Source of the DNA: Pelosinus fermentans DSM 17108 | GTDB lineage: Bacteria > Bacillota > Negativicutes > DSM-13327 | Assembly (NCBI RefSeq): GCF_000271485.2 | Contig: NZ_AKVN02000001.1 | Span: 2,443,501 to 2,507,500 of the forward strand | Direction: 5' to 3' | DNA length: 64,000 nt | In this document: in pieces, positions 1 to 64,000 of the stretch | How positions within the stretch are numbered: position 1 is the first letter of the stretch | Layout: the number at the start of each line of letters is the position of its first letter | Position numbers and translations under genes: made by a program | The notes under the pieces: model-generated | Told to the model about the DNA's origin: nothing | Seen by the model: only the letters and a program-made list of their open reading frames with translations | Databases searched by the model: none

Positions 1-138
1 CGGTACTAATAAATAAAATAGCAATTTACTAAGACTTGGGATATCTAAAGTGAATTTTTTACTTAAAATAAAACCTAAGGTAATTAATATAAATATCGGT
101 GTAATATTGTGATTCAGTATATGAAAAAAAATAGGCAT
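1..138 (-). CDS. AEC family transporter, N-terminal fragment cut by the window edge
   Basis: Reading leftwards from an ATG at 138 gives 46 codons running off the window edge. The peptide begins MPIFFHILNHNITPIF and continues with LITLGFILSKK and a leucine-rich stretch ending LLVP. This is the usual opening of auxin-efflux-carrier (AEC) permeases: a first membrane helix with a LGF-L-KK turn, then an LSKL second helix. An AAAGGA ribosome-binding site lies 8 bases before the start. A TTGACT-N17-CAAAAT match at about 189-217 could be its promoter. Substrate unknown; family call from the N-terminus only. Confidence 0.6.
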   Translation of the reverse strand, partial: MPIFFHILNHNITPIFILITLGFILSKKFTLDIPSLSKLLFYLLVP

Positions 139-238
139 ATAAAATCCTTTCTGCATATGAATAATTACTATATCTATGTATTTTGTCAGTATTTACCTCG
201 GAAGTCAAACTTTATTTTGTTAGATATACTTTTTGCTA

Positions 239-278
239 ATGGAATGAAATTCTAGTAAAAATAACACAATCATTCCAT
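239..278. repeat. Inverted repeat between the permease fragment and the mini-gene
   Basis: ATGGAATGA (239-247) is exactly mirrored by TCATTCCAT (270-278) around a 22-base AT-rich spacer. It lies in the upstream region of the AEC permease and could be an operator or a weak hairpin. No further function can be read from it. Confidence 0.35.
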
Positions 279-344
279 AGTTTTATATTTAATTAGGTCA
301 GCAAATGCATGTCTAGACGACATTAACTGTAATTTTAATAAGGC

Positions 345-378
345 AAAAAAATAAACCACGTCTTGGTGGAACGTGGTT
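345..378 (-). terminator. Rho-independent terminator of the Gly/Ile/Cys mini-gene
   Basis: On the minus strand AACCACGT pairs with ACGTGGTT around a 9-base loop and is followed by a T-rich run. The same hairpin, with a 10-bp stem, follows the sister gene at 27619-27657. Confidence 0.8.
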
Positions 379-414
379 GCAAGAGAAACGGTTTGGTGGA
401 TTAGTTCAAAGAAA

Positions 415-531
415 TTAACAACTAGAAGAACACTCGTCATTGCAGCAGAAAAATAATAAGAGGATAATTATGATAATAATACAGCCGGAACCACCGAAGC
501 CATTGCGGCCGCCTCCGAAACCTAGGCCCAT
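415..531 (-). CDS. 38-aa Gly-rich/poly-Ile/Cys-tailed peptide, copy 1 (YjcZ-like)
   Basis: The ATG at 531 has a strong AAAGGAGGG site (538-546); an upstream in-frame extension has no such site and overlaps the promoter. The peptide has three parts: a Gly-rich head (MGLGFGGGRNGFGG), a run of six Ile plus Leu/Phe long enough to cross a membrane, and an acidic tail with five cysteines. The layout resembles the short YjcZ/YhzE-type sporulation peptides of Bacillus (glycine head, hydrophobic tail), but the Cys tail differs. It has its own SigK-like promoter (561-588) and terminator (345-378), so it is a single-gene unit. A near-identical copy sits at 27691-27810. Role inferred: late-sporulation coat or membrane peptide. 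Confidence 0.7.
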   Translation of the reverse strand: MGLGFGGGRNGFGGSGCIIIIIILLLFFCCNDECSSSC

Positions 532-560
532 ATGTATCCCTCCTTTGTCGTCGATTAATT

Positions 561-588
561 TATTATATGATAGATAATTAGAAGAGGT
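561..588 (-). promoter_or_regulatory. SigK-like promoter of mini-gene copy 1
   Basis: On the minus strand an AC (588-587), 17 bases, then CATATAATA (569-561) match the known SigK pattern AC-N16/17-CATAnnnTA. The neighbourhood ATACTCACCTCT...CTATCATA is conserved at copy 2 (27840-27866). The predicted RNA start is about 20 bases before the ATG. Confidence 0.55.
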
Positions 589-798
589 GAGTATCAAGTA
601 GCGGTAATTATTGACAAAATTAGAGCTAAGGGGCTGTCGCAAAACGTTTTTTGAAAAAATGTAATGCGGCGCCCCTTTTTTTGTGCAAGCAGATAGAAAA
701 CAGGCGGATGAACACAGAAAAATAAACCGTCAGGCGATTTTTGGACATAATGAAATAGAGGAAGTCTCTTCCCCTAAGAAAAAGTCTGTATGTGGTTG

Positions 799-2409
799 TC
801 AGGCCGTTTTGGGAATATGTAGATACTTTCCACAGCGGCTGCTTTGGGTTTTGTTGTGGAGTTTGTTTAGATTATACCCCATACACAACAACAAGAACTC
901 GATCTTCACCTTGACGCTGCCCCTCATCAGAAACCGCCGGAAGCCCATGTCCTGTTTGAGCACCCCAAAAGCCCCCTCTACCTGAATGGAACGGTTGATG
1001 CGCAACAAGATCCCTTCTTCGCTTTGGATCCGCTCCTGCATTTGTTCGCGCTGGCGCAAAAAGGTTTTGGAGATATACAGGTTTTTGCTCCGCTGCTCAA
1101 GCGGCGTCTTGCTTGCTCCTTTGAAGCATTGGGCTTTATGCGGACAGTCAGTACATTCCGAGCAGGTGTACACCGTTGTTACAATCGGATAACCGGCTTT
1201 AGACTTGGTCTTTTTCTCATATGCTGCCCGGATGGGCCGACCCATGTGGCATAGATAGCTATCGGTGTTTGCGTCGTAGCGCATGTTTTCCCGTTTGCCG
1301 ATGTTCGTCCTGTATTTCTTCGTCTTGGCTGTATCATGGTTGCGCGGCTTAATAAACGCGAATTGTCCGTTTTTCTCGCACCAAGTGTAGTTCTCCTCAC
1401 TCTCGTAACCCGCGTCCGCTACCGGCTTTGTATACCCCAGTCCCTTGAGCGTCTCCAGCATCGGGATCAATGTTTGGCTGTCGCTGCGCTCCTGACTGAT
1501 CATGGCGGCTACAATATATTCGGCGTCCACTGCCAGGGTAGCGTTGTAGCCTGGTTTAAGCTGACCATTTTTCATATGATCCTCTTTCATCCGCATGAAC
1601 GTCGCATCTCTATCCGTCTTGGAAAAGCTGTTGCGTTCCCCAAAGCTGTGATTGTAGTCGTCGTACTGCTTCTGCCGGGTAAGGCAGTCCTCTACCTTCT
1701 CCAGAGCCCGCTGCAGCGGACTTTTGCGTTGCCCTTTGCCGTGAACAAAGACAATGCCGCGTTCGGCTTGCAGGGCTTTTAGCCGTTTGCGCAGTTTCTT
1801 TAGGTCCTTGGCCTTAATTTTCTGACCAACATGAAAACGCAGACCGAACTCTGCTGCTAGCGTCGGCAGATCTGATTTCATCCTTGCCTGTAGCTTCTGT
1901 TCGTTCATTTGCGTGGATTTCTTCCAGACAAAGCTGTAGCGGTTAGCATTGGCCTCCAGCTTGGTTCCGTCGATGAATACACTTGAGAGCGACAGTTCGC
2001 CCGCTTCTTCCAACAGCCGTACAAGCTGGGAGAACAGATCGTCTATAACCGCTGGCAGTCGCTCGCTGCGAAAGCGTGCGATGGTGGCGTGATTGGGTGC
2101 TTTCTCCCGACCTAAGAGATACATGAAGTTGACGTCTCGCCGGCAAGCCTGTTCGAGCTTGCGGCTCGAATAGATACCGTTCATATATCCATATACGACG
2201 ATTTTAAATAGACGTCTCGGTGAAATCTCGATTCTCCCCATCCGAGAGTACGCGGCGTACAGTTTGCTATAATCCATCCTTTCTAACACCACGCTGAGTA
2301 GCCGTACCGAATCATCTACCGGGATCATCTCTCCAATGTCCATCGGGAATACCAGTTGATATACATTTCCGTCTGCTGTATAATTTAAAGGTAATTTCTT
2401 GTTTTTCAC
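799..2409 (-). CDS. IS1182-family transposase
   Basis: The 536-aa protein is full length for the family and uninterrupted. The N-terminal part (to about residue 140) has the helix-rich DUF772-type segment with DDSVRLL and HATIARFRSERLP. The DDE catalytic core shows FIDGTKLEANAN (first Asp), VADAGYESEENY (second Asp) and near the C-terminus QVEGAFGVLKQD (Glu). A Cys cluster (CSECTDCPHKAQC) lies between the second and third parts, as is common in IS1182 relatives. It cuts and rejoins the element ends. No other copy is seen in the window. Confidence 0.9.
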   Translation of the reverse strand: MKNKKLPLNYTADGNVYQLVFPMDIGEMIPVDDSVRLLSVVLERMDYSKLYAAYSRMGRIEISPRRLFKIVVYGYMNGIYSSRKLEQACRRDVNFMYLLGREKAPNHATIARFRSERLPAVIDDLFSQLVRLLEEAGELSLSSVFIDGTKLEANANRYSFVWKKSTQMNEQKLQARMKSDLPTLAAEFGLRFHVGQKIKAKDLKKLRKRLKALQAERGIVFVHGKGQRKSPLQRALEKVEDCLTRQKQYDDYNHSFGERNSFSKTDRDATFMRMKEDHMKNGQLKPGYNATLAVDAEYIVAAMISQERSDSQTLIPMLETLKGLGYTKPVADAGYESEENYTWCEKNGQFAFIKPRNHDTAKTKKYRTNIGKRENMRYDANTDSYLCHMGRPIRAAYEKKTKSKAGYPIVTTVYTCSECTDCPHKAQCFKGASKTPLEQRSKNLYISKTFLRQREQMQERIQSEEGILLRINRSIQVEGAFGVLKQDMGFRRFLMRGSVKVKIEFLLLCMGYNLNKLHNKTQSSRCGKYLHIPKTA

Positions 2410-2424
2410 AATCTTGATTTTACA

Positions 2425-2470
2425 ACAAAAGACGGCTTTCAGCTACTGCTGACTGCCGTCTTTTGTTTTT
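2425..2470 (+). terminator. Hairpin upstream of the transposase start
   Basis: ACAAAAGACGGC pairs with GCCGTCTTTTGT and is followed by TTTT on the plus strand. It lies just outside the transposase start and would stop transcription entering from the right on one strand and form a 5' hairpin on the other. Such hairpins commonly limit read-through into insertion sequences. Confidence 0.6.
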
Positions 2471-2499
2471 AGGGCTGTCTTAGCGCGACAGCCCCTTAG

Positions 2500-4412
2500 G
2501 TGCGCCCAGCATGGGCGCTTACTAGTCGGTGCAAGTCCGATACGGGGGTTGATAGTGCCAACCGTTAGCTTAAGACAAGGGTGTCCACCGCGAGGTGGAA
2601 TCTGAAGGAAGTCGGCGGCAAAGCTCTGGTCTGAGGAACACGAACTACATATAAGGCATATGTCTGCCGGGTGAGTTTGCCTAACAAAACAAAGCCCTAA
2701 ACTATTCGAAGCGGACGGTATAAATGTAGCAGATAGATGGAGTGAAAGTAAGCGTTCTTACCTGGGGAGATCTGACAGACAAGCTGTGGACATAGACTTG
2801 GAAACGGCAACCCATGCAGTGATGTATGGCTGAACTGTCAGAAGTCAGCAGAGGTCATAGTACCATAGCGGATATATACGCTGTGGGAAGGACTGAACAA
2901 TAGGAGGTTTTGGAATTTTGAGAGACACGATGAAATGCGTTGAAAGCAGACAACTTCAAAAAGAAGACTGCCTACAGGAGATAAGAGTGGAACTTAGAGG
3001 TAATGTAGGAGTGCAGAGTATTTCATCCACGTCAGGAAAAGGAAGAAACGATGTAAATGAATATGCCAGTAGACTGCTAGAGGAAATCCTTGCCCCAAGT
3101 AATATGAATTTAGCATATAAAAAGGTGAAGGCAAATAAAGGGAGTCATGGAGTTGATGGAATGACAGTAAATGAACTATTACAATTCCTAAAACAAAATG
3201 GCAAGCAGCTCAGACAGTCTCTGCTGGAAGGAAAATATAAACCACAACCTGTCAGAAGGGTAGAAATACCAAAAGCAGATGGTGGAGTAAGATTGCTAGG
3301 AATACCTACTGTAGTAGATAGAGTAATTCAACAATCCATAGCTCAAATACTAAGCCCTATATATGAGCAAAAATTCTCGAAAACCAGCTACGGATTCAGA
3401 CCTAACAAAAGTGCAAAAGATGCAGTATTAAAATGTAAGGAATACATCGATGCAGGTTATAAATGGGCTGTAGACATTGACCTTGCCAAGTATTTCGATA
3501 CCGTAAGTCATGACAAACTAATGCGCCTGCTATCGGAGACCATTAAAGATGGTCGCGTATTATCGCTGATACGAAAATATTTACAATCAGGAGTCATGAT
3601 AAATGGAACGGTAGAAGAAACAGCAGTCGGTTGCCCTCAAGGGGGCAACTTGTCTCCACTTTTGAGCAACGTTATGTTAAATGAGTTGGATAAAGAGCTT
3701 GCCCAGAGGGACTTAAAGTTTTGTCGTTATGCGGATGATGAGAACATATATGTCAAAAGCAAAAAGTCAGCAGAGCGAGTTATGGCAAGTATTACACGAT
3801 TTATTGAAGAAAAGCTAAAGCTTAGAGTCAATAAAGAAAAGAGTGCAGTAGATAGACCATGGAAACTGAAATTTTTAGGATTCTCGTTCTACCACAAAAA
3901 AGGTGGAACTGGAATTCGGGTGCATCCAAAACCTGTTGAGAAGTTTAAGCAAAAGCTTAAAGAGATAACAGGGAGAAGCAAGAGTATGAGTATGGAGCAA
4001 AGAATGGAGAAGCTCAGACAGTGCATAATCGGCTGGGTGAACTACTTTAATATGGCAGATATGAATAAACTTGCGAAAACGTTGGATAAGTGGCTCAGAA
4101 GAAGGATTAGGATGTGCTTCTGGAAGCAATGGAAGAAAATCAAGACCAAGCATGATAATCTTGTGAAGTTGGGTATTGCCAAGCACAAAGCATGGGAATA
4201 TGCCAATACAAGAAAGAGCTACTGGCATACAGCCAATAGCCCAATTCTTTCAAGAGCACTAACCAACGAATATCTAAAGAAAATAGGTTTCATATCAATC
4301 AGTGAAAGATATTCATTAGGACATTAATTCTATTGAACCGCCGTATACCGATCGGTACGTACGGTGGTGTGAGAGGTCGCCGGATAAAATAATTATTCAG
4401 CTCCTACTCGAT
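2500..4412 (+). mobile_element. Group II intron A (probably class C), with maturase
   Basis: The 5' end GTGCGCCCAGCATGGGCG begins at 2500, directly after the IS right end. The 3' end has a domain V-like hairpin (GAACCGCCGTA...TACGGTGGTG, about 4336-4368), then a domain VI stem and CTACTCGAT ending at 4412. Insertion right after a hairpin (2472-2494) and lack of an endonuclease domain in its protein are typical of class C introns, which use terminator-like stems as target marks. Appears intact. Ends inferred by comparison with intron B (17112-20885). Confidence 0.75.
2918..4327 (+). CDS. ltrA: Group II intron reverse transcriptase/maturase (intron A)
   Basis: 469 residues. A TTG start at 2918 is preceded by AGGAGG (2902-2907) at 10 bases; the ATG at 2930 lacks a site. 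Reverse-transcriptase motifs appear in order: GVDGMTVNELLQFL, YGFRPNKSAKDAV, VDIDLAKYFDTVSH (first Asp pair), PQGGNLSPLLSN, and the catalytic CRYADDENIYVKS. A maturase (GIIM) domain follows, with IIGWVNYFNMADM and ANTRKSYWHTANS. No HNH endonuclease follows it. The protein splices its own intron RNA and copies it into new sites. Complete and probably functional. Confidence 0.9.
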   Translation: MRDTMKCVESRQLQKEDCLQEIRVELRGNVGVQSISSTSGKGRNDVNEYASRLLEEILAPSNMNLAYKKVKANKGSHGVDGMTVNELLQFLKQNGKQLRQSLLEGKYKPQPVRRVEIPKADGGVRLLGIPTVVDRVIQQSIAQILSPIYEQKFSKTSYGFRPNKSAKDAVLKCKEYIDAGYKWAVDIDLAKYFDTVSHDKLMRLLSETIKDGRVLSLIRKYLQSGVMINGTVEETAVGCPQGGNLSPLLSNVMLNELDKELAQRDLKFCRYADDENIYVKSKKSAERVMASITRFIEEKLKLRVNKEKSAVDRPWKLKFLGFSFYHKKGGTGIRVHPKPVEKFKQKLKEITGRSKSMSMEQRMEKLRQCIIGWVNYFNMADMNKLAKTLDKWLRRRIRMCFWKQWKKIKTKHDNLVKLGIAKHKAWEYANTRKSYWHTANSPILSRALTNEYLKKIGFISISERYSLGH

Positions 4413-4462
4413 TATTATAAAGAGCTATTGGTTTTCAGTTATCTGTAAAATAAAAGGATGGT

Positions 4463-4564
4463 CTAATGACCTTCAAATACTTTGCAAATTATCCATATAA
4501 GTGCGACGGTTGCTGCTGGAGTAATCATAAGCAGAATTGAATTTTGAATAATTTCAATCACCAA
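4463..4564 (-). CDS. 33-aa hydrophobic peptide, possible type I toxin-like gene
   Basis: Minus-strand frame from TTG 4564 (or GTG 4561). The peptide (L)VIEIIQNSILLMITPAAT...IWIICKVFEGH has a single membrane helix and a charged tail, the size and shape of type I toxin or small stress membrane peptides. A G-rich AGGGGGGGAT stretch sits 5 bases before the start as a possible ribosome-binding site. The stop codon lies within a GGTC-ATTA-GACC hairpin followed by CCTTTTATTTT, so the gene has its own terminator. No antisense RNA gene could be proved. It lies just downstream of intron A. Confidence 0.4.
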   Translation of the reverse strand: MVIEIIQNSILLMITPAATVALIWIICKVFEGH

Positions 4565-4871
4565 GCTGATCCCCCCCTGAATCCAATGTATGTATAGAAA
4601 TCAACGTATAGAACATACGCTTTAAGCATTGAAAAGGCGGAAAGCCATAACAGGACGGGGGGAGGATAACAAGAGAATTTTATACCTATCACTAGTGACA
4701 ATAAAGTGTAGTGATCCCTTGGCTTCTATAAGTGAACGCACATGGGGCTGGTTTTTATGATAGTAATGTAAGTATATGTAAAGAACGTTAGGCTGTCCTG
4801 TTGCGATTTTTATATTGCAGGAATTTATTGTCTTTTGCCGAAGTATAGTCAAAAATAGAGGAGATGATAGT
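4565..4871. other. Gene-free stretch, no feature recognised
   Basis: About 300 bases between the small peptide and the next gene. Reading frames on both strands have poor starts and no family resemblance. A G-rich patch near 4660-4670 and a run of short repeats were the only visible structure. Confidence 0.3.
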
Positions 4872-5054
4872 ATGGCTGGGGCTTTGATTATATGGATAAA
4901 TAGCGATAAGAGTGAACAAATAGCATATTTCAACAATGAATATGTCTTTATAACAATAACCGATATGAAGAGAGTAGTACTTGGGGAAACCTTGGAAGAT
5001 GCGAAAGAAAAATTAAAAGAAATTGGTAGACATGATATCTATAAAGAAATATAA
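4872..5054 (+). CDS. 60-aa hypothetical protein
   Basis: The ATG at 4872 follows GAGGAGATGATAGT, a good ribosome-binding site; a longer in-frame start at 4815 has none. The peptide starts MAGALIIWINSDKSEQ, has a beta-strand-like middle (YVFITITDMKRVVLG) and a charged amphipathic end (LEDAKEKLKEIGRHDIYKE). It is followed at once by a strong terminator, supporting a real single-gene unit. I do not recognise the family. Confidence 0.5.
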   Translation: MAGALIIWINSDKSEQIAYFNNEYVFITITDMKRVVLGETLEDAKEKLKEIGRHDIYKEI

Positions 5055-5055
5055 G

Positions 5056-5106
5056 AGATACCCCAGAGTAGGCACTTAAAAAGCCTGCTCTATGGGGTAT
5101 CTTTTA
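5056..5106 (+). terminator. Strong terminator after the 60-aa gene
   Basis: GATACCCCAGAGTAGGC pairs with GCCTGCTCTATGGGGTATC around a short A-rich loop and is followed by TTTTA. Confidence 0.85.
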
Positions 5107-5159
5107 TTGATGGACAAGTCTTTTGTCGCTTAAACAAAGATATAATGGTGGTATTGTGA

Positions 5160-5375
5160 ATGTGCGAGAAGGAAATTTGTATTCCTACCGGTGTAGGAAA
5201 TAATATCAAACACACGAAAGCACTTTCGTACATCTCCGATAAACCATATATGTTAGAGCAATTTTTGAAAATAAATCATCCGATATCTTTATGCGGTAAG
5301 CCGGATGTAGTGTGGGAAACTCGTGACGGTACTTTGATCGTTGGAGATTACAAAAGTCGTGAGAATCAACGGTAA
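5160..5375 (+). pseudogene. Truncated Cas4-like nuclease fragment
   Basis: From about 5249 to 5373 the DNA is close to identical with 24128-24250 inside the Cas4-like gene at 24051. Shared protein segments are CGKPDVVWETRDG and VGDYKSRENQ, the PD-(D/E)XK active-site strands (Asp, then Asp-X-Lys). Homology stops abruptly and the frame ends in TAA, so the C-terminal iron-sulphur cysteines are missing. The 30 residues before the match show no relation to the intact copy. Most likely a displaced, non-functional piece made by duplication. Confidence 0.75.
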
Positions 5376-5493
5376 TTACTAAAAACTCATTCAAGGATTA
5401 TATTGTAATAAACAAAAAAAATAAAGAATTTAAGATATGCAACATGTTGGGGTTCTGAGAGAGTATTAATTATTATAGGAGGTGTAATGTATT

Positions 5494-6135
5494 ATGAAAG
5501 TAACTGATTTAACACATATTATTCATTCGGATATGCCAGTTTTTCCAGGAACTGAACAGCCAATTTTTGAAAAAGCAAATACATTGGAAAATGATGGTTT
5601 CCAAGAGGCGAAAATAACTATGTACTCACATACAGGTACACATATAGATGCACCTGCACATATGTTGAGTAATGGATCTTATTTAGATAACTTAAATATA
5701 GAACATTTTATTGGAAATGCTACTATTCTCGATTTTTCAGATGGAAAGATGAAATTAATAGATGTTGATAGTTTAAAGTCCTATGAGGAAAAAATAAAAA
5801 ATGTTGAGTTCATTATAATAAAAACAGGATGGAGTAAATATTGGGGTGATAAAAAGTATTATGAAGACTTTCCTTCTTTGAGTGAAGAATCGGCCAAATG
5901 GTTGTCAGAATTTAATTTAAAGGGCATTGGCATTGATGCAATTTCAGTTGATGATATAGAATCAACCACGTTTGCAGTTCATAAAATATTAATGATGAAG
6001 AACATCATAATTATTGAGAATCTAACAAATTTAGATTTCATTAGCGAGGAATATTTTGTTTTAAGTATTATGCCACTGAAACATAAAAACGCTGATGGTT
6101 CACCAGTACGGGCTATTTCCATAGAAAATATATAG
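5494..6135 (+). CDS. Cyclase family protein (kynurenine formamidase-like)
   Basis: 213 aa, usual length for the cyclase/KynB-like family. The signature metal-binding motif is intact: His46-Thr-Gly-Thr-His50-Ile-Asp52-Ala-Pro-Ala-His56. Members are manganese- or zinc-dependent amidohydrolases that open formyl-kynurenine, isatin or related cyclic amides; the true substrate here cannot be told. The ATG follows AGGAGGTGTAATGTATT. Codon use is AT-rich like the core genome. It stands alone between the nuclease fragment and the PLP enzyme, with no tryptophan-degradation genes nearby, so a role in kynurenine breakdown is not supported by context. Confidence 0.8.
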   Translation: MKVTDLTHIIHSDMPVFPGTEQPIFEKANTLENDGFQEAKITMYSHTGTHIDAPAHMLSNGSYLDNLNIEHFIGNATILDFSDGKMKLIDVDSLKSYEEKIKNVEFIIIKTGWSKYWGDKKYYEDFPSLSEESAKWLSEFNLKGIGIDAISVDDIESTTFAVHKILMMKNIIIIENLTNLDFISEEYFVLSIMPLKHKNADGSPVRAISIENI

Positions 6136-6335
6136 CAAACTCAAGTCACAATTATATATCAAAGATAACTGGCAGAGGATTTTTGACGCAGAGATAGATC
6201 CAAGAGAATCGGATCTATCTAACGTAAGTTTTCCAAAAAAAATCGAGGAATGAAAGTTGGCCTTCTGTAAAAAAGGACTTTTTTGTTCATTAAAGAACTA
6301 TGGATCTATACGATAAAATTTGGAGGAGAATTCTT

Positions 6336-7622
6336 GTGGAGAGCAAAATACCAGAAACTTCAATTAAATGCGAAGCAAGACGTGCGTTTCTCGCGCTCTG
6401 TTCGCCTAAAACACGACGTTTACATGATCCTGTTTCCGACCCCTATGTGGTTTGTGGACATCCAAATCCATCTGGTCTTGGAGATGCAGACTGCTTTTCG
6501 CAAATGGGTTCTTGGGGGCAAAGTTCAGTTTTGTTTTCTAAGCTTGAGACCTACCGTACAGCTGATGAATGCGGCAGAGCACCTTATGGCGGAGCGGAAT
6601 ATGGCATTCCGCAGACACCAGAAGCCGACGCTGTATGTAGAAAAATTGCGGCATTGCATAAAGGTTATGGTGCCGTCATCTGTCCATCGGGATTATCCGC
6701 GTTTGCAACAACTTTAGACGCGTTTTCACCGAAAGCAGTTCTTATCCCTGATAATGTATATGGACCAATGCTTCGGTTTCTAAACCGGCGACGCATACAA
6801 CAAATCCGTTATCCAGCAGGTGCTTCGGCAGATGAATTTCGCTCGGTTCTATTAAAAGCGCGTAGCGAATATTCTCAACATGAAGACTTGATTGTCTATA
6901 TCGAGGCTCCAGGCAGCGGTACTTTTGAAATCCCCGATATCGATGGTATGATAGCTATAGCACAAAATGCCAAGTTACGTACTATTATGGACAACACGTG
7001 GGCAAGCCACGTTCGTTTTCAACCTCTTGAATACGGCATTGATATTGTTGTGCAAGCGACGACAAAATACGAAGGCGGATATGGAGATACGCCATCGGGG
7101 ATTGTTATCGCCAGGCGCCCACAAGATCTGCAGATCATCGCCGACGAATTGCGCGCAACCGGTAACGGCGCAGTCGCACCAACGACTTGCTCGCGACTTT
7201 ATCACAGAATTGATTCGACCGAAGAACGTCTCAATCAACACGCCGAAACCGCTCAACGGCTGATCGAATGGTTTTTGAAACAGCCTTTTGTCACCAACAT
7301 CCTTTCGCCGACTTTGGAAACCTCACCTTATCATGAACGTTTCCAGCACTATTTCGGCAAAGGAAATGGTCTTTTTAGCGTCGTTTTCCGAAAGGACCTG
7401 CCGGCAGAGCATGTCGAGGCTTTTATCGATGCATTAAACCTGTTCTGGGTTGCTGAAAGCTGGGGCGGGCATCTGTCGCTTGTATTGCCGGTGCATGCCA
7501 AGCGCGAAGTTACACCCTTGCCTGATGGGTATATTTTACGCTTCCATGCCGGACTCGAAGACTACCAGGATCTTTTACGTGATCTCAACCAAGCGGCAAG
7601 ATGTTTAAAAGTAATTAAGTAG
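6336..7622 (+). CDS. Cys/Met metabolism PLP-dependent enzyme (trans-sulfuration type)
   Basis: The best start is GTG 6336, 8 bases after GGAGGAGAA; the TTG/ATG further up lack a site. This gives 428 aa. The fold-type I PLP family is shown by PSGLSAFATTLDAF (cofactor phosphate region), the Asp in IMDNTWASH, and the Schiff-base lysine Lys244 in TTKYEGGYGD, close to that of cystathionine beta/gamma-lyases. It probably cleaves or exchanges the sulphur bond of cystathionine or a related amino acid; exact reaction not predictable. GC content is visibly higher than in its neighbours (many CGC, GCG and GCC codons), suggesting acquisition from another lineage. Confidence 0.8.
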   Translation: MESKIPETSIKCEARRAFLALCSPKTRRLHDPVSDPYVVCGHPNPSGLGDADCFSQMGSWGQSSVLFSKLETYRTADECGRAPYGGAEYGIPQTPEADAVCRKIAALHKGYGAVICPSGLSAFATTLDAFSPKAVLIPDNVYGPMLRFLNRRRIQQIRYPAGASADEFRSVLLKARSEYSQHEDLIVYIEAPGSGTFEIPDIDGMIAIAQNAKLRTIMDNTWASHVRFQPLEYGIDIVVQATTKYEGGYGDTPSGIVIARRPQDLQIIADELRATGNGAVAPTTCSRLYHRIDSTEERLNQHAETAQRLIEWFLKQPFVTNILSPTLETSPYHERFQHYFGKGNGLFSVVFRKDLPAEHVEAFIDALNLFWVAESWGGHLSLVLPVHAKREVTPLPDGYILRFHAGLEDYQDLLRDLNQAARCLKVIK

Positions 7623-7849
7623 GCTGTTAAGCGGGGGAGACCAGAGAGTAAATTAATCAGCGTATACTTGGCTTGACTAAAAAAGATTGAAATATGTATG
7701 TTCTACAGTCAGAAAAAACAATAAAGATAAGAGAAATTATGTGTAACCATAACGAAGTTGGGTGGCGTAGTAGCCCTAGCTCCAGACTTTGTGGAGTGGG
7801 GAATCTCAACTATCATTTTGTACTTTTTTTATCTCCATCTGAAATTCAA

Positions 7850-8320
7850 TTTTTTCTAGGTTATGGTTTGCACACTTGTCTATGGACATCAAAACCTAGG
7901 AGAAAACGAACTTTAGCGTGTATATTTACATCTGGTCTATCTTTCCCTTTTCTATATGTTCCGTGCAAACAATTACTTCACGTATGAGCTGCTTAACAAT
8001 GCTTCGTTTAGTTTCGAGAGTTTCCCCCTTAAATCATTTAAAAGTATGATAGTGTTCCTCTTGCGATTAACTTCATCATTAGTCGCAAGAAGGGCATTTT
8101 TTAATTTTTTCTGTCGGGCTTCGAGAGCAACACGTTCATTGATAATTTAGAAAGCTGTACTTCAACATCTTTAGAGGCTACGAGTTGCTTTTTATATAAA
8201 TCAAGAATGGATTGAGAGAGGGAAGACTTGATCAGCTGTAATTCATGATCTATCGAAATATTGCTTTTTTCTATTTCTGGTGTAAGGTCAGTTATTAATT
8301 GTCCAGGATTGTTAAATTAT
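7850..8320 (-). pseudogene. Decayed large serine recombinase remnant 1
   Basis: Reading the minus strand in shifting frames gives pieces such as KSSLSQSILDLYKKQLVASKDVE and a coiled-coil/C-terminal segment. These match the better preserved remnant at 24580-25340 closely at DNA level (for example around 7920-8000 against 25072-25150). Several stops and frameshifts are present and the catalytic N-terminal domain is absent. It is debris of a phage-type integrase. Confidence 0.65.
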
Positions 8321-8378
8321 AACAATCGCTATAGTGTTGATGATGATATAGTAGAGTTTGAAAGAGTGTATATGGTTG

Positions 8379-8636
8379 ATGAAAACAAATTTAATAGTGA
8401 AACCATATGAGGAGTTAGGAAAGGTATATAAAAGTTTACCCCATTATATTGGCAATTCAACATACCTTCCTTGTTGGTATGGAGATGAGGAAAAAGGAGA
8501 TAAGTATTTTTTATCAGTCTCATTTGAATTATCAGGATTGCAATTTTGGGGTAAATTACCTATACGGGATTTCTTACAATGGGAAACTAAATTTAACAAG
8601 TTAATTGAACAATTTCCATTTAAGTATCAGAAATAA
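8379..8636 (+). CDS. 85-aa hypothetical protein
   Basis: The frame is open from TTG 8358; ATG 8379 is taken as the start, with only a weak GAAAGAG site upstream. The protein is soluble and aromatic-rich (YLPCWYGDEEKGDKYF, LSGLQFWGKLPIRDFLQWE). I do not recognise the family. Its size, acidity and many aromatic residues resemble small immunity proteins of toxin loci, but no toxin gene is adjacent. A terminator follows at 8744-8787. Confidence 0.45.
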   Translation: MKTNLIVKPYEELGKVYKSLPHYIGNSTYLPCWYGDEEKGDKYFLSVSFELSGLQFWGKLPIRDFLQWETKFNKLIEQFPFKYQK

Positions 8637-8743
8637 TAGGAAATAGAAGACGACTCTGTAGAGTTGAGACGCAACGAGTTTATAAGTAATCGATCCCCTT
8701 ATTTTTCTGAGAGTTGATCGAAAAAACAATATTATACAGGAGT

Positions 8744-8787
8744 AAAGACAGCCCATCCATTAGTGGAACAGGGCTGTTTTTTATTTT
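8744..8787 (+). terminator. Terminator
   Basis: AAAGACAGCCC and GGGCTGTTTTTTATTTT form a stem with a T tail. It closes the 318-base gap after the 85-aa gene, in which nothing else is recognised. Confidence 0.8.
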
Positions 8788-8954
8788 ACTTACATATTAT
8801 TGTAAAATATGGTTATTTTAGTTGTAGATAGAAAGGAAAACAGTTACCTTGATGACCTCTAACGACAATAAGAAAAATTATCCATTGATACCGCCTCCAC
8901 TTTATCGATATAATATAAGCTAAGCTTTAAGATATCATTTGAAGGAGTGATAGG

Positions 8955-9485
8955 ATGAGACTAAAATTGACTATCGGCACGATTATAATAGCCTTACTAC
9001 TTGGCGTTAGCATCAACTACAAAACAATCATTGATCAAAAGCAAGCAGATGAAGCACGAATAGCACAAATAACGTCTGAGGCTCAAATGAACCAGCAAAA
9101 GGTTGAGGACATGCAAAAAGACATAGCAATTCTAAGGCGTGAGCTGGCACTCCAGCGTGATGTCTACCCAACAAGCCGTGGTGGACACCGAGTGGCTCGC
9201 TACATAGATGGTGCACAGGTGACTTGGTACAACGATATGGGTAAAACAGCATCAGGCACAGTAGCTACCTCGGGCAGGACTGTAGCCGTTGACCCGGACG
9301 TAGTTCCACTAGGTTCAGAGGTTGAGATTGTTATGCCTGACGGCAGAGTTTTCCGACGTATCGCAGAAGATACCGGGGGAGCGGTTAAAGGTAAAGTGTT
9401 TGACGTTCATATAGACGCTTCAGACGAAGAACTATATGAGCTAGGGCGTACCCATGGGGTGAGAGTATTTGTTCTTGATAGGTAG
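8955..9485 (+). CDS. 3D (Asp-Asp-Asp) domain cell-wall protein
   Basis: 176 aa. Residues 5-25 form a membrane anchor or signal helix, and residues 26-70 a coiled coil (QADEARIAQITSEAQMNQQK...). From about residue 90 comes the 3D domain, a double-psi beta barrel. It carries TASGTVATSGRTVAVDP, PLGSEVEI, then the three conserved aspartates in EDTGG, VFDVHI and DASDEEL. The family includes Bacillus YuiC/YabE-type lytic transglycosylases acting on peptidoglycan. Good AAGGAGTGATAGG site. It lies among phage debris, so it may be a prophage or sporulation wall enzyme. Confidence 0.8.
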   Translation: MRLKLTIGTIIIALLLGVSINYKTIIDQKQADEARIAQITSEAQMNQQKVEDMQKDIAILRRELALQRDVYPTSRGGHRVARYIDGAQVTWYNDMGKTASGTVATSGRTVAVDPDVVPLGSEVEIVMPDGRVFRRIAEDTGGAVKGKVFDVHIDASDEELYELGRTHGVRVFVLDR

Positions 9486-9508
9486 GAATAGTCGGTGGAC
9501 TTCGGTGA

Positions 9509-9682
9509 ATACCAAAAGTCATAAAAGCAAGTCCCAAAAAAAATGAACTTAGCATTCACGAGGATTATGAGTTGGAGCTTTTTAAAAAATATACAAACTA
9601 TCTTGTACTAGGATACCAGATGTTAGCAGAAGTCAATAAATACAAGGAGTGCCACTTTGGACATGCCATTGATGTCACGTAA
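9509..9682 (+). pseudogene. 58-codon open remnant without a start codon
   Basis: An open frame following a stop reads ...KASPKKNELSIHEDYELE... and ends FGHAIDVT before TAA. It lacks a start and a ribosome-binding site and looks like the C-terminal end of a lost phage-type gene. Family not recognised. Confidence 0.3.
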
Positions 9683-9764
9683 TGGAACAAGTCTTAATGG
9701 GAATAGAATATATGAATGAGCCAGGTAAAGTTTATCACGACAAGCAATAAGTGATTTAAAAAAT

Positions 9765-9806
9765 ACACAGCATCTCCATTAGTGGAGTAGTGCTGTGTGT
9801 TTTTTC
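9765..9806 (+). terminator. Terminator overlapping the ImmA/IrrE gene end
   Basis: CACAGCA pairs with TGCTGTG, with a smaller inner stem CTCCATTAGTGGAG, followed by a T6 run on the plus strand. It faces the converging minus-strand gene and overlaps its last codons. Confidence 0.75.
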
Positions 9807-10198
9807 CTATACCCAACCAGCTCCACAATCCCTTCCTCCCTCACATACCTGCCAAGATCATATTCAACCCGACAAGCCTCTTCATTAAACAACAGCTGCC
9901 AAGTAAATTCATTTGCTTCACGTTCAAAGCAGCCAGGGGAGAAGAAGGTATGCTCCTCAATCATAAAGTAATAGCCCCAACCTTTGTGGAGTAAGGCATG
10001 TCCTAATTCATGAGCGCAAACTTGTCTCTGTATATGTTCAGGTAGAGAGCTATTGATTATAATAAATTTATGTCTAAAAACTTTATCATAAAAGCCTCGT
10101 ACGCCGGACTTTATAGGATAGAATATAACCGTAATGTTTAGAAAATCAGCTAATTCGAATGGATTTCTAGTATTATATTTCTTCATAAGATTTCGCAC
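9779..10198 (-). CDS. ImmA/IrrE family metallo-endopeptidase
   Basis: 139 aa. The zinc motif HELGHALLHK lies in the middle, with the third ligand probably the glutamate in FEREANEF, as in the family. ImmA-type peptidases cut the repressor of integrative elements and prophages after DNA damage. The usual partner (an XRE repressor) is not adjacent; only a decayed XRE domain exists at 24600-24900. The GTG/ATG start is uncertain: MKKYNT (residue 5) is an alternative and neither has a strong ribosome-binding site. Probably a leftover of a mobile element. Confidence 0.8.
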   Translation of the reverse strand: MRNLMKKYNTRNPFELADFLNITVIFYPIKSGVRGFYDKVFRHKFIIINSSLPEHIQRQVCAHELGHALLHKGWGYYFMIEEHTFFSPGCFEREANEFTWQLLFNEEACRVEYDLGRYVREEGIVELVGYRKKHTALLH

Positions 10199-10258
10199 AC
10201 GGTGCGGTATGCTTATCCCCTCATGCTACTAGCGAGAGGATTGTCACAGGAGCGCTAG

Positions 10259-10555
10259 ATGTTGCTAGGGGCGGAAATAGTACTAGTGGAGTACATTGCA
10301 AGGGAGGTTGAAACTAAGAGCCGTAGAGGCCGCAAAGGAAGAGAGGGATTTGATATAAAACAGTTTATTCTTGCGTTGCTCCTTGTTGCAATGCAATATA
10401 CAGTAAACCCTGGTGATACGTTGTACTGCCAGGGGGATGATCCTCGGCAGGTTGCAGAGTATCGAGAGGGGATCAGGGAGCTGAATTATGACGTGATTGG
10501 TGAGAGTGATGTGTGAGCAGGGTTGGTTTTAGAAATTAATCGTTGGGAGTGATAT
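10259..10555 (+). pseudogene. LysM-domain remnant A
   Basis: The frame to 10516 contains YTVNPGDTLYCQ, then GDDPRQVAEYREGIRELNYDVIGESDV. This is the pattern of a LysM peptidoglycan-binding repeat with its middle part lost. After a stop the DNA still reads AGLVLEIN, the usual last strand. Two more worn copies sit at 25800-25945 and 26600-26812, each likewise just before a minus-strand mini-gene. Confidence 0.6.
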
Positions 10556-10558
10556 TTG

Positions 10559-10577
10559 TTATTAGAGCGTGAGGAAT
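10559..10577. repeat. Unit-boundary repeat, copy 1
   Basis: TTATTAGAGCGTGAGGAAT. Versions recur at 26293-26311, 27126-27144 and 27581-27599, always at the junction between a terminator and a promoter block of the mini-gene family. It marks the edge of a duplicated unit. Confidence 0.6.
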
Positions 10578-10600
10578 AAAAGAAAAAGCCCGAAGGCTTT
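10573..10600 (-). terminator. UUCG-loop terminator of CWPR gene A
   Basis: The minus strand reads AAAGCC-TTCG-GGCTTT followed by TTCTTTTATT. The same tetraloop terminator occurs after CWPR genes B and C. Confidence 0.85.
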
Positions 10601-10626
10601 CTAATAAAAAATAAGTACCTGCGAAG

Positions 10627-10866
10627 CTAGCGCGGCCAGCAATCTTGTTTAGGCCAGCAACTTCGTCTAGGCCTACAACCCCGTCTAGGACAACAAGATC
10701 GTCTAGGACAGCAACTATCATTAGGCCAGCAATACCAATAACAAGAGTAAATAGGGTAGCAGCCTAGGCCGAATTTCCATAAGTCTTTTGCATAAAGTTT
10801 TTTTCTCGAATTAGGATCTTCTTCCCAGTTTTCAATTTCAGGGTGATCCCATTTACGATAGTCCAT
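10627..10866 (-). CDS. CWPR hexapeptide-repeat protein A (79 aa)
   Basis: The head MDYRKWDHPEIENWEED is shared by three genes here. The tail is a tandem hexapeptide repeat, C(W/C)PR(R/Q/K)x, seen as CCPRRS, CCPRRG, CRPRRS, CWPKQD, CWPR; at DNA level the period is 18 bases. The result is an acidic head and a basic, cysteine- and tryptophan-rich tail ending exactly on CWPR. AGGAGG (10879-10884) precedes the ATG. The unit has its own SigK-like promoter and UUCG terminator. No family is recognised. Composition and promoter suggest a cross-linked spore coat or exosporium protein (inference). Confidence 0.7.
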   Translation of the reverse strand: MDYRKWDHPEIENWEEDPNSRKKLYAKDLWKFGLGCYPIYSCYWYCWPNDSCCPRRSCCPRRGCRPRRSCWPKQDCWPR

Positions 10867-10911
10867 ATTTATAGATTACCTCCTAGCTTATCAATAGAAA
10901 CTCTTCTGCTA

Positions 10912-10939
10912 CATAATATGATCTATGGTAAATAAAGGT
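10912..10939 (-). promoter_or_regulatory. SigK-like promoter of CWPR gene A
   Basis: The minus strand has AC (10939-10938), a 17-base spacer, then CATATTATG (10920-10912). One base departs from CATAnnnTA. The same block lies upstream of CWPR B, CWPR C and the 42-aa gene. Confidence 0.5.
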
Positions 10940-11092
10940 GATTCTGCGGTTATCAATTTATCATCAATTGTCCTGGATACTTGCTAATGTCCAGCAGATT
11001 GATCCAGTACCAGCAAAGGGTAAACAGCGACTATGGGACTGGGAGCAGTGAGATCTAGATTAATAAGATAAACAAGGGTGGGGAGAAGAAAT

Positions 11093-11155
11093 ATGTACAT
11101 TCATATAGCCTGCTTATATGCGGCTATTTTACTCGGCTGCCTAATTGGATTTTAA
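11093..11155 (+). CDS. 20-aa hydrophobic mini-ORF
   Basis: MYIHIACLYAAILLGCLIGF, preceded by GGGGAGAAGAAAT. It could be a membrane mini-peptide or the relic of a phage gene. It lies in the 346-base gap before the YezD-like gene, where a fragment reading PVPAKGKQRLWDWEQ also ends at about 11050. Weak evidence. Confidence 0.25.
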   Translation: MYIHIACLYAAILLGCLIGF

Positions 11156-11212
11156 TAGCTGGACTATGCGCAGCAGCTAAACGTGGAGATCAACATCTTC
11201 AAGGAGATAGGC

Positions 11213-11365
11213 ATGACACTAAGCAATGAACTTATACAGCAGATTAAGAAAGCACAGCACCAGCTAGATTCCCTCAAGTTTGGGAATGTAGATTTTATCA
11301 TACAAAACGGTGAAGTCACCCGAGTCGATATACGGCAGAGTATTCGTCTGGAGAAAAAAGAATAA
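11213..11365 (+). CDS. YezD-like small protein (DUF2292)
   Basis: 50 aa from the ATG at 11213, which has AAGGAGATAGGC directly before it; the longer frame from 11183 has no such site. The sequence MTLSNELIQQIKKAQ...LKFGNVDFIIQNGEVTRVDIRQSIRL follows the YezD/DUF2292 pattern: one helix, then 'G-V-(D/E)-I-x-x-G-x-V-x-x-I-(D/E)' strands and a final basic stretch. Function unknown; relatives are small soluble proteins sometimes linked to sulphur metabolism. A terminator follows at 11387. Confidence 0.65.
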   Translation: MTLSNELIQQIKKAQHQLDSLKFGNVDFIIQNGEVTRVDIRQSIRLEKKE

Positions 11366-11386
11366 TTGGTTGACCGACGAACGGAA

Positions 11387-11430
11387 GCCGACACTACCTG
11401 GTGATGCTAGGAGTGTCGGCATTTTATATT
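11387..11430 (+). terminator. Terminator after the YezD-like gene
   Basis: GCCGACACT pairs with AGTGTCGGC, followed by ATTTTATATTTT. Confidence 0.85.
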
Positions 11431-11436
11431 TTATGA

Positions 11437-11865
11437 GTGAGGTGGAGACGTGCAAGCGAAAAGAATAAACCATGGGAAACATTAATAGGAAAAGTACTTG
11501 TAAAATATTATCATAAACAGTCCAGATTAGAGCGACTGCTAGGTATTGAGGTCATTCTATTAGGTGATATCCGTGAGATGGAAGAAACAATAAAATGTAT
11601 GATGGACACCCCAAAAATGACAGCTAAATATGGCTATTCACCAGGTAGTAGTAGTGATTGTAAAGCTATTGCGCTTAAACATAGCATTGAGGTAACTCGA
11701 AGCATTGAGCTTGACAAGTTAAATTTAAGCAAAGTTAGATTATTGTTTGATATGGAAAAGGCCAAAGGGGAAAGCAAGGGTAATGAACATGTGGACCCTC
11801 TGCGACAGAAGATGCAAGAGAGGTTAAGTTTATTGTTCAAGCAAATGCTTCGGCTAGATCCATAA
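11437..11865 (+). CDS. Phage-type hypothetical protein (142 aa), perhaps regulator-like
   Basis: The GTG start at 11437 is uncertain. The helical, charged protein (LERLLGIEVILLGDIREMEETIKCM..., SIELDKLNLSKVRLLFDMEKAKGE) recalls ArpU/sigma-like regulators of phage late genes, but I cannot name it with confidence. Its last 20 codons overlap another gene's coding frame (11802-12041), suggesting that a deletion joined two phage genes and that this C-terminus is not original. Confidence 0.4.
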   Translation: MRWRRASEKNKPWETLIGKVLVKYYHKQSRLERLLGIEVILLGDIREMEETIKCMMDTPKMTAKYGYSPGSSSDCKAIALKHSIEVTRSIELDKLNLSKVRLLFDMEKAKGESKGNEHVDPLRQKMQERLSLLFKQMLRLDP

Positions 11866-12041
11866 GTGTGTTAGTTAATGGTTCTATATTTATTGGGTCA
11901 CAAGCGACTACTACAAATGGGGTAAATACATATGGATTAAATGTAGGAAGCATATACAATTTTAAAAAAGGTGATTACGTTGAATTAGGTGTATACCAAT
12001 TTAGTGGAGAGACAATAAAAATTATAAGTGATAGTAAGTAA
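11802..12041 (+). pseudogene. C-terminal fragment of a phage structural/fibre-like protein
   Basis: A second frame, without a start codon, reads ATEDAREVKFIVQANASAR, then VLVNGSIFIGSQATTTNG and YNFKKGDYVELGVYQFSGET, ending SDSK. This is a beta-rich domain as in phage tail-fibre ends. It begins inside the preceding gene and is certainly truncated. Confidence 0.5.
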
Positions 12042-12250
12042 GTGCCGGCTTTGTCAATTTATAAAATTTCAGATTAATAAGTAGGAATAGCCGTAAGTTA
12101 TGAACATCACTTTGGTGGTAATAGTTCAGGTTAGGAAGTAAAATATACGAGGAAAGCGGATAAGTTGTTTATTATATTTTAAATCGGCAAGCGCTTGTCA
12201 TTTTGAAAGTCCCCAGGGACGGCCGTAAAAAAGTATAGATAGCTATCCAG

Positions 12251-12290
12251 CACCGTCTTACCTTAATTGGTAGGGCGGTACTTTTTATTT
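12251..12290 (+). terminator. Terminator between phage debris and the spo0E-like gene
   Basis: ACCGTCTTACC-TTAATT-GGTAGGGCGGT with a CTTTTTATTTT tail on the plus strand. The stem also lies just beyond the end of the converging minus-strand gene and may serve both. Confidence 0.8.
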
Positions 12291-12455
12291 TCTGCCTTTA
12301 TCTCTCAATAATTTCTGATATTCCACTAACAAAGCATCTAGTTTTTCGCTAGCCTTAATAACTTGTGGATCGGTTAACAACCTTCCCATAGATACGCCAT
12401 GCAATTCAGTTCGTAGCTGTTCAATCATTTCCTCAAGACGTTTTAAATCAGACAT
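12285..12455 (-). CDS. Spo0E-like aspartyl-phosphate phosphatase (56 aa)
   Basis: The minus-strand ATG at 12455 has GAAGGAGAAGACT before it. The protein MSDLKRLEEMIEQLRTELHG ends with SEKLDALLVEYQKLLRDKG. This is the two-helix hairpin of the Spo0E family with its S-x-K-L-D-x-L-(I/L)-x-x-Y motif. Spo0E proteins remove phosphate from Spo0A~P and so hold back sporulation. Length is typical. It stands alone, next to the SOS-controlled polymerase remnant. Confidence 0.85.
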   Translation of the reverse strand: MSDLKRLEEMIEQLRTELHGVSMGRLLTDPQVIKASEKLDALLVEYQKLLRDKGRK

Positions 12456-12556
12456 AGTCTTCTCCTTCGCGAACTATTGCAATTAGCTTGTCACTAATAG
12501 GAGAAGTTATAGCGTGTAAATATTGGAGATGGATTTCAGTTACCATCATTTACAAC

Positions 12557-12605
12557 TTGATTTCCTTCTGTGTAAAACCTATAATTTAACACGAACGCAT
12601 GTTCT
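12557..12605 (+). promoter_or_regulatory. Promoter with LexA (SOS) box upstream of dead dinB
   Basis: TTGATT (12557-12562), a 17-base spacer, TATAAT (12580-12585). Directly after it lies CGAACGCATGTTCT (12592-12605), a good fit to the Firmicute LexA/DinR box CGAACnnnnGTTCG. The control region looks intact although the gene it served is not. Confidence 0.75.
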
Positions 12606-12627
12606 GTTTATGGGTGGTGAATTTATC

Positions 12628-13332
12628 ATGAGTCGTACAATTCTACATATCGATCTAAATAACTAGTACGCCAGCGTAGAATGCCTAATTCGTGATAAGC
12701 CTGTGATTGTATGCGGTGATGCTGAAGCACGTCATGGTATCATCCTCGCTAAAAATTATATTGCTAAGAACCTCGGAGTCAAGACTGGAGAAGCAAATTT
12801 GGGAGGCAAAGCAAAAGTGCCTTGGCTTAGTGTTAGTACGAGCAGATTTTCAAAAGTATTTACGGTTTTCTCGGTTAGCGCGAGAGAGTTATGCGGATTA
12901 TAGTGACAAAATTGAGCCTTATGGAATTGATGAATATTGGATTGATGTTTCCGGAACAGAGAAAATATTTGGAACTGGTCAAGATATTGCAAATCAAATC
13001 AGGCAACGCTTGCGGGATAAACTAGCCTTACTGGATCGGTTGGCGTATCCTATACTAAAATTTTTGCGAAGCTTGGTAGTGACATGAAGAAGCCAGATGC
13101 TACTACGGTTATAACGGAAGAAAATTATTGTGATAAAGTTTGGCCACTACCTATTAGTGAATTGTTGTATGTTGGTCCCTCTACTAGGCGAAAGCTTCAA
13201 AATCGCGCCATCTATACCATTGGTGACCTCGCGAACCGCGATATTAAAAGTCTACGTTTACTACTAGGCATATGGGGAGAAACGCTGCATAGCTTTGCAA
13301 ATGTTATCCATCCAATATCATATTTTAAATAA
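12628..13332 (+). pseudogene. dinB: Y-family DNA polymerase (DinB/UmuC) pseudogene
   Basis: Translation starts MSRTILHIDLNN, then TAG (12664-12666) replaces the usual Phe before YASVE. Frameshifts follow near 12795 and 13035. The pieces together give CGDAEARHGIILAKNY, IEPYGIDEYWIDVSG (catalytic Asp-Glu), GSVGVSYTKIFAKLGSDMKKPD and LPISELLYVGPSTRRKL, in correct family order. The little-finger domain is missing after LGIWGETLH. It would have copied across DNA lesions under SOS control; it cannot do so now. Confidence 0.85.
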
Positions 13333-13345
13333 GCAGGTGAAGGGT

Positions 13346-13531
13346 ATGAATAGTAAAGTCTTTGTGGAAGTTACAGCCAAACATGATATATATGGTAATG
13401 TTAGACCGATGTCAATCGAATGGGAAGATGGCAGAGTCTTTGAAGTGGATCGTCTTATCGATGTGCGTCAAGCTGCTTCTCTTAAAGGTGGAGGTGTTGG
13501 TTATGTGCAGTCAATAATTATGCAAAGATAG
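13346..13531 (+). CDS. Small protein of the dinB neighbourhood, C-terminus lost
   Basis: From ATG 13346 (GGTGAAGGGT before it): MNSKVFVEVTAKHDIYGNVRPMSIEWEDGRVFEVDRLIDVRQAASLKGGGVGY. This matches a short beta-rich protein often found just after Firmicute dinB-type genes, whose usual end (RYT-x-RI...) is replaced here by an unrelated VQSIIMQR. Probably truncated together with the polymerase. Function unknown. Confidence 0.5.
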   Translation: MNSKVFVEVTAKHDIYGNVRPMSIEWEDGRVFEVDRLIDVRQAASLKGGGVGYVQSIIMQR

Positions 13532-13585
13532 ATGGCTAGAGGCTTAATATACCGCTACTTGTAAGGTACTCGGCTCTACATAATT

Positions 13586-13645
13586 ATTCCATAGTATAAT
13601 ACCGATATCTGGGATTCTCCAGATAAAATTAAGCTATGGAGGAAT
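13586..13645 (+). promoter_or_regulatory. Nested stem-loops hiding the recombinase A ribosome-binding site
   Basis: ATTCCATAG (13586-13594) can pair with CTATGG-AG-GAAT (13634-13645), which contains the GGAGG site of the recombinase gene. An inner stem, TATCTGG (13606-13612) with CCAGATA (13619-13625), sits in the loop. Folding would hide the site and hold translation low. Inferred from sequence only. Confidence 0.4.
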
Positions 13646-13649
13646 ATGT

Positions 13650-14867
13650 ATGGAAAGAGTTACATTGAGCAAGTTGATTTTGCAAGTGCGAGACACCATG
13701 AATTATCTACGTTACCCTGAGAATCATATCAAGCGAAATATGCGAATATGGGAGAAATTTCAGCAATACTCTCAAAAACACTCACAGGAGTGTTTTTCGG
13801 AAGAATTGGGAGAGCGGTACTTAAAAGAAACCTACAATTACCCGTATCCTCACACCGGCAGGATGCCTGATTCCATTCAAAGAGGAGTCCGAGCGATCCG
13901 AATGCTGGGCGACTATCAACAACATGGACACATTAGGCGTTCCAGCAGGAGACCAGCTCCTTTATATCCTACGGAGTTCAACGAAATGATGGAGCAGTAT
14001 GGGAAACGTTTACTGGAAAGTGGACTTTCAGTTGCTACTGTCAAGAATCGTAATGCCCATACCGGACACTTTTTAGCTTTTATTCACATAAAGAAGAAAT
14101 TGTCTCTATTAGAGGTAGATGCACAGTTAATTAGCAATTATGTCACCTCATTGACTGGATATGCCAATTCGACGATGGGCGGCATGCTTTCAAATTTGAG
14201 AGGTTTCTTAGAATTTCTTTTTGAAACCGGCAGAATCAAGATAAATTTGTCCTTAAATGTCCCTCCGGTGAAGCGGGACTTCTCTTATCGACTTCCTTCA
14301 ACATGGAAAGAAGAAGAAGTTAGAACTCTGCTTGCTGCCGTGGATCGTGGAAGTCCCATAGGCAAGCGGGATTACGCAATCATGTTACTGATTACTCGCC
14401 TTGGTCTGCGAAGATCTGATGCTGAAAATCTCAAGCTGAATCAAATTGACTGGGAAAAATCCTGTGTAGAGTTTGTACAAATCAAAACGAAACGCCCTCT
14501 TCTACTGCCGATGCCGGAAGATGTGGGTGAAGCAATTATTGACTATCTCCGGTATGGAAGACCTCAAACTAATGCCGAGACCCTGTTCGTTCAACATGTT
14601 CCGCCTTATTATGGCTCCATTTGTGCCGGAAACATCATGGCCAAGTATATTACCCTCTCCGGTGTCAATATCGAAAACAAGAGGCATGGGCTTCATACAT
14701 TGCGACATACTCTGGCTAGTCGTCTTTTGGAACAGCATGTCTCCGTGCACCTTATTTCGGATATTTTGGGACACGCCAACATCTACGCCACCAACGACTA
14801 TCTCCATCTGAATTTGGAGCAATTGAAACAATGCGCGATTGAAGTTGGAGAGGTATCCCCCCCATGA
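13650..14867 (+). CDS. Tyrosine recombinase A of the trio
   Basis: 405 aa. The N-terminal part holds a SAM-like DNA-binding domain (about residues 110-205). The catalytic domain shows Arg in LITRLGLRRSDAENL, then HTLRHTLASRLLEQ (His-x-x-Arg), HANIYATNDYLHL with the histidine of LGH and the nucleophile tyrosine. All catalytic residues appear present. It has GGAGG upstream, possibly masked by a hairpin. The stop overlaps the next start (ATGA at 14864). Together the trio would carry out strand exchange for the element. Confidence 0.85.
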   Translation: MERVTLSKLILQVRDTMNYLRYPENHIKRNMRIWEKFQQYSQKHSQECFSEELGERYLKETYNYPYPHTGRMPDSIQRGVRAIRMLGDYQQHGHIRRSSRRPAPLYPTEFNEMMEQYGKRLLESGLSVATVKNRNAHTGHFLAFIHIKKKLSLLEVDAQLISNYVTSLTGYANSTMGGMLSNLRGFLEFLFETGRIKINLSLNVPPVKRDFSYRLPSTWKEEEVRTLLAAVDRGSPIGKRDYAIMLLITRLGLRRSDAENLKLNQIDWEKSCVEFVQIKTKRPLLLPMPEDVGEAIIDYLRYGRPQTNAETLFVQHVPPYYGSICAGNIMAKYITLSGVNIENKRHGLHTLRHTLASRLLEQHVSVHLISDILGHANIYATNDYLHLNLEQLKQCAIEVGEVSPP

Positions 14868-15865
14868 GTAAGCAGTATTCTATGAAGCAATATACATTTT
14901 CAAGTGTTTTGGCGCCTTGGATAGAGCAATTCATCGCAGAAAAGCGAAGCCTTAAATATCAATATAACACGGAAAGCAAAATGCTGGCGCGGTTTGATAA
15001 GTATCTTGTATCAGAGCAATATGATCGGTCTAGTCTTACCAAAGAAATTATAGAAAAGTATACAGCAAAGACGCCATACGAAAGTGTGCGGAATCATAAA
15101 GCCCGATATCAGATTATCCAGCAATTTAGTAAATATTTATGTCGTTTGGGTGTGGAGACCTATGTGTCTCCACTTATTTTCAAAGGCAACAAATCCGAAA
15201 ATTTTGTCCCATATATTTTTTCAGATCGTGAAATAGCGGCCATTTTGTGGCAAGTAGATCACTACCCCTATGTTTACAAATGTCCCCATAGGCATTTGGT
15301 AGTCCCGTTGCTGCTGCGAATGTTGTAAGGATGCGGTCTAAGAGTATCGGAAGCTCTGAATTTAATGGTTGGGGATGTGGATTTCCAAAACGGTGTAATT
15401 TGTATTCGGCAGGGAAAGTTTGACAAGGACAGATTAGTACCAATGTCAGAATCTCTCCGGGTATATGTACAAGAATATATTGTTAAGGTATATTCGGCTC
15501 TAGATCCCAAAGTTCCATTTCTTCCATCTTCTCGTGGAACACCTTATAGTCCTGGAACAATTAATACTTTATTTCATAATATCTTGTTTAATGCAGGTAT
15601 CTCTCATGGTGGCAAGGGAAAAGGGCCACGAGTACACGATCTCCGGCACACCTTTGCTGTTCATTGCCTTAGAAACTGGTTTAAAAAAGGAATTGATGTG
15701 TCGGCGGCACTGCCCTACCTGTCTACTTATTTGGGACACAAAAATATGCAGGGAACGCAACAATATCTTAGGTTGACCGCAGAAATATTTCCACATATCA
15801 CGGATTTATTAGAGAAAGCGTATGGAGAAATTATACCTAGAGGTGATAAGCATGAAAACCTCTAG
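14864..15865 (+). pseudogene. Tyrosine recombinase B of the trio, with in-frame stop
   Basis: 333 codons in one frame, broken by a single TAA at 15326-15328 in LLLRML-stop-GCGLRVSEAL. Relatives have Tyr (TAT/TAC) at that point, so this is a one-base nonsense change. The stop falls just before the first catalytic arginine; the remaining half still carries RVHDLRHTFAVHCL and LGHKNMQGTQQYL. Internal restart at ATG 15365 would give a fragment without the arginine. The start overlaps recombinase A by 4 bases and the end overlaps C by 14. Confidence 0.85.
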
Positions 15866-16871
15866 TATTTCCAGTTACATTACCAATTTTCTGAGTGTTT
15901 ATCTTCCTACCCAACGCAATGTAAGCCAAAACACTATTTTTTCATACTGTGATGCCTTCCGGCTGTTTCTGACGTATTGCAGGGATCAACGTGGAATAGC
16001 TCCTGAACGTTTTTCGATTGAACAGTTTGATTCTAGCTTAGTTGGTGGATTTCTCGGCTGGTTGGAAACTGAACGAGGCTGTGGGGTTTCCACCAGAAAT
16101 CAAAGGCAGGCCGCAATCCAATCATTTTCACGGTATGTGTTAGTAGAAGCACCCCAGTATATGACGGCATGCCAAAAAATACTTCAAATCCCAATCAAAA
16201 AGAAGCCCCACCCGACAGTCCATTATTTGACAACTAATGATATGCAGCTACTACTATCGCTACCTGACACAGCAAAAAGGTCTGGGAAAAGAGATTTGGT
16301 TTTGTTAAGCGTGCTGTATGATACAGGGGCAAGGGTACAGGAAAATGCGGATTTGACTATTCGGGATATCCGGCTGGATGTGCCTGCCCATGTTCATCTG
16401 ACAGGGAAAGGTCGAAAGTCAAGAGATATTCCCCTTTTATCACAAACGGCAAATCTCATCAAGGAATATCTGGATGAATATCATCTCAATACTAGAGAAA
16501 ACCTGAGTCATCCTTTATTCAAAAACCGTCATGGAAATCAATTGACTCGCTCCGGAATCGCTTACATCCTAAAAAAGTATGCTGTAACAGTTTCAAAACA
16601 ATCTCCGCTAATGTCTCAAAATATCACTCCACATACATTACGGCACACCAAAGCTATGCATCTTTTACAGGCTGGTGTTCACCTCGTTTACATTCGTGAT
16701 ATCCTTGGACATGTAGATGTTGCAACAACGGGTATCTATGCAAAAGCCGATACAGAGATGAAACGAAAAGCACTGGAGAAAGTCGGTTCTATAATCCCTG
16801 TAGATGGACCTTCTTGGAGTAAGGATGCTGAACTAATTAATTGGCTAAAGAATTTCGGCAAGAACAAGTAA
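15852..16871 (+). CDS. Tyrosine recombinase C of the trio
   Basis: The start is ATG 15852, with AGGTGATAAGC before it, inside the end of gene B; the longer frame from 15822 lacks a site. It encodes 339 aa. SAM-like N-terminal domain (LPTQRNVSQNTIFSYCDAFR), then catalytic Arg in YDTGARVQENADL, Lys in LTGKGRKSRDIPL, HTLRHTKAMHLL, LGHVDVATTGIYA with the Tyr nucleophile. All active-site residues are seen. It closest resembles XerD-like integrases of RIT elements. Confidence 0.85.
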   Translation: MKTSSISSYITNFLSVYLPTQRNVSQNTIFSYCDAFRLFLTYCRDQRGIAPERFSIEQFDSSLVGGFLGWLETERGCGVSTRNQRQAAIQSFSRYVLVEAPQYMTACQKILQIPIKKKPHPTVHYLTTNDMQLLLSLPDTAKRSGKRDLVLLSVLYDTGARVQENADLTIRDIRLDVPAHVHLTGKGRKSRDIPLLSQTANLIKEYLDEYHLNTRENLSHPLFKNRHGNQLTRSGIAYILKKYAVTVSKQSPLMSQNITPHTLRHTKAMHLLQAGVHLVYIRDILGHVDVATTGIYAKADTEMKRKALEKVGSIIPVDGPSWSKDAELINWLKNFGKNK

Positions 16872-16952
16872 TGGTCTTTGTTATGTAGAGTAAATGAAGA
16901 AAATTCAGGCCCAATCAACCTGTTTATTTTCATTCACTCCGCATAACTACTA

Positions 16953-16980
16953 GCTGCACATAACCTACATTATGTGCAGC
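16953..16980. repeat. Strong palindromic hairpin beyond the recombinase trio
   Basis: GCTGCACATAA and TTATGTGCAGC form an 11-bp perfect stem with a 6-base loop, without a T tail. ACATAA recurs nearby (13578-13583, 16983-16988), so these may be recombinase-binding sites of the element's right end. Confidence 0.45.
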
Positions 16981-17070
16981 TATACATAATGTTGGTGTAA
17001 GATATACCTGTAATATTATGGGCAAGCAAGTCTATTTATTTGACGATATGGGAAAATGGTTTATGGAAAG

Positions 17071-17107
17071 AAAAACCTCCGGCTAAGGCTAAGCCGGGGG
17101 TTTTTTT
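17071..17107 (+). terminator. Terminator used as intron B target
   Basis: AACCTCCGGCTTA-like stem (ACCTCCGGCT...AGCCGGGGGT) with TTTTTTT. Group II intron B begins 4 bases after the T run. A 22-codon open frame (MGKQVYLFDD...) ends inside it but has no ribosome-binding site. Confidence 0.8.
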
Positions 17108-18344
17108 GATGGTGCGCCACGCATGGCGCGTAACTTGGCGGTGAAAGTCCGCTATGGGGGCTGGCAGTTGCCAACCATTAGCCAAGCGCAAGGGTGTCCA
17201 CCGCAAGGTGGAATCTAAAGGAAGCGTGATGAGCAAAATCTCGGCCCGAGGAACACAAATCGTATTAGGCATTCGAAGTGGGATGAGTCTGCCATACAAG
17301 ACAAAATCCAATAAACTGCACGGACACGGGGATGTATATGCGGCGGGTATATGGGATGAAGGTTACGTGTCTTACCGTGGGAGATCTTACGGACGCATGA
17401 AGCAAATTTGTGAAATGCGGTTGAAATAAGATTTGCCGTGAGAAGTCAGCAGATACCATATTAGTAACGCAGTCGACGGCGTTATGAAGGGTTGAACCCA
17501 AGGAGGTGTTAAGTCAATGAAGGTTACCAAAGTCGGGATAAAAGAAGGCAGAATACCTTGCTGTGGTAAGGACTGCCCGCAAAGAGATAATGCGGAACAT
17601 GAAGGGTATGCGGGAGTGCTTACTGACAAGCGGATAACTGAAAACAACAACACCGATGCCGACAGTAAAGAGAAAAGACTTTTAGAGAGAATCTTGAGCC
17701 TGGATAGCCTTAACACAGCCTATAAGCAGGTTAAGAGTAAGAAAGGCGCGCACGGAATTGATGGGATGGAAGTGGAGCATCTTCTACAATATCTCAAAGT
17801 TAACGGGGAGGAACTTACCAAGTCAATTCTGGAAGGGAAATACCATCCGAATCCGGTACGAAGAGTAGAAATACCCAAGGACAGCGGAAAAATGCGGACG
17901 TTAGGGATACCAACGGCAGTAGACAGAGTCATTCAGCAGGCAATAGCCCAGGAGCTTGAACCCATCTTCGAACCTCAATTCGCAGAGACCAGCTATGGTT
18001 TCAGGCCGAAGAGGAGTGCCCATGACGCCTTGAGAAGTGTAAGGAATACGCGAACCAAGGGTATACTTATGTCGTTGATATGGACCTTGAAAAATTTTTC
18101 GATACAGTAAACCAATCGAAGATGATTGAAATACTATCAAGGACGGTCAAAGACGGCAGAGTCGTATCGCTTATACACAAATATCTTAGGGCAGGAGCCA
18201 TGAATAGGGGACGATTTGAGGAAACGAAGCTTGGTCTTGTTCAAGGGGGTAACATTAGCCCCTTATGCAGCAACATCATGCTGAACGAACTTGACCATGA
18301 ACTGGAACGCAGAGGAATCTGGTTTGTTCGATATGCGGATGATA

Positions 18345-20212
18345 GTGCGCCACGAAGGCGTGTTCAAGTAGCGTAGCTACTGAAGGCAGCCATGCTGTAC
18401 AGATGATGGTGGTAGGTCCACCGAAATCGCCATACAGGTGGAGGTTTCAAACTACCTTAAGGTGCTGTGGCCAAAATCCATGGTATTGAGCGTTAAGGAA
18501 AAGGCAGTGATAAAACTGTCAAGTGCGTATTAAGGAGATGAATGAACAAGTGAACCACTTACGAAAATGTCGATAGCGTAGAGATTCCATCAAAACCAGG
18601 GGGTAGTCGTTAATCTGGGATAAGTCTAGGGGAAACCTGTTTACTGCCTAGACGGTGGGCGGCATAAAGGTGGCATGAACTTAATACAGGCGTCTGTACG
18701 GAACGTGGGAACCCACGGGCTGATGTTAAGGGAGTATATCAAGCGGAAGAACCGCAAGATAAGAGTACCAATGCAGTCATGGGGGCAGATTGGGTTGTAG
18801 TAGTGATGAAGTTTCTGTAATGGGAATGGAGCGAAGAACCCGAATTATTCAGTTTCAAGAATAAGTCAACTTTGAAAGGAGGAGGAACTTATGCAAGAAA
18901 CAAAGCCATACAGTATTTCCAAAAGAGCAGTAATTACTGCTTATGAAAGAGTGAAAGCAAATAAGGGAACCTATGGAGTGGATGAGCAATCTATTGAGGA
19001 TTTTGAGAGAAAGCTAAATAATAATCTCTATAAGATTTGGAATAGAATGTCGTCAGGAAGTTATTTGCCGAAACCTGTAAAGGCAGTAGCAATTCCAAAG
19101 AAGAATGGTGGAACTCGTATTTTAGGAATACCAACCGTAGAGGACAGGATAGCGCAGATGGTAGCGAAGTTATACTTTGAGCCATGCGTGGAGCCGATAT
19201 TTTACGAAGATTCCTATGGATACAGACCGAATAAATCAGCAATACAAGCAATAGAAGTAACAAGGAGAAGGTGTTGGAGAAAAGACTGGGTTTTAGAGTT
19301 TGATATAAAGGGTCTATTTGATAACATCAGACATGATTACTTAATAGAAATGGTAAAACACCAAACAAAAGAAGAATGGATTCTTCTTTATGTACCAAGG
19401 TGGTTGACAGCACCGTTTCAAATGGAGGATGGAACGATTGTTCTAAGAACTTCAGGAACGCCACAAGGTGGGGTAATCAGTCCTGTACTTGCCAATCTAT
19501 TTTTACACTATGTATTTGATGATTATATGACGAAAGAGTTTCCAACAATACCGTGGGCAAGATATGCGGATGATGGAATTGCACACTGTGCGTCTCTTAA
19601 ACAAGCGAAATATTTGCAACGCAGGCTACAGGAACGTTTTGAGCGTTTTGGATTAGAATTAAATTTGGATAAGACAAGAATTGTATATTGTAAAGATGAT
19701 GACCGAATAGGAAATCATGAATACACCTCTTTTGATTTTCTGGGATATACATTCAGACCAAGACATGCAAAGAATAAATGTGGAAAGTTCTTCACTAACT
19801 TTCTGCCAGCAATGGGAGAAAAGGCGAAGAAATCCATAAGAAAAGTAGTTAGAAAGTGGAAGTTGCAGTTGAAACCGGATAAGGACTTATTGGACATAGC
19901 AAATATGTTCAATAGCCAAATACAGGGATGGATTAATTACTACACGCATTTTTATAAATCAGAGATATATGAAGTATTAAGATATATTAATGGACGTCTT
20001 GTTTACTGGGTTCGCAAGAAATACAAGAATCGAAAATCAAGACAAAGAGCTGAACATTGGCTTGGAGAAATAGCAAAGCGTGATAGAAAACTGTTTGCAC
20101 ACTGGAAATTTGGGATACTGCCAACGGCTGGATAATGGGAGCTGTATGAGCTGAGAGGTTCACGTACAGTTCTGAGAGAGACTTAGGGGGAAGTTCCCTA
20201 GGTCTACTTGCT
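18345..20212 (+). mobile_element. Group II intron C, nested in intron B
   Basis: GTGCGCCACGAAGGCGTGTT begins at 18345. The 3' side has a domain V-like hairpin (GAGCTGTATGAGCTGAGAGGTTCACGTACAGTTCT region, about 20139-20174), a domain VI stem, and CTACTTGCT ending at 20212, similar in form to CTACTCGAT of A and B. The boundaries are set by the frame that restores the host maturase. Its protein and target differ from A and B (coding DNA, no hairpin), so it belongs to another class. Confidence 0.75.
18891..20135 (+). CDS. ltrA: Group II intron reverse transcriptase/maturase (intron C)
   Basis: 414 aa, complete; AAAGGAGGAGGAACTT precedes the ATG. RT motifs: YGVDEQSIEDFERKL, LGIPTVEDRIAQM, YGYRPNKSAIQAI, LEFDIKGLFDNIRHD, GTPQGGVISPVLANL, and the active site ARYADDGIAHC. 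The C-terminal maturase region shows IQGWINYYTHFY. It has no HNH endonuclease. It is only distantly like the A and B maturases, matching the different target choice. It would splice intron C out and so rejoin the intron B maturase. Confidence 0.9.
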   Translation: MQETKPYSISKRAVITAYERVKANKGTYGVDEQSIEDFERKLNNNLYKIWNRMSSGSYLPKPVKAVAIPKKNGGTRILGIPTVEDRIAQMVAKLYFEPCVEPIFYEDSYGYRPNKSAIQAIEVTRRRCWRKDWVLEFDIKGLFDNIRHDYLIEMVKHQTKEEWILLYVPRWLTAPFQMEDGTIVLRTSGTPQGGVISPVLANLFLHYVFDDYMTKEFPTIPWARYADDGIAHCASLKQAKYLQRRLQERFERFGLELNLDKTRIVYCKDDDRIGNHEYTSFDFLGYTFRPRHAKNKCGKFFTNFLPAMGEKAKKSIRKVVRKWKLQLKPDKDLLDIANMFNSQIQGWINYYTHFYKSEIYEVLRYINGRLVYWVRKKYKNRKSRQRAEHWLGEIAKRDRKLFAHWKFGILPTAG

Positions 20213-21169
20213 TGCTCCTCTTTGCCAAGACAAAACGGTCGGCGCAAAGAATACTTGAGAATATTGTTCCGGTCATTGAGGAGAAACTGCTTCTTAAGGT
20301 CAACACAGAGAAGACAGTCGTAGCCTATATCGGTAAGGTCAAATTTCTGGGATATGGATTCTATCCGTCAAAAGAAGGAATCAAAAACCGTGTCCACGCC
20401 AAGAGCATTAGCAAAATGAAAGCAAAAGTAAAAGAGCTCACATCAAGAAGCAACGCACTTGGATATGAAATGTTAAAGGTAAAACTGAAACAATTCATAA
20501 CGGGGTGGGTAAATTACTTCAAGCTTGCGGATATGAAGAAACTGCTTCAGACAACCGATGAATGGTTGAGAAGGAGAGTGCGCATGTATATCTGGAAACG
20601 GTGGAAGAAAATCCGTACCAGATATGCCATGCTGAAGAAACTCGGACTTAATCATAGCACTGCCTTTAAGTTTGCCTGCACAAGAAAAGGCTACTGGCGG
20701 ATAGCCAATAGCCAAATACTAAAAGTCACTGTAACCGATGCCCGCCTAAGACAGGCTGGCTATACATTTTTCTCGGATTACTTTAAAACTGTTATGGCGT
20801 AAACTTGGGAACCGCCACTTGCGGAACCGCTTGAGTGGTGGTGTGAGAGGTCGGCTACTCAAATAATGGGTAGCCTCTACTCGATAGCATATGGCCTATA
20901 CTACGAGCCACACTAAATGGGGATTGACCATTTGTCAGTTATTTCTTACTAACGCACATAAACCTTAAATTCATATAAAACATTAAATTTATTTGGGAAT
21001 CTATATCTTTTGGTTGAGGTAATTATTTCTATATGGGTTATAATGTATTTATTGTAAATAGATTCATTATAAGGAAATTATTATTAAAATGGAATGCGAT
21101 TGCGAAAGTTGAATTGTTTAAAAGTTGAAAAACACTGATACCTTGATGATTGAATAAGGAGGATATTCT

Positions 21170-21646
21170 TTGAAGAAAACACATCGTAATGATCAAGCGA
21201 TTTCAAAAAGAACAATATATATTATTGGACTTGCTTTACTGGTCATGTTTATTGGGTTTGTATTTTACCATACCAAAGGTTTGACAACAGAGGGTACTGT
21301 TAAAAAAGAGGCATTAATGGTCGAATATAATTTGCTTCAACAATTACCAGGTGCAATTAGGAATGACTTGTCATCATATAATAAAACTACTTCGGCTCTC
21401 GTTAGTGCAGGCTATCGTTCAAGCAAAAGTTATAATGAGATTCGTTCATTCTATATCGCAGAAGCAGAAAAAAACGGATGGATATTTATAAGCGAAGAAA
21501 CTGTGAGAGGTGGGGGACAGGACTTAGGAGGAAAAACAATATATTTTCGTAAAGGTGACTATACGCTATCTATTCAATATGCTGGTGCAAAGGCTGACTA
21601 TGGATGGGATTTTGCAGTTGGTTTGTCATGGCATTACCTTAAATGA
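21170..21646 (+). CDS. 158-aa membrane-anchored hypothetical protein
   Basis: TTG start with AAGGAGG 10 bases before it. Basic N-terminus, one membrane helix (about residues 16-34: YIIGLALLVMFIGFVFY), then a soluble domain of about 120 residues with a helix (SYNKTTSALVSAGYRSSKSYNEI), a FISEE strand and a beta-rich end (YTLSIQYAGAKADYGWDF). Family not recognised. It heads a group of three same-strand small genes. The fold would suit an immunity or accessory role beside the toxin-like gene that follows, but this is only suggested by position. Confidence 0.5.
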   Translation: MKKTHRNDQAISKRTIYIIGLALLVMFIGFVFYHTKGLTTEGTVKKEALMVEYNLLQQLPGAIRNDLSSYNKTTSALVSAGYRSSKSYNEIRSFYIAEAEKNGWIFISEETVRGGGQDLGGKTIYFRKGDYTLSIQYAGAKADYGWDFAVGLSWHYLK

Positions 21647-21750
21647 ATCTCCTATATAAGGGATGGCGAAAGAATTAGAGTAATGTATAGAATTATGGAG
21701 TTTATTTTATTTGCAGGTTAATATGTGGCTTTGAGGAGAGATTTTAAAAA

Positions 21751-22176
21751 ATGGATAGATCAGATTTACCAAATAGAACACCTGATTATTACACCATTTC
21801 TGTTTGTGAAGGTCCTGGTGTGGGGTCAATCCAATCAATTACAATAGATTACTATGGTAATGTGTATGGAGGCGTTGGTATGGCACTGGGCAAATCTGGG
21901 ACATTTTTTACAGGCAGTGTTATTGTGGGATGGTTGAGTACTCCTGAGAGACCGAAGGAAGATACCCTAAAAGGCTTTTGTAATGGTGCCGCAAACAATG
22001 TTAGCGCAGGAGCTCTATTTGGCTACGGTAGGACATATAGTAATGGAATAACAGGTACGGAGTTTGGCTTTTTTGCGCCACAGATCGGTACATCTCATAT
22101 GGATTCTACGTCGATAGGTTCAGTTAAATCGTTTATTGATAGTTTGTCTGGGTTTATTCCTGGACAAGATGAGTAA
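21751..22176 (+). CDS. 141-aa polymorphic-toxin C-terminal-like domain protein
   Basis: GAGGAGAGA precedes the ATG. The protein opens PNRTPDYYTISV, then a glycine-rich beta region (ITIDYYGNVYGGVGMALGKSG, VIVGWLSTPERP, FLGFCNGAANNV-type segment, and FAPQIGTS). That order resembles the free C-terminal domain found at the end of long RHS or adhesin-like secreted proteins in Firmicutes. Here it stands alone, without a repeat-rich carrier: either a cassette tip left by recombination or a separate small effector. Activity unknown. Confidence 0.45.
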   Translation: MDRSDLPNRTPDYYTISVCEGPGVGSIQSITIDYYGNVYGGVGMALGKSGTFFTGSVIVGWLSTPERPKEDTLKGFCNGAANNVSAGALFGYGRTYSNGITGTEFGFFAPQIGTSHMDSTSIGSVKSFIDSLSGFIPGQDE

Positions 22177-22244
22177 CGCAATGTATATTATTGCCTAGGC
22201 AAAAATACAGAATTAAAATTTTAAAAGGTTATGGAGGTTTCATA

Positions 22245-22673
22245 ATGGGATTTAGATTAACGGTTAAAGGAAAAGATACCATTTATTTAGGTGAAAATAT
22301 AATTCGTCTTGTAAATGTGCAACTAAGTACGCCAACTGACTCAAAAGCTAAGTCAACTGATGTTGCTGCTACAATGTGGGTAACAGGAAAACTTCTTCAT
22401 ACTGAAGGACCTAGTAACAGTGACACCTTAAAACTATTTGAATGGGCGCAAGTTCCAGCACAAAGTTCAGAGGCCTATAGTGATGTAATTGTCGAGGTGG
22501 TTTCTTCTGATAAGATATTTAGAAAAGTATATTTCCCTAATGCCTTTGTAGTTGATTACAGTGAAAGATATAATGATACTGCGGGTGTTGGTGAATTTTC
22601 AATGACTTTAAGGCAGAAAGCAGATCGATTGCTTCAGGTAAAAGCTGAAGGCGGTCTAAGTTTAGGAGTATAG
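22245..22673 (+). CDS. 142-aa beta-rich protein ('membrane-associated protease 1'-like)
   Basis: ATG 22245 has ATGGAGGTTTCATA before it; the 18-residue longer frame has no site. The protein shows GFRLTVKGKDTIYLGENI, LKLFEWAQVP, and a closing VYFPNAFVVDYSERYNDTAGVGEFSMTLRQK. That final pattern is shared by clostridial proteins annotated as membrane-associated protease 1, a name without proven function, and its strand order recalls tube-forming Hcp-like folds. It lies 68 bases after the toxin-like gene and may be part of the same unit. I cannot give a function. Confidence 0.5.
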   Translation: MGFRLTVKGKDTIYLGENIIRLVNVQLSTPTDSKAKSTDVAATMWVTGKLLHTEGPSNSDTLKLFEWAQVPAQSSEAYSDVIVEVVSSDKIFRKVYFPNAFVVDYSERYNDTAGVGEFSMTLRQKADRLLQVKAEGGLSLGV

Positions 22674-22864
22674 TGCAAGATGGATTCTTACATACACTAT
22701 AAGGTTTAGTAAAATAGCTCCCTAGACTTAGTTGTTAGTGAGTTATAGTTCATCGCAAATAAAAAAGTCTATGTTGTGATGATGAACTGTAAACGAAGAT
22801 ATTGCATTGGTCAAAAGAAAATAATTACTACTGATTAGATAATTTTTGGAGAAGAGATGAAGAC

Positions 22865-23212
22865 ATGATCATACGTATCTTGATGGCTATTGTTATTGGC
22901 TTAATGATTTGCAGTAACACAATTTTGGTATCAGCAGCAGAGAGCTCAGCATTAATTATTCATCAAACACCTTTTGAGTATCCAAGGGAAGCTGCTAAGA
23001 ATAATTGGGAGGGGAAAGTCACACTGCTTATAAGTATAACTAATAAAGGGAATGTAAGTGAGGTCATAATCCAGAAGAGTTCCGGTTATGAGATTCTTGA
23101 TGATGCGGCAAAGGATAATGTGAAAAAGTGGAGGTTTATTCCTGCGCGAAATCAGGATAATCAGTCAATCGCCTCTGAAATGCCTTTAGATGTATCGTTT
23201 TATTTAAAATAG
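22865..23212 (+). CDS. TonB C-terminal domain protein
   Basis: 115 aa. A signal peptide (IRILMAIVIGLMICSNTILVSAAES) is followed directly by a TonB C-terminal domain: FEYPREAAKNNWEGKVTLLISITNKGNVSEV, SSGYEILDDAAKDNVKKWRFIPA. The proline-rich bridge and N-terminal anchor of true TonB are absent, so it is a short, exported periplasmic relative and not a full energy transducer. Its presence supports an outer membrane. An imperfect GCCCTA/TAGGGC hairpin (23235-23258) follows without a T run. Confidence 0.8.
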   Translation: MIIRILMAIVIGLMICSNTILVSAAESSALIIHQTPFEYPREAAKNNWEGKVTLLISITNKGNVSEVIIQKSSGYEILDDAAKDNVKKWRFIPARNQDNQSIASEMPLDVSFYLK

Positions 23213-23460
23213 AAAATTAGCTTAAATAAATGACGCCCTAGGCTTAATTGCTTAGGGCATATTACGTTCTATATATATTAAGAAAATTCTCGGTTTAATC
23301 ACCATGGAAACATTATTATGATTAGGTAATAAAAGAAAGTCGTATTCAGTGAATAAGGCTAAAAGTACTATTGATTTATTGAGATCTACTTAATAAAGAA
23401 AGATAGAAAATTTTGCAGAATTATAGCAAAATTAGAATAAATATTATAGGGGTGAATTAA

Positions 23461-23586
23461 TTGGTTATTAGTTTTATAAAAAAGGTTATAATTGTGATAT
23501 GTTTGGTTGTTCTTAATAGTTCAAATGTAATTAAAGATAATAGTATTCTCTTACTAACTAGTAAAATAAGCGTAAAAGCAAAATAG
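23461..23586 (+). CDS. 41-aa membrane mini-ORF
   Basis: TTG start after ATAGGGGTGAATTAA. The peptide has a basic start, one hydrophobic helix (KKVIIVICLVVLNSS) and a polar tail ending SVKAK. It resembles a signal or small membrane peptide. It lies in the 450-base gap before the split nuclease and shows no other support. Confidence 0.3.
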   Translation: MVISFIKKVIIVICLVVLNSSNVIKDNSILLLTSKISVKAK

Positions 23587-23661
23587 AAAGGATCTTCTTT
23601 TTTACATAACTCCCCATAATGCTATATAATAGGAACATACTATTTTCTCGGAGGTCCCAAA

Positions 23662-24048
23662 TTGCGTCAAACCAGTGCTACAGAACTCGCCAAAATGGGA
23701 AAATGCGAACGCCAAGTCTACCTTGACTACCATCATGGCGAAGATACATCACTTACAGCAACATTCATCAAACGAGGCAACCAAGAGCACGAACAATTTA
23801 ATCGCCAGCTTTCTGGTAGAGATAATCGCTGTTTTATTGCAACATCAGTCTTTGGTATTGATGCCATAGAAACGAATATCCTGCGTCAATTTAGGGATAT
23901 GTATCTAATGCCTTACAGCCCTGGGCGAATGATTACTTCATTATATTATAATATATCACCACATATAGTTATCGTAATTGAAAGGTACCCTGTATTGAGG
24001 ATTCCAATCCGTGCAGTATTACGTTGGTTTATTAGATCCTGGAGGTAG
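23662..24048 (+). CDS. Cas4-like N-terminal segment fused to a CFI-box domain
   Basis: TTG start with GGAGGT 6 bases before it. Residues 1-50 (SATELAKMGKCERQVYLDYHHGE..., FIKRGNQEHEQFN) match the opening of Cas4/RecB-type nucleases, including the first iron-sulphur cysteine. Residues 52-125 are a CFI-box domain: CFIATSVFGIDAIETNILRQF, RDMYLMPYSPGR, LYYNISP, then basic helices. CFI-box domains normally close secreted or membrane proteins. The gene ends 2 bases before the start of the nuclease core gene (24051), so the two make one unit holding all Cas4 parts plus an added membrane-type domain. Confidence 0.65.
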   Translation: MRQTSATELAKMGKCERQVYLDYHHGEDTSLTATFIKRGNQEHEQFNRQLSGRDNRCFIATSVFGIDAIETNILRQFRDMYLMPYSPGRMITSLYYNISPHIVIVIERYPVLRIPIRAVLRWFIRSWR

Positions 24049-24050
24049 AC

Positions 24051-24509
24051 ATGTCATTCTTTATATTAGTTGTAGTTATTATTCTTTATTGGTGGTTGCG
24101 CTCAAGACGAAAACCCAAGCTATCACCATATATGTTAGAGCGATTCTTAAAAATAGCTGATCCGGTGCCTTTATGCGGTAAGCCGGATGTAGTGTGGGAA
24201 ACTCGTGACGGTTCTTTGATAGTTGGAGATTACAAAAGTCGTGAGAATCAACAAGTATATGAATCTGAGATTATTCAGCTATCTGTATATAAACTATTGG
24301 TTGAAAGAACACAAAATAGGTCAGTTGCTGATTATGGTTTTATTCATTTCAAGAATCGAAGTATGAAAAAGGTATCTTTAATGAAGGAAAAAGAAATTAT
24401 TACTTTGTATTATCGGTATTGGAATGTGATAGGAGGTGAGGTGGTCGCTTGTGTTGCTAATAATAAAAACTATTGTAGATATTGTTCGCACAAGCATGAG
24501 TGTAACTAA
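24051..24509 (+). CDS. Cas4-like PD-(D/E)XK nuclease, membrane-anchored core
   Basis: 152 aa. GGAGG ends 3 bases before the preceding stop and serves this ATG. Residues 2-20 are a membrane helix. The active site has CGKPDVVWETRDG (Asp) and LIVGDYKSRENQ (Asp-X-Lys), then YESEIIQLSVYKLL (the QxxxY motif of Cas4/RecB). The end CRYCSHKHEC gives three of the four iron-sulphur cysteines; the fourth would come from the upstream gene. Cas4 relatives are 5'-3' exonucleases; no CRISPR is seen here, so it is a solitary Cas4-like enzyme, possibly for DNA uptake or defence. Confidence 0.75.
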   Translation: MSFFILVVVIILYWWLRSRRKPKLSPYMLERFLKIADPVPLCGKPDVVWETRDGSLIVGDYKSRENQQVYESEIIQLSVYKLLVERTQNRSVADYGFIHFKNRSMKKVSLMKEKEIITLYYRYWNVIGGEVVACVANNKNYCRYCSHKHECN

Positions 24510-24511
24510 AA

Positions 24512-24554
24512 TAAATCCCCTGATAAGTTTGGACTTACTAAGGGATTTGCTTTA
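24512..24554 (+). terminator. Terminator after the split nuclease
   Basis: AAATCCC and GGGATTT pair, with an inner TAAGT/ACTTA stem, followed by GCTTTATA. It also faces the minus-strand remnant. Confidence 0.65.
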
Positions 24555-24599
24555 TACTATAGCGTAAAGGAAAAATAATCTAAAATTGTACAATACAAT

Positions 24600-25340
24600 A
24601 AAGCCTTCTCTTTAATAATTTGACTAGGATCTTTATCCTTTCAATAAAAAATAGTACGTGGATGTATTCCGAGTTCTGTAGCCAGTTCGATCTTAGTGTG
24701 TCCATGATAACAACGAGCTTTTTCCAGCTTTTCGAAAAAAGTATCCTCAGGCATATTTTCAAAGCATCCCAAATACCAAATTGGTTGTTCAAGAATACCA
24801 GCCAGCTTACGTAAGGTTTTTCATCACCGACATACCAACAGATTTTCTTTCTATGATACTCAAACCCATCGGGTAATTCCAGCCTTAGCCGCAAGTGTCT
24901 TGATTAACCAACCTTTTTGCCTACGAGCCCATCGAATACGTTCACCTGGGGTGTTGCAAGCCAGTGTTTCTGTAGCATGATTAACTGACCATTCGAATGT
25001 TGTTTTATCAAGATTATTATCTGAACGCTTGTCCGTGCACATCATAACCTGGGAGCAAACAAACCTTACGTGTATATTTACATCTGGTCTATCTTTCCCT
25101 TCTATATGTTCCGTGCAAACAATTACTTCACGTACGAGCTGCTTAACAATGCTTCGTTTAGTTTCATACGTAACTTCACCTGAGATTCTCTTCTTTAAAT
25201 CATTAAAAAGCATAATAGCGTCCTTTTTGCGATTAACTTCATCATTAGTCGCAAGAAGGGCATTTTTTAATACTTTCTGTCGGTCTTCGAGAGCAATTCG
25301 TTTGTTGATGATTTGGAAAGCTGTTCTTCAACATCTTTAG
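24600..25340 (-). pseudogene. Decayed large serine recombinase with XRE domain, remnant 2
   Basis: Minus-strand pieces: LYRKQLVAAKDVEEQLS, then MLFNDLKKRISGEVTYETKRSIVKQLVREVIV with GKDRPDVNIHVRF (C-terminal recombinase segment), RIRWARRQKGWLIKTLAAKAGIT, and after a frame change RKLAGILEQPIWYLGCFENMPED plus KARCYHGHTKIELATELGIHPRT (helix-turn-helix). The order suits phage-type serine integrases fused to an XRE-like end. No catalytic serine domain remains and frames are broken. Confidence 0.75.
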
Positions 25341-25369
25341 CGGCTACAAGCTGTTTTCTATATAAATCA

Positions 25370-25545
25370 AAAATAGATTGTTTTCTGTATCCTCTTTTGA
25401 CCGAGTCAATAATTTGAGATTTGCTCTTTATACAGAGGAATTTTGCTACGGTTCTATAGATATATTTTTCTTCTTTGCATAAGCGAACTGCTTCGGCTTT
25501 AAATTCCAGTGTATAGCTAGAAAATTTTTTCCCTTTTTAGCCATG
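25370..25545 (-). pseudogene. IS3-family OrfA fragment
   Basis: The minus-strand ATG at 25544 (AAGGAGGGGATTTTTC before it) gives MAKKGKNF. After a frameshift the reading is SYTLEFKAEAVRLCKEEKYIYRTVAKFL and SQIIDSVKRGY, the helix-turn-helix start of an IS3/IS150 OrfA. It breaks off and joins the recombinase coiled coil at QSIFDLYRKQL, so a deletion fused the two. A terminal-repeat-like stretch lies at about 25590-25620. Confidence 0.65.
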
Positions 25546-25799
25546 AAAAATCCCCTCCTTGTTAACGAGTCTAGTCCATTATACCAAATGGACTTTTTAA
25601 ACTCTGTCTACCTAGAGGGGATAATACCATCATTGATGATCCTGTTCTAAAAGAAAATAGGTACTGCCATAAATTCTAATATGCATGCCTAGATATAATG
25701 TTACAGCTTAATGCCCTGCCAGGAAAAGCTGTAATAAAGTGAACTAAACAGTAAGTGATTAATGCGAAGTTAAGAGGAGATGACGATGGGAATGAAACA
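25546..25799. other. Gene-free stretch with possible IS3 end
   Basis: It holds GTCCATT-ATACCA-AATGGAC (25574-25593, a perfect 7-bp stem) and CTCTGTCTACCTAGAGG, which may be the left end of the dead IS3 element. Nothing else is recognised before the LysM remnant. Confidence 0.35.
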
Positions 25800-25945
25800 G
25801 TTTATTCTTGAGTTATAGTTACAATGCAATATCTCGGCAAGTTGTGGAGTTTCGCGAGGGGATCAGGGAGCTGAATTATGATGTGATTGTTGAGAGTGAA
25901 ATGTGAGCCGGGCTAGAAATTATGTTAATCGGTGAGAGTGATATT
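25800..25945 (+). pseudogene. LysM-domain remnant B
   Basis: Worn copy of remnant A: SRQVVEFREGIRELNYDVIVESEM then stop, with most of the first half deleted. DNA matches 10440-10520 closely. It stands just ahead of CWPR gene B as copy A does ahead of gene A. Confidence 0.55.
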
Positions 25946-25950
25946 ATTCT

Positions 25951-25975
25951 ACAAAAAGAAAAGCTCGAAAGCTTT
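25951..25975 (-). terminator. UUCG-loop terminator of CWPR gene B
   Basis: Minus strand: AAAGCT-TTCG-AGCTTT followed by TCTTTTTGT. Confidence 0.8.
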
Positions 25976-25996
25976 TTTTGAATAGTATCTAAAAAG

Positions 25997-26188
25997 TTAT
26001 CTCGGCCAACAGCCTTGTCTAGGCCAACAATATCGTCTAGGGTTACAATGGCGACGGGGAGAACAGGTAAATCCGAAACCTAAGCCTAAACCTAGGGCTA
26101 AACCTAAGCCGAAAAGTGCTTGGCGCTCATCTTCTGATCTGTTTTCCCAATCTTCAATTTGAGGATCTTCCCAATTGCGATAGTCCAT
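25997..26188 (-). CDS. CWPR hexapeptide-repeat protein B (63 aa)
   Basis: Shares the head MDYRNWEDPQIEDWENR with A and C. A Gly/Leu-alternating middle (FGLGLALGLGLGFGF) is unique to this copy and gives a short hydrophobic segment. The tail has CSPRRH, CNPRRY, CWPRQG, CWPR. AGGAGGTGATC, a full complement of the 16S rRNA end, precedes the ATG. Own SigK-like promoter and terminator. Role inferred as a late-sporulation surface protein; family unknown. Confidence 0.7.
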   Translation of the reverse strand: MDYRNWEDPQIEDWENRSEDERQALFGLGLALGLGLGFGFTCSPRRHCNPRRYCWPRQGCWPR

Positions 26189-26233
26189 TTTTATTGATCA
26201 CCTCCTAGATTACTAATGAAGACCCCTTCTATA

Positions 26234-26261
26234 CATAATATGATCTATGGTAAATAAAGGT
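26234..26261 (-). promoter_or_regulatory. SigK-like promoter of CWPR gene B
   Basis: AC (26261-26260), 17 bases, CATATTATG (26242-26234). The block is the same as at CWPR A and C over about 60 bases. Confidence 0.5.
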
Positions 26262-26292
26262 GATTAAGCAGTTATCAATTTATCATCAATTG

Positions 26293-26311
26293 TTATTAGA
26301 GCGTGAGGGAT
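26293..26311. repeat. Unit-boundary repeat, copy 2
   Basis: TTATTAGAGCGTGAGGGAT, at the outer edge of the CWPR B promoter block; see the copy at 10559. Confidence 0.6.
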
Positions 26312-26360
26312 GGATAATAAAATTTTTTGACAGATTTACTCCCCAAGGAGGCTGAAAAAT

Positions 26361-26546
26361 GTGATGAAGGCTATAACCATATTACAGTCGTGGGCGAGTC
26401 TAATCGCCTGCGGTGCTAAACTGATTGAGACAAGATCATGGGCAACGAAGTACAGAGGAAAGATTGCCATAAACGTAGCCAAAAGCTGCAAGAAGTGGCA
26501 TATTAGAATTAGCAACATATGCGCCCTTAGATTGCGGAGTAGCTAG
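26361..26546 (+). pseudogene. ASCH-domain protein fragment
   Basis: AAGGAGG precedes it. MKAITILQSWASLIACGAKLIETRSWATKYRGKIAINVAKS matches the start of ASCH (RNA-binding, ASC-1 homology) proteins, including the usual Q-x-W-A-x-L and E-T-R-S-W-x-T-x-Y-R-G. The frame then runs into unrelated residues and a stop at 61 aa, so the domain is incomplete. Later DNA (around 26560-26600) still reads NPNGDGPANPSMCDI-like in another frame. Confidence 0.6.
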
Positions 26547-26599
26547 CGATATCCTCCATCCGAACGGTGATGGACCTGCTAATCCGAGCATGTGTGATA

Positions 26600-26812
26600 T
26601 TATGGCGTTTATTGTGGTGTTGGCCTTAGTTACAATGCAGTCGTAAGCCCTGGTGACACGCTGCAGTTAATTGCTGAGTAGTATTGCCAGGGGGATTATC
26701 CTCAAGAGGTTGCGGAGTTTCGTAAGGGGAACCGGGAGCTGAATTATGATGTGATTGGTGAGAGTGATGTGTGGGCGGGGGTGAAGATTGTCATAATCGG
26801 TGGGGGTAAATT
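26600..26812 (+). pseudogene. LysM-domain remnant C
   Basis: Joined over frameshifts and stops: V.SPGDTLQLIAE, GDYPQEVAEFRKGNRELNYDVIGESDVWAGVKIVIIG. This is the most complete of the three LysM relics and shows that the parent was a LysM protein. It is not expressed as one frame. It precedes the 42-aa gene. Confidence 0.6.
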
Positions 26813-26851
26813 AAAATGGCTGCTCTAAAAAGAACAACCACTCCTTATCAA

Positions 26852-26980
26852 TTAAGGCTTTTTAGGTTTCGGCTGTGTTTTATCGGTCTGGTCACTTGTT
26901 TGCTTGGAACTATCTTTTCGACCGCCATAAGTGATCTTTATAGAATTAGCGGTAGCCTTTTTCCGTTGTTTATTATCCAC
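26852..26980 (-). CDS. 42-aa Lys/Thr/Pro-rich peptide
   Basis: GTG start at 26980 with GGGAGGGATTTTT before it. The peptide MDNKQRKKATANSIKITYGG continues RKDSSKQTSDQ and ends KPKKP: very basic, no hydrophobic segment, likely disordered. It has no family I know. Support comes from the SigK-like promoter block at 27078-27105, shared with the CWPR genes, and from a weak CCTTA/TAAGG stem with T run after the stop. Possibly a DNA- or coat-binding spore peptide (inference). Confidence 0.5.
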   Translation of the reverse strand: MDNKQRKKATANSIKITYGGRKDSSKQTSDQTDKTQPKPKKP

Positions 26981-27077
26981 AAAAATCCCTCCCGGTATTT
27001 GTTTATCTATCAGTTAATAATTAACTTGGAGAAAAGAATATGAGATTCATTGATTAACGAATTAGCGATTCTTTATA

Positions 27078-27105
27078 CATAATATGTAATGTGTCGAATA
27101 GAGGT
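27078..27105 (-). promoter_or_regulatory. SigK-like promoter of the 42-aa gene
   Basis: AC (27105-27104), 17 bases, CATATTATG (27086-27078). The flank GATTAAGCGGTTATCAATTG is as at CWPR B and C, while the spacer sequence differs, which strengthens the two kept boxes. Confidence 0.5.
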
Positions 27106-27125
27106 GATTAAGCGGTTATCAATTG

Positions 27126-27144
27126 TTATTAGAGCGAGAGGAAT
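27126..27144. repeat. Unit-boundary repeat, copy 3
   Basis: TTATTAGAGCGAGAGGAAT, between the 42-aa gene promoter block and the CWPR C terminator. Confidence 0.55.
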
Positions 27145-27166
27145 AAAAGAAAAAGCCCGAAGGCTT
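27141..27166 (-). terminator. UUCG-loop terminator of CWPR gene C
   Basis: Minus strand: AAGCC-TTCG-GGCTT followed by TTTCTTTTATT, almost the same as the terminator of gene A. Confidence 0.85.
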
Positions 27167-27193
27167 GATAATAGAAAATAAATATAGAATAAA

Positions 27194-27475
27194 CTAACGT
27201 GGACAGCAACCTTGTCGAGGCCAACAAGCTTTCCAAGGCCAACAATTCCCTCTAGGCCAGCAGGATTGTCTGGGCCAACAGAAGTATCTAGGCCAACAAC
27301 CATTATATTGATGATGATGATCATTACAATGATCATTATACCAGTAGTCTTGTCTAGGCCAGCATGAACAAGATTTACGATTCGAACTAGTATTATATCC
27401 TAGTTCGAATCCATTTCTATCGTTTAAGATTTCTCTCCACTCTTCAATTTCAGGGTCTTCCCAATTATAGTCCAT
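27194..27475 (-). CDS. CWPR hexapeptide-repeat protein C (93 aa)
   Basis: Longest of the three. Head MDYNWEDPEIEEWREILNDR; middle with a first repeat (CWPRQD), then a His/Asn/Tyr-rich insert (YWYNDHCNDHHHQYNG) that could bind metal; tail CWPRYF, CWPRQS, CWPRGN, CWPWKA, CWPRQG, CCPR. The 18-base repeats differ in number between A, B and C, as expected if they expand and shrink by slippage or recombination. AGGAGGTGATAC precedes the ATG. Own promoter and terminator. No known family. Confidence 0.7.
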   Translation of the reverse strand: MDYNWEDPEIEEWREILNDRNGFELGYNTSSNRKSCSCWPRQDYWYNDHCNDHHHQYNGCWPRYFCWPRQSCWPRGNCWPWKACWPRQGCCPR

Positions 27476-27531
27476 TTTGTAGTATCACCTCCTAAATTTA
27501 TCTATAGGAGCATCTATTATACATAATATGA

Positions 27532-27549
27532 TCTATGGTAAATAAAGGT
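27532..27549 (-). promoter_or_regulatory. SigK-like promoter of CWPR gene C
   Basis: CATATTATG on the minus strand (27540-27532). The AC partner is at 27559-27548 by block position, read as AC at 27549-27548 directly upstream in the conserved AATCACCTTTATTTACCATAGAT block; the sequence block is the same as at gene B. Confidence 0.45.
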
Positions 27550-27580
27550 GATTAAGCGGTTATTAATTTATCATCAATTG

Positions 27581-27599
27581 TTATCAGAGCGTGAGGGAT
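27581..27599. repeat. Unit-boundary repeat, copy 4
   Basis: TTATCAGAGCGTGAGGGAT, between the CWPR C promoter block and the terminator of mini-gene copy 2. Confidence 0.55.
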
Positions 27600-27618
27600 G
27601 GATGTTAAAAGTAGTTTA

Positions 27619-27657
27619 TAAAAAAAAGCAACCACGTCTTGGTGGAAACGTGGTTGC
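27619..27657 (-). terminator. Terminator of mini-gene copy 2
   Basis: GCAACCACGT and ACGTGGTTGC pair (minus strand) and are followed by TTTTTTT; sister of 345-378. Confidence 0.85.
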
Positions 27658-27690
27658 AAGAGTATATGGTTTGGCGGATAGTTTAAAAAA

Positions 27691-27810
27691 TTAACAACCA
27701 GAGGAACAATCGTTATTATCGAAGCAGAAAAATAATAAGATGATAATTATAATAATAATGCAGCCAGAACCGCCGAAGCCATTGCGACCGCCTCCAAAAC
27801 CTAAACCCAT
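27691..27810 (-). CDS. 39-aa Gly-rich/poly-Ile/Cys-tailed peptide, copy 2
   Basis: ATG 27810 with AAAGGAGG before it. Identical to copy 1 (415-531) over the first 17 residues (MGLGFGGGRNGFGGSGC); seven Ile instead of six; tail CFDNNDCSSGC. The longer frame to 27933 crosses the promoter and is not used. Promoter, ribosome-binding site and terminator are conserved with copy 1, so the whole unit was duplicated. Likely a late-sporulation membrane or coat peptide. Confidence 0.7.
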   Translation of the reverse strand: MGLGFGGGRNGFGGSGCIIIIIIILLFFCFDNNDCSSGC

Positions 27811-27839
27811 AAGTATTCCTCCTTTATCGTCAATTAATG

Positions 27840-27866
27840 TATTGTATGATAGCGAAACCGAGAGGT
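27840..27866 (-). promoter_or_regulatory. SigK-like promoter of mini-gene copy 2
   Basis: AC (27866-27865), 16 bases, CATACAATA (27848-27840): a full match to AC-N16/17-CATAnnnTA. The spacer differs from copy 1 while the boxes are kept. Confidence 0.55.
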
Positions 27867-27949
27867 GAGTATTATACAAAATAAATATTGATGAGAGCCT
27901 GCAATTGCAAACTTTTTTTATGCAAATTTTCATTAAATACTGTATTATC

Positions 27950-28100
27950 TAAGGTTGTGGTTTGCACGCATGTCCGTTAGATCATAACTCAGGGTAAGAT
28001 AAACTTGGTAAGAATAGTTATTTCAGATCAATTTCTCTCGTCAGGGTGTACTGTGCAAACAATTATTATTTCTTAATTATTTTATTAAGATTATCCAACA
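27950..28100 (-). pseudogene. Very worn serine recombinase remnant 3
   Basis: GGTTGTGGTTTGCACGC, CATAACTC-GGG and TGTGCAAACAATTA stretches line up in the same order with 7861-7975 and 25030-25130 in the other two remnants. No open frame survives. Weak but ordered similarity. Confidence 0.4.
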
Positions 28101-28169
28101 AGGATTTAACAAGTTTTGCGAGAATATATACTATATTCATTTTATATGTTCCACTGGAGGTTTAGAATA

Positions 28170-28955
28170 TTGAATGTAGAGCAAATGACAGTAGTCGAGA
28201 TCGCTAAACTTTTAGAAGAAAATAATCTGTCAATAACTATAATAAATAGTTTAAAACAAGATTCGCGAGTTTCAGTATCTCGCTTATTTACTAAATGGCA
28301 AAAAAGGCAGGAACAAAACTTACTAGAGAAGCAGCGTATTCAAGGTCTTTATAAGCAAGAACGAATGCTTACAGCTAAGGGATATAATTTAATTGCAGGT
28401 GTTGATGAAGCAGGTCGTGGCCCTTTAGCAGGCCCATTAGTAGTTGGTGCTGTTATCTTGCCTATCGGCTGTCACTTACCATCTATTAATGACTCAAAAA
28501 AGCTGTCAGCTAAGCAACGGGAGTATTTGTATCATGAGATAAAAGAAGTTGCTATTAGTGTGCAGCATATCGTCATAGATATTGATGTAATTGATCATCT
28601 GAATATTTATAACGCAACTATATCTGGTATGTATGAAGCTATTAATGAACTTCATCAAAGACCTCATGCCGTATTAATTGATGCTGTTCCCTTACCTGAT
28701 TTAGAAATGCACTCCCTGTCATTAATTGGTGGGGACGCTATTAGTGCTTCCATTGGAGCAGCTTCTATTATTGCAAAAGTAGAAAGGGATAATTTAATGC
28801 GAGAATATGATAAGCAGTTTCCGCAATATGGATTCGCAAAGCATAAAGGCTATGGTACAGCAGAACATCTAAAGGCATTGCAACAATATGGTCCATGTCC
28901 TATACATAGAAGAAGTTTCGAGCCGATTAAGTCATGGGGAAGAATAGAAATATGA
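28170..28955 (+). CDS. rnhB: Ribonuclease HII
   Basis: TTG start at 28170 with GGAGG 10 bases before; the open frame extends upstream without a site. 261 aa. An N-terminal extension of about 70 residues (EIAKLLEENNLS..., coiled coil) is common in Firmicute RNase HII. The catalytic core has VDEAGRGPLAGP (Asp79-Glu80), then LIDAVPLPDL (Asp) and GGDAISASIGAASIIAKVERD (last Asp region), and HKGYGTAEH. It removes single ribonucleotides and RNA primers from DNA. It heads a core gene row. Confidence 0.95.
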   Translation: MNVEQMTVVEIAKLLEENNLSITIINSLKQDSRVSVSRLFTKWQKRQEQNLLEKQRIQGLYKQERMLTAKGYNLIAGVDEAGRGPLAGPLVVGAVILPIGCHLPSINDSKKLSAKQREYLYHEIKEVAISVQHIVIDIDVIDHLNIYNATISGMYEAINELHQRPHAVLIDAVPLPDLEMHSLSLIGGDAISASIGAASIIAKVERDNLMREYDKQFPQYGFAKHKGYGTAEHLKALQQYGPCPIHRRSFEPIKSWGRIEI

Positions 28956-29233
28956 AGAAGGAAAAATCGGATAAACCGCAGCAAGCCATTGCAATAAGCT
29001 ATCAGTCCAACACGGATGCGCCAAGAGTTGTAGCCAAAGGTACAGGTTATACGGCTGATAAAATACTCTCTACAGCAAGCCAACATTCAGTTCCCGTATA
29101 TCAAAATAAGACATTAGCCAGTATGTTAATGGCAGTTGAATTAGATAGGGAAATTCCTCCTGAATTATATCAGGCTGTAGCCGAGGTATTGGCATACCTT
29201 TACTATATCGATAAAAAAATGCATAAATTTTAG
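28952..29233 (+). CDS. FlhB-like C-terminal domain protein
   Basis: ATG 28952 overlaps the rnhB stop (ATGA). 93 aa: AIAISYQSNTDAPRVVAKGTGYTADKIL, VPVYQNKTLASMLMAVELDREIPPELYQAVAEVLAYLYYID. This is the cytoplasmic end of FlhB/YscU export switch proteins without the membrane part or the autocleavage NPTH loop (here QSNTDAP). Such stand-alone FlhX-type proteins can partly replace cleaved FlhB. No flagellar genes are in the window. Terminator follows. Confidence 0.85.
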   Translation: MKKEKSDKPQQAIAISYQSNTDAPRVVAKGTGYTADKILSTASQHSVPVYQNKTLASMLMAVELDREIPPELYQAVAEVLAYLYYIDKKMHKF

Positions 29234-29266
29234 ATAAGAATAGATAAATTTATTTAATTTACTGTA

Positions 29267-29302
29267 AAAACAACATCAAGATAGCAGGATGTTGTTTTTT
29301 TT
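29267..29302 (+). terminator. Terminator after the FlhB-like gene
   Basis: AACAACATC and GATGTTGTT pair and are followed by TTTTTT. Confidence 0.9.
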
Positions 29303-29331
29303 CGGGGAATATTGTAGCGAGGTGTATTAAT

Positions 29332-29691
29332 GTGAATACGAGTAAAGTGGGGGATATTGGAGAACAAGCTGCAGCAAATTACTTGTATGATGCGGGATAT
29401 GAGATAGTAGAACGAAAATATCGTAGTAAAATTGGAGAAATTGATATTATTGCAAGGATAAAGAATATTTTAGTTTTCATTGAAGTAAAAACTCGAAGGA
29501 ATGCTACTTATGGTTTTCCAGCAGAAGCTGTAACCTATCGGAAACAGCAAAAAATAATCAATACTGCATCTTGTTATCTTCAATATATACATAATACCAA
29601 TATACATTGTCGCTTTGATGTAATCGAGGTATATCTAACTGGAAATAATAAAATAACGTGTAACCATATTACAAATGCATTTATGAGATGA
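29332..29691 (+). CDS. yraN: YraN family (UPF0102) endonuclease-like protein
   Basis: GTG start with GCGAGGTG before it. 119 aa, standard length. Motifs GDIGEQAAANYLYDAGYEI, RSKIGEIDIIARI and FIEVKTRRNATYG show the Holliday-junction-resolvase-like fold (E, E-I-D, E-V-K catalytic set). Exact role unknown; the gene is usually next to rnhB, as here. Confidence 0.92.
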   Translation: MNTSKVGDIGEQAAANYLYDAGYEIVERKYRSKIGEIDIIARIKNILVFIEVKTRRNATYGFPAEAVTYRKQQKIINTASCYLQYIHNTNIHCRFDVIEVYLTGNNKITCNHITNAFMR

Positions 29692-29732
29692 TTAAGTCTT
29701 TTTTTATTAAATGGAGGTAGGTGGAATTCTTT

Positions 29733-30290
29733 ATGCGAATTATTGTTGGCATTACTGGCGCTAGTGGTGCCATTTATGGATTTAGATTGATTGAAGTGCT
29801 AAAAGAAGCAGGGTGTGAAATTCATGCTGTAGTATCAGAGCATGGTTGGCAAGTTCTAGATTATGAGTGTGGTATTAGTCCACAAGAAATTAGGGAAAAA
29901 GTAGATTTCTTACATGACATAAAGAACATTGGAGCATGTATTGCTAGTGGATCATTTAAAACAGATGCGATGGTGGTAGTTCCTTGTTCTATGAGGACCT
30001 TAAGTAGTATTTCTAATGGAATTGCTGATAATTTACTCAGTCGCGCAGCTGACGTTATATTAAAAGAAGGACGGAAATTGATTATTGTTCCTCGGGAGAC
30101 ACCTCTTAATGCGATACATTTGGCTAATATGTTAAAACTATCTCAGTTAGGGGTTAGAATTCTCCCTGCTAGCCCTGGATTTTATCATCGTCCTACTACT
30201 TTAAACCAAATGATTGATATGATGGTTGGTAAAATATCTGATTCCATTGGTATTGACCATGATCTATTTCCCAGATGGCAAGGTGAATAA
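29733..30290 (+). CDS. ubiX: Flavin prenyltransferase UbiX
   Basis: ATG 29733 (MRIIVGITGASGA) with AGGTGG about 8 bases before; the GTG at 29721 is too close to GGAGG. 185 aa. Shows GITGASGAIYG (flavin site), VVPCSMRTLSSISNGIADNLLSRAADV, KLIIVPRETPL and LANMLKLSQLG. It adds a prenyl group to FMN, giving the cofactor of UbiD-type decarboxylases. No ubiD lies beside it in this window. Confidence 0.93.
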   Translation: MRIIVGITGASGAIYGFRLIEVLKEAGCEIHAVVSEHGWQVLDYECGISPQEIREKVDFLHDIKNIGACIASGSFKTDAMVVVPCSMRTLSSISNGIADNLLSRAADVILKEGRKLIIVPRETPLNAIHLANMLKLSQLGVRILPASPGFYHRPTTLNQMIDMMVGKISDSIGIDHDLFPRWQGE

Positions 30291-30307
30291 CTTTCGGAGG
30301 TAACGTT

Positions 30308-31831
30308 GTGTTTTCACAAACATTTGGATCGACTACAATCGGATTAAATGGTATTGTAATAACTGTAGAAGTAGATATATCTAATGGTCTGCCAGCATTA
30401 GATATCGTTGGCTTACCTGATACTGCCGTAAGAGAATCAAAAGAACGAGTACGGGCAGCTATAAAGAATTCTGGATTTGAGTTTCCCTCACGGCGTATCA
30501 CGATTAATCTCGCACCTGCTGATCTCAAAAAAGATAGCTCAGGGTTAGATTTGCCTATTGCGATTGCGATCTTGGCAGCCAGTGGACAAATTATCTTACA
30601 TCATTATCAACAGTATGTATTTGTCAGTGAATTATCTTTAGAGGGAAAGTTACGAGGCATTTCAGGAGTATTGCCGATGGCAATTCATTGCTCTGAGCAA
30701 GGAATAGACCAAATGATTGTTGCTCCTGATAATACGCAAGAGGCCTTACTGGTAAAAGGGTTAACAGTATATGCACCAACAACTTTGGAACAATTGGTAT
30801 TACATCTCAATCAAGTCACTCAGCTGCTCCCTGCAACGAAAGAACCTTTTTCTCCTCCAATGAGCAATGATAGTGAGGATTTTGCTGACGTACAAGGACA
30901 ATTTGTTGCAAAGCGGGCTTTGGAAGTAGCTGCATCTGGAGGTCACAATCTGCTCATGACTGGTCCACCAGGATCAGGTAAAACCATGTTAGCCAGACGA
31001 ATTACATCCATTTTGCCAGTCATGTCACCTCGTGAAGCATTAGAAGTCACAAAAATATATAGTATTGCAGAGCTATTGCCTACTCATACTGGATTAATAA
31101 GCACAAGACCTTTTAGAAGCCCACACCATACCATTTCTGCTGCAAGTATGGTAGGAGGTGGGCGTATCCCCAGGCCAGGTGAAGTAACATTAAGCCATAA
31201 TGGCGTATTATTTTTAGATGAGCTGGCAGAATTCCCTAGAACCGTATTAGAGGTATTACGACAGCCTTTAGAAGATGGACAAGTAACAATTTCTAGAGTG
31301 AACGCTTCTTTTTCCTATCCGGCAAGGTTTATGCTATTATGTGCTAAAAATCCATGTCCGTGTGGATTTTTAGGAGATAATAATAAAGATTGTACTTGTA
31401 GTACAGGTGATATTAAGCGATATCGCAAGAAAATATCTGGACCTTTATTAGATCGAATGGATATACATGTGCATGTGCCACGTTTAGAATATAGTGAAAT
31501 GACTACTAGCATACCAACGGAATCTTCCGCTGACATCCGCCAGAGAGTAACTGCCGCAAGGGCTATACAATATTCTCGTTTGCAGAAATACAATATATTT
31601 TGTAATGCCCAAATGGGGCGTAGACATGTAAAAACAACTTGTCATATGACTCAAGGTGCACAAGTCATGCTAAAACAAGCGTTTGAAGCAATGAACCTTA
31701 GCGCTCGAGGCTATGATCGTATATTAAAAGTAGCACGTACCATTGCTGATTTGGCTAGTTCGGAACAGATTAGTGATATACACGTTGCAGAAGCGATTCA
31801 TTTTCGAAATAATATTCAAGAACTTTCGTAG
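30308..31831 (+). CDS. comM: YifB/ComM family Mg-chelatase-like AAA ATPase
   Basis: GTG start after CGGAGGTAACGTT. 507 aa, full length. The N-terminal Lon-like S16 domain opens with GLNGIVITVEVDISNGLPALDIVGLPD. AAA core: GPPGSGKTMLARR (Walker A, about residue 220), VLFLDELAEF (Walker B), RPFRSPHHTIS. A Cys-rich insert (CAKNPCPCGFLGDNNKDCTC) is usual. ComM drives branch migration during natural transformation, which fits the pilus operon downstream. Confidence 0.93.
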   Translation: MFSQTFGSTTIGLNGIVITVEVDISNGLPALDIVGLPDTAVRESKERVRAAIKNSGFEFPSRRITINLAPADLKKDSSGLDLPIAIAILAASGQIILHHYQQYVFVSELSLEGKLRGISGVLPMAIHCSEQGIDQMIVAPDNTQEALLVKGLTVYAPTTLEQLVLHLNQVTQLLPATKEPFSPPMSNDSEDFADVQGQFVAKRALEVAASGGHNLLMTGPPGSGKTMLARRITSILPVMSPREALEVTKIYSIAELLPTHTGLISTRPFRSPHHTISAASMVGGGRIPRPGEVTLSHNGVLFLDELAEFPRTVLEVLRQPLEDGQVTISRVNASFSYPARFMLLCAKNPCPCGFLGDNNKDCTCSTGDIKRYRKKISGPLLDRMDIHVHVPRLEYSEMTTSIPTESSADIRQRVTAARAIQYSRLQKYNIFCNAQMGRRHVKTTCHMTQGAQVMLKQAFEAMNLSARGYDRILKVARTIADLASSEQISDIHVAEAIHFRNNIQELS

Positions 31832-31892
31832 CTAATTAATTCGTAGCTAATTAATATAGAGAATGCTCATTTTGATCTGGAGGTAAAAATTT

Positions 31893-32429
31893 TTGTATAA
31901 CCTTTTATGTCCTCGTATGATATTAAATTCTTTACATGATCTTGAGTACCATCAATTAAAAGAACTAGGAATTGAGGGAATTATTTTTGATTTAGATAAT
32001 ACGATTATTCCTTGGGATCAACAGCAGATGTCACCTGAGATTATTGAATGGGTAAATGCTTTGTTAAAGGAAGGGTTTAAAATTTGTTTGTTATCGAACA
32101 ATATGGGGAAGAGAGTAAAAGATATAGCTGAAATTTTTAACGTTCCTTTTGTCTCTAGAGCTTATAAGCCAGCAAAATCAGGATTTCGCCATGCAATAGC
32201 AGCTATGGAATTATCTCAGGATCGGGTAGCGGTGATCGGTGACCAATTATTTACAGACATACTTGGTGGTAATCGTATTGGTTTAGTTACGATTTGGGTT
32301 CGTCCATTAAGTTCACAGGAATTTATTGGTACTAAAATTACCCGGCGCTTGGAACGATTAGCTGTACGAGTTTTAAAGTCTAAAGGACTTATAAATAAAA
32401 GCGCGATTATTAAAAATAATAATTATTGA
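31893..32429 (+). CDS. yqeG: YqeG family HAD phosphatase
   Basis: TTG start with GGAGGTAAAAATTT before it. 178 aa. HAD motifs: DLDNTIIPWD (nucleophile Asp), CLLSNNMG (motif II Ser), KPAKSGF (motif III Lys) and VAVIGDQLFTDILGG (motif IV). HAD subfamily IIIA; related to mitochondrial PGP phosphatase Gep4, so a phosphatidylglycerophosphate phosphatase role is possible. It precedes aroE, as in many Firmicutes. Confidence 0.9.
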   Translation: MYNLLCPRMILNSLHDLEYHQLKELGIEGIIFDLDNTIIPWDQQQMSPEIIEWVNALLKEGFKICLLSNNMGKRVKDIAEIFNVPFVSRAYKPAKSGFRHAIAAMELSQDRVAVIGDQLFTDILGGNRIGLVTIWVRPLSSQEFIGTKITRRLERLAVRVLKSKGLINKSAIIKNNNY

Positions 32430-32443
32430 AAGGAGCTAGTAAA

Positions 32444-33289
32444 ATGATTACGAGTAAAACCAAAAAAATAGGTATATTAGGATGGCCCTTAGGACATTCC
32501 TTATCACCTATAATGCATAATGCAGCTTTTAAATCCCTTCATCTTGATTATGTATATATTCCACTGCCTGTTCATCCGGAGAATTTAGCTCAGGCTGTTG
32601 CAGGTCTAAAAGCTATGGAATTTACGGGTGTAAATGTTACCATACCTCATAAGGTGGAGATAATGTCTTATCTTGATGAAATTGATTTCAGTGCCCAGCT
32701 AGTTGGGGCTGTAAATACAGTTGTAATAAAAGACGGTAAAACAATTGGATATAATACAGATGCTCAAGGATTTGTCCAATCAATACTTTCAAATGGTATT
32801 AAAATTACGGAACAAACAGCGATCATATTAGGGGCTGGCGGGGCTGCAAGGGCCGTTGCATGTGGTCTTTTTCAAAATGGAATAAAAAATATTATAATTG
32901 GTGCAAGAAACCTTGAAAAAGCGCAGCAATTCGTAAAACTTTTCTCAACCAATGTAGATATACAAGCTTTTGATTGGGAGGATTCCGGTTTTCAAAATTT
33001 GTTGCAAGAATGTGATATTCTGATAAATAGCACTCCAATTGGTATGTCAGTTCATGATACAGAAGTGCTGCCTATACCTTGGGAGACCTTAAATCCAGAG
33101 GCTGCTGTTTGCGATTTAATCTATAATCCATCCAAGACTCAACTGTTACTTTCAGCTGAAGAACACGGTCATATAGCCATAAATGGTTTGGGAATGCTAA
33201 TTGAACAAGGTGCCTTGGCTTTTGAACTTTGGACAAGTGAGCAAGGTCCCCGACAAATTATGTCTGAAGCATTAACAGAATATCTGTAA
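32444..33289 (+). CDS. aroE: Shikimate dehydrogenase
   Basis: ATG 32444 with AAAGGAGCTAGTAAA before it; the in-frame start at 32426 overlaps yqeG. 281 aa. Substrate side: GWPLGHSLSPIMHN and NVTIPHK (catalytic Lys), NTVV; cofactor side GAGGAARAVACGL (NADP loop), and DLIYNPSKTQLL, GLGMLIEQGALAFELWT. It reduces 3-dehydroshikimate to shikimate. aroK and aroB lie 12 kb further on, beyond the pilus genes. Confidence 0.95.
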   Translation: MITSKTKKIGILGWPLGHSLSPIMHNAAFKSLHLDYVYIPLPVHPENLAQAVAGLKAMEFTGVNVTIPHKVEIMSYLDEIDFSAQLVGAVNTVVIKDGKTIGYNTDAQGFVQSILSNGIKITEQTAIILGAGGAARAVACGLFQNGIKNIIIGARNLEKAQQFVKLFSTNVDIQAFDWEDSGFQNLLQECDILINSTPIGMSVHDTEVLPIPWETLNPEAAVCDLIYNPSKTQLLLSAEEHGHIAINGLGMLIEQGALAFELWTSEQGPRQIMSEALTEYL

Positions 33290-33365
33290 GTATTATTTTT
33301 ATAAATCATTAAACTTACTAAAGCAAGAATCTCCCAAATTAGTAGAATATACTTAATTAGGACAT

Positions 33366-33400
33366 TGAGGCTTAGGTCCTAGGATCTGAGCCTTTTGTTG
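33366..33400 (+). terminator. Terminator after aroE
   Basis: AGGCTTAG and CTGAGCCT pair, then TTTTGTTG. It separates aroE from the pilus operon. Confidence 0.7.
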
Positions 33401-33482
33401 TGCCATATAAATTGGACAGGGTAATATTCTGGGAATATTATTGCAGTTGCTTTATAATCAATGAATTAGGAGTGGGCAAATT

Positions 33483-34046
33483 TTGGAGAAATTAAAGCAA
33501 TTAGAAAAACTTACAGCAAAGCAGCGTCTAAGAATAATGTTTGTAATTGGAGTGACAGCCATAATTGTAACCTTTTTTTTTATACCTTCAAAGCATCTAG
33601 TTGCTCCTAGTGTTGTTAATAAGACGACCACACCCACTGTTAGAAATACGGATAAAGTAGTTATGTCTGTTGAACATCAACATAATGGCCAACTGAAACG
33701 TGATCCTTTTGCCTCTCCTTCTATCGTCACGGATAATTTAAAAACGCAGAAAGACAATACATCTCCTGCAAAATCTAACAATGAATCTGTGACAGCCGCA
33801 AATCCAACTTCTTCTCTTAATAGAAAAGAGAAGATAAGGCTTACTGGAATTATTAATACAAAGAATCAGCATGTTGCAGTTATACAATCGGATAATAAAA
33901 GCAAGACTTATCAGTTAGATGAATTTATTGGTACCTACCAACTTATTTCAATACAAGAAGATTCTATTATTCTAAAAAGTGGTAATAGTCAAATGTTCTT
34001 GTCATTAGAGCCAGCGGGAAAAGGGAGGGTACTAAATAATGAATAG
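33483..34046 (+). CDS. PilP/GspC-like inner-membrane pilus assembly protein
   Basis: TTG start, AGGAG 10 bases before. 187 aa: a basic head, one membrane helix (residues 19-34), a long Ser/Thr/Asn-rich linker, then a small beta domain (IRLTGIINTKNQHVAVIQSDNKS, YQLDEFIGTYQLISIQEDSIILKSG). That beta end, with its 'G-x-(V/I)-x-x-I' strands, is the form of PilP and the homology region of GspC. It would link the inner-membrane PilN-PilO ring to the secretin. Overlaps the secretin gene by 8 bases. Confidence 0.75.
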   Translation: MEKLKQLEKLTAKQRLRIMFVIGVTAIIVTFFFIPSKHLVAPSVVNKTTTPTVRNTDKVVMSVEHQHNGQLKRDPFASPSIVTDNLKTQKDNTSPAKSNNESVTAANPTSSLNRKEKIRLTGIINTKNQHVAVIQSDNKSKTYQLDEFIGTYQLISIQEDSIILKSGNSQMFLSLEPAGKGRVLNNE

Positions 34047-35259
34047 GACACATCTCTGTGTAATGATATTGTTACTGTCAATCACAATCTGTGGTATTGC
34101 TATGGCAGAGCCGCAAAGTATTGATCTTAGTTTCGTAGATGAAGATGTGCGGGTAATATTACATACACTCGCTATTATTAGCAATGTTGATATCATTATT
34201 GATGAATCGATAAAAGGTAATATTACGCTGAAACTTAAGAGTACAACTTTCGAGAATGCCCTAATTCTAATTACGTCAGCTAAGGGGCTATCCTATCGAA
34301 AAATAGGTGAGTCCTTTATTATAGAACCTGTGGATATGGGGACAACAGAGATATATAAGTTGCGTTATATTCGTGCTGTTGATATAAAAAAAACATTGGA
34401 ACCTATTATGAATAGTCTTAAATTAAAAGCTGAAATTGATGAGATATCAAATAGTTTGATATTTAGTGGTTCACCTACAGGTTGTGCTCGCATTAAAATA
34501 TTATTAACAGATCTTGATGTTCCTCAGCAACAAGTGGTTATCGAGGCTAAAGTTGTGGCTATTAACAAAGCGAAGACAAAAGAGCTAGGGATCGATTGGT
34601 CATGGGACGTTACACCTCAATACGCAGAATATAGTGCAGAACAAGTCAATATTGCTAATGGTGTAACGACTATTGAGCCAGGTAAAGTTACGCGTGATAC
34701 TGGAAAAGGAATTATTCAATTTGGTCGTAATCCTGAAGGCCATCCTTATGAATTTTACTATCAAGCAAAAATTAATGCTCTCATTAGTAATGGTAATGCT
34801 AAAATCTTAGCTAGTCCTAAAGTAACTACCATTAATGGAAATGAGGCTCGGATTTTAATTGGTGATCATATTCCAGTACTTACTGAGAGAATGGAAGACG
34901 GGAAAACGACTACTACAGTAGAATATATTGATACGGGCATAAAACTTACCTATACCCCTACGATTACTGCTGATGGAACTATTACAGCAAAAGTACATAC
35001 AGAGGTTAGTACTCCTAGCTTAGTAACGGATATTAAGAACTATCGCATTACGACCCGTGAGGTAGAAAGTATGGTCTGCATGAAAGATGGTGAGACGATG
35101 GTGATTGGTGGTCTCATTGGCAGTGAAGAATCTAAAACAAATAATAAAATACCTTTCTTAAGCGAACTACCATTAATTGGTACGCTGTTTAAAAGTGTAC
35201 ATAATTCAAAAGTAGAAACGGAAGTAATCATCTTTTTGACAGCAAAACTAGTTAAATGA
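34039..35259 (+). CDS. pilQ: Type IV pilus secretin (PilQ/GspD family), short form
   Basis: 406 aa. Signal peptide (residues 1-23, ending GIAMAEP). One secretin/TonB short N-terminal domain (DLSFVDEDVRVILHTLAIISNVDII, STTFENAL), an N1-like domain (IYKLRYIRAVDIKKTLEPIM), then the secretin barrel: QVVIEAKVVAINKAKTKELGIDW, ASPKVTTINGNEARILIGDHIPV, VEYIDTGIKLTYTPTI, GETMVIGGLIGSEE. It lacks the AMIN domains of proteobacterial PilQ, making it short. It forms the outer-membrane pore for the pilus, direct evidence of a diderm cell. Confidence 0.92.
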   Translation: MNRTHLCVMILLLSITICGIAMAEPQSIDLSFVDEDVRVILHTLAIISNVDIIIDESIKGNITLKLKSTTFENALILITSAKGLSYRKIGESFIIEPVDMGTTEIYKLRYIRAVDIKKTLEPIMNSLKLKAEIDEISNSLIFSGSPTGCARIKILLTDLDVPQQQVVIEAKVVAINKAKTKELGIDWSWDVTPQYAEYSAEQVNIANGVTTIEPGKVTRDTGKGIIQFGRNPEGHPYEFYYQAKINALISNGNAKILASPKVTTINGNEARILIGDHIPVLTERMEDGKTTTTVEYIDTGIKLTYTPTITADGTITAKVHTEVSTPSLVTDIKNYRITTREVESMVCMKDGETMVIGGLIGSEESKTNNKIPFLSELPLIGTLFKSVHNSKVETEVIIFLTAKLVK

Positions 35260-35489
35260 CATAAAAAGCAGAAAATAGATTGTAATTTGGTATTATATAG
35301 TATGTTTAGCAGGAACTTATTGTAAAATGTAGAAGAATAAGTATTAAAATAGATGTGAAAACATTCGCAATAATATTGGAACTTGATCCTGGATTGAGTA
35401 GTGCAATCGGCTGGTAAATATGCATTTACAATTTTAATAAATGTATTTGAAGTTTGGTTGCTTTTCTGTATAAGAGGCGGTGTAAAAGT

Positions 35490-37031
35490 ATGAAATGTGA
35501 AGTCTTAAAAACTCGATTAGGTATACCTCAGATTGATTTGTCAGGTATCTGCATTAAACCAGAGTTAGCAGAACTGATTCCAGCGACATTAGCGGAGCGG
35601 CATCAAGTGATTCCGGTAAAAGTTGCTGGTAATAAGATTGTTTTAGCAATGACTGATCCAACAAATTTTTATGCGATTGATGATATTCGTATGGTTTCAG
35701 GTTTTGACGTAGAGCCTGTTATCGCTGCAGAAAAAGATATATTACGAGCTATCAGAGAATGCTACGGTGTACAAGACTTAGTTGAAAAGGCCATTAATAA
35801 AATGCGCCCAGAAGATATAAGGCTAACAGCGAAGCTCCAGACAGCAGATGATGCTCCAATCATTGGATTAGTTAATTCTCTTATGGATCAAGCCATTAAA
35901 GATATGGCTAGTGATATACATATTGAACCTCAAGATACATCATTGCGTGTCCGTTTTCGCATTGATGGTATGCTGCGAGAAATCGGCAGCTTTCCCCGTG
36001 AGATTCACCCCGCGATTGTTGCTCGAATTAAGATTATTAGTGATATGGATATTGCAGAAAAACGCATACCGCAAGATGGGCGAATTAAAATAAAAGGAGC
36101 AGAGAGTGATATTGATATTCGAGTGTCTACCTTGCCTACTATTATGGGTGAAAAAGTGGTGATGCGTTTGTTAGATCAACAGACAGTTATTTTGGATATT
36201 AATAAACTTGGTTTTTCTACTGAAAATAGTAAAAATTATCACAAAATATATTCTCAATCTTATGGCATGGTGCTAGTCACTGGTCCTACAGGTTCGGGGA
36301 AAACGACTACTTTATATTCTACTTTGAATCAAGTGAATTCGCCAAATCAGAATATCATCACTTTAGAAGATCCTGTCGAGTATCATTTAGGAGGAGTCAA
36401 TCAGGTACAGGTTCACCCAAAAGCAGGCTTAACTTTTGCCAGTGGACTTCGGTCTGCATTGCGGCAAGACCCGAATATCTTATTAGTGGGAGAGATACGA
36501 GATAGTGAAACTGCTGATATTGCCATTAGAGCGGCATTAACTGGTCATCTTGTCTTTAGCACTTTGCATACAAATGATGCGGCAGGAACAATTACTCGTT
36601 TACTTGATATGGATGTTGAACCTTTTATAGTGGCTTCATCAGTTCTAGGGGTGGTTGCACAACGACTTGTCAGAAGACTTTGTCCCAAGTGTCGAGAAAG
36701 TTACATACCTTCTACTGATGCTTTAGAGCGTTTATTTTTAGGTGTTGAGCCTGACGTATCTATTAGATTGTATCAAGGAGCCGGGTGTGCTCATTGTAAT
36801 CATACAGGTTATCAAGGTCGTATGGCAATTCATGAAGTCATGCCCATAACTTCTCAAATTAGAGAGGCTATTAACCGTAGAGCTTCTAGTGATGAAATTT
36901 GCAATATTGCTATCGCACAAGGCATGATAACCATGCGTCAGGATGGTATTGAAAAAGCATGTACTGGTTTGACAGATGTAAAAGAAATTATGCGTGTAGC
37001 ATATGCTGAAGCTAGTGGAGGACAATTGTAA
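35490..37031 (+). CDS. pilB: Type IV pilus assembly ATPase PilB
   Basis: ATG 35490 with AGAGGCGGTG before; the frame to 35454 lacks a site. 513 aa. MshEN N-terminal domain (residues about 5-140), Walker A GPTGSGKTTTLYSTL near residue 265, Asp box ITLEDPVEYHL, Walker B NILLVGEIRDSETADIAIRAALTGHLVFSTLHTND, and a four-Cys zinc site (CPKCRES...GCAHCNHTG). It powers pilin polymerisation. Its stop overlaps the pilT start (TAATG). Confidence 0.95.
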   Translation: MKCEVLKTRLGIPQIDLSGICIKPELAELIPATLAERHQVIPVKVAGNKIVLAMTDPTNFYAIDDIRMVSGFDVEPVIAAEKDILRAIRECYGVQDLVEKAINKMRPEDIRLTAKLQTADDAPIIGLVNSLMDQAIKDMASDIHIEPQDTSLRVRFRIDGMLREIGSFPREIHPAIVARIKIISDMDIAEKRIPQDGRIKIKGAESDIDIRVSTLPTIMGEKVVMRLLDQQTVILDINKLGFSTENSKNYHKIYSQSYGMVLVTGPTGSGKTTTLYSTLNQVNSPNQNIITLEDPVEYHLGGVNQVQVHPKAGLTFASGLRSALRQDPNILLVGEIRDSETADIAIRAALTGHLVFSTLHTNDAAGTITRLLDMDVEPFIVASSVLGVVAQRLVRRLCPKCRESYIPSTDALERLFLGVEPDVSIRLYQGAGCAHCNHTGYQGRMAIHEVMPITSQIREAINRRASSDEICNIAIAQGMITMRQDGIEKACTGLTDVKEIMRVAYAEASGGQL

Positions 37032-38080
37032 TGAATCAGCTATTGGATCAAGCTGTACATAGCCGAGCATCTGACTTGCACATTACAGTAGGCGCACCAC
37101 CCATATTCAGAATCGATGGTCAACTTGTACCTACTAACCATCAGTTACTAAACGTAAAAAATACAGAAAGATTGCTTAAAGACATTACAACGCAGGAGCA
37201 ACAGCAATATTTTAATGAACATGGTGAAATTGACTTTTCCTTTGCAGTTCCTGGTCTTAGCCGTTTTCGAGTCAATGCTTTTTACCAACGTGGTTCAGTG
37301 GCTATTGTGATTCGGGTTATAGATGAAAATATACCTACATTAGAAGAGCTGGGACATCCAAGCGTTATAAGAACTCTTGCTTGTCATGCTAAAGGTTTAG
37401 TTCTAGTTACCGGTCCCACAGGTAGCGGCAAATCAACAACTTTGGCGGCAATGATTAATATGATTAACCAGGAACGATTCTGTCATATTATTACGCTAGA
37501 AGATCCTATTGAATTTTTACATAAGCATAATAAGTCAATTGTTAATCAGCGGGAAATCAATACTGATACCAAATCGTTTACGGTTGCTCTCAGAGCTGCT
37601 TTAAGGGCAGATCCAGATGTTATTTTGATAGGAGAAATGCGTGATTCAGAAACTATTGCTACAGCCATTACGGCAGCAGAAACAGGACACTTAGTCTTTG
37701 CTACTTTACACACTGGCAGTGCTGTTCAAACCATAGATCGCATTATTGATGCTTTCCCTTCACATCAACAACCGCAAATCCGTATACAGCTGTCCGTTAC
37801 CCTGCAGGGAATTATCGCTCAACAGTTATTACCTCGAATGGATCAGATTGGCAGAGTATCTGCTTTAGAAATCCTGGTAGCTACTCCTGCAGTGCGTAAC
37901 ATAATTCGTGAGGGAAAGACCCATCAACTGACTTCTGTCATCCAAACAGGTGCAAAATTTGGTATGCAAACGATGGATAGTGCTTTACGGGATTTATACC
38001 GTCGTGGAATCATCTCGTATGGTGAAGCTATAATACACGCCATAGATGAAGAGAATTTCGCTCGTTTCGCCAATAATTAA
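37031..38080 (+). CDS. pilT: Twitching motility ATPase PilT
   Basis: 349 aa. HSRASDLHITVGAPPIFRIDG at the N-terminus, Walker A GPTGSGKSTTLAAMI near residue 128, ITLEDPIEFLH, LRAALRADPDVILIGEMRDSETI, and AETGHLVFATLHTGSA (His box). The C-terminal AIRNLIR-like motif is AVRNIIREGKTHQL. It drives pilus retraction, giving twitching and DNA uptake. Directly follows pilB, with which it shares the transcript. Confidence 0.95.
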   Translation: MNQLLDQAVHSRASDLHITVGAPPIFRIDGQLVPTNHQLLNVKNTERLLKDITTQEQQQYFNEHGEIDFSFAVPGLSRFRVNAFYQRGSVAIVIRVIDENIPTLEELGHPSVIRTLACHAKGLVLVTGPTGSGKSTTLAAMINMINQERFCHIITLEDPIEFLHKHNKSIVNQREINTDTKSFTVALRAALRADPDVILIGEMRDSETIATAITAAETGHLVFATLHTGSAVQTIDRIIDAFPSHQQPQIRIQLSVTLQGIIAQQLLPRMDQIGRVSALEILVATPAVRNIIREGKTHQLTSVIQTGAKFGMQTMDSALRDLYRRGIISYGEAIIHAIDEENFARFANN

Positions 38081-38104
38081 ACAAAAGGAAAGTAGGAGAG
38101 GATA

Positions 38105-39325
38105 ATGGCGAAAATTTTCGGATATAGAGCTAAAGATCGTAATGGACAAGTGCTGACCGGCAGTATTTTGGCTGAAAGCGAGTCGGCAGTGGCAGATCAT
38201 ATCCGAGAAAAAGGCTATTTTATTACTCAGATTAAGGAGGAAGGTGGTGCACGTTTCTATAATGCCTTCATAGATCACTTAAGAAGTAGCAGCTTAAAAG
38301 AGATTTCGATTCTTTGTCGTTTATTTGCCACTATGATCAATGCAGGTTTACCATTAATAGCCTCTCTTGATGTTCTCATTGCACAAACAAATAATCGACG
38401 AATGAAAAAAGCGTTACAAAATGTCTATAAAAAGGTCAAGGAAGGAGAAACATTATCCCGTTCTTTAGGTGATTATCCTACCATATTCCCTAATCTTATG
38501 GTTAATATGGTAGAAGTTGGAGAAGTGGGCGGGTTACTAGATGATGTACTCAATCGTTTAGCCAATCACTTTGAAAAAGAACATAAATTAAATGAGAAGA
38601 TTAAATCAGCTCTGACCTATCCGACAGTAGTCAGTGCTATGGCAAGTGTATCTGTTGTTTTTATTTTAACCTTTGTTTTACCGACTTTTGTACAAATGTT
38701 TGATAATTTAAAAATGGAGTTGCCATTACTTACACGTATATTGCTGGCGACTAGTAATATTCTGCATAAGTATGCTTTATTTTTGATTGCTTTTATTGTA
38801 GTGGGAACATATGGGATAAGGATTGCATATCAACGAGAATCATCCAGAAAAATGATTGATAAATTAATACTTTCAATTCCTGTTGTAGGTATGCTATCTC
38901 GTAAAATTGGTATTGCTCGTTTCAGCCGTACCTTAAGCACTCTGCTTCATGGTGGTGTACCGATTATTACTGCCTTAGACGTTGTGAAAAAAACTACTGG
39001 AAATCTTAGTATAATGGAAGCGTTAGAGCAAGCACAAGCTGGTATCAAAGAAGGGATGGCGCTAGCATCTACTTTGGCACAAAGTAAAGTTTTTACTCCT
39101 ATGGTCATTCAGATGGTTTCTATCGGTGAAGAAAGTGGTGCATTGGACAAGATGCTCGAAAAGATCGCCGATTTCTATGAAAGTGATGTAGATGATATAG
39201 TTGGTCGTTTAAGTAGTATTATTGAACCTGTTATTATTGGAACGTTGGGAATAGTCATTGGCTTAATTGTGATATCCATTATGATACCTATATTTGATAT
39301 TATAACGAATCCTGGGGACCTATAA
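38105..39325 (+). CDS. pilC: Type IV pilus platform protein PilC
   Basis: 406 aa; AGGAGAGGATA before the ATG. Two copies of the GspF domain: LCRLFATMINAGLPLIASLDVL...NLMVNMVEVGEVGGLLDDVL and FSRTLSTLLHGGVPIITALDVV...PMVIQMVSIGEESGALDKML. Each is followed by membrane helices; the last is the C-terminal PVIIGTLGIVIGLIVISIMIPIFDI. It sits in the inner membrane and couples PilB/PilT to pilin exchange. Confidence 0.95.
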   Translation: MAKIFGYRAKDRNGQVLTGSILAESESAVADHIREKGYFITQIKEEGGARFYNAFIDHLRSSSLKEISILCRLFATMINAGLPLIASLDVLIAQTNNRRMKKALQNVYKKVKEGETLSRSLGDYPTIFPNLMVNMVEVGEVGGLLDDVLNRLANHFEKEHKLNEKIKSALTYPTVVSAMASVSVVFILTFVLPTFVQMFDNLKMELPLLTRILLATSNILHKYALFLIAFIVVGTYGIRIAYQRESSRKMIDKLILSIPVVGMLSRKIGIARFSRTLSTLLHGGVPIITALDVVKKTTGNLSIMEALEQAQAGIKEGMALASTLAQSKVFTPMVIQMVSIGEESGALDKMLEKIADFYESDVDDIVGRLSSIIEPVIIGTLGIVIGLIVISIMIPIFDIITNPGDL

Positions 39326-39374
39326 CTGTTAATGATGGACTTTAGTAGAATATAAGCATAAAAGAGGTAATTAT

Positions 39375-39773
39375 ATGTTTATCAAATTAAAGAATCAAAT
39401 GAGAGATCAAAAGGGATTTACATTAATTGAATTGATGGTCGTAATTGCTATTATTGGAGTTTTGGCGGCTATTGCGATGCCGAAACTCACTGCTTCGACT
39501 GCGTCGGCAAGAGATGGAAGGCTTAAAGCTGATCTTCGTACGGTTGACAGTGCTCTTATATTGTATCGTGCAAATAATAATATGTATCCAGCTACTAAAG
39601 CAGATCTAGCAACTTACATTAATGTTTGGCCTAAGGATGCCCAAGCCATCTCTGCTGATTTGATTTATACGAAAGGGAGTAGTGATGATTATAAATTAAC
39701 TGGTGTATCTTCAAATGGTACGACAAGAAAATCCCCTGGCAGTTCAGATTATACTTCTACTGATATATGGTAA
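39375..39773 (+). CDS. pilA: Major type IV pilin
   Basis: 132 aa; AAGAGGTAATTAT before the ATG. Class III signal: basic leader ending MRDQKG, then FTLIELMVVIAIIGVLAAIAMPKL with Glu at position 5 of the mature protein. The globular part resembles GspG: DGRLKADLRTVDSALILYRANNNMYPAT, and short with no C-terminal disulphide loop (no cysteines). It is the likely major subunit, lying between pilC and the peptidase gene. Confidence 0.92.
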   Translation: MFIKLKNQMRDQKGFTLIELMVVIAIIGVLAAIAMPKLTASTASARDGRLKADLRTVDSALILYRANNNMYPATKADLATYINVWPKDAQAISADLIYTKGSSDDYKLTGVSSNGTTRKSPGSSDYTSTDIW

Positions 39774-39836
39774 CAAATCATAAAGACCGCTTGTGTTACC
39801 TTCTGATATTTCGATTCAGATATAAGGAGAAATATA

Positions 39837-40580
39837 GTGTTTATAATAGTAATCCTATTAGGTCTTCTTATCGGCAGCTTTCTTAATGTCTGCATCTATC
39901 GTTTACCACAAAATCAATCCATTATCTTTCCGCCGTCTCACTGCAGCACTTGCGGTACACATCTTAAGCCATGGGATCTAATCCCAGCAATTAGTTATCT
40001 GTTATTAAAAGGCAGATGCCGGTATTGTAAAGTTACGTTTTCCCCACGCTATCTTTTAGTAGAGATAGTAACGGCTATTTTATTTGCTTGGTGCTTTCAA
40101 ATATATGGATTATCTTTTCTGTTCATAAAAGCCATTGTTTTTACAGCTTTTTTACTTATCATTACGTTTATTGACTACGATCACCAGCTGATATTAGATA
40201 AAGTTCTCCTATGGTTTTCTGGAGCTGGTATTGTTATAAATTTGGGGACGCATAGTTTGGACTTTTGGGACATGCTGCTGGCTAGTTTCCTTGGGGGTGG
40301 ATTGCTGCTTTTAATTGCACTCGTCAGTCGCGGTGGAATGGGAGATGGTGATATCAAGTTTGCTGCAGCTCTTGGTATGTGGCTAAGCTGGAAATGTTTA
40401 TTACTTGCGTTACTACTATCCTTTGTCTGTGGTGGAATATGTGGTTTGCTGTTAGTGCTTTTCAAATTAAAAAGCCGTAAAGATTTTATTCCCTTTGGTC
40501 CTTTTATAGCTCTTAGTGCCTTTGTTATTATGTTATATGGCAGTGAAGTGATTATTTGGTATATAGAAAAGCTATATTGA
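39837..40580 (+). CDS. pilD: Prepilin peptidase
   Basis: GTG start after AAGGAGAAATATA. 247 aa, eight or so membrane helices. N-terminal methylase region: GSFLNVCIYRLPQNQSI, PPSHCSTCGTHLKPWDLIPAISYLLLKGRCRYCK (four Cys, zinc). Peptidase aspartates: FIDYDHQLILD and GGMGDGDIKFAAALGMWLSW (GxGD motif). It cleaves the leaders of the pilins coded around it and methylates their new N-terminus. Confidence 0.95.
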   Translation: MFIIVILLGLLIGSFLNVCIYRLPQNQSIIFPPSHCSTCGTHLKPWDLIPAISYLLLKGRCRYCKVTFSPRYLLVEIVTAILFAWCFQIYGLSFLFIKAIVFTAFLLIITFIDYDHQLILDKVLLWFSGAGIVINLGTHSLDFWDMLLASFLGGGLLLLIALVSRGGMGDGDIKFAAALGMWLSWKCLLLALLLSFVCGGICGLLLVLFKLKSRKDFIPFGPFIALSAFVIMLYGSEVIIWYIEKLY

Positions 40581-40589
40581 GGTGGACAT

Positions 40590-41051
40590 ATGCAACGAGG
40601 TGTTACCTTAATTGAACTTCTAGTATGTATTGCTATCCTTAGTATTTTTGCGAGTGGGATAATACCAACTCTGGGACAATCATTAGAGAAACAAGAGCTA
40701 GAGAGTACATCTTGTCAATTAGCAGCTGATATTCGCTGGCTGCAACAAATTTCAATTAACGCTGGGGTAGATACAACGGCGTATGCAATGTTCTTTTATA
40801 ATACTACACCTTATGGCTATTACGTTACTGCAAATACTGTCAGAATAAAGAATATTATATTTCCGGAATCCGTGACCCTTTCTGGCAGCCATTCTTACAT
40901 TTCATTTGCACAGAGTGGAGCACCAAAAACTGGTGCGCAGACGATTTCCATGCGGAGTAAGAAATTAAAAAAATGGAAATTTGTTATCCTTGCACCGATT
41001 ACTGGACGTGTCCGTATAAGCGATTTTATAAATACACAACGTGAAGAATAG
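40590..41051 (+). CDS. Minor pilin-like protein (GspH/FimT type)
   Basis: 153 aa; GAGGTGGACAT before the ATG. A very short leader MQRG, then VTLIELLVCIAILSIFASGIIPTL with Glu at mature position 5. The soluble part has DIRWLQQISINAG and SLSGSHSYISFAQSGAPKTGAQTI-like strands of GspH/FimT. It probably helps start pilus assembly or binds DNA, as FimT does in other bacteria. Confidence 0.85.
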   Translation: MQRGVTLIELLVCIAILSIFASGIIPTLGQSLEKQELESTSCQLAADIRWLQQISINAGVDTTAYAMFFYNTTPYGYYVTANTVRIKNIIFPESVTLSGSHSYISFAQSGAPKTGAQTISMRSKKLKKWKFVILAPITGRVRISDFINTQREE

Positions 41052-41064
41052 AAGGTAATCTATA

Positions 41065-41466
41065 ATGTCTAGGCTGAAGGGAAGTCAAGGTTTTGTTTTA
41101 GCAGATGTAACGCTGGGACTTTTTATTATCAGTGTCGCGTTACTTTGTATTTCTATGTTGTTTACCCAAGCATTACAATTAGAAGAAATCGCATGGGATT
41201 ATACACTAGCCACGTATCTAGCACAGAAACAATTAGAGTTATTAAAAAATAAATCTCCAGTATATTGGGCAGAGTTGCAGTTGCCTTGCACCATACCTTG
41301 GGAAGATGAGGGGGTTCCTCCTCCGGCAGACTACGAACTGGCAACCTATGCTGTCCCATCCACGCGCGGTAGTCATCTTGTGCAAGTAACTGTAATCGTT
41401 ACTTGGCAAGAGCGACAAAAAGATTATGGTATCCAGCTTGTGACTTTTTATTCCAAGATGAATTAA
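41065..41466 (+). CDS. Minor pilin-like protein (GspI/PilV type), Asp at +5
   Basis: 133 aa; GAAGGTAATCTATA before the ATG. Leader MSRLKGSQG, then FVLADVTLGLFIISVALLCISMLF. Mature position 5 is Asp in place of the almost invariant Glu. It has the GspI-like LATYLAQKQLELLKN segment. It sits between two other minor pilins and probably forms the pilus tip with them. Confidence 0.8.
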   Translation: MSRLKGSQGFVLADVTLGLFIISVALLCISMLFTQALQLEEIAWDYTLATYLAQKQLELLKNKSPVYWAELQLPCTIPWEDEGVPPPADYELATYAVPSTRGSHLVQVTVIVTWQERQKDYGIQLVTFYSKMN

Positions 41467-41494
41467 AGTTATTCTTATTATTGAAGGTGAATTA

Positions 41495-42004
41495 ATGAAG
41501 CGAAAATACTTTGTAGCGCAACATGGACTAACCTTAATAGAACTGGTAATTGGTATGGCTTTAATACTATGTTTGCTTTCTGGTATCGTAGGTTTATTTT
41601 CTGGCTCTTTAAAGGTTTGGGTATTTGGTAAGCAGCAAAGTCATATCAATCAAACAGCGCGCATTGCGATGGATTCTATTGTTAAGGAGATACGATATGC
41701 TCAGCAAATAACCTTAAAGAATACTTCATCTTTAGTAGTAGCAAAGGTAAACGGAGACATTAGAATGTTACAATTAGGCGAAGGCCTTCATTCCAAAACA
41801 TTATATGTTATTATAGATAAGACAAAGTCAATTCCTCCTGGTGGTATTTCTAGCAGCCCAATAACAGAAAATCTTGTGACAAACCTGCAGTTTGCTCAGC
41901 ATGGAAAGGGCAAGGCTGTACTGGTAACTTTAGAAGTCACTAATGAGAGTACCGGGGAAAGAAAGTTGCTTCAGACCGCCTGTTATCCTTTAAATTTACA
42001 GTGA
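41495..42004 (+). CDS. Minor pilin-like protein (GspJ/PilW type)
   Basis: 169 aa; GAAGGTGAATTA before the ATG. Leader MKRKYFVAQHG, then LTLIELVIGMALILCLLSGIVGLF with Glu5. The segment NQTARIAMDSIVKEIRYAQQI is characteristic of PilW/GspJ. The gene ends 4 bases into the next open frame. Confidence 0.85.
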   Translation: MKRKYFVAQHGLTLIELVIGMALILCLLSGIVGLFSGSLKVWVFGKQQSHINQTARIAMDSIVKEIRYAQQITLKNTSSLVVAKVNGDIRMLQLGEGLHSKTLYVIIDKTKSIPPGGISSSPITENLVTNLQFAQHGKGKAVLVTLEVTNESTGERKLLQTACYPLNLQ

Positions 42005-42030
42005 CCCATTATAGAGAAGGGGATGTTACC

Positions 42031-42474
42031 TTGGTATATATCGTGAGAAATGAGCGTGGTTTGGCTGCCGTGCTAGCGCTAATTGCTATGATGTTATTAG
42101 GGATAATGGGGATTGGTCTTATGGGATTAAGTAAAATAGACATAGAAATAGCGGCGAATCATCGTGATGGTGTTGCTGCACAGTATGTTGCCGAAGGAGG
42201 AATACAATGGGCAATTGTTCAGCTTAAGACAGATCCAGATTTTGTTATTGAAACTAAAACTCAAAAAAATGTAACAACGTATGTTATTGATAAAAATGGA
42301 TCTACTTTTGCCAGTTGTACTGTTACAACCACACTCAAATCAACAACGAATGATGAGAATCTAAGAGTGGTCACATCCATCGGGAGTGTTAACAAGGCCA
42401 AGCGCCAAATAAGCACGCAAATACGATTGCCGGCTGGTAAAGAAAATCCGCTTGAGGTTATTTGGGATGATTAA
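42031..42474 (+). CDS. PilX/GspK-like minor pilin
   Basis: TTG 42031 is preferred, with GAGAAGGGGATGTTACC before it, giving a normal leader (MVYIVRNERG); the GTG at 42001 would add ten odd residues. Then LAAVLALIAMMLLGIMGIGLMGLSKIDIEIAANHRDGVAAQYVAEGGIQWA, the PilX pattern without Glu5 and with an 'A-x-x-A-E-(A/G)-G' helix. 147 aa. Completes a GspH-I-J-K-like set that primes pilus growth. Confidence 0.8.
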   Translation: MVYIVRNERGLAAVLALIAMMLLGIMGIGLMGLSKIDIEIAANHRDGVAAQYVAEGGIQWAIVQLKTDPDFVIETKTQKNVTTYVIDKNGSTFASCTVTTTLKSTTNDENLRVVTSIGSVNKAKRQISTQIRLPAGKENPLEVIWDD

Positions 42475-42488
42475 GGAGAGTGGTTACT

Positions 42489-42752
42489 ATGGAACTTAAA
42501 AATTATATGGAAAAATTAGTAATGGAAAAACTGGATATCGTTATAAAGGCCAATCGTACAACGTGTAATTGTGAGCGCTGTCGATATGACATCGCTGCAT
42601 TAGCCTTGAATTCGCTGCCTACACGTTATGTTGCAACCTCTTCAGGTGCAACCTATTCCAAAATAGATTCATTGGATCAACAATTTCATGTTGATATTGT
42701 TTCTGCTATTACTCAAGCAATTACAATTGTAAAGAAAACTCCTCATCATTAA
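42489..42752 (+). CDS. ComFB-like late competence protein
   Basis: ATG 42489 with AAGGAGAG before it. 87 aa: MELKNYMEKLVMEKLDIVIK, CNCERCRYDIAALALNSLPTRYVATSSG. The CxCxxCxxD motif and L-N-x-L-P-x-x-Y are diagnostic of ComFB. The cysteines suggest zinc binding; in cyanobacteria, relatives bind c-di-nucleotides. Placed between minor pilins and pilM, consistent with control of pilus use. Confidence 0.88.
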   Translation: MELKNYMEKLVMEKLDIVIKANRTTCNCERCRYDIAALALNSLPTRYVATSSGATYSKIDSLDQQFHVDIVSAITQAITIVKKTPHH

Positions 42753-42769
42753 GAAAATAGGTGATTTTC

Positions 42770-43837
42770 ATGTGGAAGAGAATCCAAAACTTCTTATTAA
42801 ATAGGAAACAGGATGTAGTTGGAATTGATATAGGGACAGGTGCTATTAAAATTGTAGAAATTTCTTGGAACAAGGATCAACCTGTACTTAAAAATCTGGG
42901 TATCGAAATGCTGCCTCCTGAAATTATTGAAGATGGACAAGTTTTTAGTAGTAAAGGATTAACCGATATTCTCATTCAATTGCTTGCAAAGACTCCTATA
43001 TCAAGCAAACATGCCATTATAGCTGTTGGCGGTCGCGGAATGCTTGCTCGCGAATTGATCCTTCCAGTAATGACAAAAGAAGAGTTGCAGGAAGCTGTTA
43101 AATGGGAGTTGGGAAAATATATTTCTTATCCACCCAACAGTTTTTATTTTGATTTTTCAATAATGGGTAAAGGTGATATTGAATCAGAAATAAGGGTATT
43201 ATTAGTGGCATCACCTCATGAATTCATTAATACGATTACCAGCATTGTCAAAAATGTAGGTCTTATACCAGTCGCTATTGACGTGGAGCCCTTGGCTTTA
43301 TATCGTACTTTTACTGACGCAGAAAATGCTATGATTATCGACATTGGTAAACGATTGTCTCAAATTACCGTATTTCAAAAAGGTATCCCTGCTATCATTC
43401 GTAATATTCCTTTAGGCGGTCAAGGCATGACTGAAGTTATCATGCAAGTACAGAGAATTTCATTTTATGAGGCAGAGCAATTAAAGAAAAAACATATCGA
43501 TTTATTTAATTTTGACTCTCTCAAAGAGCATAATGAAACAAAGCAGCAATTAGAATTATTTTTCGCTGATTTTCTCAGAGATGTACGAAGAACAGCTGAG
43601 TATTATCAATTGCAAAATGAAATGGTGTCTATTGATAAAGTTTATCTTACTGGTGGTGGATCTCAAATAAAGAATTTGGTCTCCTATTTGAGTAGACTAC
43701 TAGATCTGCCTGTAGTTATGCATGATCCATTCGTTAGATTAGAAATCCCAAAGTCCTTTGATAAATCATATCTGCAAAAAATCGCCCCTCAATTGGGTGT
43801 TGCAATTGGTTTGTCCTTACGTGGAGGTGGAAAGTGA
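42770..43837 (+). CDS. pilM: Type IV pilus assembly protein PilM
   Basis: ATG 42770 after AGGTGATTTTC. 355 aa. FtsA/actin-like ATPase: VVGIDIGTGAIKIVEISWN (phosphate 1), MIIDIGKRLSQITVF (phosphate 2), VYLTGGGSQIKNLVSYLSRLL (adenosine). EAVKWELGKYISYP is typical of PilM. It is cytoplasmic and binds the PilN tail. The stop overlaps pilN (GTGA). Confidence 0.93.
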   Translation: MWKRIQNFLLNRKQDVVGIDIGTGAIKIVEISWNKDQPVLKNLGIEMLPPEIIEDGQVFSSKGLTDILIQLLAKTPISSKHAIIAVGGRGMLARELILPVMTKEELQEAVKWELGKYISYPPNSFYFDFSIMGKGDIESEIRVLLVASPHEFINTITSIVKNVGLIPVAIDVEPLALYRTFTDAENAMIIDIGKRLSQITVFQKGIPAIIRNIPLGGQGMTEVIMQVQRISFYEAEQLKKKHIDLFNFDSLKEHNETKQQLELFFADFLRDVRRTAEYYQLQNEMVSIDKVYLTGGGSQIKNLVSYLSRLLDLPVVMHDPFVRLEIPKSFDKSYLQKIAPQLGVAIGLSLRGGGK

Positions 43838-44364
43838 ATCCGATCAATCTCTTACCTTTTGTTGAACGCCAACCTAAATGGTCTATTGATAAGTTGATTT
43901 TCATCTTCAGTATGTTATTGGTATTAATCTATAGTAGTATATATACATATAATGAATTTAAGATTTTCAAAATAGAGAAAGAGCTGCAAGCAATTGGTAA
44001 CCAATATGAATTATTGCAACCAACATTGGAGATTATGCAAAAGAGCAATGATAAGCTGCAATTAATTGACACAAAAAATAAAATTGCAGCGCTTTTAACA
44101 AATGAACGTCATCCTTTGTATACTTTGATTCAACGCATTGTAGCAATAATGCCGCAGCAATTGTGGTTTACTAATCTGAGTAAATCTGATAATGGTCTAT
44201 TAGAAATGAAAGGAGCAGCAACAACCTATTCTGTTGTTGCTGAATTTATAGAAAATATGGAAAAGGATACTTTTTTTCTTGATCCGACTTTGGTTAAAGT
44301 TGAATTTGATACAGCTGCATCGCTTCTTATATTTGAAATAACAGTAAAATCTAAGGGGATGTAA
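43834..44364 (+). CDS. pilN: Type IV pilus assembly protein PilN
   Basis: GTG start after GGAGGTGGAAA. 176 aa. The short cytoplasmic tail MNPINLLPFVER is the INLLP motif that binds PilM. Then come one membrane helix (LIFIFSMLLVLIYSSIYTY), a coiled coil, and a small ferredoxin-like domain (LWFTNLSKSDNGLLEMKGAATTYSVVAEFIENM). Confidence 0.92.
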   Translation: MNPINLLPFVERQPKWSIDKLIFIFSMLLVLIYSSIYTYNEFKIFKIEKELQAIGNQYELLQPTLEIMQKSNDKLQLIDTKNKIAALLTNERHPLYTLIQRIVAIMPQQLWFTNLSKSDNGLLEMKGAATTYSVVAEFIENMEKDTFFLDPTLVKVEFDTAASLLIFEITVKSKGM

Positions 44365-44366
44365 CA

Positions 44367-44945
44367 ATGATTTCTTTTTCATGGAATAAAATGCTGGTTA
44401 AGTATAAACTATCTTTAGTGACTGTGAGTATGATAGCAGTAACTTGGTTAGTTTATTTGTCTTTATTGTTGCCTCAATGGGATAGGATTGATCAATTAAC
44501 AACTCAATTTGACAAAGAGTATCAACAGGTAAAAGTCATTGAAGATTTTCTGCTCATTCATCCTAATCCAGAACAATATATACTTGAATTAGATCAGAAA
44601 TTAATGCAGATTGATAGAATTCTTCCTGACAACCCTGAGAGTAGTTCTTTTATAGTGCAAGTAGAAGAACTTTCAAAAGAATGTGGTATACAACTTAATT
44701 ATCTGAAACCAACTAAAATTATGAATAAAGATGGTTATCGAGAATATGAGATAGAACTATCGCTAATTGGTGGCTTTATAGAATCTATGCAATTTATAAA
44801 AAAAATTGAAAATAAATCTCGTTTTACGAATGTGATTACGATTGTCATGTTACCTAATAAAAATAGCTTAGAAACTAAATTATCAGTTAAAATTTATAGT
44901 TTTGGCACACCTTTTTTAACTAACAAAAATAGTGAAATTAACTGA
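44367..44945 (+). CDS. pilO: Type IV pilus assembly protein PilO
   Basis: 192 aa; AAGGGGATGTAACA before the ATG. One membrane helix (LVTVSMIAVTWLVYLSLLLP), a coiled coil, then the PilO fold: LPDNPESSSFIVQVEELSKECGIQLNYLKP and YEIELSLIGGFIESMQFIKKIE. It pairs with PilN in the inner-membrane ring. Last gene of the pilus operon. Confidence 0.9.
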   Translation: MISFSWNKMLVKYKLSLVTVSMIAVTWLVYLSLLLPQWDRIDQLTTQFDKEYQQVKVIEDFLLIHPNPEQYILELDQKLMQIDRILPDNPESSSFIVQVEELSKECGIQLNYLKPTKIMNKDGYREYEIELSLIGGFIESMQFIKKIENKSRFTNVITIVMLPNKNSLETKLSVKIYSFGTPFLTNKNSEIN

Positions 44946-45020
44946 TAAATAAAAAAATTACAATTAACTTTAGATATTTACAATTATATAGTAAAATATT
45001 ATATAATAAGCCTTGAAAAG

Positions 45021-45098
45021 TAGTACATGCGGTGCTGTTATTAATAGCGAAAAGGAAAGAAGCGCAACATTAATAACTGTACTGCATGTTTATTTTTT
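45021..45098 (+). terminator. Long hairpin closing the pilus operon
   Basis: ACATGC/GCATGT and a perfect GTTATTAAT/ATTAATAAC stem are joined through a short internal loop and capped by about 25 bases (AGCGAAAAGGAAAGAAGCGC), followed by TTTATTTTTT. It is much longer than the other terminators here. Confidence 0.75.
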
Positions 45099-45122
45099 AG
45101 TATTTTAATGAGGTGAGTTCAG

Positions 45123-45218
45123 ATGGCTGACGTGATTCCCATAGTTAAAACTTTTAAACGTAATTTCACTGATTTACACGCTACAGTAGATGCATATTGT
45201 CAAAGAGCTTCTCGGTAA
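45123..45218 (+). CDS. 31-aa small ORF ahead of aroK
   Basis: ATG after GAGGTGAGTTCAG, a strong site. MADVIPIVKTFKRNFTDLHA then TVDAYCQRASR, stop 5 bases before the aroK ATG. aroK itself has no good ribosome-binding site, so translation of aroK may be coupled to this short frame. Either a small protein or a leader. Family unknown. Confidence 0.5.
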   Translation: MADVIPIVKTFKRNFTDLHATVDAYCQRASR

Positions 45219-45223
45219 TAACC

Positions 45224-45754
45224 ATGAAAAATATTGTATTGATAGGTTTTATGGGAACTGGAAAAACAACCGTTGGCAGATTGCTGGCTAACCGATTGGG
45301 GCGACCATTTTTTGATAGTGATAAAAAAATTGAATATGAAAATAATCTCAGTATTCGTGAAATCTTTGAAGTATATGGCGAACTCTATTTCCGACAACAA
45401 GAAAAAATGATTATTGCTAAATTGTCTCGTTATAATAACGCTGTAATTGCAACAGGCGGTGGTGTAGTATTATCCTTTGAAAATATGAACAATTTAAAAA
45501 GGAATGGTGTTATCATTACTCTTACTGCTTCTGTTGAGACCATCTTAGAGCGAACAAGTCGACGCAATACGCGTCCGTTGTTAGATGATTTTGATCAACG
45601 TGAGAAAATTGTAAATAAATTACTTAAGGAAAGAGCCGAACTATACTATAATGCAGACTATAGTATCAATACCAGTAGTAAGTCACTGCAACAGGTTATT
45701 AACGAAATTATGTTTTTTTTACGACAAGGAGGTTATTTGCGTGGTAAACGTTAA
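45224..45754 (+). CDS. aroK: Shikimate kinase
   Basis: ATG 45224. 176 aa. P-loop GFMGTGKTTVGRLLANRLG, FFDSDKKIE (shikimate Asp), YGELYFRQQEKMII, ATGGGVVL (Gly triplet) and the lid RTSRRNTRPLLDD. It phosphorylates shikimate at position 3. The start has no own site and lies 5 bases after the 31-aa frame. Overlaps aroB by 14 bases. Confidence 0.95.
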   Translation: MKNIVLIGFMGTGKTTVGRLLANRLGRPFFDSDKKIEYENNLSIREIFEVYGELYFRQQEKMIIAKLSRYNNAVIATGGGVVLSFENMNNLKRNGVIITLTASVETILERTSRRNTRPLLDDFDQREKIVNKLLKERAELYYNADYSINTSSKSLQQVINEIMFFLRQGGYLRGKR

Positions 45755-46841
45755 AGTTAATTTAGAGAAACGAAGTTACAATATACATATCGGTGTCTCT
45801 GCTAGTAATTTAATTGGCAGCTTTATGCGAAATTTGAAGGTAAGTAAAAAGCTATTAGTAATCTCTGATACTATCGTTGGGGATTTATATGGCATTCAAA
45901 TGGTAGAATCACTAGTGAAAGATGGATTTGCTGCGGAATTATATTGTGTGTCATGTGGAGAACATTCAAAAAACTTAGATATGGCAATGGAATTATATAC
46001 AAAAGCAATTACCTTAGAACTTGACCGTAATTGTGCCATTATTGCATTAGGCGGTGGCGTAATTGGTGATCTTTCGGGTTTTGTAGCAGCTACCTATCTT
46101 AGGGGGGTACCTTTTATACAAATACCAACTTCATTATTAGCTCAAGTAGATTCCAGCGTGGGCGGGAAGGTTGCTGTTAATCATCCTATGGGAAAAAATT
46201 TAATTGGTGCTTTTTATCAGCCACGCATGGTACTGATTGACATTGATTTTTTAAGTACATTGCCAAACCGTGAGCTATATACTGGTTTAGCAGAGGTTAT
46301 AAAATACGGTATGATTGCTGATAAAAAGTTCTTTACCTATCTTTCTGATCATTCTCAGCAGATTTTAGATAAAAGACCTGATGCCTTAACCGAAATTGTG
46401 CGTAGATCATGTGAGATTAAGGCGTGGGTGGTAGAGCAAGATGAATGTGAGAGCTCGATACGGGCGATTTTAAATTTTGGACATACTATTGGTCATGCAA
46501 TTGAGGCTGATACTAATTTTAGTATATATAATCATGGTGAAGCAGTTGCTATTGGTATGTATGGAGCAGCAATGATTAGTCATCATCTTAATATGTGCAG
46601 TAAAGCAACGGTTGATATTCTAAAACATATTCTGCTGCAATTCAATTTACCAGTATCTGCACCCGAATGTGGGATTGACGACTTATTTAAATTGTTATAT
46701 AGAGATAAAAAGGTACTAGATAATAAAATTACGTGGGTTTTACTCAATGATATTGGGGAGGTAAATTTATGTAATCAAGTGCCAGAGAATATTGTAAAAC
46801 TAGCATTAGCAGAAATCACTCAGTCAAATATTCTATCTTAA
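45741..46841 (+). CDS. aroB: 3-dehydroquinate synthase
   Basis: GTG 45741 with AAGGAGGTTATTTGC before it; the longer frame lies inside aroK. 366 aa. NAD site and metal ligands: CGEHSKNLDMAMELY, ALGGGVIGDLSGFVAATYLRGVPFIQIPTSLLAQVDSSVGGK, HPMGKNLIGAFYQP, AEVIKYGMI, LNFGHTIGHAIE and NHGEAVAIGM (zinc His/Glu). It makes dehydroquinate, the first ring of the shikimate pathway. Confidence 0.95.
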   Translation: MVNVKVNLEKRSYNIHIGVSASNLIGSFMRNLKVSKKLLVISDTIVGDLYGIQMVESLVKDGFAAELYCVSCGEHSKNLDMAMELYTKAITLELDRNCAIIALGGGVIGDLSGFVAATYLRGVPFIQIPTSLLAQVDSSVGGKVAVNHPMGKNLIGAFYQPRMVLIDIDFLSTLPNRELYTGLAEVIKYGMIADKKFFTYLSDHSQQILDKRPDALTEIVRRSCEIKAWVVEQDECESSIRAILNFGHTIGHAIEADTNFSIYNHGEAVAIGMYGAAMISHHLNMCSKATVDILKHILLQFNLPVSAPECGIDDLFKLLYRDKKVLDNKITWVLLNDIGEVNLCNQVPENIVKLALAEITQSNILS

Positions 46842-46908
46842 ATATAAATATATTCTTACAAATCGAATAAAGCATAGGAATGTGCAAATTTCATGGAGGT
46901 TTAGAGTA

Positions 46909-48039
46909 GTGAATGCAAGTAAGAAAAAAAATATTATTATGATAGGTTTCGTTGTACTCGCGCTATTCGGTGTGATTTCCTACCGTATTTATGACAATAT
47001 TTCAGCCAATAATGAGCGTGCTGCAAAAGTATCTCAAGGACGTGGTATAGCAGTAGAGATTGATGTGACTAGCAGGCGCGATATTGTTCCTATGCTAACT
47101 TTTTCTGCTAATCTCGAACCATTGTGGAATGCAGATATTTCTCCCAAAGTCGATGGTAGAATTGATAAATTATACGTTGATGAAGGTGATGTTGTAACTG
47201 CCGGTATGGTTATTGGCACGTTAGATACCAATGAATTATCGGCCCAAGTCATGCAAGCCGAGGGTAATTTATTGTCTAGTCAAGCAAGTTTAGAGCAAGC
47301 CGAGCTAGATTTATCCCGCGCTCAGGAGCTTGCTAAGCAGGGGGCAGTGGCAGCGCAAGCATTAGATAGTGCTCGGACAAAAAGAGATTTAACGTTGGGA
47401 CAAGTTCGCTCTGCCCAAGGAAATTTAGTATTGCTTCAAGCTAGATTGGACAATGCAAATATTATTGCACCACGCAGCGGTATTATTATAAAAAGATACT
47501 TACAGGCTGGCTCATATGTGAAAGCTGGCTCTCAAGTCATAAACATAGCTGATGTTTCATCCTTACTAGGAAAAGCCACAATTGGTGAATCACAACTTAA
47601 TGAAATTACCGTAGGTTTACCAGTAATCATCAAAGTCAACGCTTTACAAGATCAAGAATTTTCGGGTGTCATTACGCGGATTTCTCCTGCCGCCACATTA
47701 CCTGCACGAACATTTACTGCCGAAATTACTATTCCAAATAACGGGGTATTAAAATCAGGCATGTTTAGTAAAATCATAATTCCAGGATTGATACATAAAA
47801 ATGCCTTGGCCGTGCCTGAGCGTGCATTAGTTATGCGTGAAGACCAAAAAACAATTTATGTTGTTACTGCAGAGAACAAAGTACAGCAGCGTATGTTGAA
47901 ATTAGGATATGTTGGTGAAGGTTGGGCTGAGGTTTTGGAAGGTTTAGCTGATGGTGAACGCATCGTCATTGATGGGCAAAATAAATTGAAAGATGGCTCT
48001 ACGGTGAATGCTTCTAGTGGTCAAAAGGGTGAGCAATAA
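46909..48039 (+). CDS. RND efflux periplasmic adaptor (membrane fusion protein)
   Basis: GTG 46909, GGAGG 10 bases before. 376 aa. Membrane anchor (residues 6-25), barrel-sandwich start ADISPKVDGRIDKLYVDEGDVVTAGMVIGTLD, alpha-hairpin (LLSSQASLEQAELDLSRAQELAKQGAVAAQALDSARTKRD), return lipoyl half IIAPRSGIIIKRYLQAGSYVKAGSQVINIAD, then the beta-barrel and membrane-proximal domains. It bridges the pump to an outer-membrane channel, which is not coded here. Confidence 0.92.
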   Translation: MNASKKKNIIMIGFVVLALFGVISYRIYDNISANNERAAKVSQGRGIAVEIDVTSRRDIVPMLTFSANLEPLWNADISPKVDGRIDKLYVDEGDVVTAGMVIGTLDTNELSAQVMQAEGNLLSSQASLEQAELDLSRAQELAKQGAVAAQALDSARTKRDLTLGQVRSAQGNLVLLQARLDNANIIAPRSGIIIKRYLQAGSYVKAGSQVINIADVSSLLGKATIGESQLNEITVGLPVIIKVNALQDQEFSGVITRISPAATLPARTFTAEITIPNNGVLKSGMFSKIIIPGLIHKNALAVPERALVMREDQKTIYVVTAENKVQQRMLKLGYVGEGWAEVLEGLADGERIVIDGQNKLKDGSTVNASSGQKGEQ

Positions 48040-51000
48040 ATGATTGGCACATTTATTAAAAGACCTGTATTTACCACTATGATCGTTATGCTGCTTGTAG
48101 TATTTGGATTAGGTGCTTATCCATCTTTAGGTATTGATTTAAATCCTGATGTTGAATATCCTATTGTCAATGTTACCATTACCTATACAGGCGCGTCACC
48201 AGAGGAAATAGAAAGTTTAATAACTAAACCTATTGAAGATGCTGTTAGTTCTGTTTCTGGAATAAAATCTTTATCTTCGGTTTCCCGGGAAGGGGCTTCT
48301 CAAGTTACATTAGAATTTGAATTTGGTACAAATCCAAAATTAGCTGCTAATGAAGTCAGAGAAAAAGTAGCAGGGGTAAGGAAGAGACTTCCTGATCAAA
48401 TTGATGAGCCCGTAGTACAACGTTTTGATATTACGGCACAATCAATTGTATATTTTAGTTTAGCTTCTGATACACGCAGCCGTGGAGAAATTCGAAAACT
48501 TGCCATTGATGTAGTTAAAGATGAATTACAACGAATGGATGGAGTTGCTCAAGTTGATGTTTTTGGCGCAACAGATCGTGAAATTCAAATTTATATTGAT
48601 CCTAAAAAAATAGAATCCTATGATATATCATTTCAGCAAATACACGATGCGATTAATGATCAAAATCTAAATACACCTGGTGGTAAGGTAAATGAAAAAG
48701 GTACTGAGCTAACAGTACGTACCATGGGAAAATATAAAAGTATTGATGATATCAAAAATACCATTGTAGCAAATCAGCAGGGACGCCTGATTCCCTTAAA
48801 AGATGTTGTTACGATTGAAGATGGCTGGGCAGAAGAACGTGTATACGCACGTACAAACGGCACGCCAAGTGTAATTATTGCTGTACAGAAACAATCAGGT
48901 ACGAATACTGTAGATGTCGCAGAGCGAGTAATAAAAAGTATGGAGCATATAAAGACTAATTTACTGCCGCCCGACATAAAAGTTTCGATCGTTCGTGATA
49001 GCTCAAAGTATATTCGAAGTAGTGTCGAAGATGTTATGGTCTCCTTAATTTTTGGCGGATTTTTAGCAGTTGTAATCACATTTTTGTTTTTACAAAATAC
49101 TCGTGCGACATTAATAGGTGCCATTGCAATCCCTACATCAATTATTGCTACTTTTTTTGCATTGAAAGTGATGGGGTTTACCCTAAATAATATGTCTCTC
49201 ATGGGACTTAGCCTAGCAGTGGGGATTTTAATTGATGATGCCATTGTAGTTATTGAAAATATTTTTCGACATATGGAAGAAGGCTTGTCTCCTATGGATG
49301 CGGCTAAGCTTGGTACCAATGAGATTTCTTTGGCAGTCGTAGCCACGACATTATCTATTTTAGCCGTATTTGTACCTGTGGGTAATATGGGCGAAATTAT
49401 TGGTCAATTTTTTAAGCAATTTGGTATTACTGTCGCGTTTGCCGTAGCTTTTTCATTATTTGTGGCCTTTACCTTAACCCCCACATTAGCAGCTTATTGG
49501 CTGAAAAATGATCATGGAGAGCACCAAAAGCTACGAGGTAATTGGACTTGGCTACAAAAGATTCTTGATAAATGGGAAGAGGGATTCTTGGCTTTGCGAG
49601 ATAATTATAGATTCATTCTCCAATGGTCATTAAAACGTCCTAAAAAATTGGTTGCATTTGCGATATTATCCTTATTTCTGAATGCTCTTTTACTACCTTT
49701 TATTGGTGTCGAATTTCAGCCTACCTATGATTCAGGTGAGTTTAATGTAATACTTACCGCTACTTCTGGTACATCAATGGATAAGATGAAAGAGTTAGTA
49801 GAACCGATAGAAAAGCAAGTATTAGCCATTCCTGAGCTTGAATCTGCCTTTGTTTTAATTGGTGCTAATCGACAAGTCAACAAAGTGAGTATTGGTGTGC
49901 GGTTAGTTGATAGTGATAAGCGCTCGCGGTCTATGTCTCAAATTATGGATCAACTCAGAGTTGTTTTTCGCAATGTGAAAAACCTGAAAGTTGCAGTACA
50001 ATCTAATCAAGGTCTAGGTAGAGGTGATTCCCGGCCTGTGCAGATTGGTCTGAGAGGACCAGAGTTGGAAGTGCTAAATCGTAGTGCTTATGATCTAGCA
50101 GAAGCGATTAAGGAAATTCCGGGTACAACGGATGTAGATATTTCCAGTGATCAATCAGAACCAGAGGTTCAAATTAAATTAGATGCTGTAAAGGCTGCTG
50201 AGACTGGAATTGACAGTACCATTGCAGGGGATGTAATTCAAATCGCATTTTTAGGAAAAACGACTAAAAATCAATATAACGTTGCGGATAGCGATTATGA
50301 TATTCGTGTGCAATTACAGCCTGCTAGTCGTTTAAGTATACAAGATGTTTCTAATTTAAGGATATCATCCAAAACAGGTACTTTTGTGCGGCTTGGCGAT
50401 ATTGCTGATGTAAAATTCTCTTCAGGTCCTACGCAAATTGACCGTGAATCTCGTCAGCGTCAGGTTATTGTTTATGCCAATACAGTAGGTGCATCAACAG
50501 GTGAAGTACTTAATAAAGTTAAAGAACTAATTCCTGATTTAAACTTGCCATTGGGTTATACTTATAAATTTGTTGGTCAAGCTCAAATGATGCAGGATTC
50601 TTTTAAAGAGATTGGCAAAGCATTATTATTAGCTGTCATTCTAATTTATATGGTATTAGCAGCAGAATTTGAGAGTTTTGTCCATCCCTTAACCATTATG
50701 CTTTCATTACCTTTTTCATTAGTTGGGGCGATCTTAGGTCTTTTAGTTTCAGGAAAAACGATTAATATGATGTCTCTAATTGGTGTTATCATGTTAATGG
50801 GTCTTGTTACAAAAAATGCTATTTTATTAATTGATAACACTATACACCTACAAAAAAATGGTATGTCAATTATGGATGCTTTAGTTGAGGCTGGGGTTTT
50901 AAGATTAAGACCTATTCTTATGACCACCATGGCTATGATTTTTGGCATGATGCCTGTTGCATTAGGTCTAGGAGCAGGAGCAGAATTACGTTCATCAATG

Positions 51001-51135
51001 GGGGTTGTCTTAATTGGTGGATTAATTACATCCACATTTTTAACTCTTATTATTGTACCATTAGTATATTTTTTAATTGATGAAATACAGCAATCGTCCA
51101 AAAGACGTAAGTTAGGTAAAGTATTAAATTCCTAA
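48040..51135 (+). CDS. RND family efflux pump inner-membrane permease (AcrB-like)
   Basis: 1031 aa, full length, starting right after the adaptor stop. Opens IGTFIKRPVFTTMIVMLLVVFGLGAYPSLGIDLNPDVEYP. Twelve membrane helices in two halves, with two large periplasmic loops. TM4 shows GLSLAVGILIDDAIVVIENIFRHMEEG with the proton-relay Asp pair, typical of the HAE drug/hydrophobe family and unlike the metal-exporting CzcA type. The end has GVVLIGGLITSTFLTLIIVPLVYFLIDE. It exports toxic compounds across both membranes. Confidence 0.95.
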   Translation: MIGTFIKRPVFTTMIVMLLVVFGLGAYPSLGIDLNPDVEYPIVNVTITYTGASPEEIESLITKPIEDAVSSVSGIKSLSSVSREGASQVTLEFEFGTNPKLAANEVREKVAGVRKRLPDQIDEPVVQRFDITAQSIVYFSLASDTRSRGEIRKLAIDVVKDELQRMDGVAQVDVFGATDREIQIYIDPKKIESYDISFQQIHDAINDQNLNTPGGKVNEKGTELTVRTMGKYKSIDDIKNTIVANQQGRLIPLKDVVTIEDGWAEERVYARTNGTPSVIIAVQKQSGTNTVDVAERVIKSMEHIKTNLLPPDIKVSIVRDSSKYIRSSVEDVMVSLIFGGFLAVVITFLFLQNTRATLIGAIAIPTSIIATFFALKVMGFTLNNMSLMGLSLAVGILIDDAIVVIENIFRHMEEGLSPMDAAKLGTNEISLAVVATTLSILAVFVPVGNMGEIIGQFFKQFGITVAFAVAFSLFVAFTLTPTLAAYWLKNDHGEHQKLRGNWTWLQKILDKWEEGFLALRDNYRFILQWSLKRPKKLVAFAILSLFLNALLLPFIGVEFQPTYDSGEFNVILTATSGTSMDKMKELVEPIEKQVLAIPELESAFVLIGANRQVNKVSIGVRLVDSDKRSRSMSQIMDQLRVVFRNVKNLKVAVQSNQGLGRGDSRPVQIGLRGPELEVLNRSAYDLAEAIKEIPGTTDVDISSDQSEPEVQIKLDAVKAAETGIDSTIAGDVIQIAFLGKTTKNQYNVADSDYDIRVQLQPASRLSIQDVSNLRISSKTGTFVRLGDIADVKFSSGPTQIDRESRQRQVIVYANTVGASTGEVLNKVKELIPDLNLPLGYTYKFVGQAQMMQDSFKEIGKALLLAVILIYMVLAAEFESFVHPLTIMLSLPFSLVGAILGLLVSGKTINMMSLIGVIMLMGLVTKNAILLIDNTIHLQKNGMSIMDALVEAGVLRLRPILMTTMAMIFGMMPVALGLGAGAELRSSMGVVLIGGLITSTFLTLIIVPLVYFLIDEIQQSSKRRKLGKVLNS

Positions 51136-51168
51136 AAGCTATCATTAACAAATTAAGGAACGTAAATT

Positions 51169-51207
51169 AAAGGGCACTTTATGCGCATCATAAAGTGCCT
51201 TTTAATT
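51169..51207 (+). terminator. Terminator after the RND operon
   Basis: GGCACTTTAT and ATAAAGTGCC pair and are followed by TTTTAATTTT. Confidence 0.9.
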
Positions 51208-51231
51208 TTCTGTTGTTCGTTTTCACACTTA

Positions 51232-51283
51232 AAAGCCCTCCTATCAATATAAAACAAATCATATTGATGGAGGGCTTTGCTTC
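51232..51283. terminator. Second hairpin between RND operon and rpmB
   Basis: AAAGCCCTCCTATCAATAT pairs with ATATTGATGGAGGGCTTT around a 9-base loop. The T tail is poor on both strands, but the stem is long; it probably backs up the previous terminator or ends rpmB transcription. Confidence 0.6.
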
Positions 51284-51364
51284 GTTTACAGCTTGAAATC
51301 ACAAGAAGTGCTAATTCAAGTTGATGTGCTTTAGTTATAATCTATAATGACTTTTACATTTAAA

Positions 51365-51556
51365 TTAGATAGCACGTTGAACTTTTCCAGAACGTAAGCA
51401 ACGAGTACAAGTGTTAACTCTTTTAGTTTCACCATTCACAACCGCTTTAACTCGTTGAATGTTAGGTTTCCAAGTGCGTTTCGTTTTTAAATGAGAGTGG
51501 CTGACATTAGAGCCAGTAGTTTGACTTTTACTGCAGATTTCACAAAGATTTGCCAT
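51365..51556 (-). CDS. rpmB: Ribosomal protein L28
   Basis: ATG 51556 with GGAGGTGG before it; the longer frame to 51601 is not used. 63 aa: MANLCEICSKSQTTGSNVSHSHLKTKRTWKPNIQRV, VNTCTRCLRSGKVQRAI. Standard length with the CxxC...CxxC zinc ribbon of Cys-type L28. Transcribed alone on the minus strand. Confidence 0.97.
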   Translation of the reverse strand: MANLCEICSKSQTTGSNVSHSHLKTKRTWKPNIQRVKAVVNGETKRVNTCTRCLRSGKVQRAI

Positions 51557-51749
51557 GTATTCCACCTCCTTTGATGAGGGACAAGATATCCTCATTACCA
51601 TAACATCAATATTTTAGCATAACCTACTCACTAAATGCAAGGCATAAGTAGAATTCTTTATCTTAAAAATACTATTGCAGGAATTTTTATTATAAATATT
51701 GAAGTAAAAACGAATAATAAAAAAATGGTAGAGATAGGAGGCGCACAGA

Positions 51750-51947
51750 ATGATTACGAAGGAGACGTCAATAAATGAGTTGCTCCGATCTCATCCCTTG
51801 GTACGTGAAGTTTTTGCCAAACATGGTATGGGATGTATCGGATGCATGGGCGCAGCCACAGAAACAATTGAGAATGGCGCTAAAATGCACAATATTGATG
51901 TTGAGGCACTTTTGAAAGAATTAAATGAATTGTGCAATAGAAAATAG
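51750..51947 (+). CDS. DUF1858 redox disulfide protein
   Basis: 65 aa; AGGAGGCGCACAG before the ATG. ITKETSINELLRSHPLVREVFAKHGMGCIGCMGAATETIENGAKMHNIDVEALLKELN: the hybrid-cluster-protein-associated redox family with its CxGC-type CIGC pair. Small, cytoplasmic, probably a thiol redox carrier. Hybrid cluster protein is not nearby. Terminator overlaps its end. Confidence 0.9.
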   Translation: MITKETSINELLRSHPLVREVFAKHGMGCIGCMGAATETIENGAKMHNIDVEALLKELNELCNRK

Positions 51948-51978
51948 GCAAAGCAATTTTGCCTATTTTCTATTGCTC
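51938..51978 (+). terminator. Terminator after the DUF1858 gene
   Basis: AATAGAAAATAGGCA and TGCCTATTTTCTATT form a 15-bp stem overlapping the last codons; there is no extra T tail beyond the stem's own T4. Confidence 0.75.
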
Positions 51979-52024
51979 TGACTGCAGCTAATAATACTTA
52001 GTATTATGTATGAAGGTGATAAGT

Positions 52025-54073
52025 TTGGAAAATTTTAAAAAAGATAATATACAATACATTAAAGGCGTGGGCCCTAAAAAAGCAAATTTATTGACGAAAT
52101 TAGGGATTTTCACAATTGGAGATTTGTTAGAACATTATCCTCGACGTTATGAAGACCGTAGTCAGCTTAAGATGATAAATAACTTAACCGATGGACAAGT
52201 AGAGAACTTTAAAGCTAGAATGATGAATTGTGCAGAGAGTAAACCTCGCCGAGGTCTTCAGATAACTAAAATTACAGTAGGCGATTCTACAGGAACCGTT
52301 CAATTGGTGTGGTTTAATCAACCTCACCGAAAAAAGATATACGGACTTGGAGCAGAGGTTCTTGTTACAGGTAAGGTGAAAAAAATATATCAAGTGGAAA
52401 TCCAAAATCCAGAGATTGAGATGATCACAGATATGGATACGCTGGAAGCTGGTTATATTACACCAATATATGCTGCTAATGAAAGTATTACTCAAAGATT
52501 TTTGCGAAACCTAATACGTCAGATTTTAACAGAATATAATGCGACAGCTGAAATACTGCCTCCTATCATAATAAAGCAATTTTCATTATTAGATCGTAAA
52601 ACTGCTTTTGAAAACATCCATTTTCCTCTGAATATGGATGTGCTAAAACAGGCGAGAAGAAGATTAGTATTTGAGGAGTTATATTTATTGCAATGTGGGT
52701 TGTTATATATCAAAAAACAAAACAGAAGTAATACGATTGGTATAAAACATGGACCAGACGGATGCCTCGTTAAAAAAGTCAGTGAACAGTTACCATTTAG
52801 CCTTACAGAGGATCAGCAAAAAGTATTATTAGAGATTGCTCTGGATATGGAAGATACAAAACCTATGCAACGGTTACTTCAAGGAGATGTGGGATCAGGT
52901 AAGACTGTGATTGCGGCATTGGCCTTAGCGAAAACAGTCGAAAATGGGTATCAAGGAGCTATGATGGTTCCTACGGAAATATTGGCTGAACAGCATTACT
53001 CTACGCTATCCAATTTGTTTTTGCCATTAGGTATTCGAGTAAAAATACTAACTGGCAAGCTGCCAAAACGCACTCATGAACAGGTTGTTGCAGACATTAA
53101 GTCTGGTTTAGTGGATGTAGTGATAGGTACTCATGCATTAATTCAAGAATCTGTTGAATTTCAATATTTAGGTTTAGTAATTACAGATGAACAACATCGC
53201 TTTGGAGTTCGACAACGAGCAAAATTACAGGAAAAAGGCAATATGCCTGATGTCTTGGTTATGACAGCTACACCGATACCACGTACAATGGCTCTAACAG
53301 TGTATGGTGATCTTGATGTGTCTACTATAAAACAATTACCTCCTGGACGTAAAATAATAAAAACGTATGTTCGAGGATCCGATAGGCGCCAATTGGTATA
53401 TGATTTTATTGAAAAGGAAGTCAATAGTGGACGTCAAGCGTATGTGGTTTGTCCTTTAGTAGAAGAATCGGAGAAAGTAAATGCTCTATCTGCTGTAGAG
53501 TTATATGATGAATTGCTGAAGACGGAGCTAGTGAATATTTCCTGTGGCTTAGTCCATGGAAGAATGAAGTCTGTGGAGAAGGACTTAGTAATGGATCGAT
53601 TTTATCGTGGTGAGATAAAAGTTTTAGTAGCTACGACGGTAATTGAAGTTGGAGTAAATGTGCCCAATGCTACTGTTATGATCATTGAGAATGCTGAACG
53701 TTTTGGTTTAGCCCAATTACATCAATTACGGGGACGAATTGGAAGAGGTGATCATCAGTCCTATTGTATTTTACTTTCTGATAATAAAAAACCAGAAACC
53801 CAGGAACGACTTTCAATTATGGCAAAGACGAACGATGGCTTTGCGTTAGCAGAAGAAGATTTGAAAATTCGTGGTCCAGGACAATTTTTTGGTATACGGC
53901 AGCATGGTCTACCGGATTTGAAAATTGCAGATATTATAAATGATATAGATGTTTTTTTAGAGGCGCGTCAGGCAGCGGAAAAAACAGTGGCTAGACCTGA
54001 ATCGTTTGATATGTTGCGTCCTGCTTTACAAGTACGATTCGGTAAGGAATTTAGTATGATATTTTCTAGTTAA
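52025..54073 (+). CDS. recG: ATP-dependent DNA helicase RecG
   Basis: TTG 52025 sits 4-5 bases after GAAGGTGAT; ATG 52010 has no site upstream, so it is less likely. 682 aa. Wedge/OB domain (IKGVGPKKANLLTKLGIFTIGDLLEHYPRRYEDRS), helicase motifs GDVGSGKTVIAALALAKT (I), TDEQHRFGVRQR (II, DEQH), TATPIPRTMALT (III), TTVIEVGVNVPNATVMII, and LHQLRGRIGRGDHQSYC (VI). It rewinds stalled replication forks and branch-migrates recombination junctions. Confidence 0.95.
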   Translation: MENFKKDNIQYIKGVGPKKANLLTKLGIFTIGDLLEHYPRRYEDRSQLKMINNLTDGQVENFKARMMNCAESKPRRGLQITKITVGDSTGTVQLVWFNQPHRKKIYGLGAEVLVTGKVKKIYQVEIQNPEIEMITDMDTLEAGYITPIYAANESITQRFLRNLIRQILTEYNATAEILPPIIIKQFSLLDRKTAFENIHFPLNMDVLKQARRRLVFEELYLLQCGLLYIKKQNRSNTIGIKHGPDGCLVKKVSEQLPFSLTEDQQKVLLEIALDMEDTKPMQRLLQGDVGSGKTVIAALALAKTVENGYQGAMMVPTEILAEQHYSTLSNLFLPLGIRVKILTGKLPKRTHEQVVADIKSGLVDVVIGTHALIQESVEFQYLGLVITDEQHRFGVRQRAKLQEKGNMPDVLVMTATPIPRTMALTVYGDLDVSTIKQLPPGRKIIKTYVRGSDRRQLVYDFIEKEVNSGRQAYVVCPLVEESEKVNALSAVELYDELLKTELVNISCGLVHGRMKSVEKDLVMDRFYRGEIKVLVATTVIEVGVNVPNATVMIIENAERFGLAQLHQLRGRIGRGDHQSYCILLSDNKKPETQERLSIMAKTNDGFALAEEDLKIRGPGQFFGIRQHGLPDLKIADIINDIDVFLEARQAAEKTVARPESFDMLRPALQVRFGKEFSMIFSS

Positions 54074-54246
54074 ATGAAAAAAAAGACGGCCATATGGCCG
54101 CCAATTATGGGAGAGGAGAAAATTTACATTATCATTGTGCCACGCATAGATTCGTTTTATGCATAAAAGCTGTAAAAAATTTATAAAGTATTTTCTTGCA
54201 TTTTGAGTACACACTATTATTAAAGATTAATAATAGAGGTGGTAAT

Positions 54247-54465
54247 ATGAAATCTACCTGTAGTGAACAGCAATTAAGGGAAATTGCCTGTGAATGTTTA
54301 GAATTTGAACATATTATTAATGCTATGGGATACGGATATTCATTACTAAATGTATCACCCAATGATTTTGTCAGGCGCTGTAATGATTGTGTGAACTGGT
54401 TTGGTGGTGAATGTGTTATTTATCAGCATGAAAGTAAGAAAACTAACATTTTATTAGAAAGTTAG
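54247..54465 (+). CDS. 72-aa cysteine-containing hypothetical protein
   Basis: ATG 54247 after AGAGGTGGTAAT; the longer frame has no site. MKSTCSEQQLREIACECLEFEHIINAMGYGY, then FVRRCNDCVNWFGGECVIY. Six cysteines, with CxxC and C...C pairs in the second half, suggest a small metal-binding or redox domain. Family not recognised. Confidence 0.6.
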   Translation: MKSTCSEQQLREIACECLEFEHIINAMGYGYSLLNVSPNDFVRRCNDCVNWFGGECVIYQHESKKTNILLES

Positions 54466-54479
54466 TTTCGTTTGAATTC

Positions 54480-54600
54480 TAATTATATTTACTTCAGAAC
54501 GTAGCCGTTCTAAAACTCCCGTTTGGGCGAGGGAGTCTTAGGGCGGTTTGGTCATTAGTTTAACATTTACTGACCTTTCAGGTTGCCTTTTTATAGGATT
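54480..54600. other. Structured intergenic stretch, unassigned
   Basis: Consecutive small inverted repeats: GAACG-TAG-CCGTTC, ACTCCC-8-GGGAGT (54510-54530), and GACCT-TTC-AGGT followed by TGCCTTTTTAT. The last may be a terminator. I do not recognise a known riboswitch. Confidence 0.35.
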
Positions 54601-54654
54601 TTTAGTATAGTACAGTATTGGAGAGGTTACTGTTCTGTAGTATGGAGGGGTATG

Positions 54655-55317
54655 ATGATCAGGTTTTTTGGATGGTTGTTCATTATTGTTTTATTTGGAG
54701 CGATTTATCTATGGCAACCGGAATTTTTTCAGCATTCATACAGTATACTTAAACATGGAGATATTATTGCTTTGGCAGAATATCTGCGAAGCTTTGGTCC
54801 CTGGTCGGTACTCATAACGATACTTTTATTTATTATTATGACATTTACCATTGTCTTTCCTTTTATGATTTTGTCAGGAGCATCTGGTATTATGTATGGC
54901 TTGTTTTGGGGAACTGTCATTTCATGGGGCGGAGAAGTTATTGGTGCGGTATGTATGTTTATTTTTGCCCGCTATTTCTTTCGTCAGTTAGTAGCAGGAT
55001 GGATAGCAAATAGTAGATATTTACAGCAAGTGGATGATTATAGTGCCATCAACGGCTTTAAAGCTTTGTTAATAGCGCGGCTATTGCCGTTGGCACCTTC
55101 AGGTATTATTACTGCTGTAGCAGCTATTAGTAGAATGAGTTTTAAGGACTTTTTTTTAGCAACGATTATTGGTAAACTGCCACCTGTTATTATTAAAGTC
55201 CTCATTGGTCATGACATAGTTTTTGCTGGAGAAAATCTGGCACGCTTACTTTTGGTAGTTTTACTTGTTATTGTTGTATATATAGGATTATGGTGGCATA
55301 AACGGAACAAAGGATAA
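54655..55317 (+). CDS. TVP38/TMEM64 (SNARE-associated/DedA-like) membrane protein
   Basis: ATG 54655, 4 bases after GGAGGGG. 220 aa, about six membrane helices. The VTT-domain core is FPFMILSGASGIMYGLFWGTVISWGGEVIGAVCMFIFARYFFRQ and then LLIARLLPLAPSGIITAVAAISRMSFKDFFLATIIGKLPPVII. Such proteins act as lipid scramblases or flippases, or help membrane potential upkeep; the precise role is unknown. Confidence 0.88.
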   Translation: MIRFFGWLFIIVLFGAIYLWQPEFFQHSYSILKHGDIIALAEYLRSFGPWSVLITILLFIIMTFTIVFPFMILSGASGIMYGLFWGTVISWGGEVIGAVCMFIFARYFFRQLVAGWIANSRYLQQVDDYSAINGFKALLIARLLPLAPSGIITAVAAISRMSFKDFFLATIIGKLPPVIIKVLIGHDIVFAGENLARLLLVVLLVIVVYIGLWWHKRNKG

Positions 55318-55411
55318 AATGAGCTGAGAATTCATTTTAAGTAAATGAATTGGCAGGGATATTGTTATATATGGCGAATGAAATATACATAATAATTAAG
55401 GGGATGATTTT

Positions 55412-55597
55412 ATGCCAATTGTACAGATTGATCTGATTGAAGGACGAACTACAGAGCAAAAGCGTGAAATGGTGAAGAGGGTTACGGAGGCAATAACGCA
55501 AACCGCTAATTGTCCTGCTGAAGCAGTAACCATTGTTATTAGAGAAGCTGCTAAACAGCATATCGCTAAAGCTGGGACATTAATGCTCGATAAATAA
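55412..55597 (+). CDS. 4-oxalocrotonate tautomerase family protein
   Basis: 61 aa, the normal size; AAGGGGATGATTTT before the ATG. MPIVQIDLIEGRTTEQKREMVKRVTEAITQTANCPAEAVTIVIREAAKQHIAKAGTL. After Met removal Pro1 is the catalytic base; an Arg near residue 11 (GRT) and the late VIRE arginine fit the active site. The substrate is unknown, since no aromatic-degradation genes are near. Confidence 0.9.
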   Translation: MPIVQIDLIEGRTTEQKREMVKRVTEAITQTANCPAEAVTIVIREAAKQHIAKAGTLMLDK

Positions 55598-55619
55598 AGA
55601 ACAAGTTCTATAAATTCTA

Positions 55620-55657
55620 AAGATCTTCATTAATGATGTAATGAAGATCTTTTTTTA
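55620..55657 (+). terminator. Terminator after the tautomerase gene
   Basis: AGATCTTCAT and ATGAAGATCT pair around TAATGATGTA and are followed by T7. Confidence 0.9.
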
Positions 55658-55806
55658 TATATTTTATGAATCTTTGCTATAAAAGGCAATAATACTACAT
55701 AAAGTATAAGATTTCCATAAGTTATTACACAATTACATAAAAAAGAGTGGATTAGGTAACTTTAAGTATGTTATTATAGTTGAAATAACTTGTTCTATTT
55801 ATATGA

Positions 55807-57273
<1,467 letters not shown>

Positions 57274-57278
57274 ATAGA

Positions 57279-57321
57279 CAAACAAAAACAACACCGTTGT
57301 GCTTACCAAGCAGGCGGTGTT
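57279..57321 (-). terminator. Terminator of the polysaccharide deacetylase gene
   Basis: Minus strand: AACACCG and CGGTGTT pair, then GTTTTTGTTTG. It overlaps the gene's last codons and separates it from converging guaB. Confidence 0.8.
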
Positions 57322-58196
57322 GCTGTATTAATAACACGAAATTCGAAACCGTGTTCTTTATAAAATTTAATAATTGAAGGCAAGGCTTTTACTGTTTCGC
57401 TATGTCCTCTACCATCATGCATTAGAAGGATGGCGTGGCTCCATAGAAAAGTATTTTTATTTGTTTGGCTTATGATGTTTTCGAGGATTGCATCGGCTTT
57501 AGCGTTCGAAGCGTCGCCAGAGCTAATATTCCATCCTACTTCAATATAGCCTTCGGCCTTTAACCTCTTCCAATATTCTGTGGTAAAGTGTCCAGCTGCT
57601 CCACCAGGAGCGCGAGAAATTCGAGGACGTACAGTAAGAATATTTTTGATTAATTCATCATTATGTTGTAGCTGTTCTACATAAGTAGAAGGCGACTGAT
57701 ATAGTTCACGATAAATATGATTATAAGTATGATTGCCTATAGCGTGTCCTGTTGAATAGATTTGTTTTACAAGTTCAGGATGCTTGCTTACCTCAGTTCC
57801 AACTAAAAAAAACGTAGCTTTAATGTTATTTTTTTCTAGAATTGCAAGAATTAAAGGCGTATTTTCTGAGTCAGGACCATCGTCAAAAGTTAAATAGATT
57901 GTCTTATTTCCGTAATAAGGTTCAATACTAGTTAAATCCGTTGCTAATTGACGTTCTTTTCGTTCCTGAACGGTAAATATGTCATATTCCGGTTTATCAT
58001 TGGTCGGAATAACGTCGTTCATTTCAGTGAAGTAGTATACGTCGGGTTCCTTTTCCGAAGGCTTTGTTGTAGCGGGGATTGATGGTGTTTCTTCGATATT
58101 TGGCACTGCAAAGGAAAGAGGAGAAGAGGTAAGAAAAATAAGAGCAATTAGAAAAATGATACCAATGATGCTTAATAAACCATATTTCTTTAACAT
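57303..58196 (-). CDS. Polysaccharide deacetylase (NodB domain)
   Basis: 297 aa; AGGAGACAACT before the ATG. Signal anchor (residues 8-30), then a Pro/Thr/Glu linker and the NodB domain: KTIYLTFDDGPDSENT (Asp-Asp), HAIGNHTYNHIY (zinc His pair), RAPGGAAGHFT, VGWNISSGDAS and LLMHDGRGHSETV (last His). All catalytic residues are present. It removes acetyl groups from peptidoglycan or another exported glycan. In spore-formers such enzymes may act in cortex formation. Confidence 0.9.
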   Translation of the reverse strand: MLKKYGLLSIIGIIFLIALIFLTSSPLSFAVPNIEETPSIPATTKPSEKEPDVYYFTEMNDVIPTNDKPEYDIFTVQERKERQLATDLTSIEPYYGNKTIYLTFDDGPDSENTPLILAILEKNNIKATFFLVGTEVSKHPELVKQIYSTGHAIGNHTYNHIYRELYQSPSTYVEQLQHNDELIKNILTVRPRISRAPGGAAGHFTTEYWKRLKAEGYIEVGWNISSGDASNAKADAILENIISQTNKNTFLWSHAILLMHDGRGHSETVKALPSIIKFYKEHGFEFRVINTATPPAW

Positions 58197-58337
58197 AGTT
58201 GTCTCCTGAGATGTTATTTTACAAAATATTTATGTGAATTTTTTACTATTACCTGCATATTCGACATTAAAGTATATATTCCTGCGGGTAAAGTTTAATA
58301 TGCTTTGGAATACTAAACTAATAAGGAGCGTGATAGA

Positions 58338-60309
58338 ATGCGGCAATTATGTATTATTAGTATCATTGTTATCATCATTGTAAGTTTGTTTGTTAATAGT
58401 AGTTATGCTTTTTTTATGCCGCAAGTTGATAACTTGGATAACTTGCAATTAGTTGCAGCAACACAAGTATTTGATATGAACGGACAACTTATTTCTAAAT
58501 TATTTGAAGAAAATCGGGTTGTAGTATCTATCAATAATATATCACCTTATATACAACAAGCTATCATTGCAAATGAAGATAGTCGATTTTACAATCATTT
58601 TGGTATAGACCCTATCGGTATCATTCGTGCTATGTGGGTTAATCTGCGTTCAGGTAGTTTAGTAGAGGGGGGAGTACCTTAACACAGCAGTTGGCCAAGA
58701 ATATGTTTTTGACCCAGGAACGTACCTTTACCCGAAAAGCAAAAGAATTTTTCTGGGCGATTATTATTGAACGTAAATTTTCAAAGCAAGAAATCTTACA
58801 AGCGTATTTAAATCAAGTATACTTTGGTGAAGGTGCATATGGAGTAGAAGCTTCTTCACAGGTGTATTTTGGTAAACATGCTAGTGAACTAACTTTAGCA
58901 GAAAGTGCATTATTGGCAGGATTGCCTCGTGGTCCCAATCTTTACTCGCCATATGTTGATATGAATGCCGCTATGGAACGTAGAACTACGGTGTTGGCAG
59001 GTATGATGAAAGAAGGCTATATTACGCAAAAACAATTTGAATTAGCACAAAAAGAACCTATAATATTAGCTGGAAAAAAGAAACGTGTAATACAAGCATC
59101 CTATTTTATTGATTATATAGCGAATGAATTAGTAGGGCGTTATGGTGCGAATCGAGTATATAAAGGCGGCTTAAAAGTCTATACAACGATGGATAGTAAA
59201 GTTCAGCAAGGTGCTGAAGCAGTATTAGGTCAGTATCAAGGTGCTGTACTCGCTCTTGATCCACGGACAGGCTATATTAAAGCTATGGTAGGCGGACGTA
59301 ATTATGAAGAAAGTCAATTAAATAGAACAGTGGTTGAAGTGCGGCAACCGGGTTCTGCATTTAAACCTTTTGTATATGCTACTGCTCTTGGTCAGGGATT
59401 AACAGCTAATTCTATTATTCTTGATCAGCCGATTAATATTGCTGGATATGCACCACAAAATTATGATAAAAAGTTCCGTGGACCAGTCACCTTAAAAAAA
59501 GCGATTCGTCTGTCAGTCAATGTAGCTGCAGTAAAACTTGGTCAGCAAGTTGGTATCGATAACGTTCTTAGTTTGGCAAAAAATATGGGTATTACGACAT
59601 TGGTTCCCCAAGACGATAATTTAGCTACTGCTCTGGGGGGTTAACACAAGGCGTAAATTTATTTGATATGGCTACGGCTTATACTGCCTTTGCCAATGGG
59701 GGAATTGTATCTCAACCTATTGCTATTTTAAAAGTGGTGGATGAAAATAATCAAGTATTAGAAGAAGCACACTTAAAGCAGCAATCTGTATTGAGTCGCG
59801 AAGTTGCATACATTATAACAAATATGATGCAGGGAGTAATCGAAAGTGGTACAGGAACGCCTGCTAATATTGGACGGATGGCAGCTGGAAAAACCGGAAC
59901 AACAGACGGATATGAAACAGCTTGGTTTATGGGCTATACACCGGAGTTATTAGTTGGCATTTATGTAGGAAATGATAACCGAACACCTGTAGGAATCTCA
60001 GGTGCCGAAGTAGCAGGCTTATGGGGGAAAATGATGACAAACGTGCTAGCTGGCATTAGTCCCAGTGACTTTCCTATTCCTCCCAATATAATAACGAATG
60101 TACCTGTTTGTGCTGATTCTGGCAAACTAGCTACTCAAGGATGTCCAGAGATCGAATATAGCGCTTTTATTAAAGGTACGGAACCGACTGCTGTCGACAA
60201 TCGAATGCGTTCCAAAGAGCAAGCAAATGAAAAAACAGATCAGACTGGTAGAAAAGAGGAAAAGTCACCATGGTGGAAACTTCCATTACCACGATTGCCC
60301 AGGTTCTAA
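58338..60309 (+). pseudogene. Class A penicillin-binding protein (PBP1A-like), two frameshifts
   Basis: AAGGAGCGTGATAG precedes ATG 58338. Three frames join into one protein: membrane anchor; transglycosylase (ANEDSRFYNHFGID with catalytic Glu, LVEGG-STLTQQLAKNMFL, ERKFSKQEILQAYLNQVYFGEGAYG); transpeptidase (QPGSAFKPFVYA SxxK, SVN, GKTGTTDGYETAWFMGYT). Breaks lie at GTAGAGGGGGGAGT (58666-58674) and CTCTGGGGGGTTAA (59632-59643). Each has six G where seven restore the frame. The two identical-type losses in a run of one base may be read errors and not real damage. It would polymerise and cross-link peptidoglycan. Confidence 0.88.
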
Positions 60310-60378
60310 TAGTGTGATACAATATATTAGATAATTTAAAAGATTAGATTTCTAAATAGTAAGGAGACTCTATGTATA

Positions 60379-61104
60379 GTGCGCAATAGAATAACTGTTT
60401 TAAATGTGATGATTGATGTTGTGACTATGAAAGAAGCGGTTGAGGCTGTAAAACAATTTATTCTACAGAAGAAATCTCGTTTAGTAGTTACCCCGAATCC
60501 GGAAATAATAATGATGGCTAATAAGGATGAACAATTGGCACGCATTATTAATAATGCAGATTTAGTTGTACCTGATGGTGCAGGAGTTGTATGGGCTGCA
60601 CGTTATCAAGGTGATGTCATGCCTGAGCGTGTAGCAGGATATGATTTAGTACAAAATTTGTTAATAGAAGCGATGAGCGAAAAATATAAAATTTATTTGT
60701 TTGGCGGAGCACCAGGTATTGCAGAGAAGGCTAAAAAAATGGCTGAAGAGCGTTATCCTGGTGTACAAATTGTCGGTACACGCAATGGCTTCTTTACAAA
60801 ACAAGATGAATCTGAAATTGTAAATGACATAAAAGCTTGCCAGCCAGATATTTTATTAGTAGCCTTGGGGGTACCAAGACAAGAAAAATGGCTGGAAGAA
60901 TATAAAGAAGAATTAAAAGTTCCCGTATCCATCGGCGTAGGTGGAACATTTGATGTAATGGCCGGAGTTGTAAAGCGAGCACCATTATGGATGCAACGTA
61001 GTAATTTAGAGTGGTTATTTCGCTTGTTGTCAGAGCCGAAACGTGCCATTCGTATGCTAGCTTTGCCACATTTTGTGATAAAAATAATGACTACAAAAAA
61101 ATAG
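60379..61104 (+). CDS. WecG/TagA/CpsF family glycosyltransferase
   Basis: GTG 60379, AAGGAG 12 bases before. 241 aa. VTPNPEIIMMANKDEQLARII (catalytic-side TPNPE), VVPDGAGVVWAARY, PERVAGYDLV, YLFGGAPGIAEKA, LVALGVPRQEKWLEEY and GVGGTFDVMAGVVKRAPLWMQ follow the GT26 pattern. It adds N-acetylmannosamine or a similar sugar to lipid-linked GlcNAc in cell-surface polymer synthesis. It lacks the usual C-terminal membrane-association tail, as short forms do. Confidence 0.92.
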   Translation: MRNRITVLNVMIDVVTMKEAVEAVKQFILQKKSRLVVTPNPEIIMMANKDEQLARIINNADLVVPDGAGVVWAARYQGDVMPERVAGYDLVQNLLIEAMSEKYKIYLFGGAPGIAEKAKKMAEERYPGVQIVGTRNGFFTKQDESEIVNDIKACQPDILLVALGVPRQEKWLEEYKEELKVPVSIGVGGTFDVMAGVVKRAPLWMQRSNLEWLFRLLSEPKRAIRMLALPHFVIKIMTTKK

Positions 61105-61153
61105 AAGGAAACAATTTATAATTTAGATAATTGTTTGTAGATGAGGTGGATAA

Positions 61154-61792
61154 ATGGTTAAAGCGCCGATAGTAAAAGAAGGTTACATATTTATCGTTAT
61201 TCTTGCTATTATTACAATTCTTGTTTATGTGACTGTTAATCCATATTGGAGTATTATTCCAGTTGTTTTAATGGGATTTATTACTTTCTTTTTTCGCAAT
61301 CCTAAAAGGAGTATTCCCAATGATGATAGATTAATTTTGTCGCCTGCTGATGGAAAAGTTATGAGCGTTTGCGAAGTGTATGATGATCAGTTTCTCAATC
61401 AAGTCGGTCTTAAAGTGACAATATTTTTATCGGTTTTCGATGTACATCTTAACCGTAGTCCTATTGCTGGTGAGATAAAATTTCAACAATATACTTGTGG
61501 TCGTTTTCGACCTGCATATAAGAAGACTGTAGGCTGTGAAAATGAACGTCATTCTATCGGTATAGAAAATGATGAAATGAAAGTATTGGTAACACAAATA
61601 GCTGGTATTTTAGCGCGACGTATCGTTTCATGGGTAACTCTTGGAAGTATCCTGCAAAAAGGTGAGAGATATGGTATGATTAAATTTGCATCCTGTACTG
61701 AAATTATTGTACCTAAAACAGTGGAAATAGTAGTTAAAAAAGGGGACAAAGTTAAGGGTGGCGAGACCGTTATAGGGAGGTTGTTGCAATGA
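61154..61792 (+). CDS. psd: Phosphatidylserine decarboxylase, short form
   Basis: 212 aa; GATGAGGTGGATAA before the ATG. N-terminal membrane helices (residues 12-46), then FFRNPKRSIPNDDRLILSPADGKVM, FLSVFDVHLNRSPIAG, ENERHSIGIEN, RRIVSW. The self-cleavage site that forms the pyruvoyl group, normally Gly-Ser, reads FASCTE (Ala-Ser, 61687-61698). Ser is kept, Gly is not. With pssA next door it should make phosphatidylethanolamine. Confidence 0.92.
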   Translation: MVKAPIVKEGYIFIVILAIITILVYVTVNPYWSIIPVVLMGFITFFFRNPKRSIPNDDRLILSPADGKVMSVCEVYDDQFLNQVGLKVTIFLSVFDVHLNRSPIAGEIKFQQYTCGRFRPAYKKTVGCENERHSIGIENDEMKVLVTQIAGILARRIVSWVTLGSILQKGERYGMIKFASCTEIIVPKTVEIVVKKGDKVKGGETVIGRLLQ

Positions 61793-62466
61793 GAAGTGTT
61801 ATTCCCAATGCGTTAACAGCATTGAATTTAGTATTAGGCATGTGTGCAATTATTTCTACCTTCCATAATGAATTCTATCAAGCAGCGCTATTTATAGTCG
61901 CAGCGATGATTAGTGATGGGTTAGATGGTAGAGTTGCTAGATATTTAAATGTAAGTAGTGAATTTGGTAAGGAATTGGATTCATTGTGTGATTTAGCATC
62001 ATTTGGTGTAGCACCTGCGATTTTAGCTTACGCATTTTTATTAAAAGATTTTGGCATTATAGGATCTCTTATAGCTGCATTTTTCGCAACCTGTGGGGCA
62101 TTGCGCTTAGCTCGTTTCAATGTTAATACCACTACAGTAAAAGGCTATTTTATGGGATTGCCCATTCCTGCTGCTGGCTGTGTTGTTGCTACTTTTGTTA
62201 TGCTTGGAATTAAACCAGTTGGTTGGATATTTCCAATTTTGGTTATCGTTTTTGGATATTTGATGGTTAGTACCATTAAATATCCTGATTTTAAGGGAAA
62301 AGGTGAAAAAATTAGGATTATTCCTGTAATTGTAACAATACTAGTTGCTGGCTATATACTATTCATGACCAAAGATGCTGTCCTATTTACGCCATTCTTC
62401 GCATATGCTTTATTTGGGATACTAAATACTGTTTTTGGATTATTTGATTATAAAACCACTACGTAG
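61789..62466 (+). CDS. pssA: CDP-diacylglycerol-serine O-phosphatidyltransferase
   Basis: 225 aa; GGGAGGTTGTTGCA before the ATG; overlaps psd by 4 bases (ATGA). The CDP-alcohol phosphotransferase motif is complete: DGLDGRVARYLNVSSEFGKELDSLCD (D-G-x2-A-R-x8-G-x3-D-x3-D). Six to eight membrane helices. It makes phosphatidylserine, the substrate of Psd. Confidence 0.95.
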   Translation: MRSVIPNALTALNLVLGMCAIISTFHNEFYQAALFIVAAMISDGLDGRVARYLNVSSEFGKELDSLCDLASFGVAPAILAYAFLLKDFGIIGSLIAAFFATCGALRLARFNVNTTTVKGYFMGLPIPAAGCVVATFVMLGIKPVGWIFPILVIVFGYLMVSTIKYPDFKGKGEKIRIIPVIVTILVAGYILFMTKDAVLFTPFFAYALFGILNTVFGLFDYKTTT

Positions 62467-62518
62467 TATGTAGTGGTAAGAAAAAATAATTGTATCCTGA
62501 TCATTGGATGCTTATTTT
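62455..62518 (+). terminator. Hairpin region after pssA
   Basis: ACCACTAC pairs with GTAGTGGT (62455-62477) across the stop codon; a weaker ATCC/GGAT stem follows and leads to TTATTTTTTT at about 62512-62521. The T run does not directly follow the stronger stem. Confidence 0.45.
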
Positions 62519-62575
62519 TTTGTAATTTTAAAAAGAACATCATGTGTTAATGAATGTGTTTAAATAACGAATATC

Positions 62576-62605
62576 TTGACAATTTAGTGAAGTTAGAATT
62601 AGAAT
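62576..62605 (+). promoter_or_regulatory. SigA-type promoter of the glycosyltransferase gene
   Basis: TTGACA (62576-62581), an 18-base spacer, TAGAAT (62600-62605). Confidence 0.65.
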
Positions 62606-62640
62606 GTTATGTGTGTTTTAAGTTGAAGTATATTTAGTTG

Positions 62641-62660
62641 AAGTATATTTAAATATACTT
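62641..62660. repeat. Perfect 20-bp palindrome in the leader of the glycosyltransferase gene
   Basis: AAGTATATTTAAATATACTT is its own reverse complement. Its left half also occurs just before it in a direct repeat (TTGAAGTATATTTA at 62624-62637 and again at 62639). It lies about 30 bases after the predicted RNA start, a place for a repressor. Confidence 0.6.
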
Positions 62661-62692
62661 TAAAAAAACAGGCTTTTAAAGGAGAAAAATCC

Positions 62693-63976
62693 ATGAATTA
62701 TATTTTTGACTATATTATGATTCCATTACAGCTTATTATTGTATTCTTTACTTTATATTATTTTATTATTGCTTTTTTTGGTATTTGGCGCAGAAAAGAA
62801 AAGAAAATTATGACACCTCAAAATAGCTTTGCTGTTATTGTGGCGGCGCATAATGAGGAACAAGTAATAGGTCAATTGGTAGAAAATCTTCACGTTTTGA
62901 AGTATCCTCGCGAGTTATATGATATTTTTGTAGTGGCAGATAATTGTAAGGATAATACGGCGGAAATTGCTCGCGGAGCGGGTGCTATTGTTTATGAACG
63001 CTTTTGCTTAGAACAGCGTGGTAAAGGTTATGCAATGGAATGGATGTTTGCAAAACTATTTAAACTAGAGCGTAATTATGATAGTGTAGTAATATTTGAT
63101 GCAGATAATTTGGTGGATCAAAATTTTCTTTTAGAAATGAATAGTCGATTATGTAAAGGTGAGAAAGTAATTCAGGGATATTTGGATTCTAAAAACCCTC
63201 ATGATACATGGATTGCCGGTACGTTTGCTATTTCTTTCTGGGTTGTAAATCATATTTGGCATCTCGCTAAATACAATATAGGATTGTCAAGTGTCCTTGG
63301 TGGCACTGGTATGTGTATATCTACAGATGTGCTGCGAAAGTTTGGATGGGGAGCAACTTGTCTTACTGAAGATATGGAATTTACGATGAAGGTATTATTA
63401 AAAGGTATCCCCACCACTTGGGCTCATGATGCTATTGTATACGATGAAAAGCCCTTAACCTTTGAACAGTCATGGCGTCAGCGTAAACGGTGGGCACAGG
63501 GACATTTTGATATAGCAGGCCGATATATTCCCAGCATGTTGTATGAGGGGATTAAGCAACGTGATATTAGAATTTTAGATGGTGTATTGCATCTGTTTCA
63601 ACCATATTTTTTAATCTTATCAACAAGTTTTGTGTTAATGAGTTATATCTATACCATTGTCCCTTTTTATACTAATATTATAAATAAAATATTACCCGTT
63701 GAGGTTATGACAGCGATAGGTGTTGGACAATATCTATTTCCGGTGATGATTTTAGGGATGATTGGTGCCAAAGGGAAATCATGGTGGTACTTAATATTCT
63801 ATCCATTGTTTGTTTATAGCTGGATACCGATTACTATTTTAGGCTTCTTCCATCGTAATGACCGAGAGTGGAGCCATACACAGCATACTCGTAGTATTAG
63901 TTATAAAGATGTATTGTTGACGCAAAAAAATGAATTTACCAAGGAAGATTTTTTAAGTAAGCAAGCTGTTAAATAA
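62693..63976 (+). CDS. Membrane glycosyltransferase, family 2
   Basis: 427 aa; AAAGGAGAAAAATCC before the ATG. One N-terminal membrane helix, then the GT-A domain: FAVIVAAHNEEQVIGQLVENL, FVVADNCKDNTAEIARGAGA, VVIFDADNLVD (DxD), GGTGMCISTDVLRKFGW, TEDMEFTMKVL (ED) and QRKRWAQGH (QxxRW). Three or four C-terminal helices follow. The QxxRW motif marks processive enzymes making surface polysaccharide, like cellulose- or poly-GlcNAc-synthase relatives. Its own promoter and palindrome suggest separate control. Confidence 0.92.
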   Translation: MNYIFDYIMIPLQLIIVFFTLYYFIIAFFGIWRRKEKKIMTPQNSFAVIVAAHNEEQVIGQLVENLHVLKYPRELYDIFVVADNCKDNTAEIARGAGAIVYERFCLEQRGKGYAMEWMFAKLFKLERNYDSVVIFDADNLVDQNFLLEMNSRLCKGEKVIQGYLDSKNPHDTWIAGTFAISFWVVNHIWHLAKYNIGLSSVLGGTGMCISTDVLRKFGWGATCLTEDMEFTMKVLLKGIPTTWAHDAIVYDEKPLTFEQSWRQRKRWAQGHFDIAGRYIPSMLYEGIKQRDIRILDGVLHLFQPYFLILSTSFVLMSYIYTIVPFYTNIINKILPVEVMTAIGVGQYLFPVMILGMIGAKGKSWWYLIFYPLFVYSWIPITILGFFHRNDREWSHTQHTRSISYKDVLLTQKNEFTKEDFLSKQAVK

Positions 63977-64000
63977 AAGATGAGTATTATACTCATCTTT
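63977..64000 (+). terminator. Terminator stem at the window end
   Basis: AAAGATGAGTA pairs with TACTCATCTTT; any further T tail lies outside the window. Confidence 0.6.

What the first reader, a model, noticed from the sequence alone, without database searches (positions are those of the whole stretch)
23662..24509. Cas4-like nuclease split over two genes with a CFI-box inserted
Gene 1 carries the Cas4-type N-terminus with its first cysteine and then a CFI-box domain. Gene 2, 2 bases later, carries a membrane helix, the PD-(D/E)XK site and the last three cysteines (CRYC...C). Together they hold a full iron-sulphur nuclease, but with a membrane-type domain in the break and no CRISPR nearby. 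This could be a two-subunit membrane-bound exonuclease, perhaps linked to DNA uptake by the pilus system or to defence.
Basis: partly seen in the sequence, partly recalled or inferred. Interest (0 to 1): 0.65.

Follow-up and report, generated by a model that had tools for sequence, protein, structure and literature searches.

The report
Membrane Cas4-like nuclease in two genes
Two neighbouring small genes each carry half of one DNA-cutting, iron-sulphur enzyme of the Cas4 type with a membrane anchor on each half; the same gene pair, with its key residues, occurs in other bacteria and on many conjugative plasmids, including the IncC multidrug-resistance plasmids, where both halves are annotated only as hypothetical proteins.

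Summary
Gene 2 (24051-24509) carries a membrane helix, the PD-(D/E)XK core (D46, D60-x-K62, Q76) and the last three cysteines. It is not a frameshift: the pair recurs in 6 families of the class and on plasmids of 13 proteobacterial genera. In all 20 divergent pairs compared, gene 1 keeps C/G/H and gene 2 keeps D, D/E and K; 18 keep the full CxxC...C. Distances of the two genes correlate (r 0.86). IncC plasmids carry a separated version: gene 1 between mobI and repA, with a C-terminal membrane helix instead of a CFI-box, and gene 2 about 5 kb away. The CFI-box is thus one of several exchangeable tails, probably membrane anchors. I conclude that the pair forms one two-chain, membrane-anchored Cas4/AddB-like nuclease. 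Its use (DNA processing at the membrane during plasmid transfer, or attack on rival DNA) is inferred, not shown. The pilus link is not supported. Co-folding could not be done.

The parts
23601..23630 (+). sigma-70-like promoter candidate, TTTACA-18-TATAAT, directly upstream of gene 1
   Evidence: 11 of 12 consensus positions; a consensus match only
23650..23655 (+). Shine-Dalgarno GGAGGT ahead of the TTG start of gene 1
   Evidence: sequence; same GGAGGT in the genus relatives
23662..24048 (+). gene 1: Cas4-N module + CFI-box domain + amphipathic C-terminal helix (128 aa)
23662..23817 (+). gene 1 residues 1-52, Cas4-type N-terminal module (SATELAKMGKCERQ...RGNQEHEQF)
   Evidence: profile comparison with Cas4
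23704..23706 (+). Cys15 of gene 1, aligned with the first Fe-S cysteine of Cas4
   Evidence: invariant in 20 of 20 pairs
23788..23790 (+). His43 of gene 1, aligned with the metal-ligand His of the Cas4/RecB nuclease motif I
   Evidence: invariant in 20 of 20 pairs
23830..24033 (+). CFI-box domain (residues 57-124)
   Evidence: NCBIfam NF041770 E 3e-21
23992..24045 (+). C-terminal amphipathic helix of gene 1 (VLRIPIRAVLRWFIRSWR); a similar helix ends the relatives without a CFI-box
   Evidence: hydrophobic moment 0.66
24051..24509 (+). gene 2: membrane helix + Cas4-like PD-(D/E)XK core + last three cysteines (152 aa)
24051..24101 (+). predicted N-terminal membrane helix of gene 2 (residues 1-17)
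   Evidence: hydropathy; kept in nearly all relatives
24186..24236 (+). catalytic residues D46 and D60-Y-K62 of gene 2
   Evidence: D, D/E and K conserved in 20 of 20 pairs
24474..24503 (+). Cys142, Cys145, Cys151 of gene 2 (C-x2-C-x5-C)
   Evidence: 18 of 20 pairs; the two IncC-type pairs have C-x-C...H
5241..5375 (+). relic of a second gene 2 copy (residues 25-69, 80% identical, ends at a stop)

Best explanation
The two genes encode the two chains of one membrane-anchored nuclease of the Cas4/AddB/Dna2 (RecB-like PD-(D/E)XK, Fe-S) kind. Gene 1 supplies the N-terminal helices with the first cluster cysteine (Cys15) and the metal-binding histidine (His43). Gene 2 supplies the other catalytic residues (Asp46, Asp60, Lys62, Gln76) and the last three cysteines. 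Neither chain alone has a complete cluster site or a complete metal site, so both should form only when the chains meet at the membrane, each held there by its own anchor (gene 2: N-terminal membrane helix; gene 1: CFI-box plus amphipathic helix, or amphipathic helix alone, or a membrane helix). Shown here: sequence homology of both halves to complementary parts of Cas4, conservation of all ligands, adjacency or co-occurrence, correlated divergence, purifying selection. Inferred: physical assembly, cluster, nuclease activity, membrane location. More tentatively, the enzyme trims or degrades DNA at the inner membrane of cells carrying conjugative elements, either processing transferred DNA or attacking competing DNA; in Pelosinus it is an accessory chromosomal copy, since a sister strain has damaged gene 1 copies.
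For: Gene 2 lacks the N-terminal third of every Cas4 model and gene 1 supplies it: TIGR00372 positions 2-50 (weak, E 0.07) against 66-179 for the Microbulbifer pair, Dna2 positions 56-103 for gene 1 of L012 (E 0.005), profile comparison E 3.8e-4 with Cys and His in register. 20 of 20 divergent pairs keep C/G/H in gene 1 and D, D/E, K in gene 2. Adjacent, gene 1 first, in 6 families of the class and 10 of 13 plasmid genera read (one gene between in the other 3). Class-wide, gene 1 and gene 2 occur in almost the same genomes. Distance matrices correlate, r 0.86, 0 of 5000 permutations as high. In IncC plasmids the partner was found about 5 kb away, in 1082 records against 1132 with gene 2-type matches. 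Gene 2 model resembles Cas4, EXO5, AddAB, MGME1, Dna2.
Against: No complex could be folded: the fused read-through model was poor (pLDDT 51) and the gene 2 model moderate (60), so contact of the four cysteines is untested. No experiment exists. The cluster site is altered in IncC-type gene 2 (C-x-C...H instead of CxxC...C). Sporomusa acidovorans keeps gene 2 without the Cas4-N part of gene 1, and Pelosinus JBW45 has damaged gene 1 copies beside an intact gene 2. No single-chain fusion was found. The transfer or defence role rests on gene context only.
Confidence: 0.78

Rival explanations
1. Gene 2 is a complete small membrane nuclease by itself, and gene 1 is a separate membrane partner (regulator, inhibitor or antitoxin) whose resemblance to the Cas4 N-terminus is a relic without catalytic role.
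For: Some genomes keep gene 2 without an intact gene 1 (S. acidovorans, Pelosinus JBW45). Many PD-(D/E)XK enzymes work without the motif-I histidine (general knowledge).
Against: Cys15 and His43 are invariant in 20 of 20 pairs and the Cas4-N part is the most constrained part of gene 1; both are exactly the ligands missing from gene 2.
Confidence: 0.12
2. The pair is a conjugation or plasmid-establishment factor that processes plasmid DNA at the inner membrane (a choice of role for the two-chain nuclease).
For: In IncC-type plasmids gene 1 follows mobI and precedes repA, close to the oriT mapped upstream of mobI (PMC5587640); most plasmid carriers are conjugative or mobilizable, and MobI, TraG, S49 peptidase, DsbA, SSB or RecT lie nearby in many.
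Against: The Negativicutes copies are chromosomal with no transfer genes recognised beside them; no deletion phenotype of these genes was found in the papers read.
Confidence: 0.38
3. The membrane nuclease belongs to a defence or plasmid-competition system that attacks incoming phage or plasmid DNA at the membrane, with the split serving as a safety catch (the other choice of role).
For: Cas4-like nucleases often sit in defence loci (PMC5704561); patchy distribution and decay (12 of 380 genomes in the class) fit an accessory system; gene 2 has matches to PADLOC Cas4 and, weakly, DruK models.
Against: No conserved defence neighbour was seen in the Negativicutes or plasmid loci; in IncC gene 1 is a backbone gene next to mobI and oriT.
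Confidence: 0.3
4. The nuclease serves DNA uptake by the type IV pilus system of the window.
For: A pilus-type operon lies at about 33.5-45 kb of the window.
Against: It is about 9 kb away behind unrelated genes, and no pilus genes were recognised beside the pair in the other families.
Confidence: 0.03

Closest known systems
Cas4 (TIGR00372 / PF01930), e.g. type I-C Cas4 8d3l
   Same: Complementary halves match Cas4; four cysteines C-Xn-C-X2-C-X5-C; GxxxH, D, (D/E)xK in the same order; gene 2 model matches 8d3l_I first by Foldseek.
   Different: Two polypeptides, each with a membrane anchor; no CRISPR locus nearby; below the TIGR00372 cut-off (39 against 65 bits); the genome has a separate CRISPR cas4.
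MGE-Cas4 and pfam12705 Cas4-like proteins (Hudaiberdiev et al. 2017, PMC5704561)
   Same: Cas4-like nucleases outside CRISPR loci; the paper mentions a clade linked to conjugative plasmids of Burkholderiales, which may include the gene 2 family.
   Different: The main text searched has no mention of a split, of membrane helices or of a second subunit; it states that all Cas4 proteins have four cysteines, which gene 2 does not.
CFI-box-CTERM domain proteins (NCBIfam NF041770)
   Same: The gene 1 tail is a full match.
   Different: Here it follows a nuclease half and is exchangeable with an amphipathic or membrane helix; elsewhere it ends unrelated proteins. No paper on the domain was found.
AddB, Dna2 and EXO5 Fe-S nuclease domains
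   Same: Same cluster layout and fold (general knowledge); the best structural matches of gene 2 include EXO5, AddAB and Dna2.
   Different: Those are single chains or helicase fusions; here there is no helicase, and the domain is split and membrane-linked.

Membership tests
Cas4-like Fe-S PD-(D/E)XK nuclease (superfamily level) | catalytic His, Asp, (Asp/Glu)-x-Lys | tested here: met
   met only by gene 1 + gene 2 together; 20 of 20 pairs
Cas4-like Fe-S PD-(D/E)XK nuclease (superfamily level) | four cluster cysteines, one N-terminal and three C-terminal | tested here: met
   Cys15 in gene 1 and Cys142/145/151 in gene 2; 18 of 20 pairs have all four, IncC-type has C-x-C...H
Cas4-like Fe-S PD-(D/E)XK nuclease (superfamily level) | RecB/Cas4-type fold | tested here: inconclusive
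   gene 2 model pLDDT 60; top matches are Cas4, EXO5, AddAB and Dna2, Z about 5-6
Cas4-like Fe-S PD-(D/E)XK nuclease (superfamily level) | nuclease activity and bound Fe-S cluster | not testable with these tools
   needs biochemistry
CRISPR Cas4 (TIGR00372 equivalog) | score above the curated cut-off of 65 bits | tested here: not met
   39.4 bits for gene 2, 40.6 for the concatenation
CRISPR Cas4 (TIGR00372 equivalog) | encoded with cas1/cas2 or a CRISPR array | tested here: not met
   no cas genes recognised around any pair from ORF lists or annotations; the genome's cas4 lies elsewhere
CRISPR Cas4 (TIGR00372 equivalog) | single polypeptide | tested here: not met
   two ORFs in every relative seen
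CFI-box-CTERM domain (NF041770), gene 1 tail | score above the curated cut-off | tested here: met
   74.9 against 40 bits
type IV pilus / DNA uptake system | conserved neighbourhood with pilus or competence genes | tested here: not met
   pilus operon seen only in the window, about 9 kb away; not recognised in the other families' loci

The most novel reading that the evidence does not exclude
A widespread, undescribed two-chain membrane-anchored Fe-S nuclease whose cluster and active site are each completed only when two separately anchored proteins meet, carried as a backbone module by conjugative plasmids from Burkholderiales plasmids to IncC, where it acts on DNA at the mating or entry site; the CFI-box is one of several interchangeable membrane anchors.
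Probability: 0.4. Interest if true: 0.8.

Novelty: new variant of a known kind. Interest (0 to 1): 0.64.

Why it matters
It gives a testable identity to two 'hypothetical' proteins found on about a thousand sequenced plasmids, mostly IncC multidrug-resistance plasmids: two halves of one membrane nuclease. It would be, to my knowledge, the first Cas4-type enzyme whose Fe-S cluster and metal site are shared between two chains. It also gives a first functional clue to the CFI-box, a common domain without known function: its place is taken by a membrane helix in IncC and by an amphipathic helix in other relatives.

Tried and rejected
Frameshift or pseudogene as the cause of the split: rejected, since the split is conserved across two phyla, with dN/dS mostly below 0.25. 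Phage origin: no gene 2 match in phages or viral contigs; the single gene 1 match in phages covers only the CFI-box. A viral contig hit (L097) was an unrelated protein ending in a CFI-box. Relatives elsewhere in the phylum: 398 genomes gave only weak matches to single-gene Cas4-sized or longer proteins. First belief that IncC lacks gene 1: wrong; the profile found it beyond the first stretch read. One freak shuffle score (133.6) in the profile control is unexplained. A search centred on Pseudomonadota genomes was not possible. Terminator scan found none. Papers on a split Cas4 or the CFI-box: none in the held library.

Full report
WHAT IS THERE. Gene 1 is 23662-24048 (TTG start behind GGAGGT, 128 aa) and gene 2 is 24051-24509 (ATG, 152 aa), same strand, 2 bases apart. 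A good sigma-70-like site lies at 23601-23630. Gene 1 contains a full CFI-box-CTERM domain at residues 57-124 (E 3e-21). Gene 2 matches PDDEXK_1 (E 9e-10), Cas_Cas4 (3e-5) and Cas4 TIGR00372 (5e-10, 39 bits against a cut-off of 65), always from about a third of the way into the profile to its end. The missing N-terminal third of a Cas4 protein is what gene 1 begins with.

IS THE SPLIT REAL? A search of 200 relatives found gene 2 in 13 genomes, one of them only a weak match inside a long protein. Of the 12 with a full-length gene 2, five are of the window's genus (Pelosinus; names) and seven belong to six other families of the class. Eleven have gene 1 (intact or, in JBW45, frameshifted) just upstream; the pair is thus in six families. 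Over 380 genomes of the class, full-length gene 2 occurs in the same 12 and the gene 1 N-terminal family in nearly the same set. Exceptions are decayed: Sporomusa acidovorans has gene 2 with only the end of gene 1 recognisable; Pelosinus JBW45 has a frameshifted gene 1 beside an intact gene 2 and a second, broken pair. In the window itself a relic of a second gene 2 lies at 5241-5375. Between related genomes dN/dS is mostly 0.08-0.25 for both genes, and about 0.08-0.14 for the first 52 residues of gene 1 in the pairs with enough divergence, so both are under purifying selection.

WIDER DISTRIBUTION. A translated search of plasmids found gene 2 relatives on 1132 records, 1029 of them conjugative. 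A search with the Acidovorax gene 1 found 73 records. In the plasmid loci read, gene 1 with Cas4-N and CFI-box is followed directly by gene 2 in Acidovorax, Denitratisoma, Burkholderia, Rhodanobacter, Methylophaga, Microbulbifer, Piscinibacter, Vibrio, Aeromonas and Marinobacter, and with one gene between in Dyella, Thioalkalivibrio and Xanthomonas. In IncC plasmids gene 1 seemed absent at first, but it lies between mobI and repA (mobI 323-862, gene 1 867-1154, repA from 1139; gene 2 at 6249-6770 in L142). A homologue of that gene 1 is on 1082 plasmid records with nearly the same breakdown by host genus as gene 2. A Pseudomonas aeruginosa plasmid has the two genes divergent. The IncC gene 1 scores 22.5 bits against the gene 1 profile, above the best of 5000 shuffles of itself (12.8), and IncC gene 2 scores E 3.5e-37. 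Neither IncC protein matches any Pfam family at E 0.01.

THE HALVES FIT TOGETHER. A profile of the gene 1 N-terminal parts (17 sequences) aligned with a Cas4 profile built from 30 Cas4 proteins of the class gives E 3.8e-4, with the conserved cysteine on the first Cas4 cysteine and G-x3-H on G-x3-H; gene 2 gives E 4e-12 over the remaining length. Column shuffles of gene 1: 199 of 200 at or below 16 against 28.1; one shuffle gave 133.6, which I cannot explain and take for an artefact; the CFI part scored 10.5. The plasmid-rich subset alone gave E 6e-4, the Negativicutes alone 0.016. In 20 divergent pairs, gene 1 has C, G and H in all 20; gene 2 has D, D/E and K in all 20, and CxxC...C in 18; the two IncC-type pairs have C-x-C and a His instead. 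Distances of gene 1 and gene 2 correlate with r 0.86 over the 20 pairs (0 of 5000 permutations reach it) and 0.77 among plasmids alone; shared ancestry of neighbours contributes to this, but the separated IncC-type and P. aeruginosa pairs also group together in gene 2 and mostly in gene 1.

ANCHORS. Gene 2 has an N-terminal hydrophobic helix in nearly all pairs examined; the P. aeruginosa copy lacks it. Gene 1 ends in one of three ways: CFI-box plus amphipathic helix, amphipathic helix alone (71-79 aa proteins in several Negativicutes, for example WLIRFLRWLLRLFIR), or a membrane helix (IncC type). The exchange suggests that the CFI-box is a membrane-association module here; this is inference.

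STRUCTURE. The only pair that could be submitted as one chain (L023, stop codon read as Q) gave a poor model (pLDDT 51). Gene 2 without its helix gave a moderate model (60, core 70-85). Its first Foldseek matches are Cas4 (8d3l, probability 0.99, E 0.014), Argonaute-associated Cas4-family ACE1 and AdnAB; the second aligner ranks EXO5, AddAB, Cas4, MGME1 and Dna2 at Z about 5-6. The E-values and Z are modest, but the relatives named are consistently of one superfamily. Whether the four cysteines meet is not tested.

MECHANISM. Shown: homology of complementary parts, conservation of all ligands, linkage, selection. Inferred: the two proteins meet at the membrane, complete the Fe-S cluster and the metal site, and cut DNA. 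What DNA, and when, is open. Most plasmid carriers are conjugative or mobilizable, and in IncC gene 1 follows mobI, whose upstream region holds oriT (PMC5587640); pVCR94 gene vcrx002 appears to be this gene 1 by position, and it is named once in the held library (PMC3915882). I give a transfer/establishment role 0.38 and a defence or competition role 0.30; these are roles for the same two-chain nuclease, not alternatives to it. A pilus link is rejected: neighbours in the other families look like unrelated housekeeping genes, judged from translations and a Pfam check of ten of them.

NOVELTY. Cas4-like nucleases outside CRISPR, including plasmid ones, are known (PMC5704561). A two-chain form with membrane anchors was not found in the searches made, though the library holds only open-licence papers. 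I rate it a new variant of a known kind.

Noticed in passing
window 17197-20802: One group II intron appears to sit inside the reverse-transcriptase gene of another: RT parts at 17517-18376 and 20212-20802 are separated, just after a YADD motif, by a second intron with its own RT (18891-20135); Rfam intron hits at 17197, 18408 and 20137.
   Followed up: partly
window 13650-16871: Three consecutive, partly overlapping tyrosine-recombinase-type genes, the middle one broken in two (14864-15328, 15365-15865); looks like a recombinase-in-trio element.
   Followed up: partly
window 27194-27475 and 10627-10866: Two related short ORFs made of repeated CWPRQ-like units (for example CWPRQSCWPRGNCWPWKACWPRQ), each near a short Gly-rich/poly-Ile ORF (27691-27933; 415-642 has the same type).
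   Followed up: no
window 22865-23212: A 115-aa protein that is little more than a signal-like helix and a TonB C-terminal domain (E 2e-20), with no TonB N-terminal part.
   Followed up: no
window 22191-22673: Weak sub-threshold match to T6SS Hcp/TssD (E 0.0016, 18.8 bits against cut-off 25.8).
   Followed up: no
L107 10262-11539; L020 2505-3317; window 12707-13531: Y-family (UmuC/DinB-type) polymerase gene directly downstream of the pair in one genome; sequences that look like broken relatives lie upstream of it in Pelosinus. May be chance.
   Followed up: partly
L142 6249-6770 and L078 4830-5378: IncC-type gene 2 has C-x-C-x4-H at its end instead of C-x2-C-x5-C, suggesting a changed metal or cluster site.
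   Followed up: partly
L004/L020 and L016/L024 (Pelosinus fermentans JBW45): Two copies of the pair in one genome, gene 1 damaged in both and gene 2 intact in one only.
   Followed up: yes
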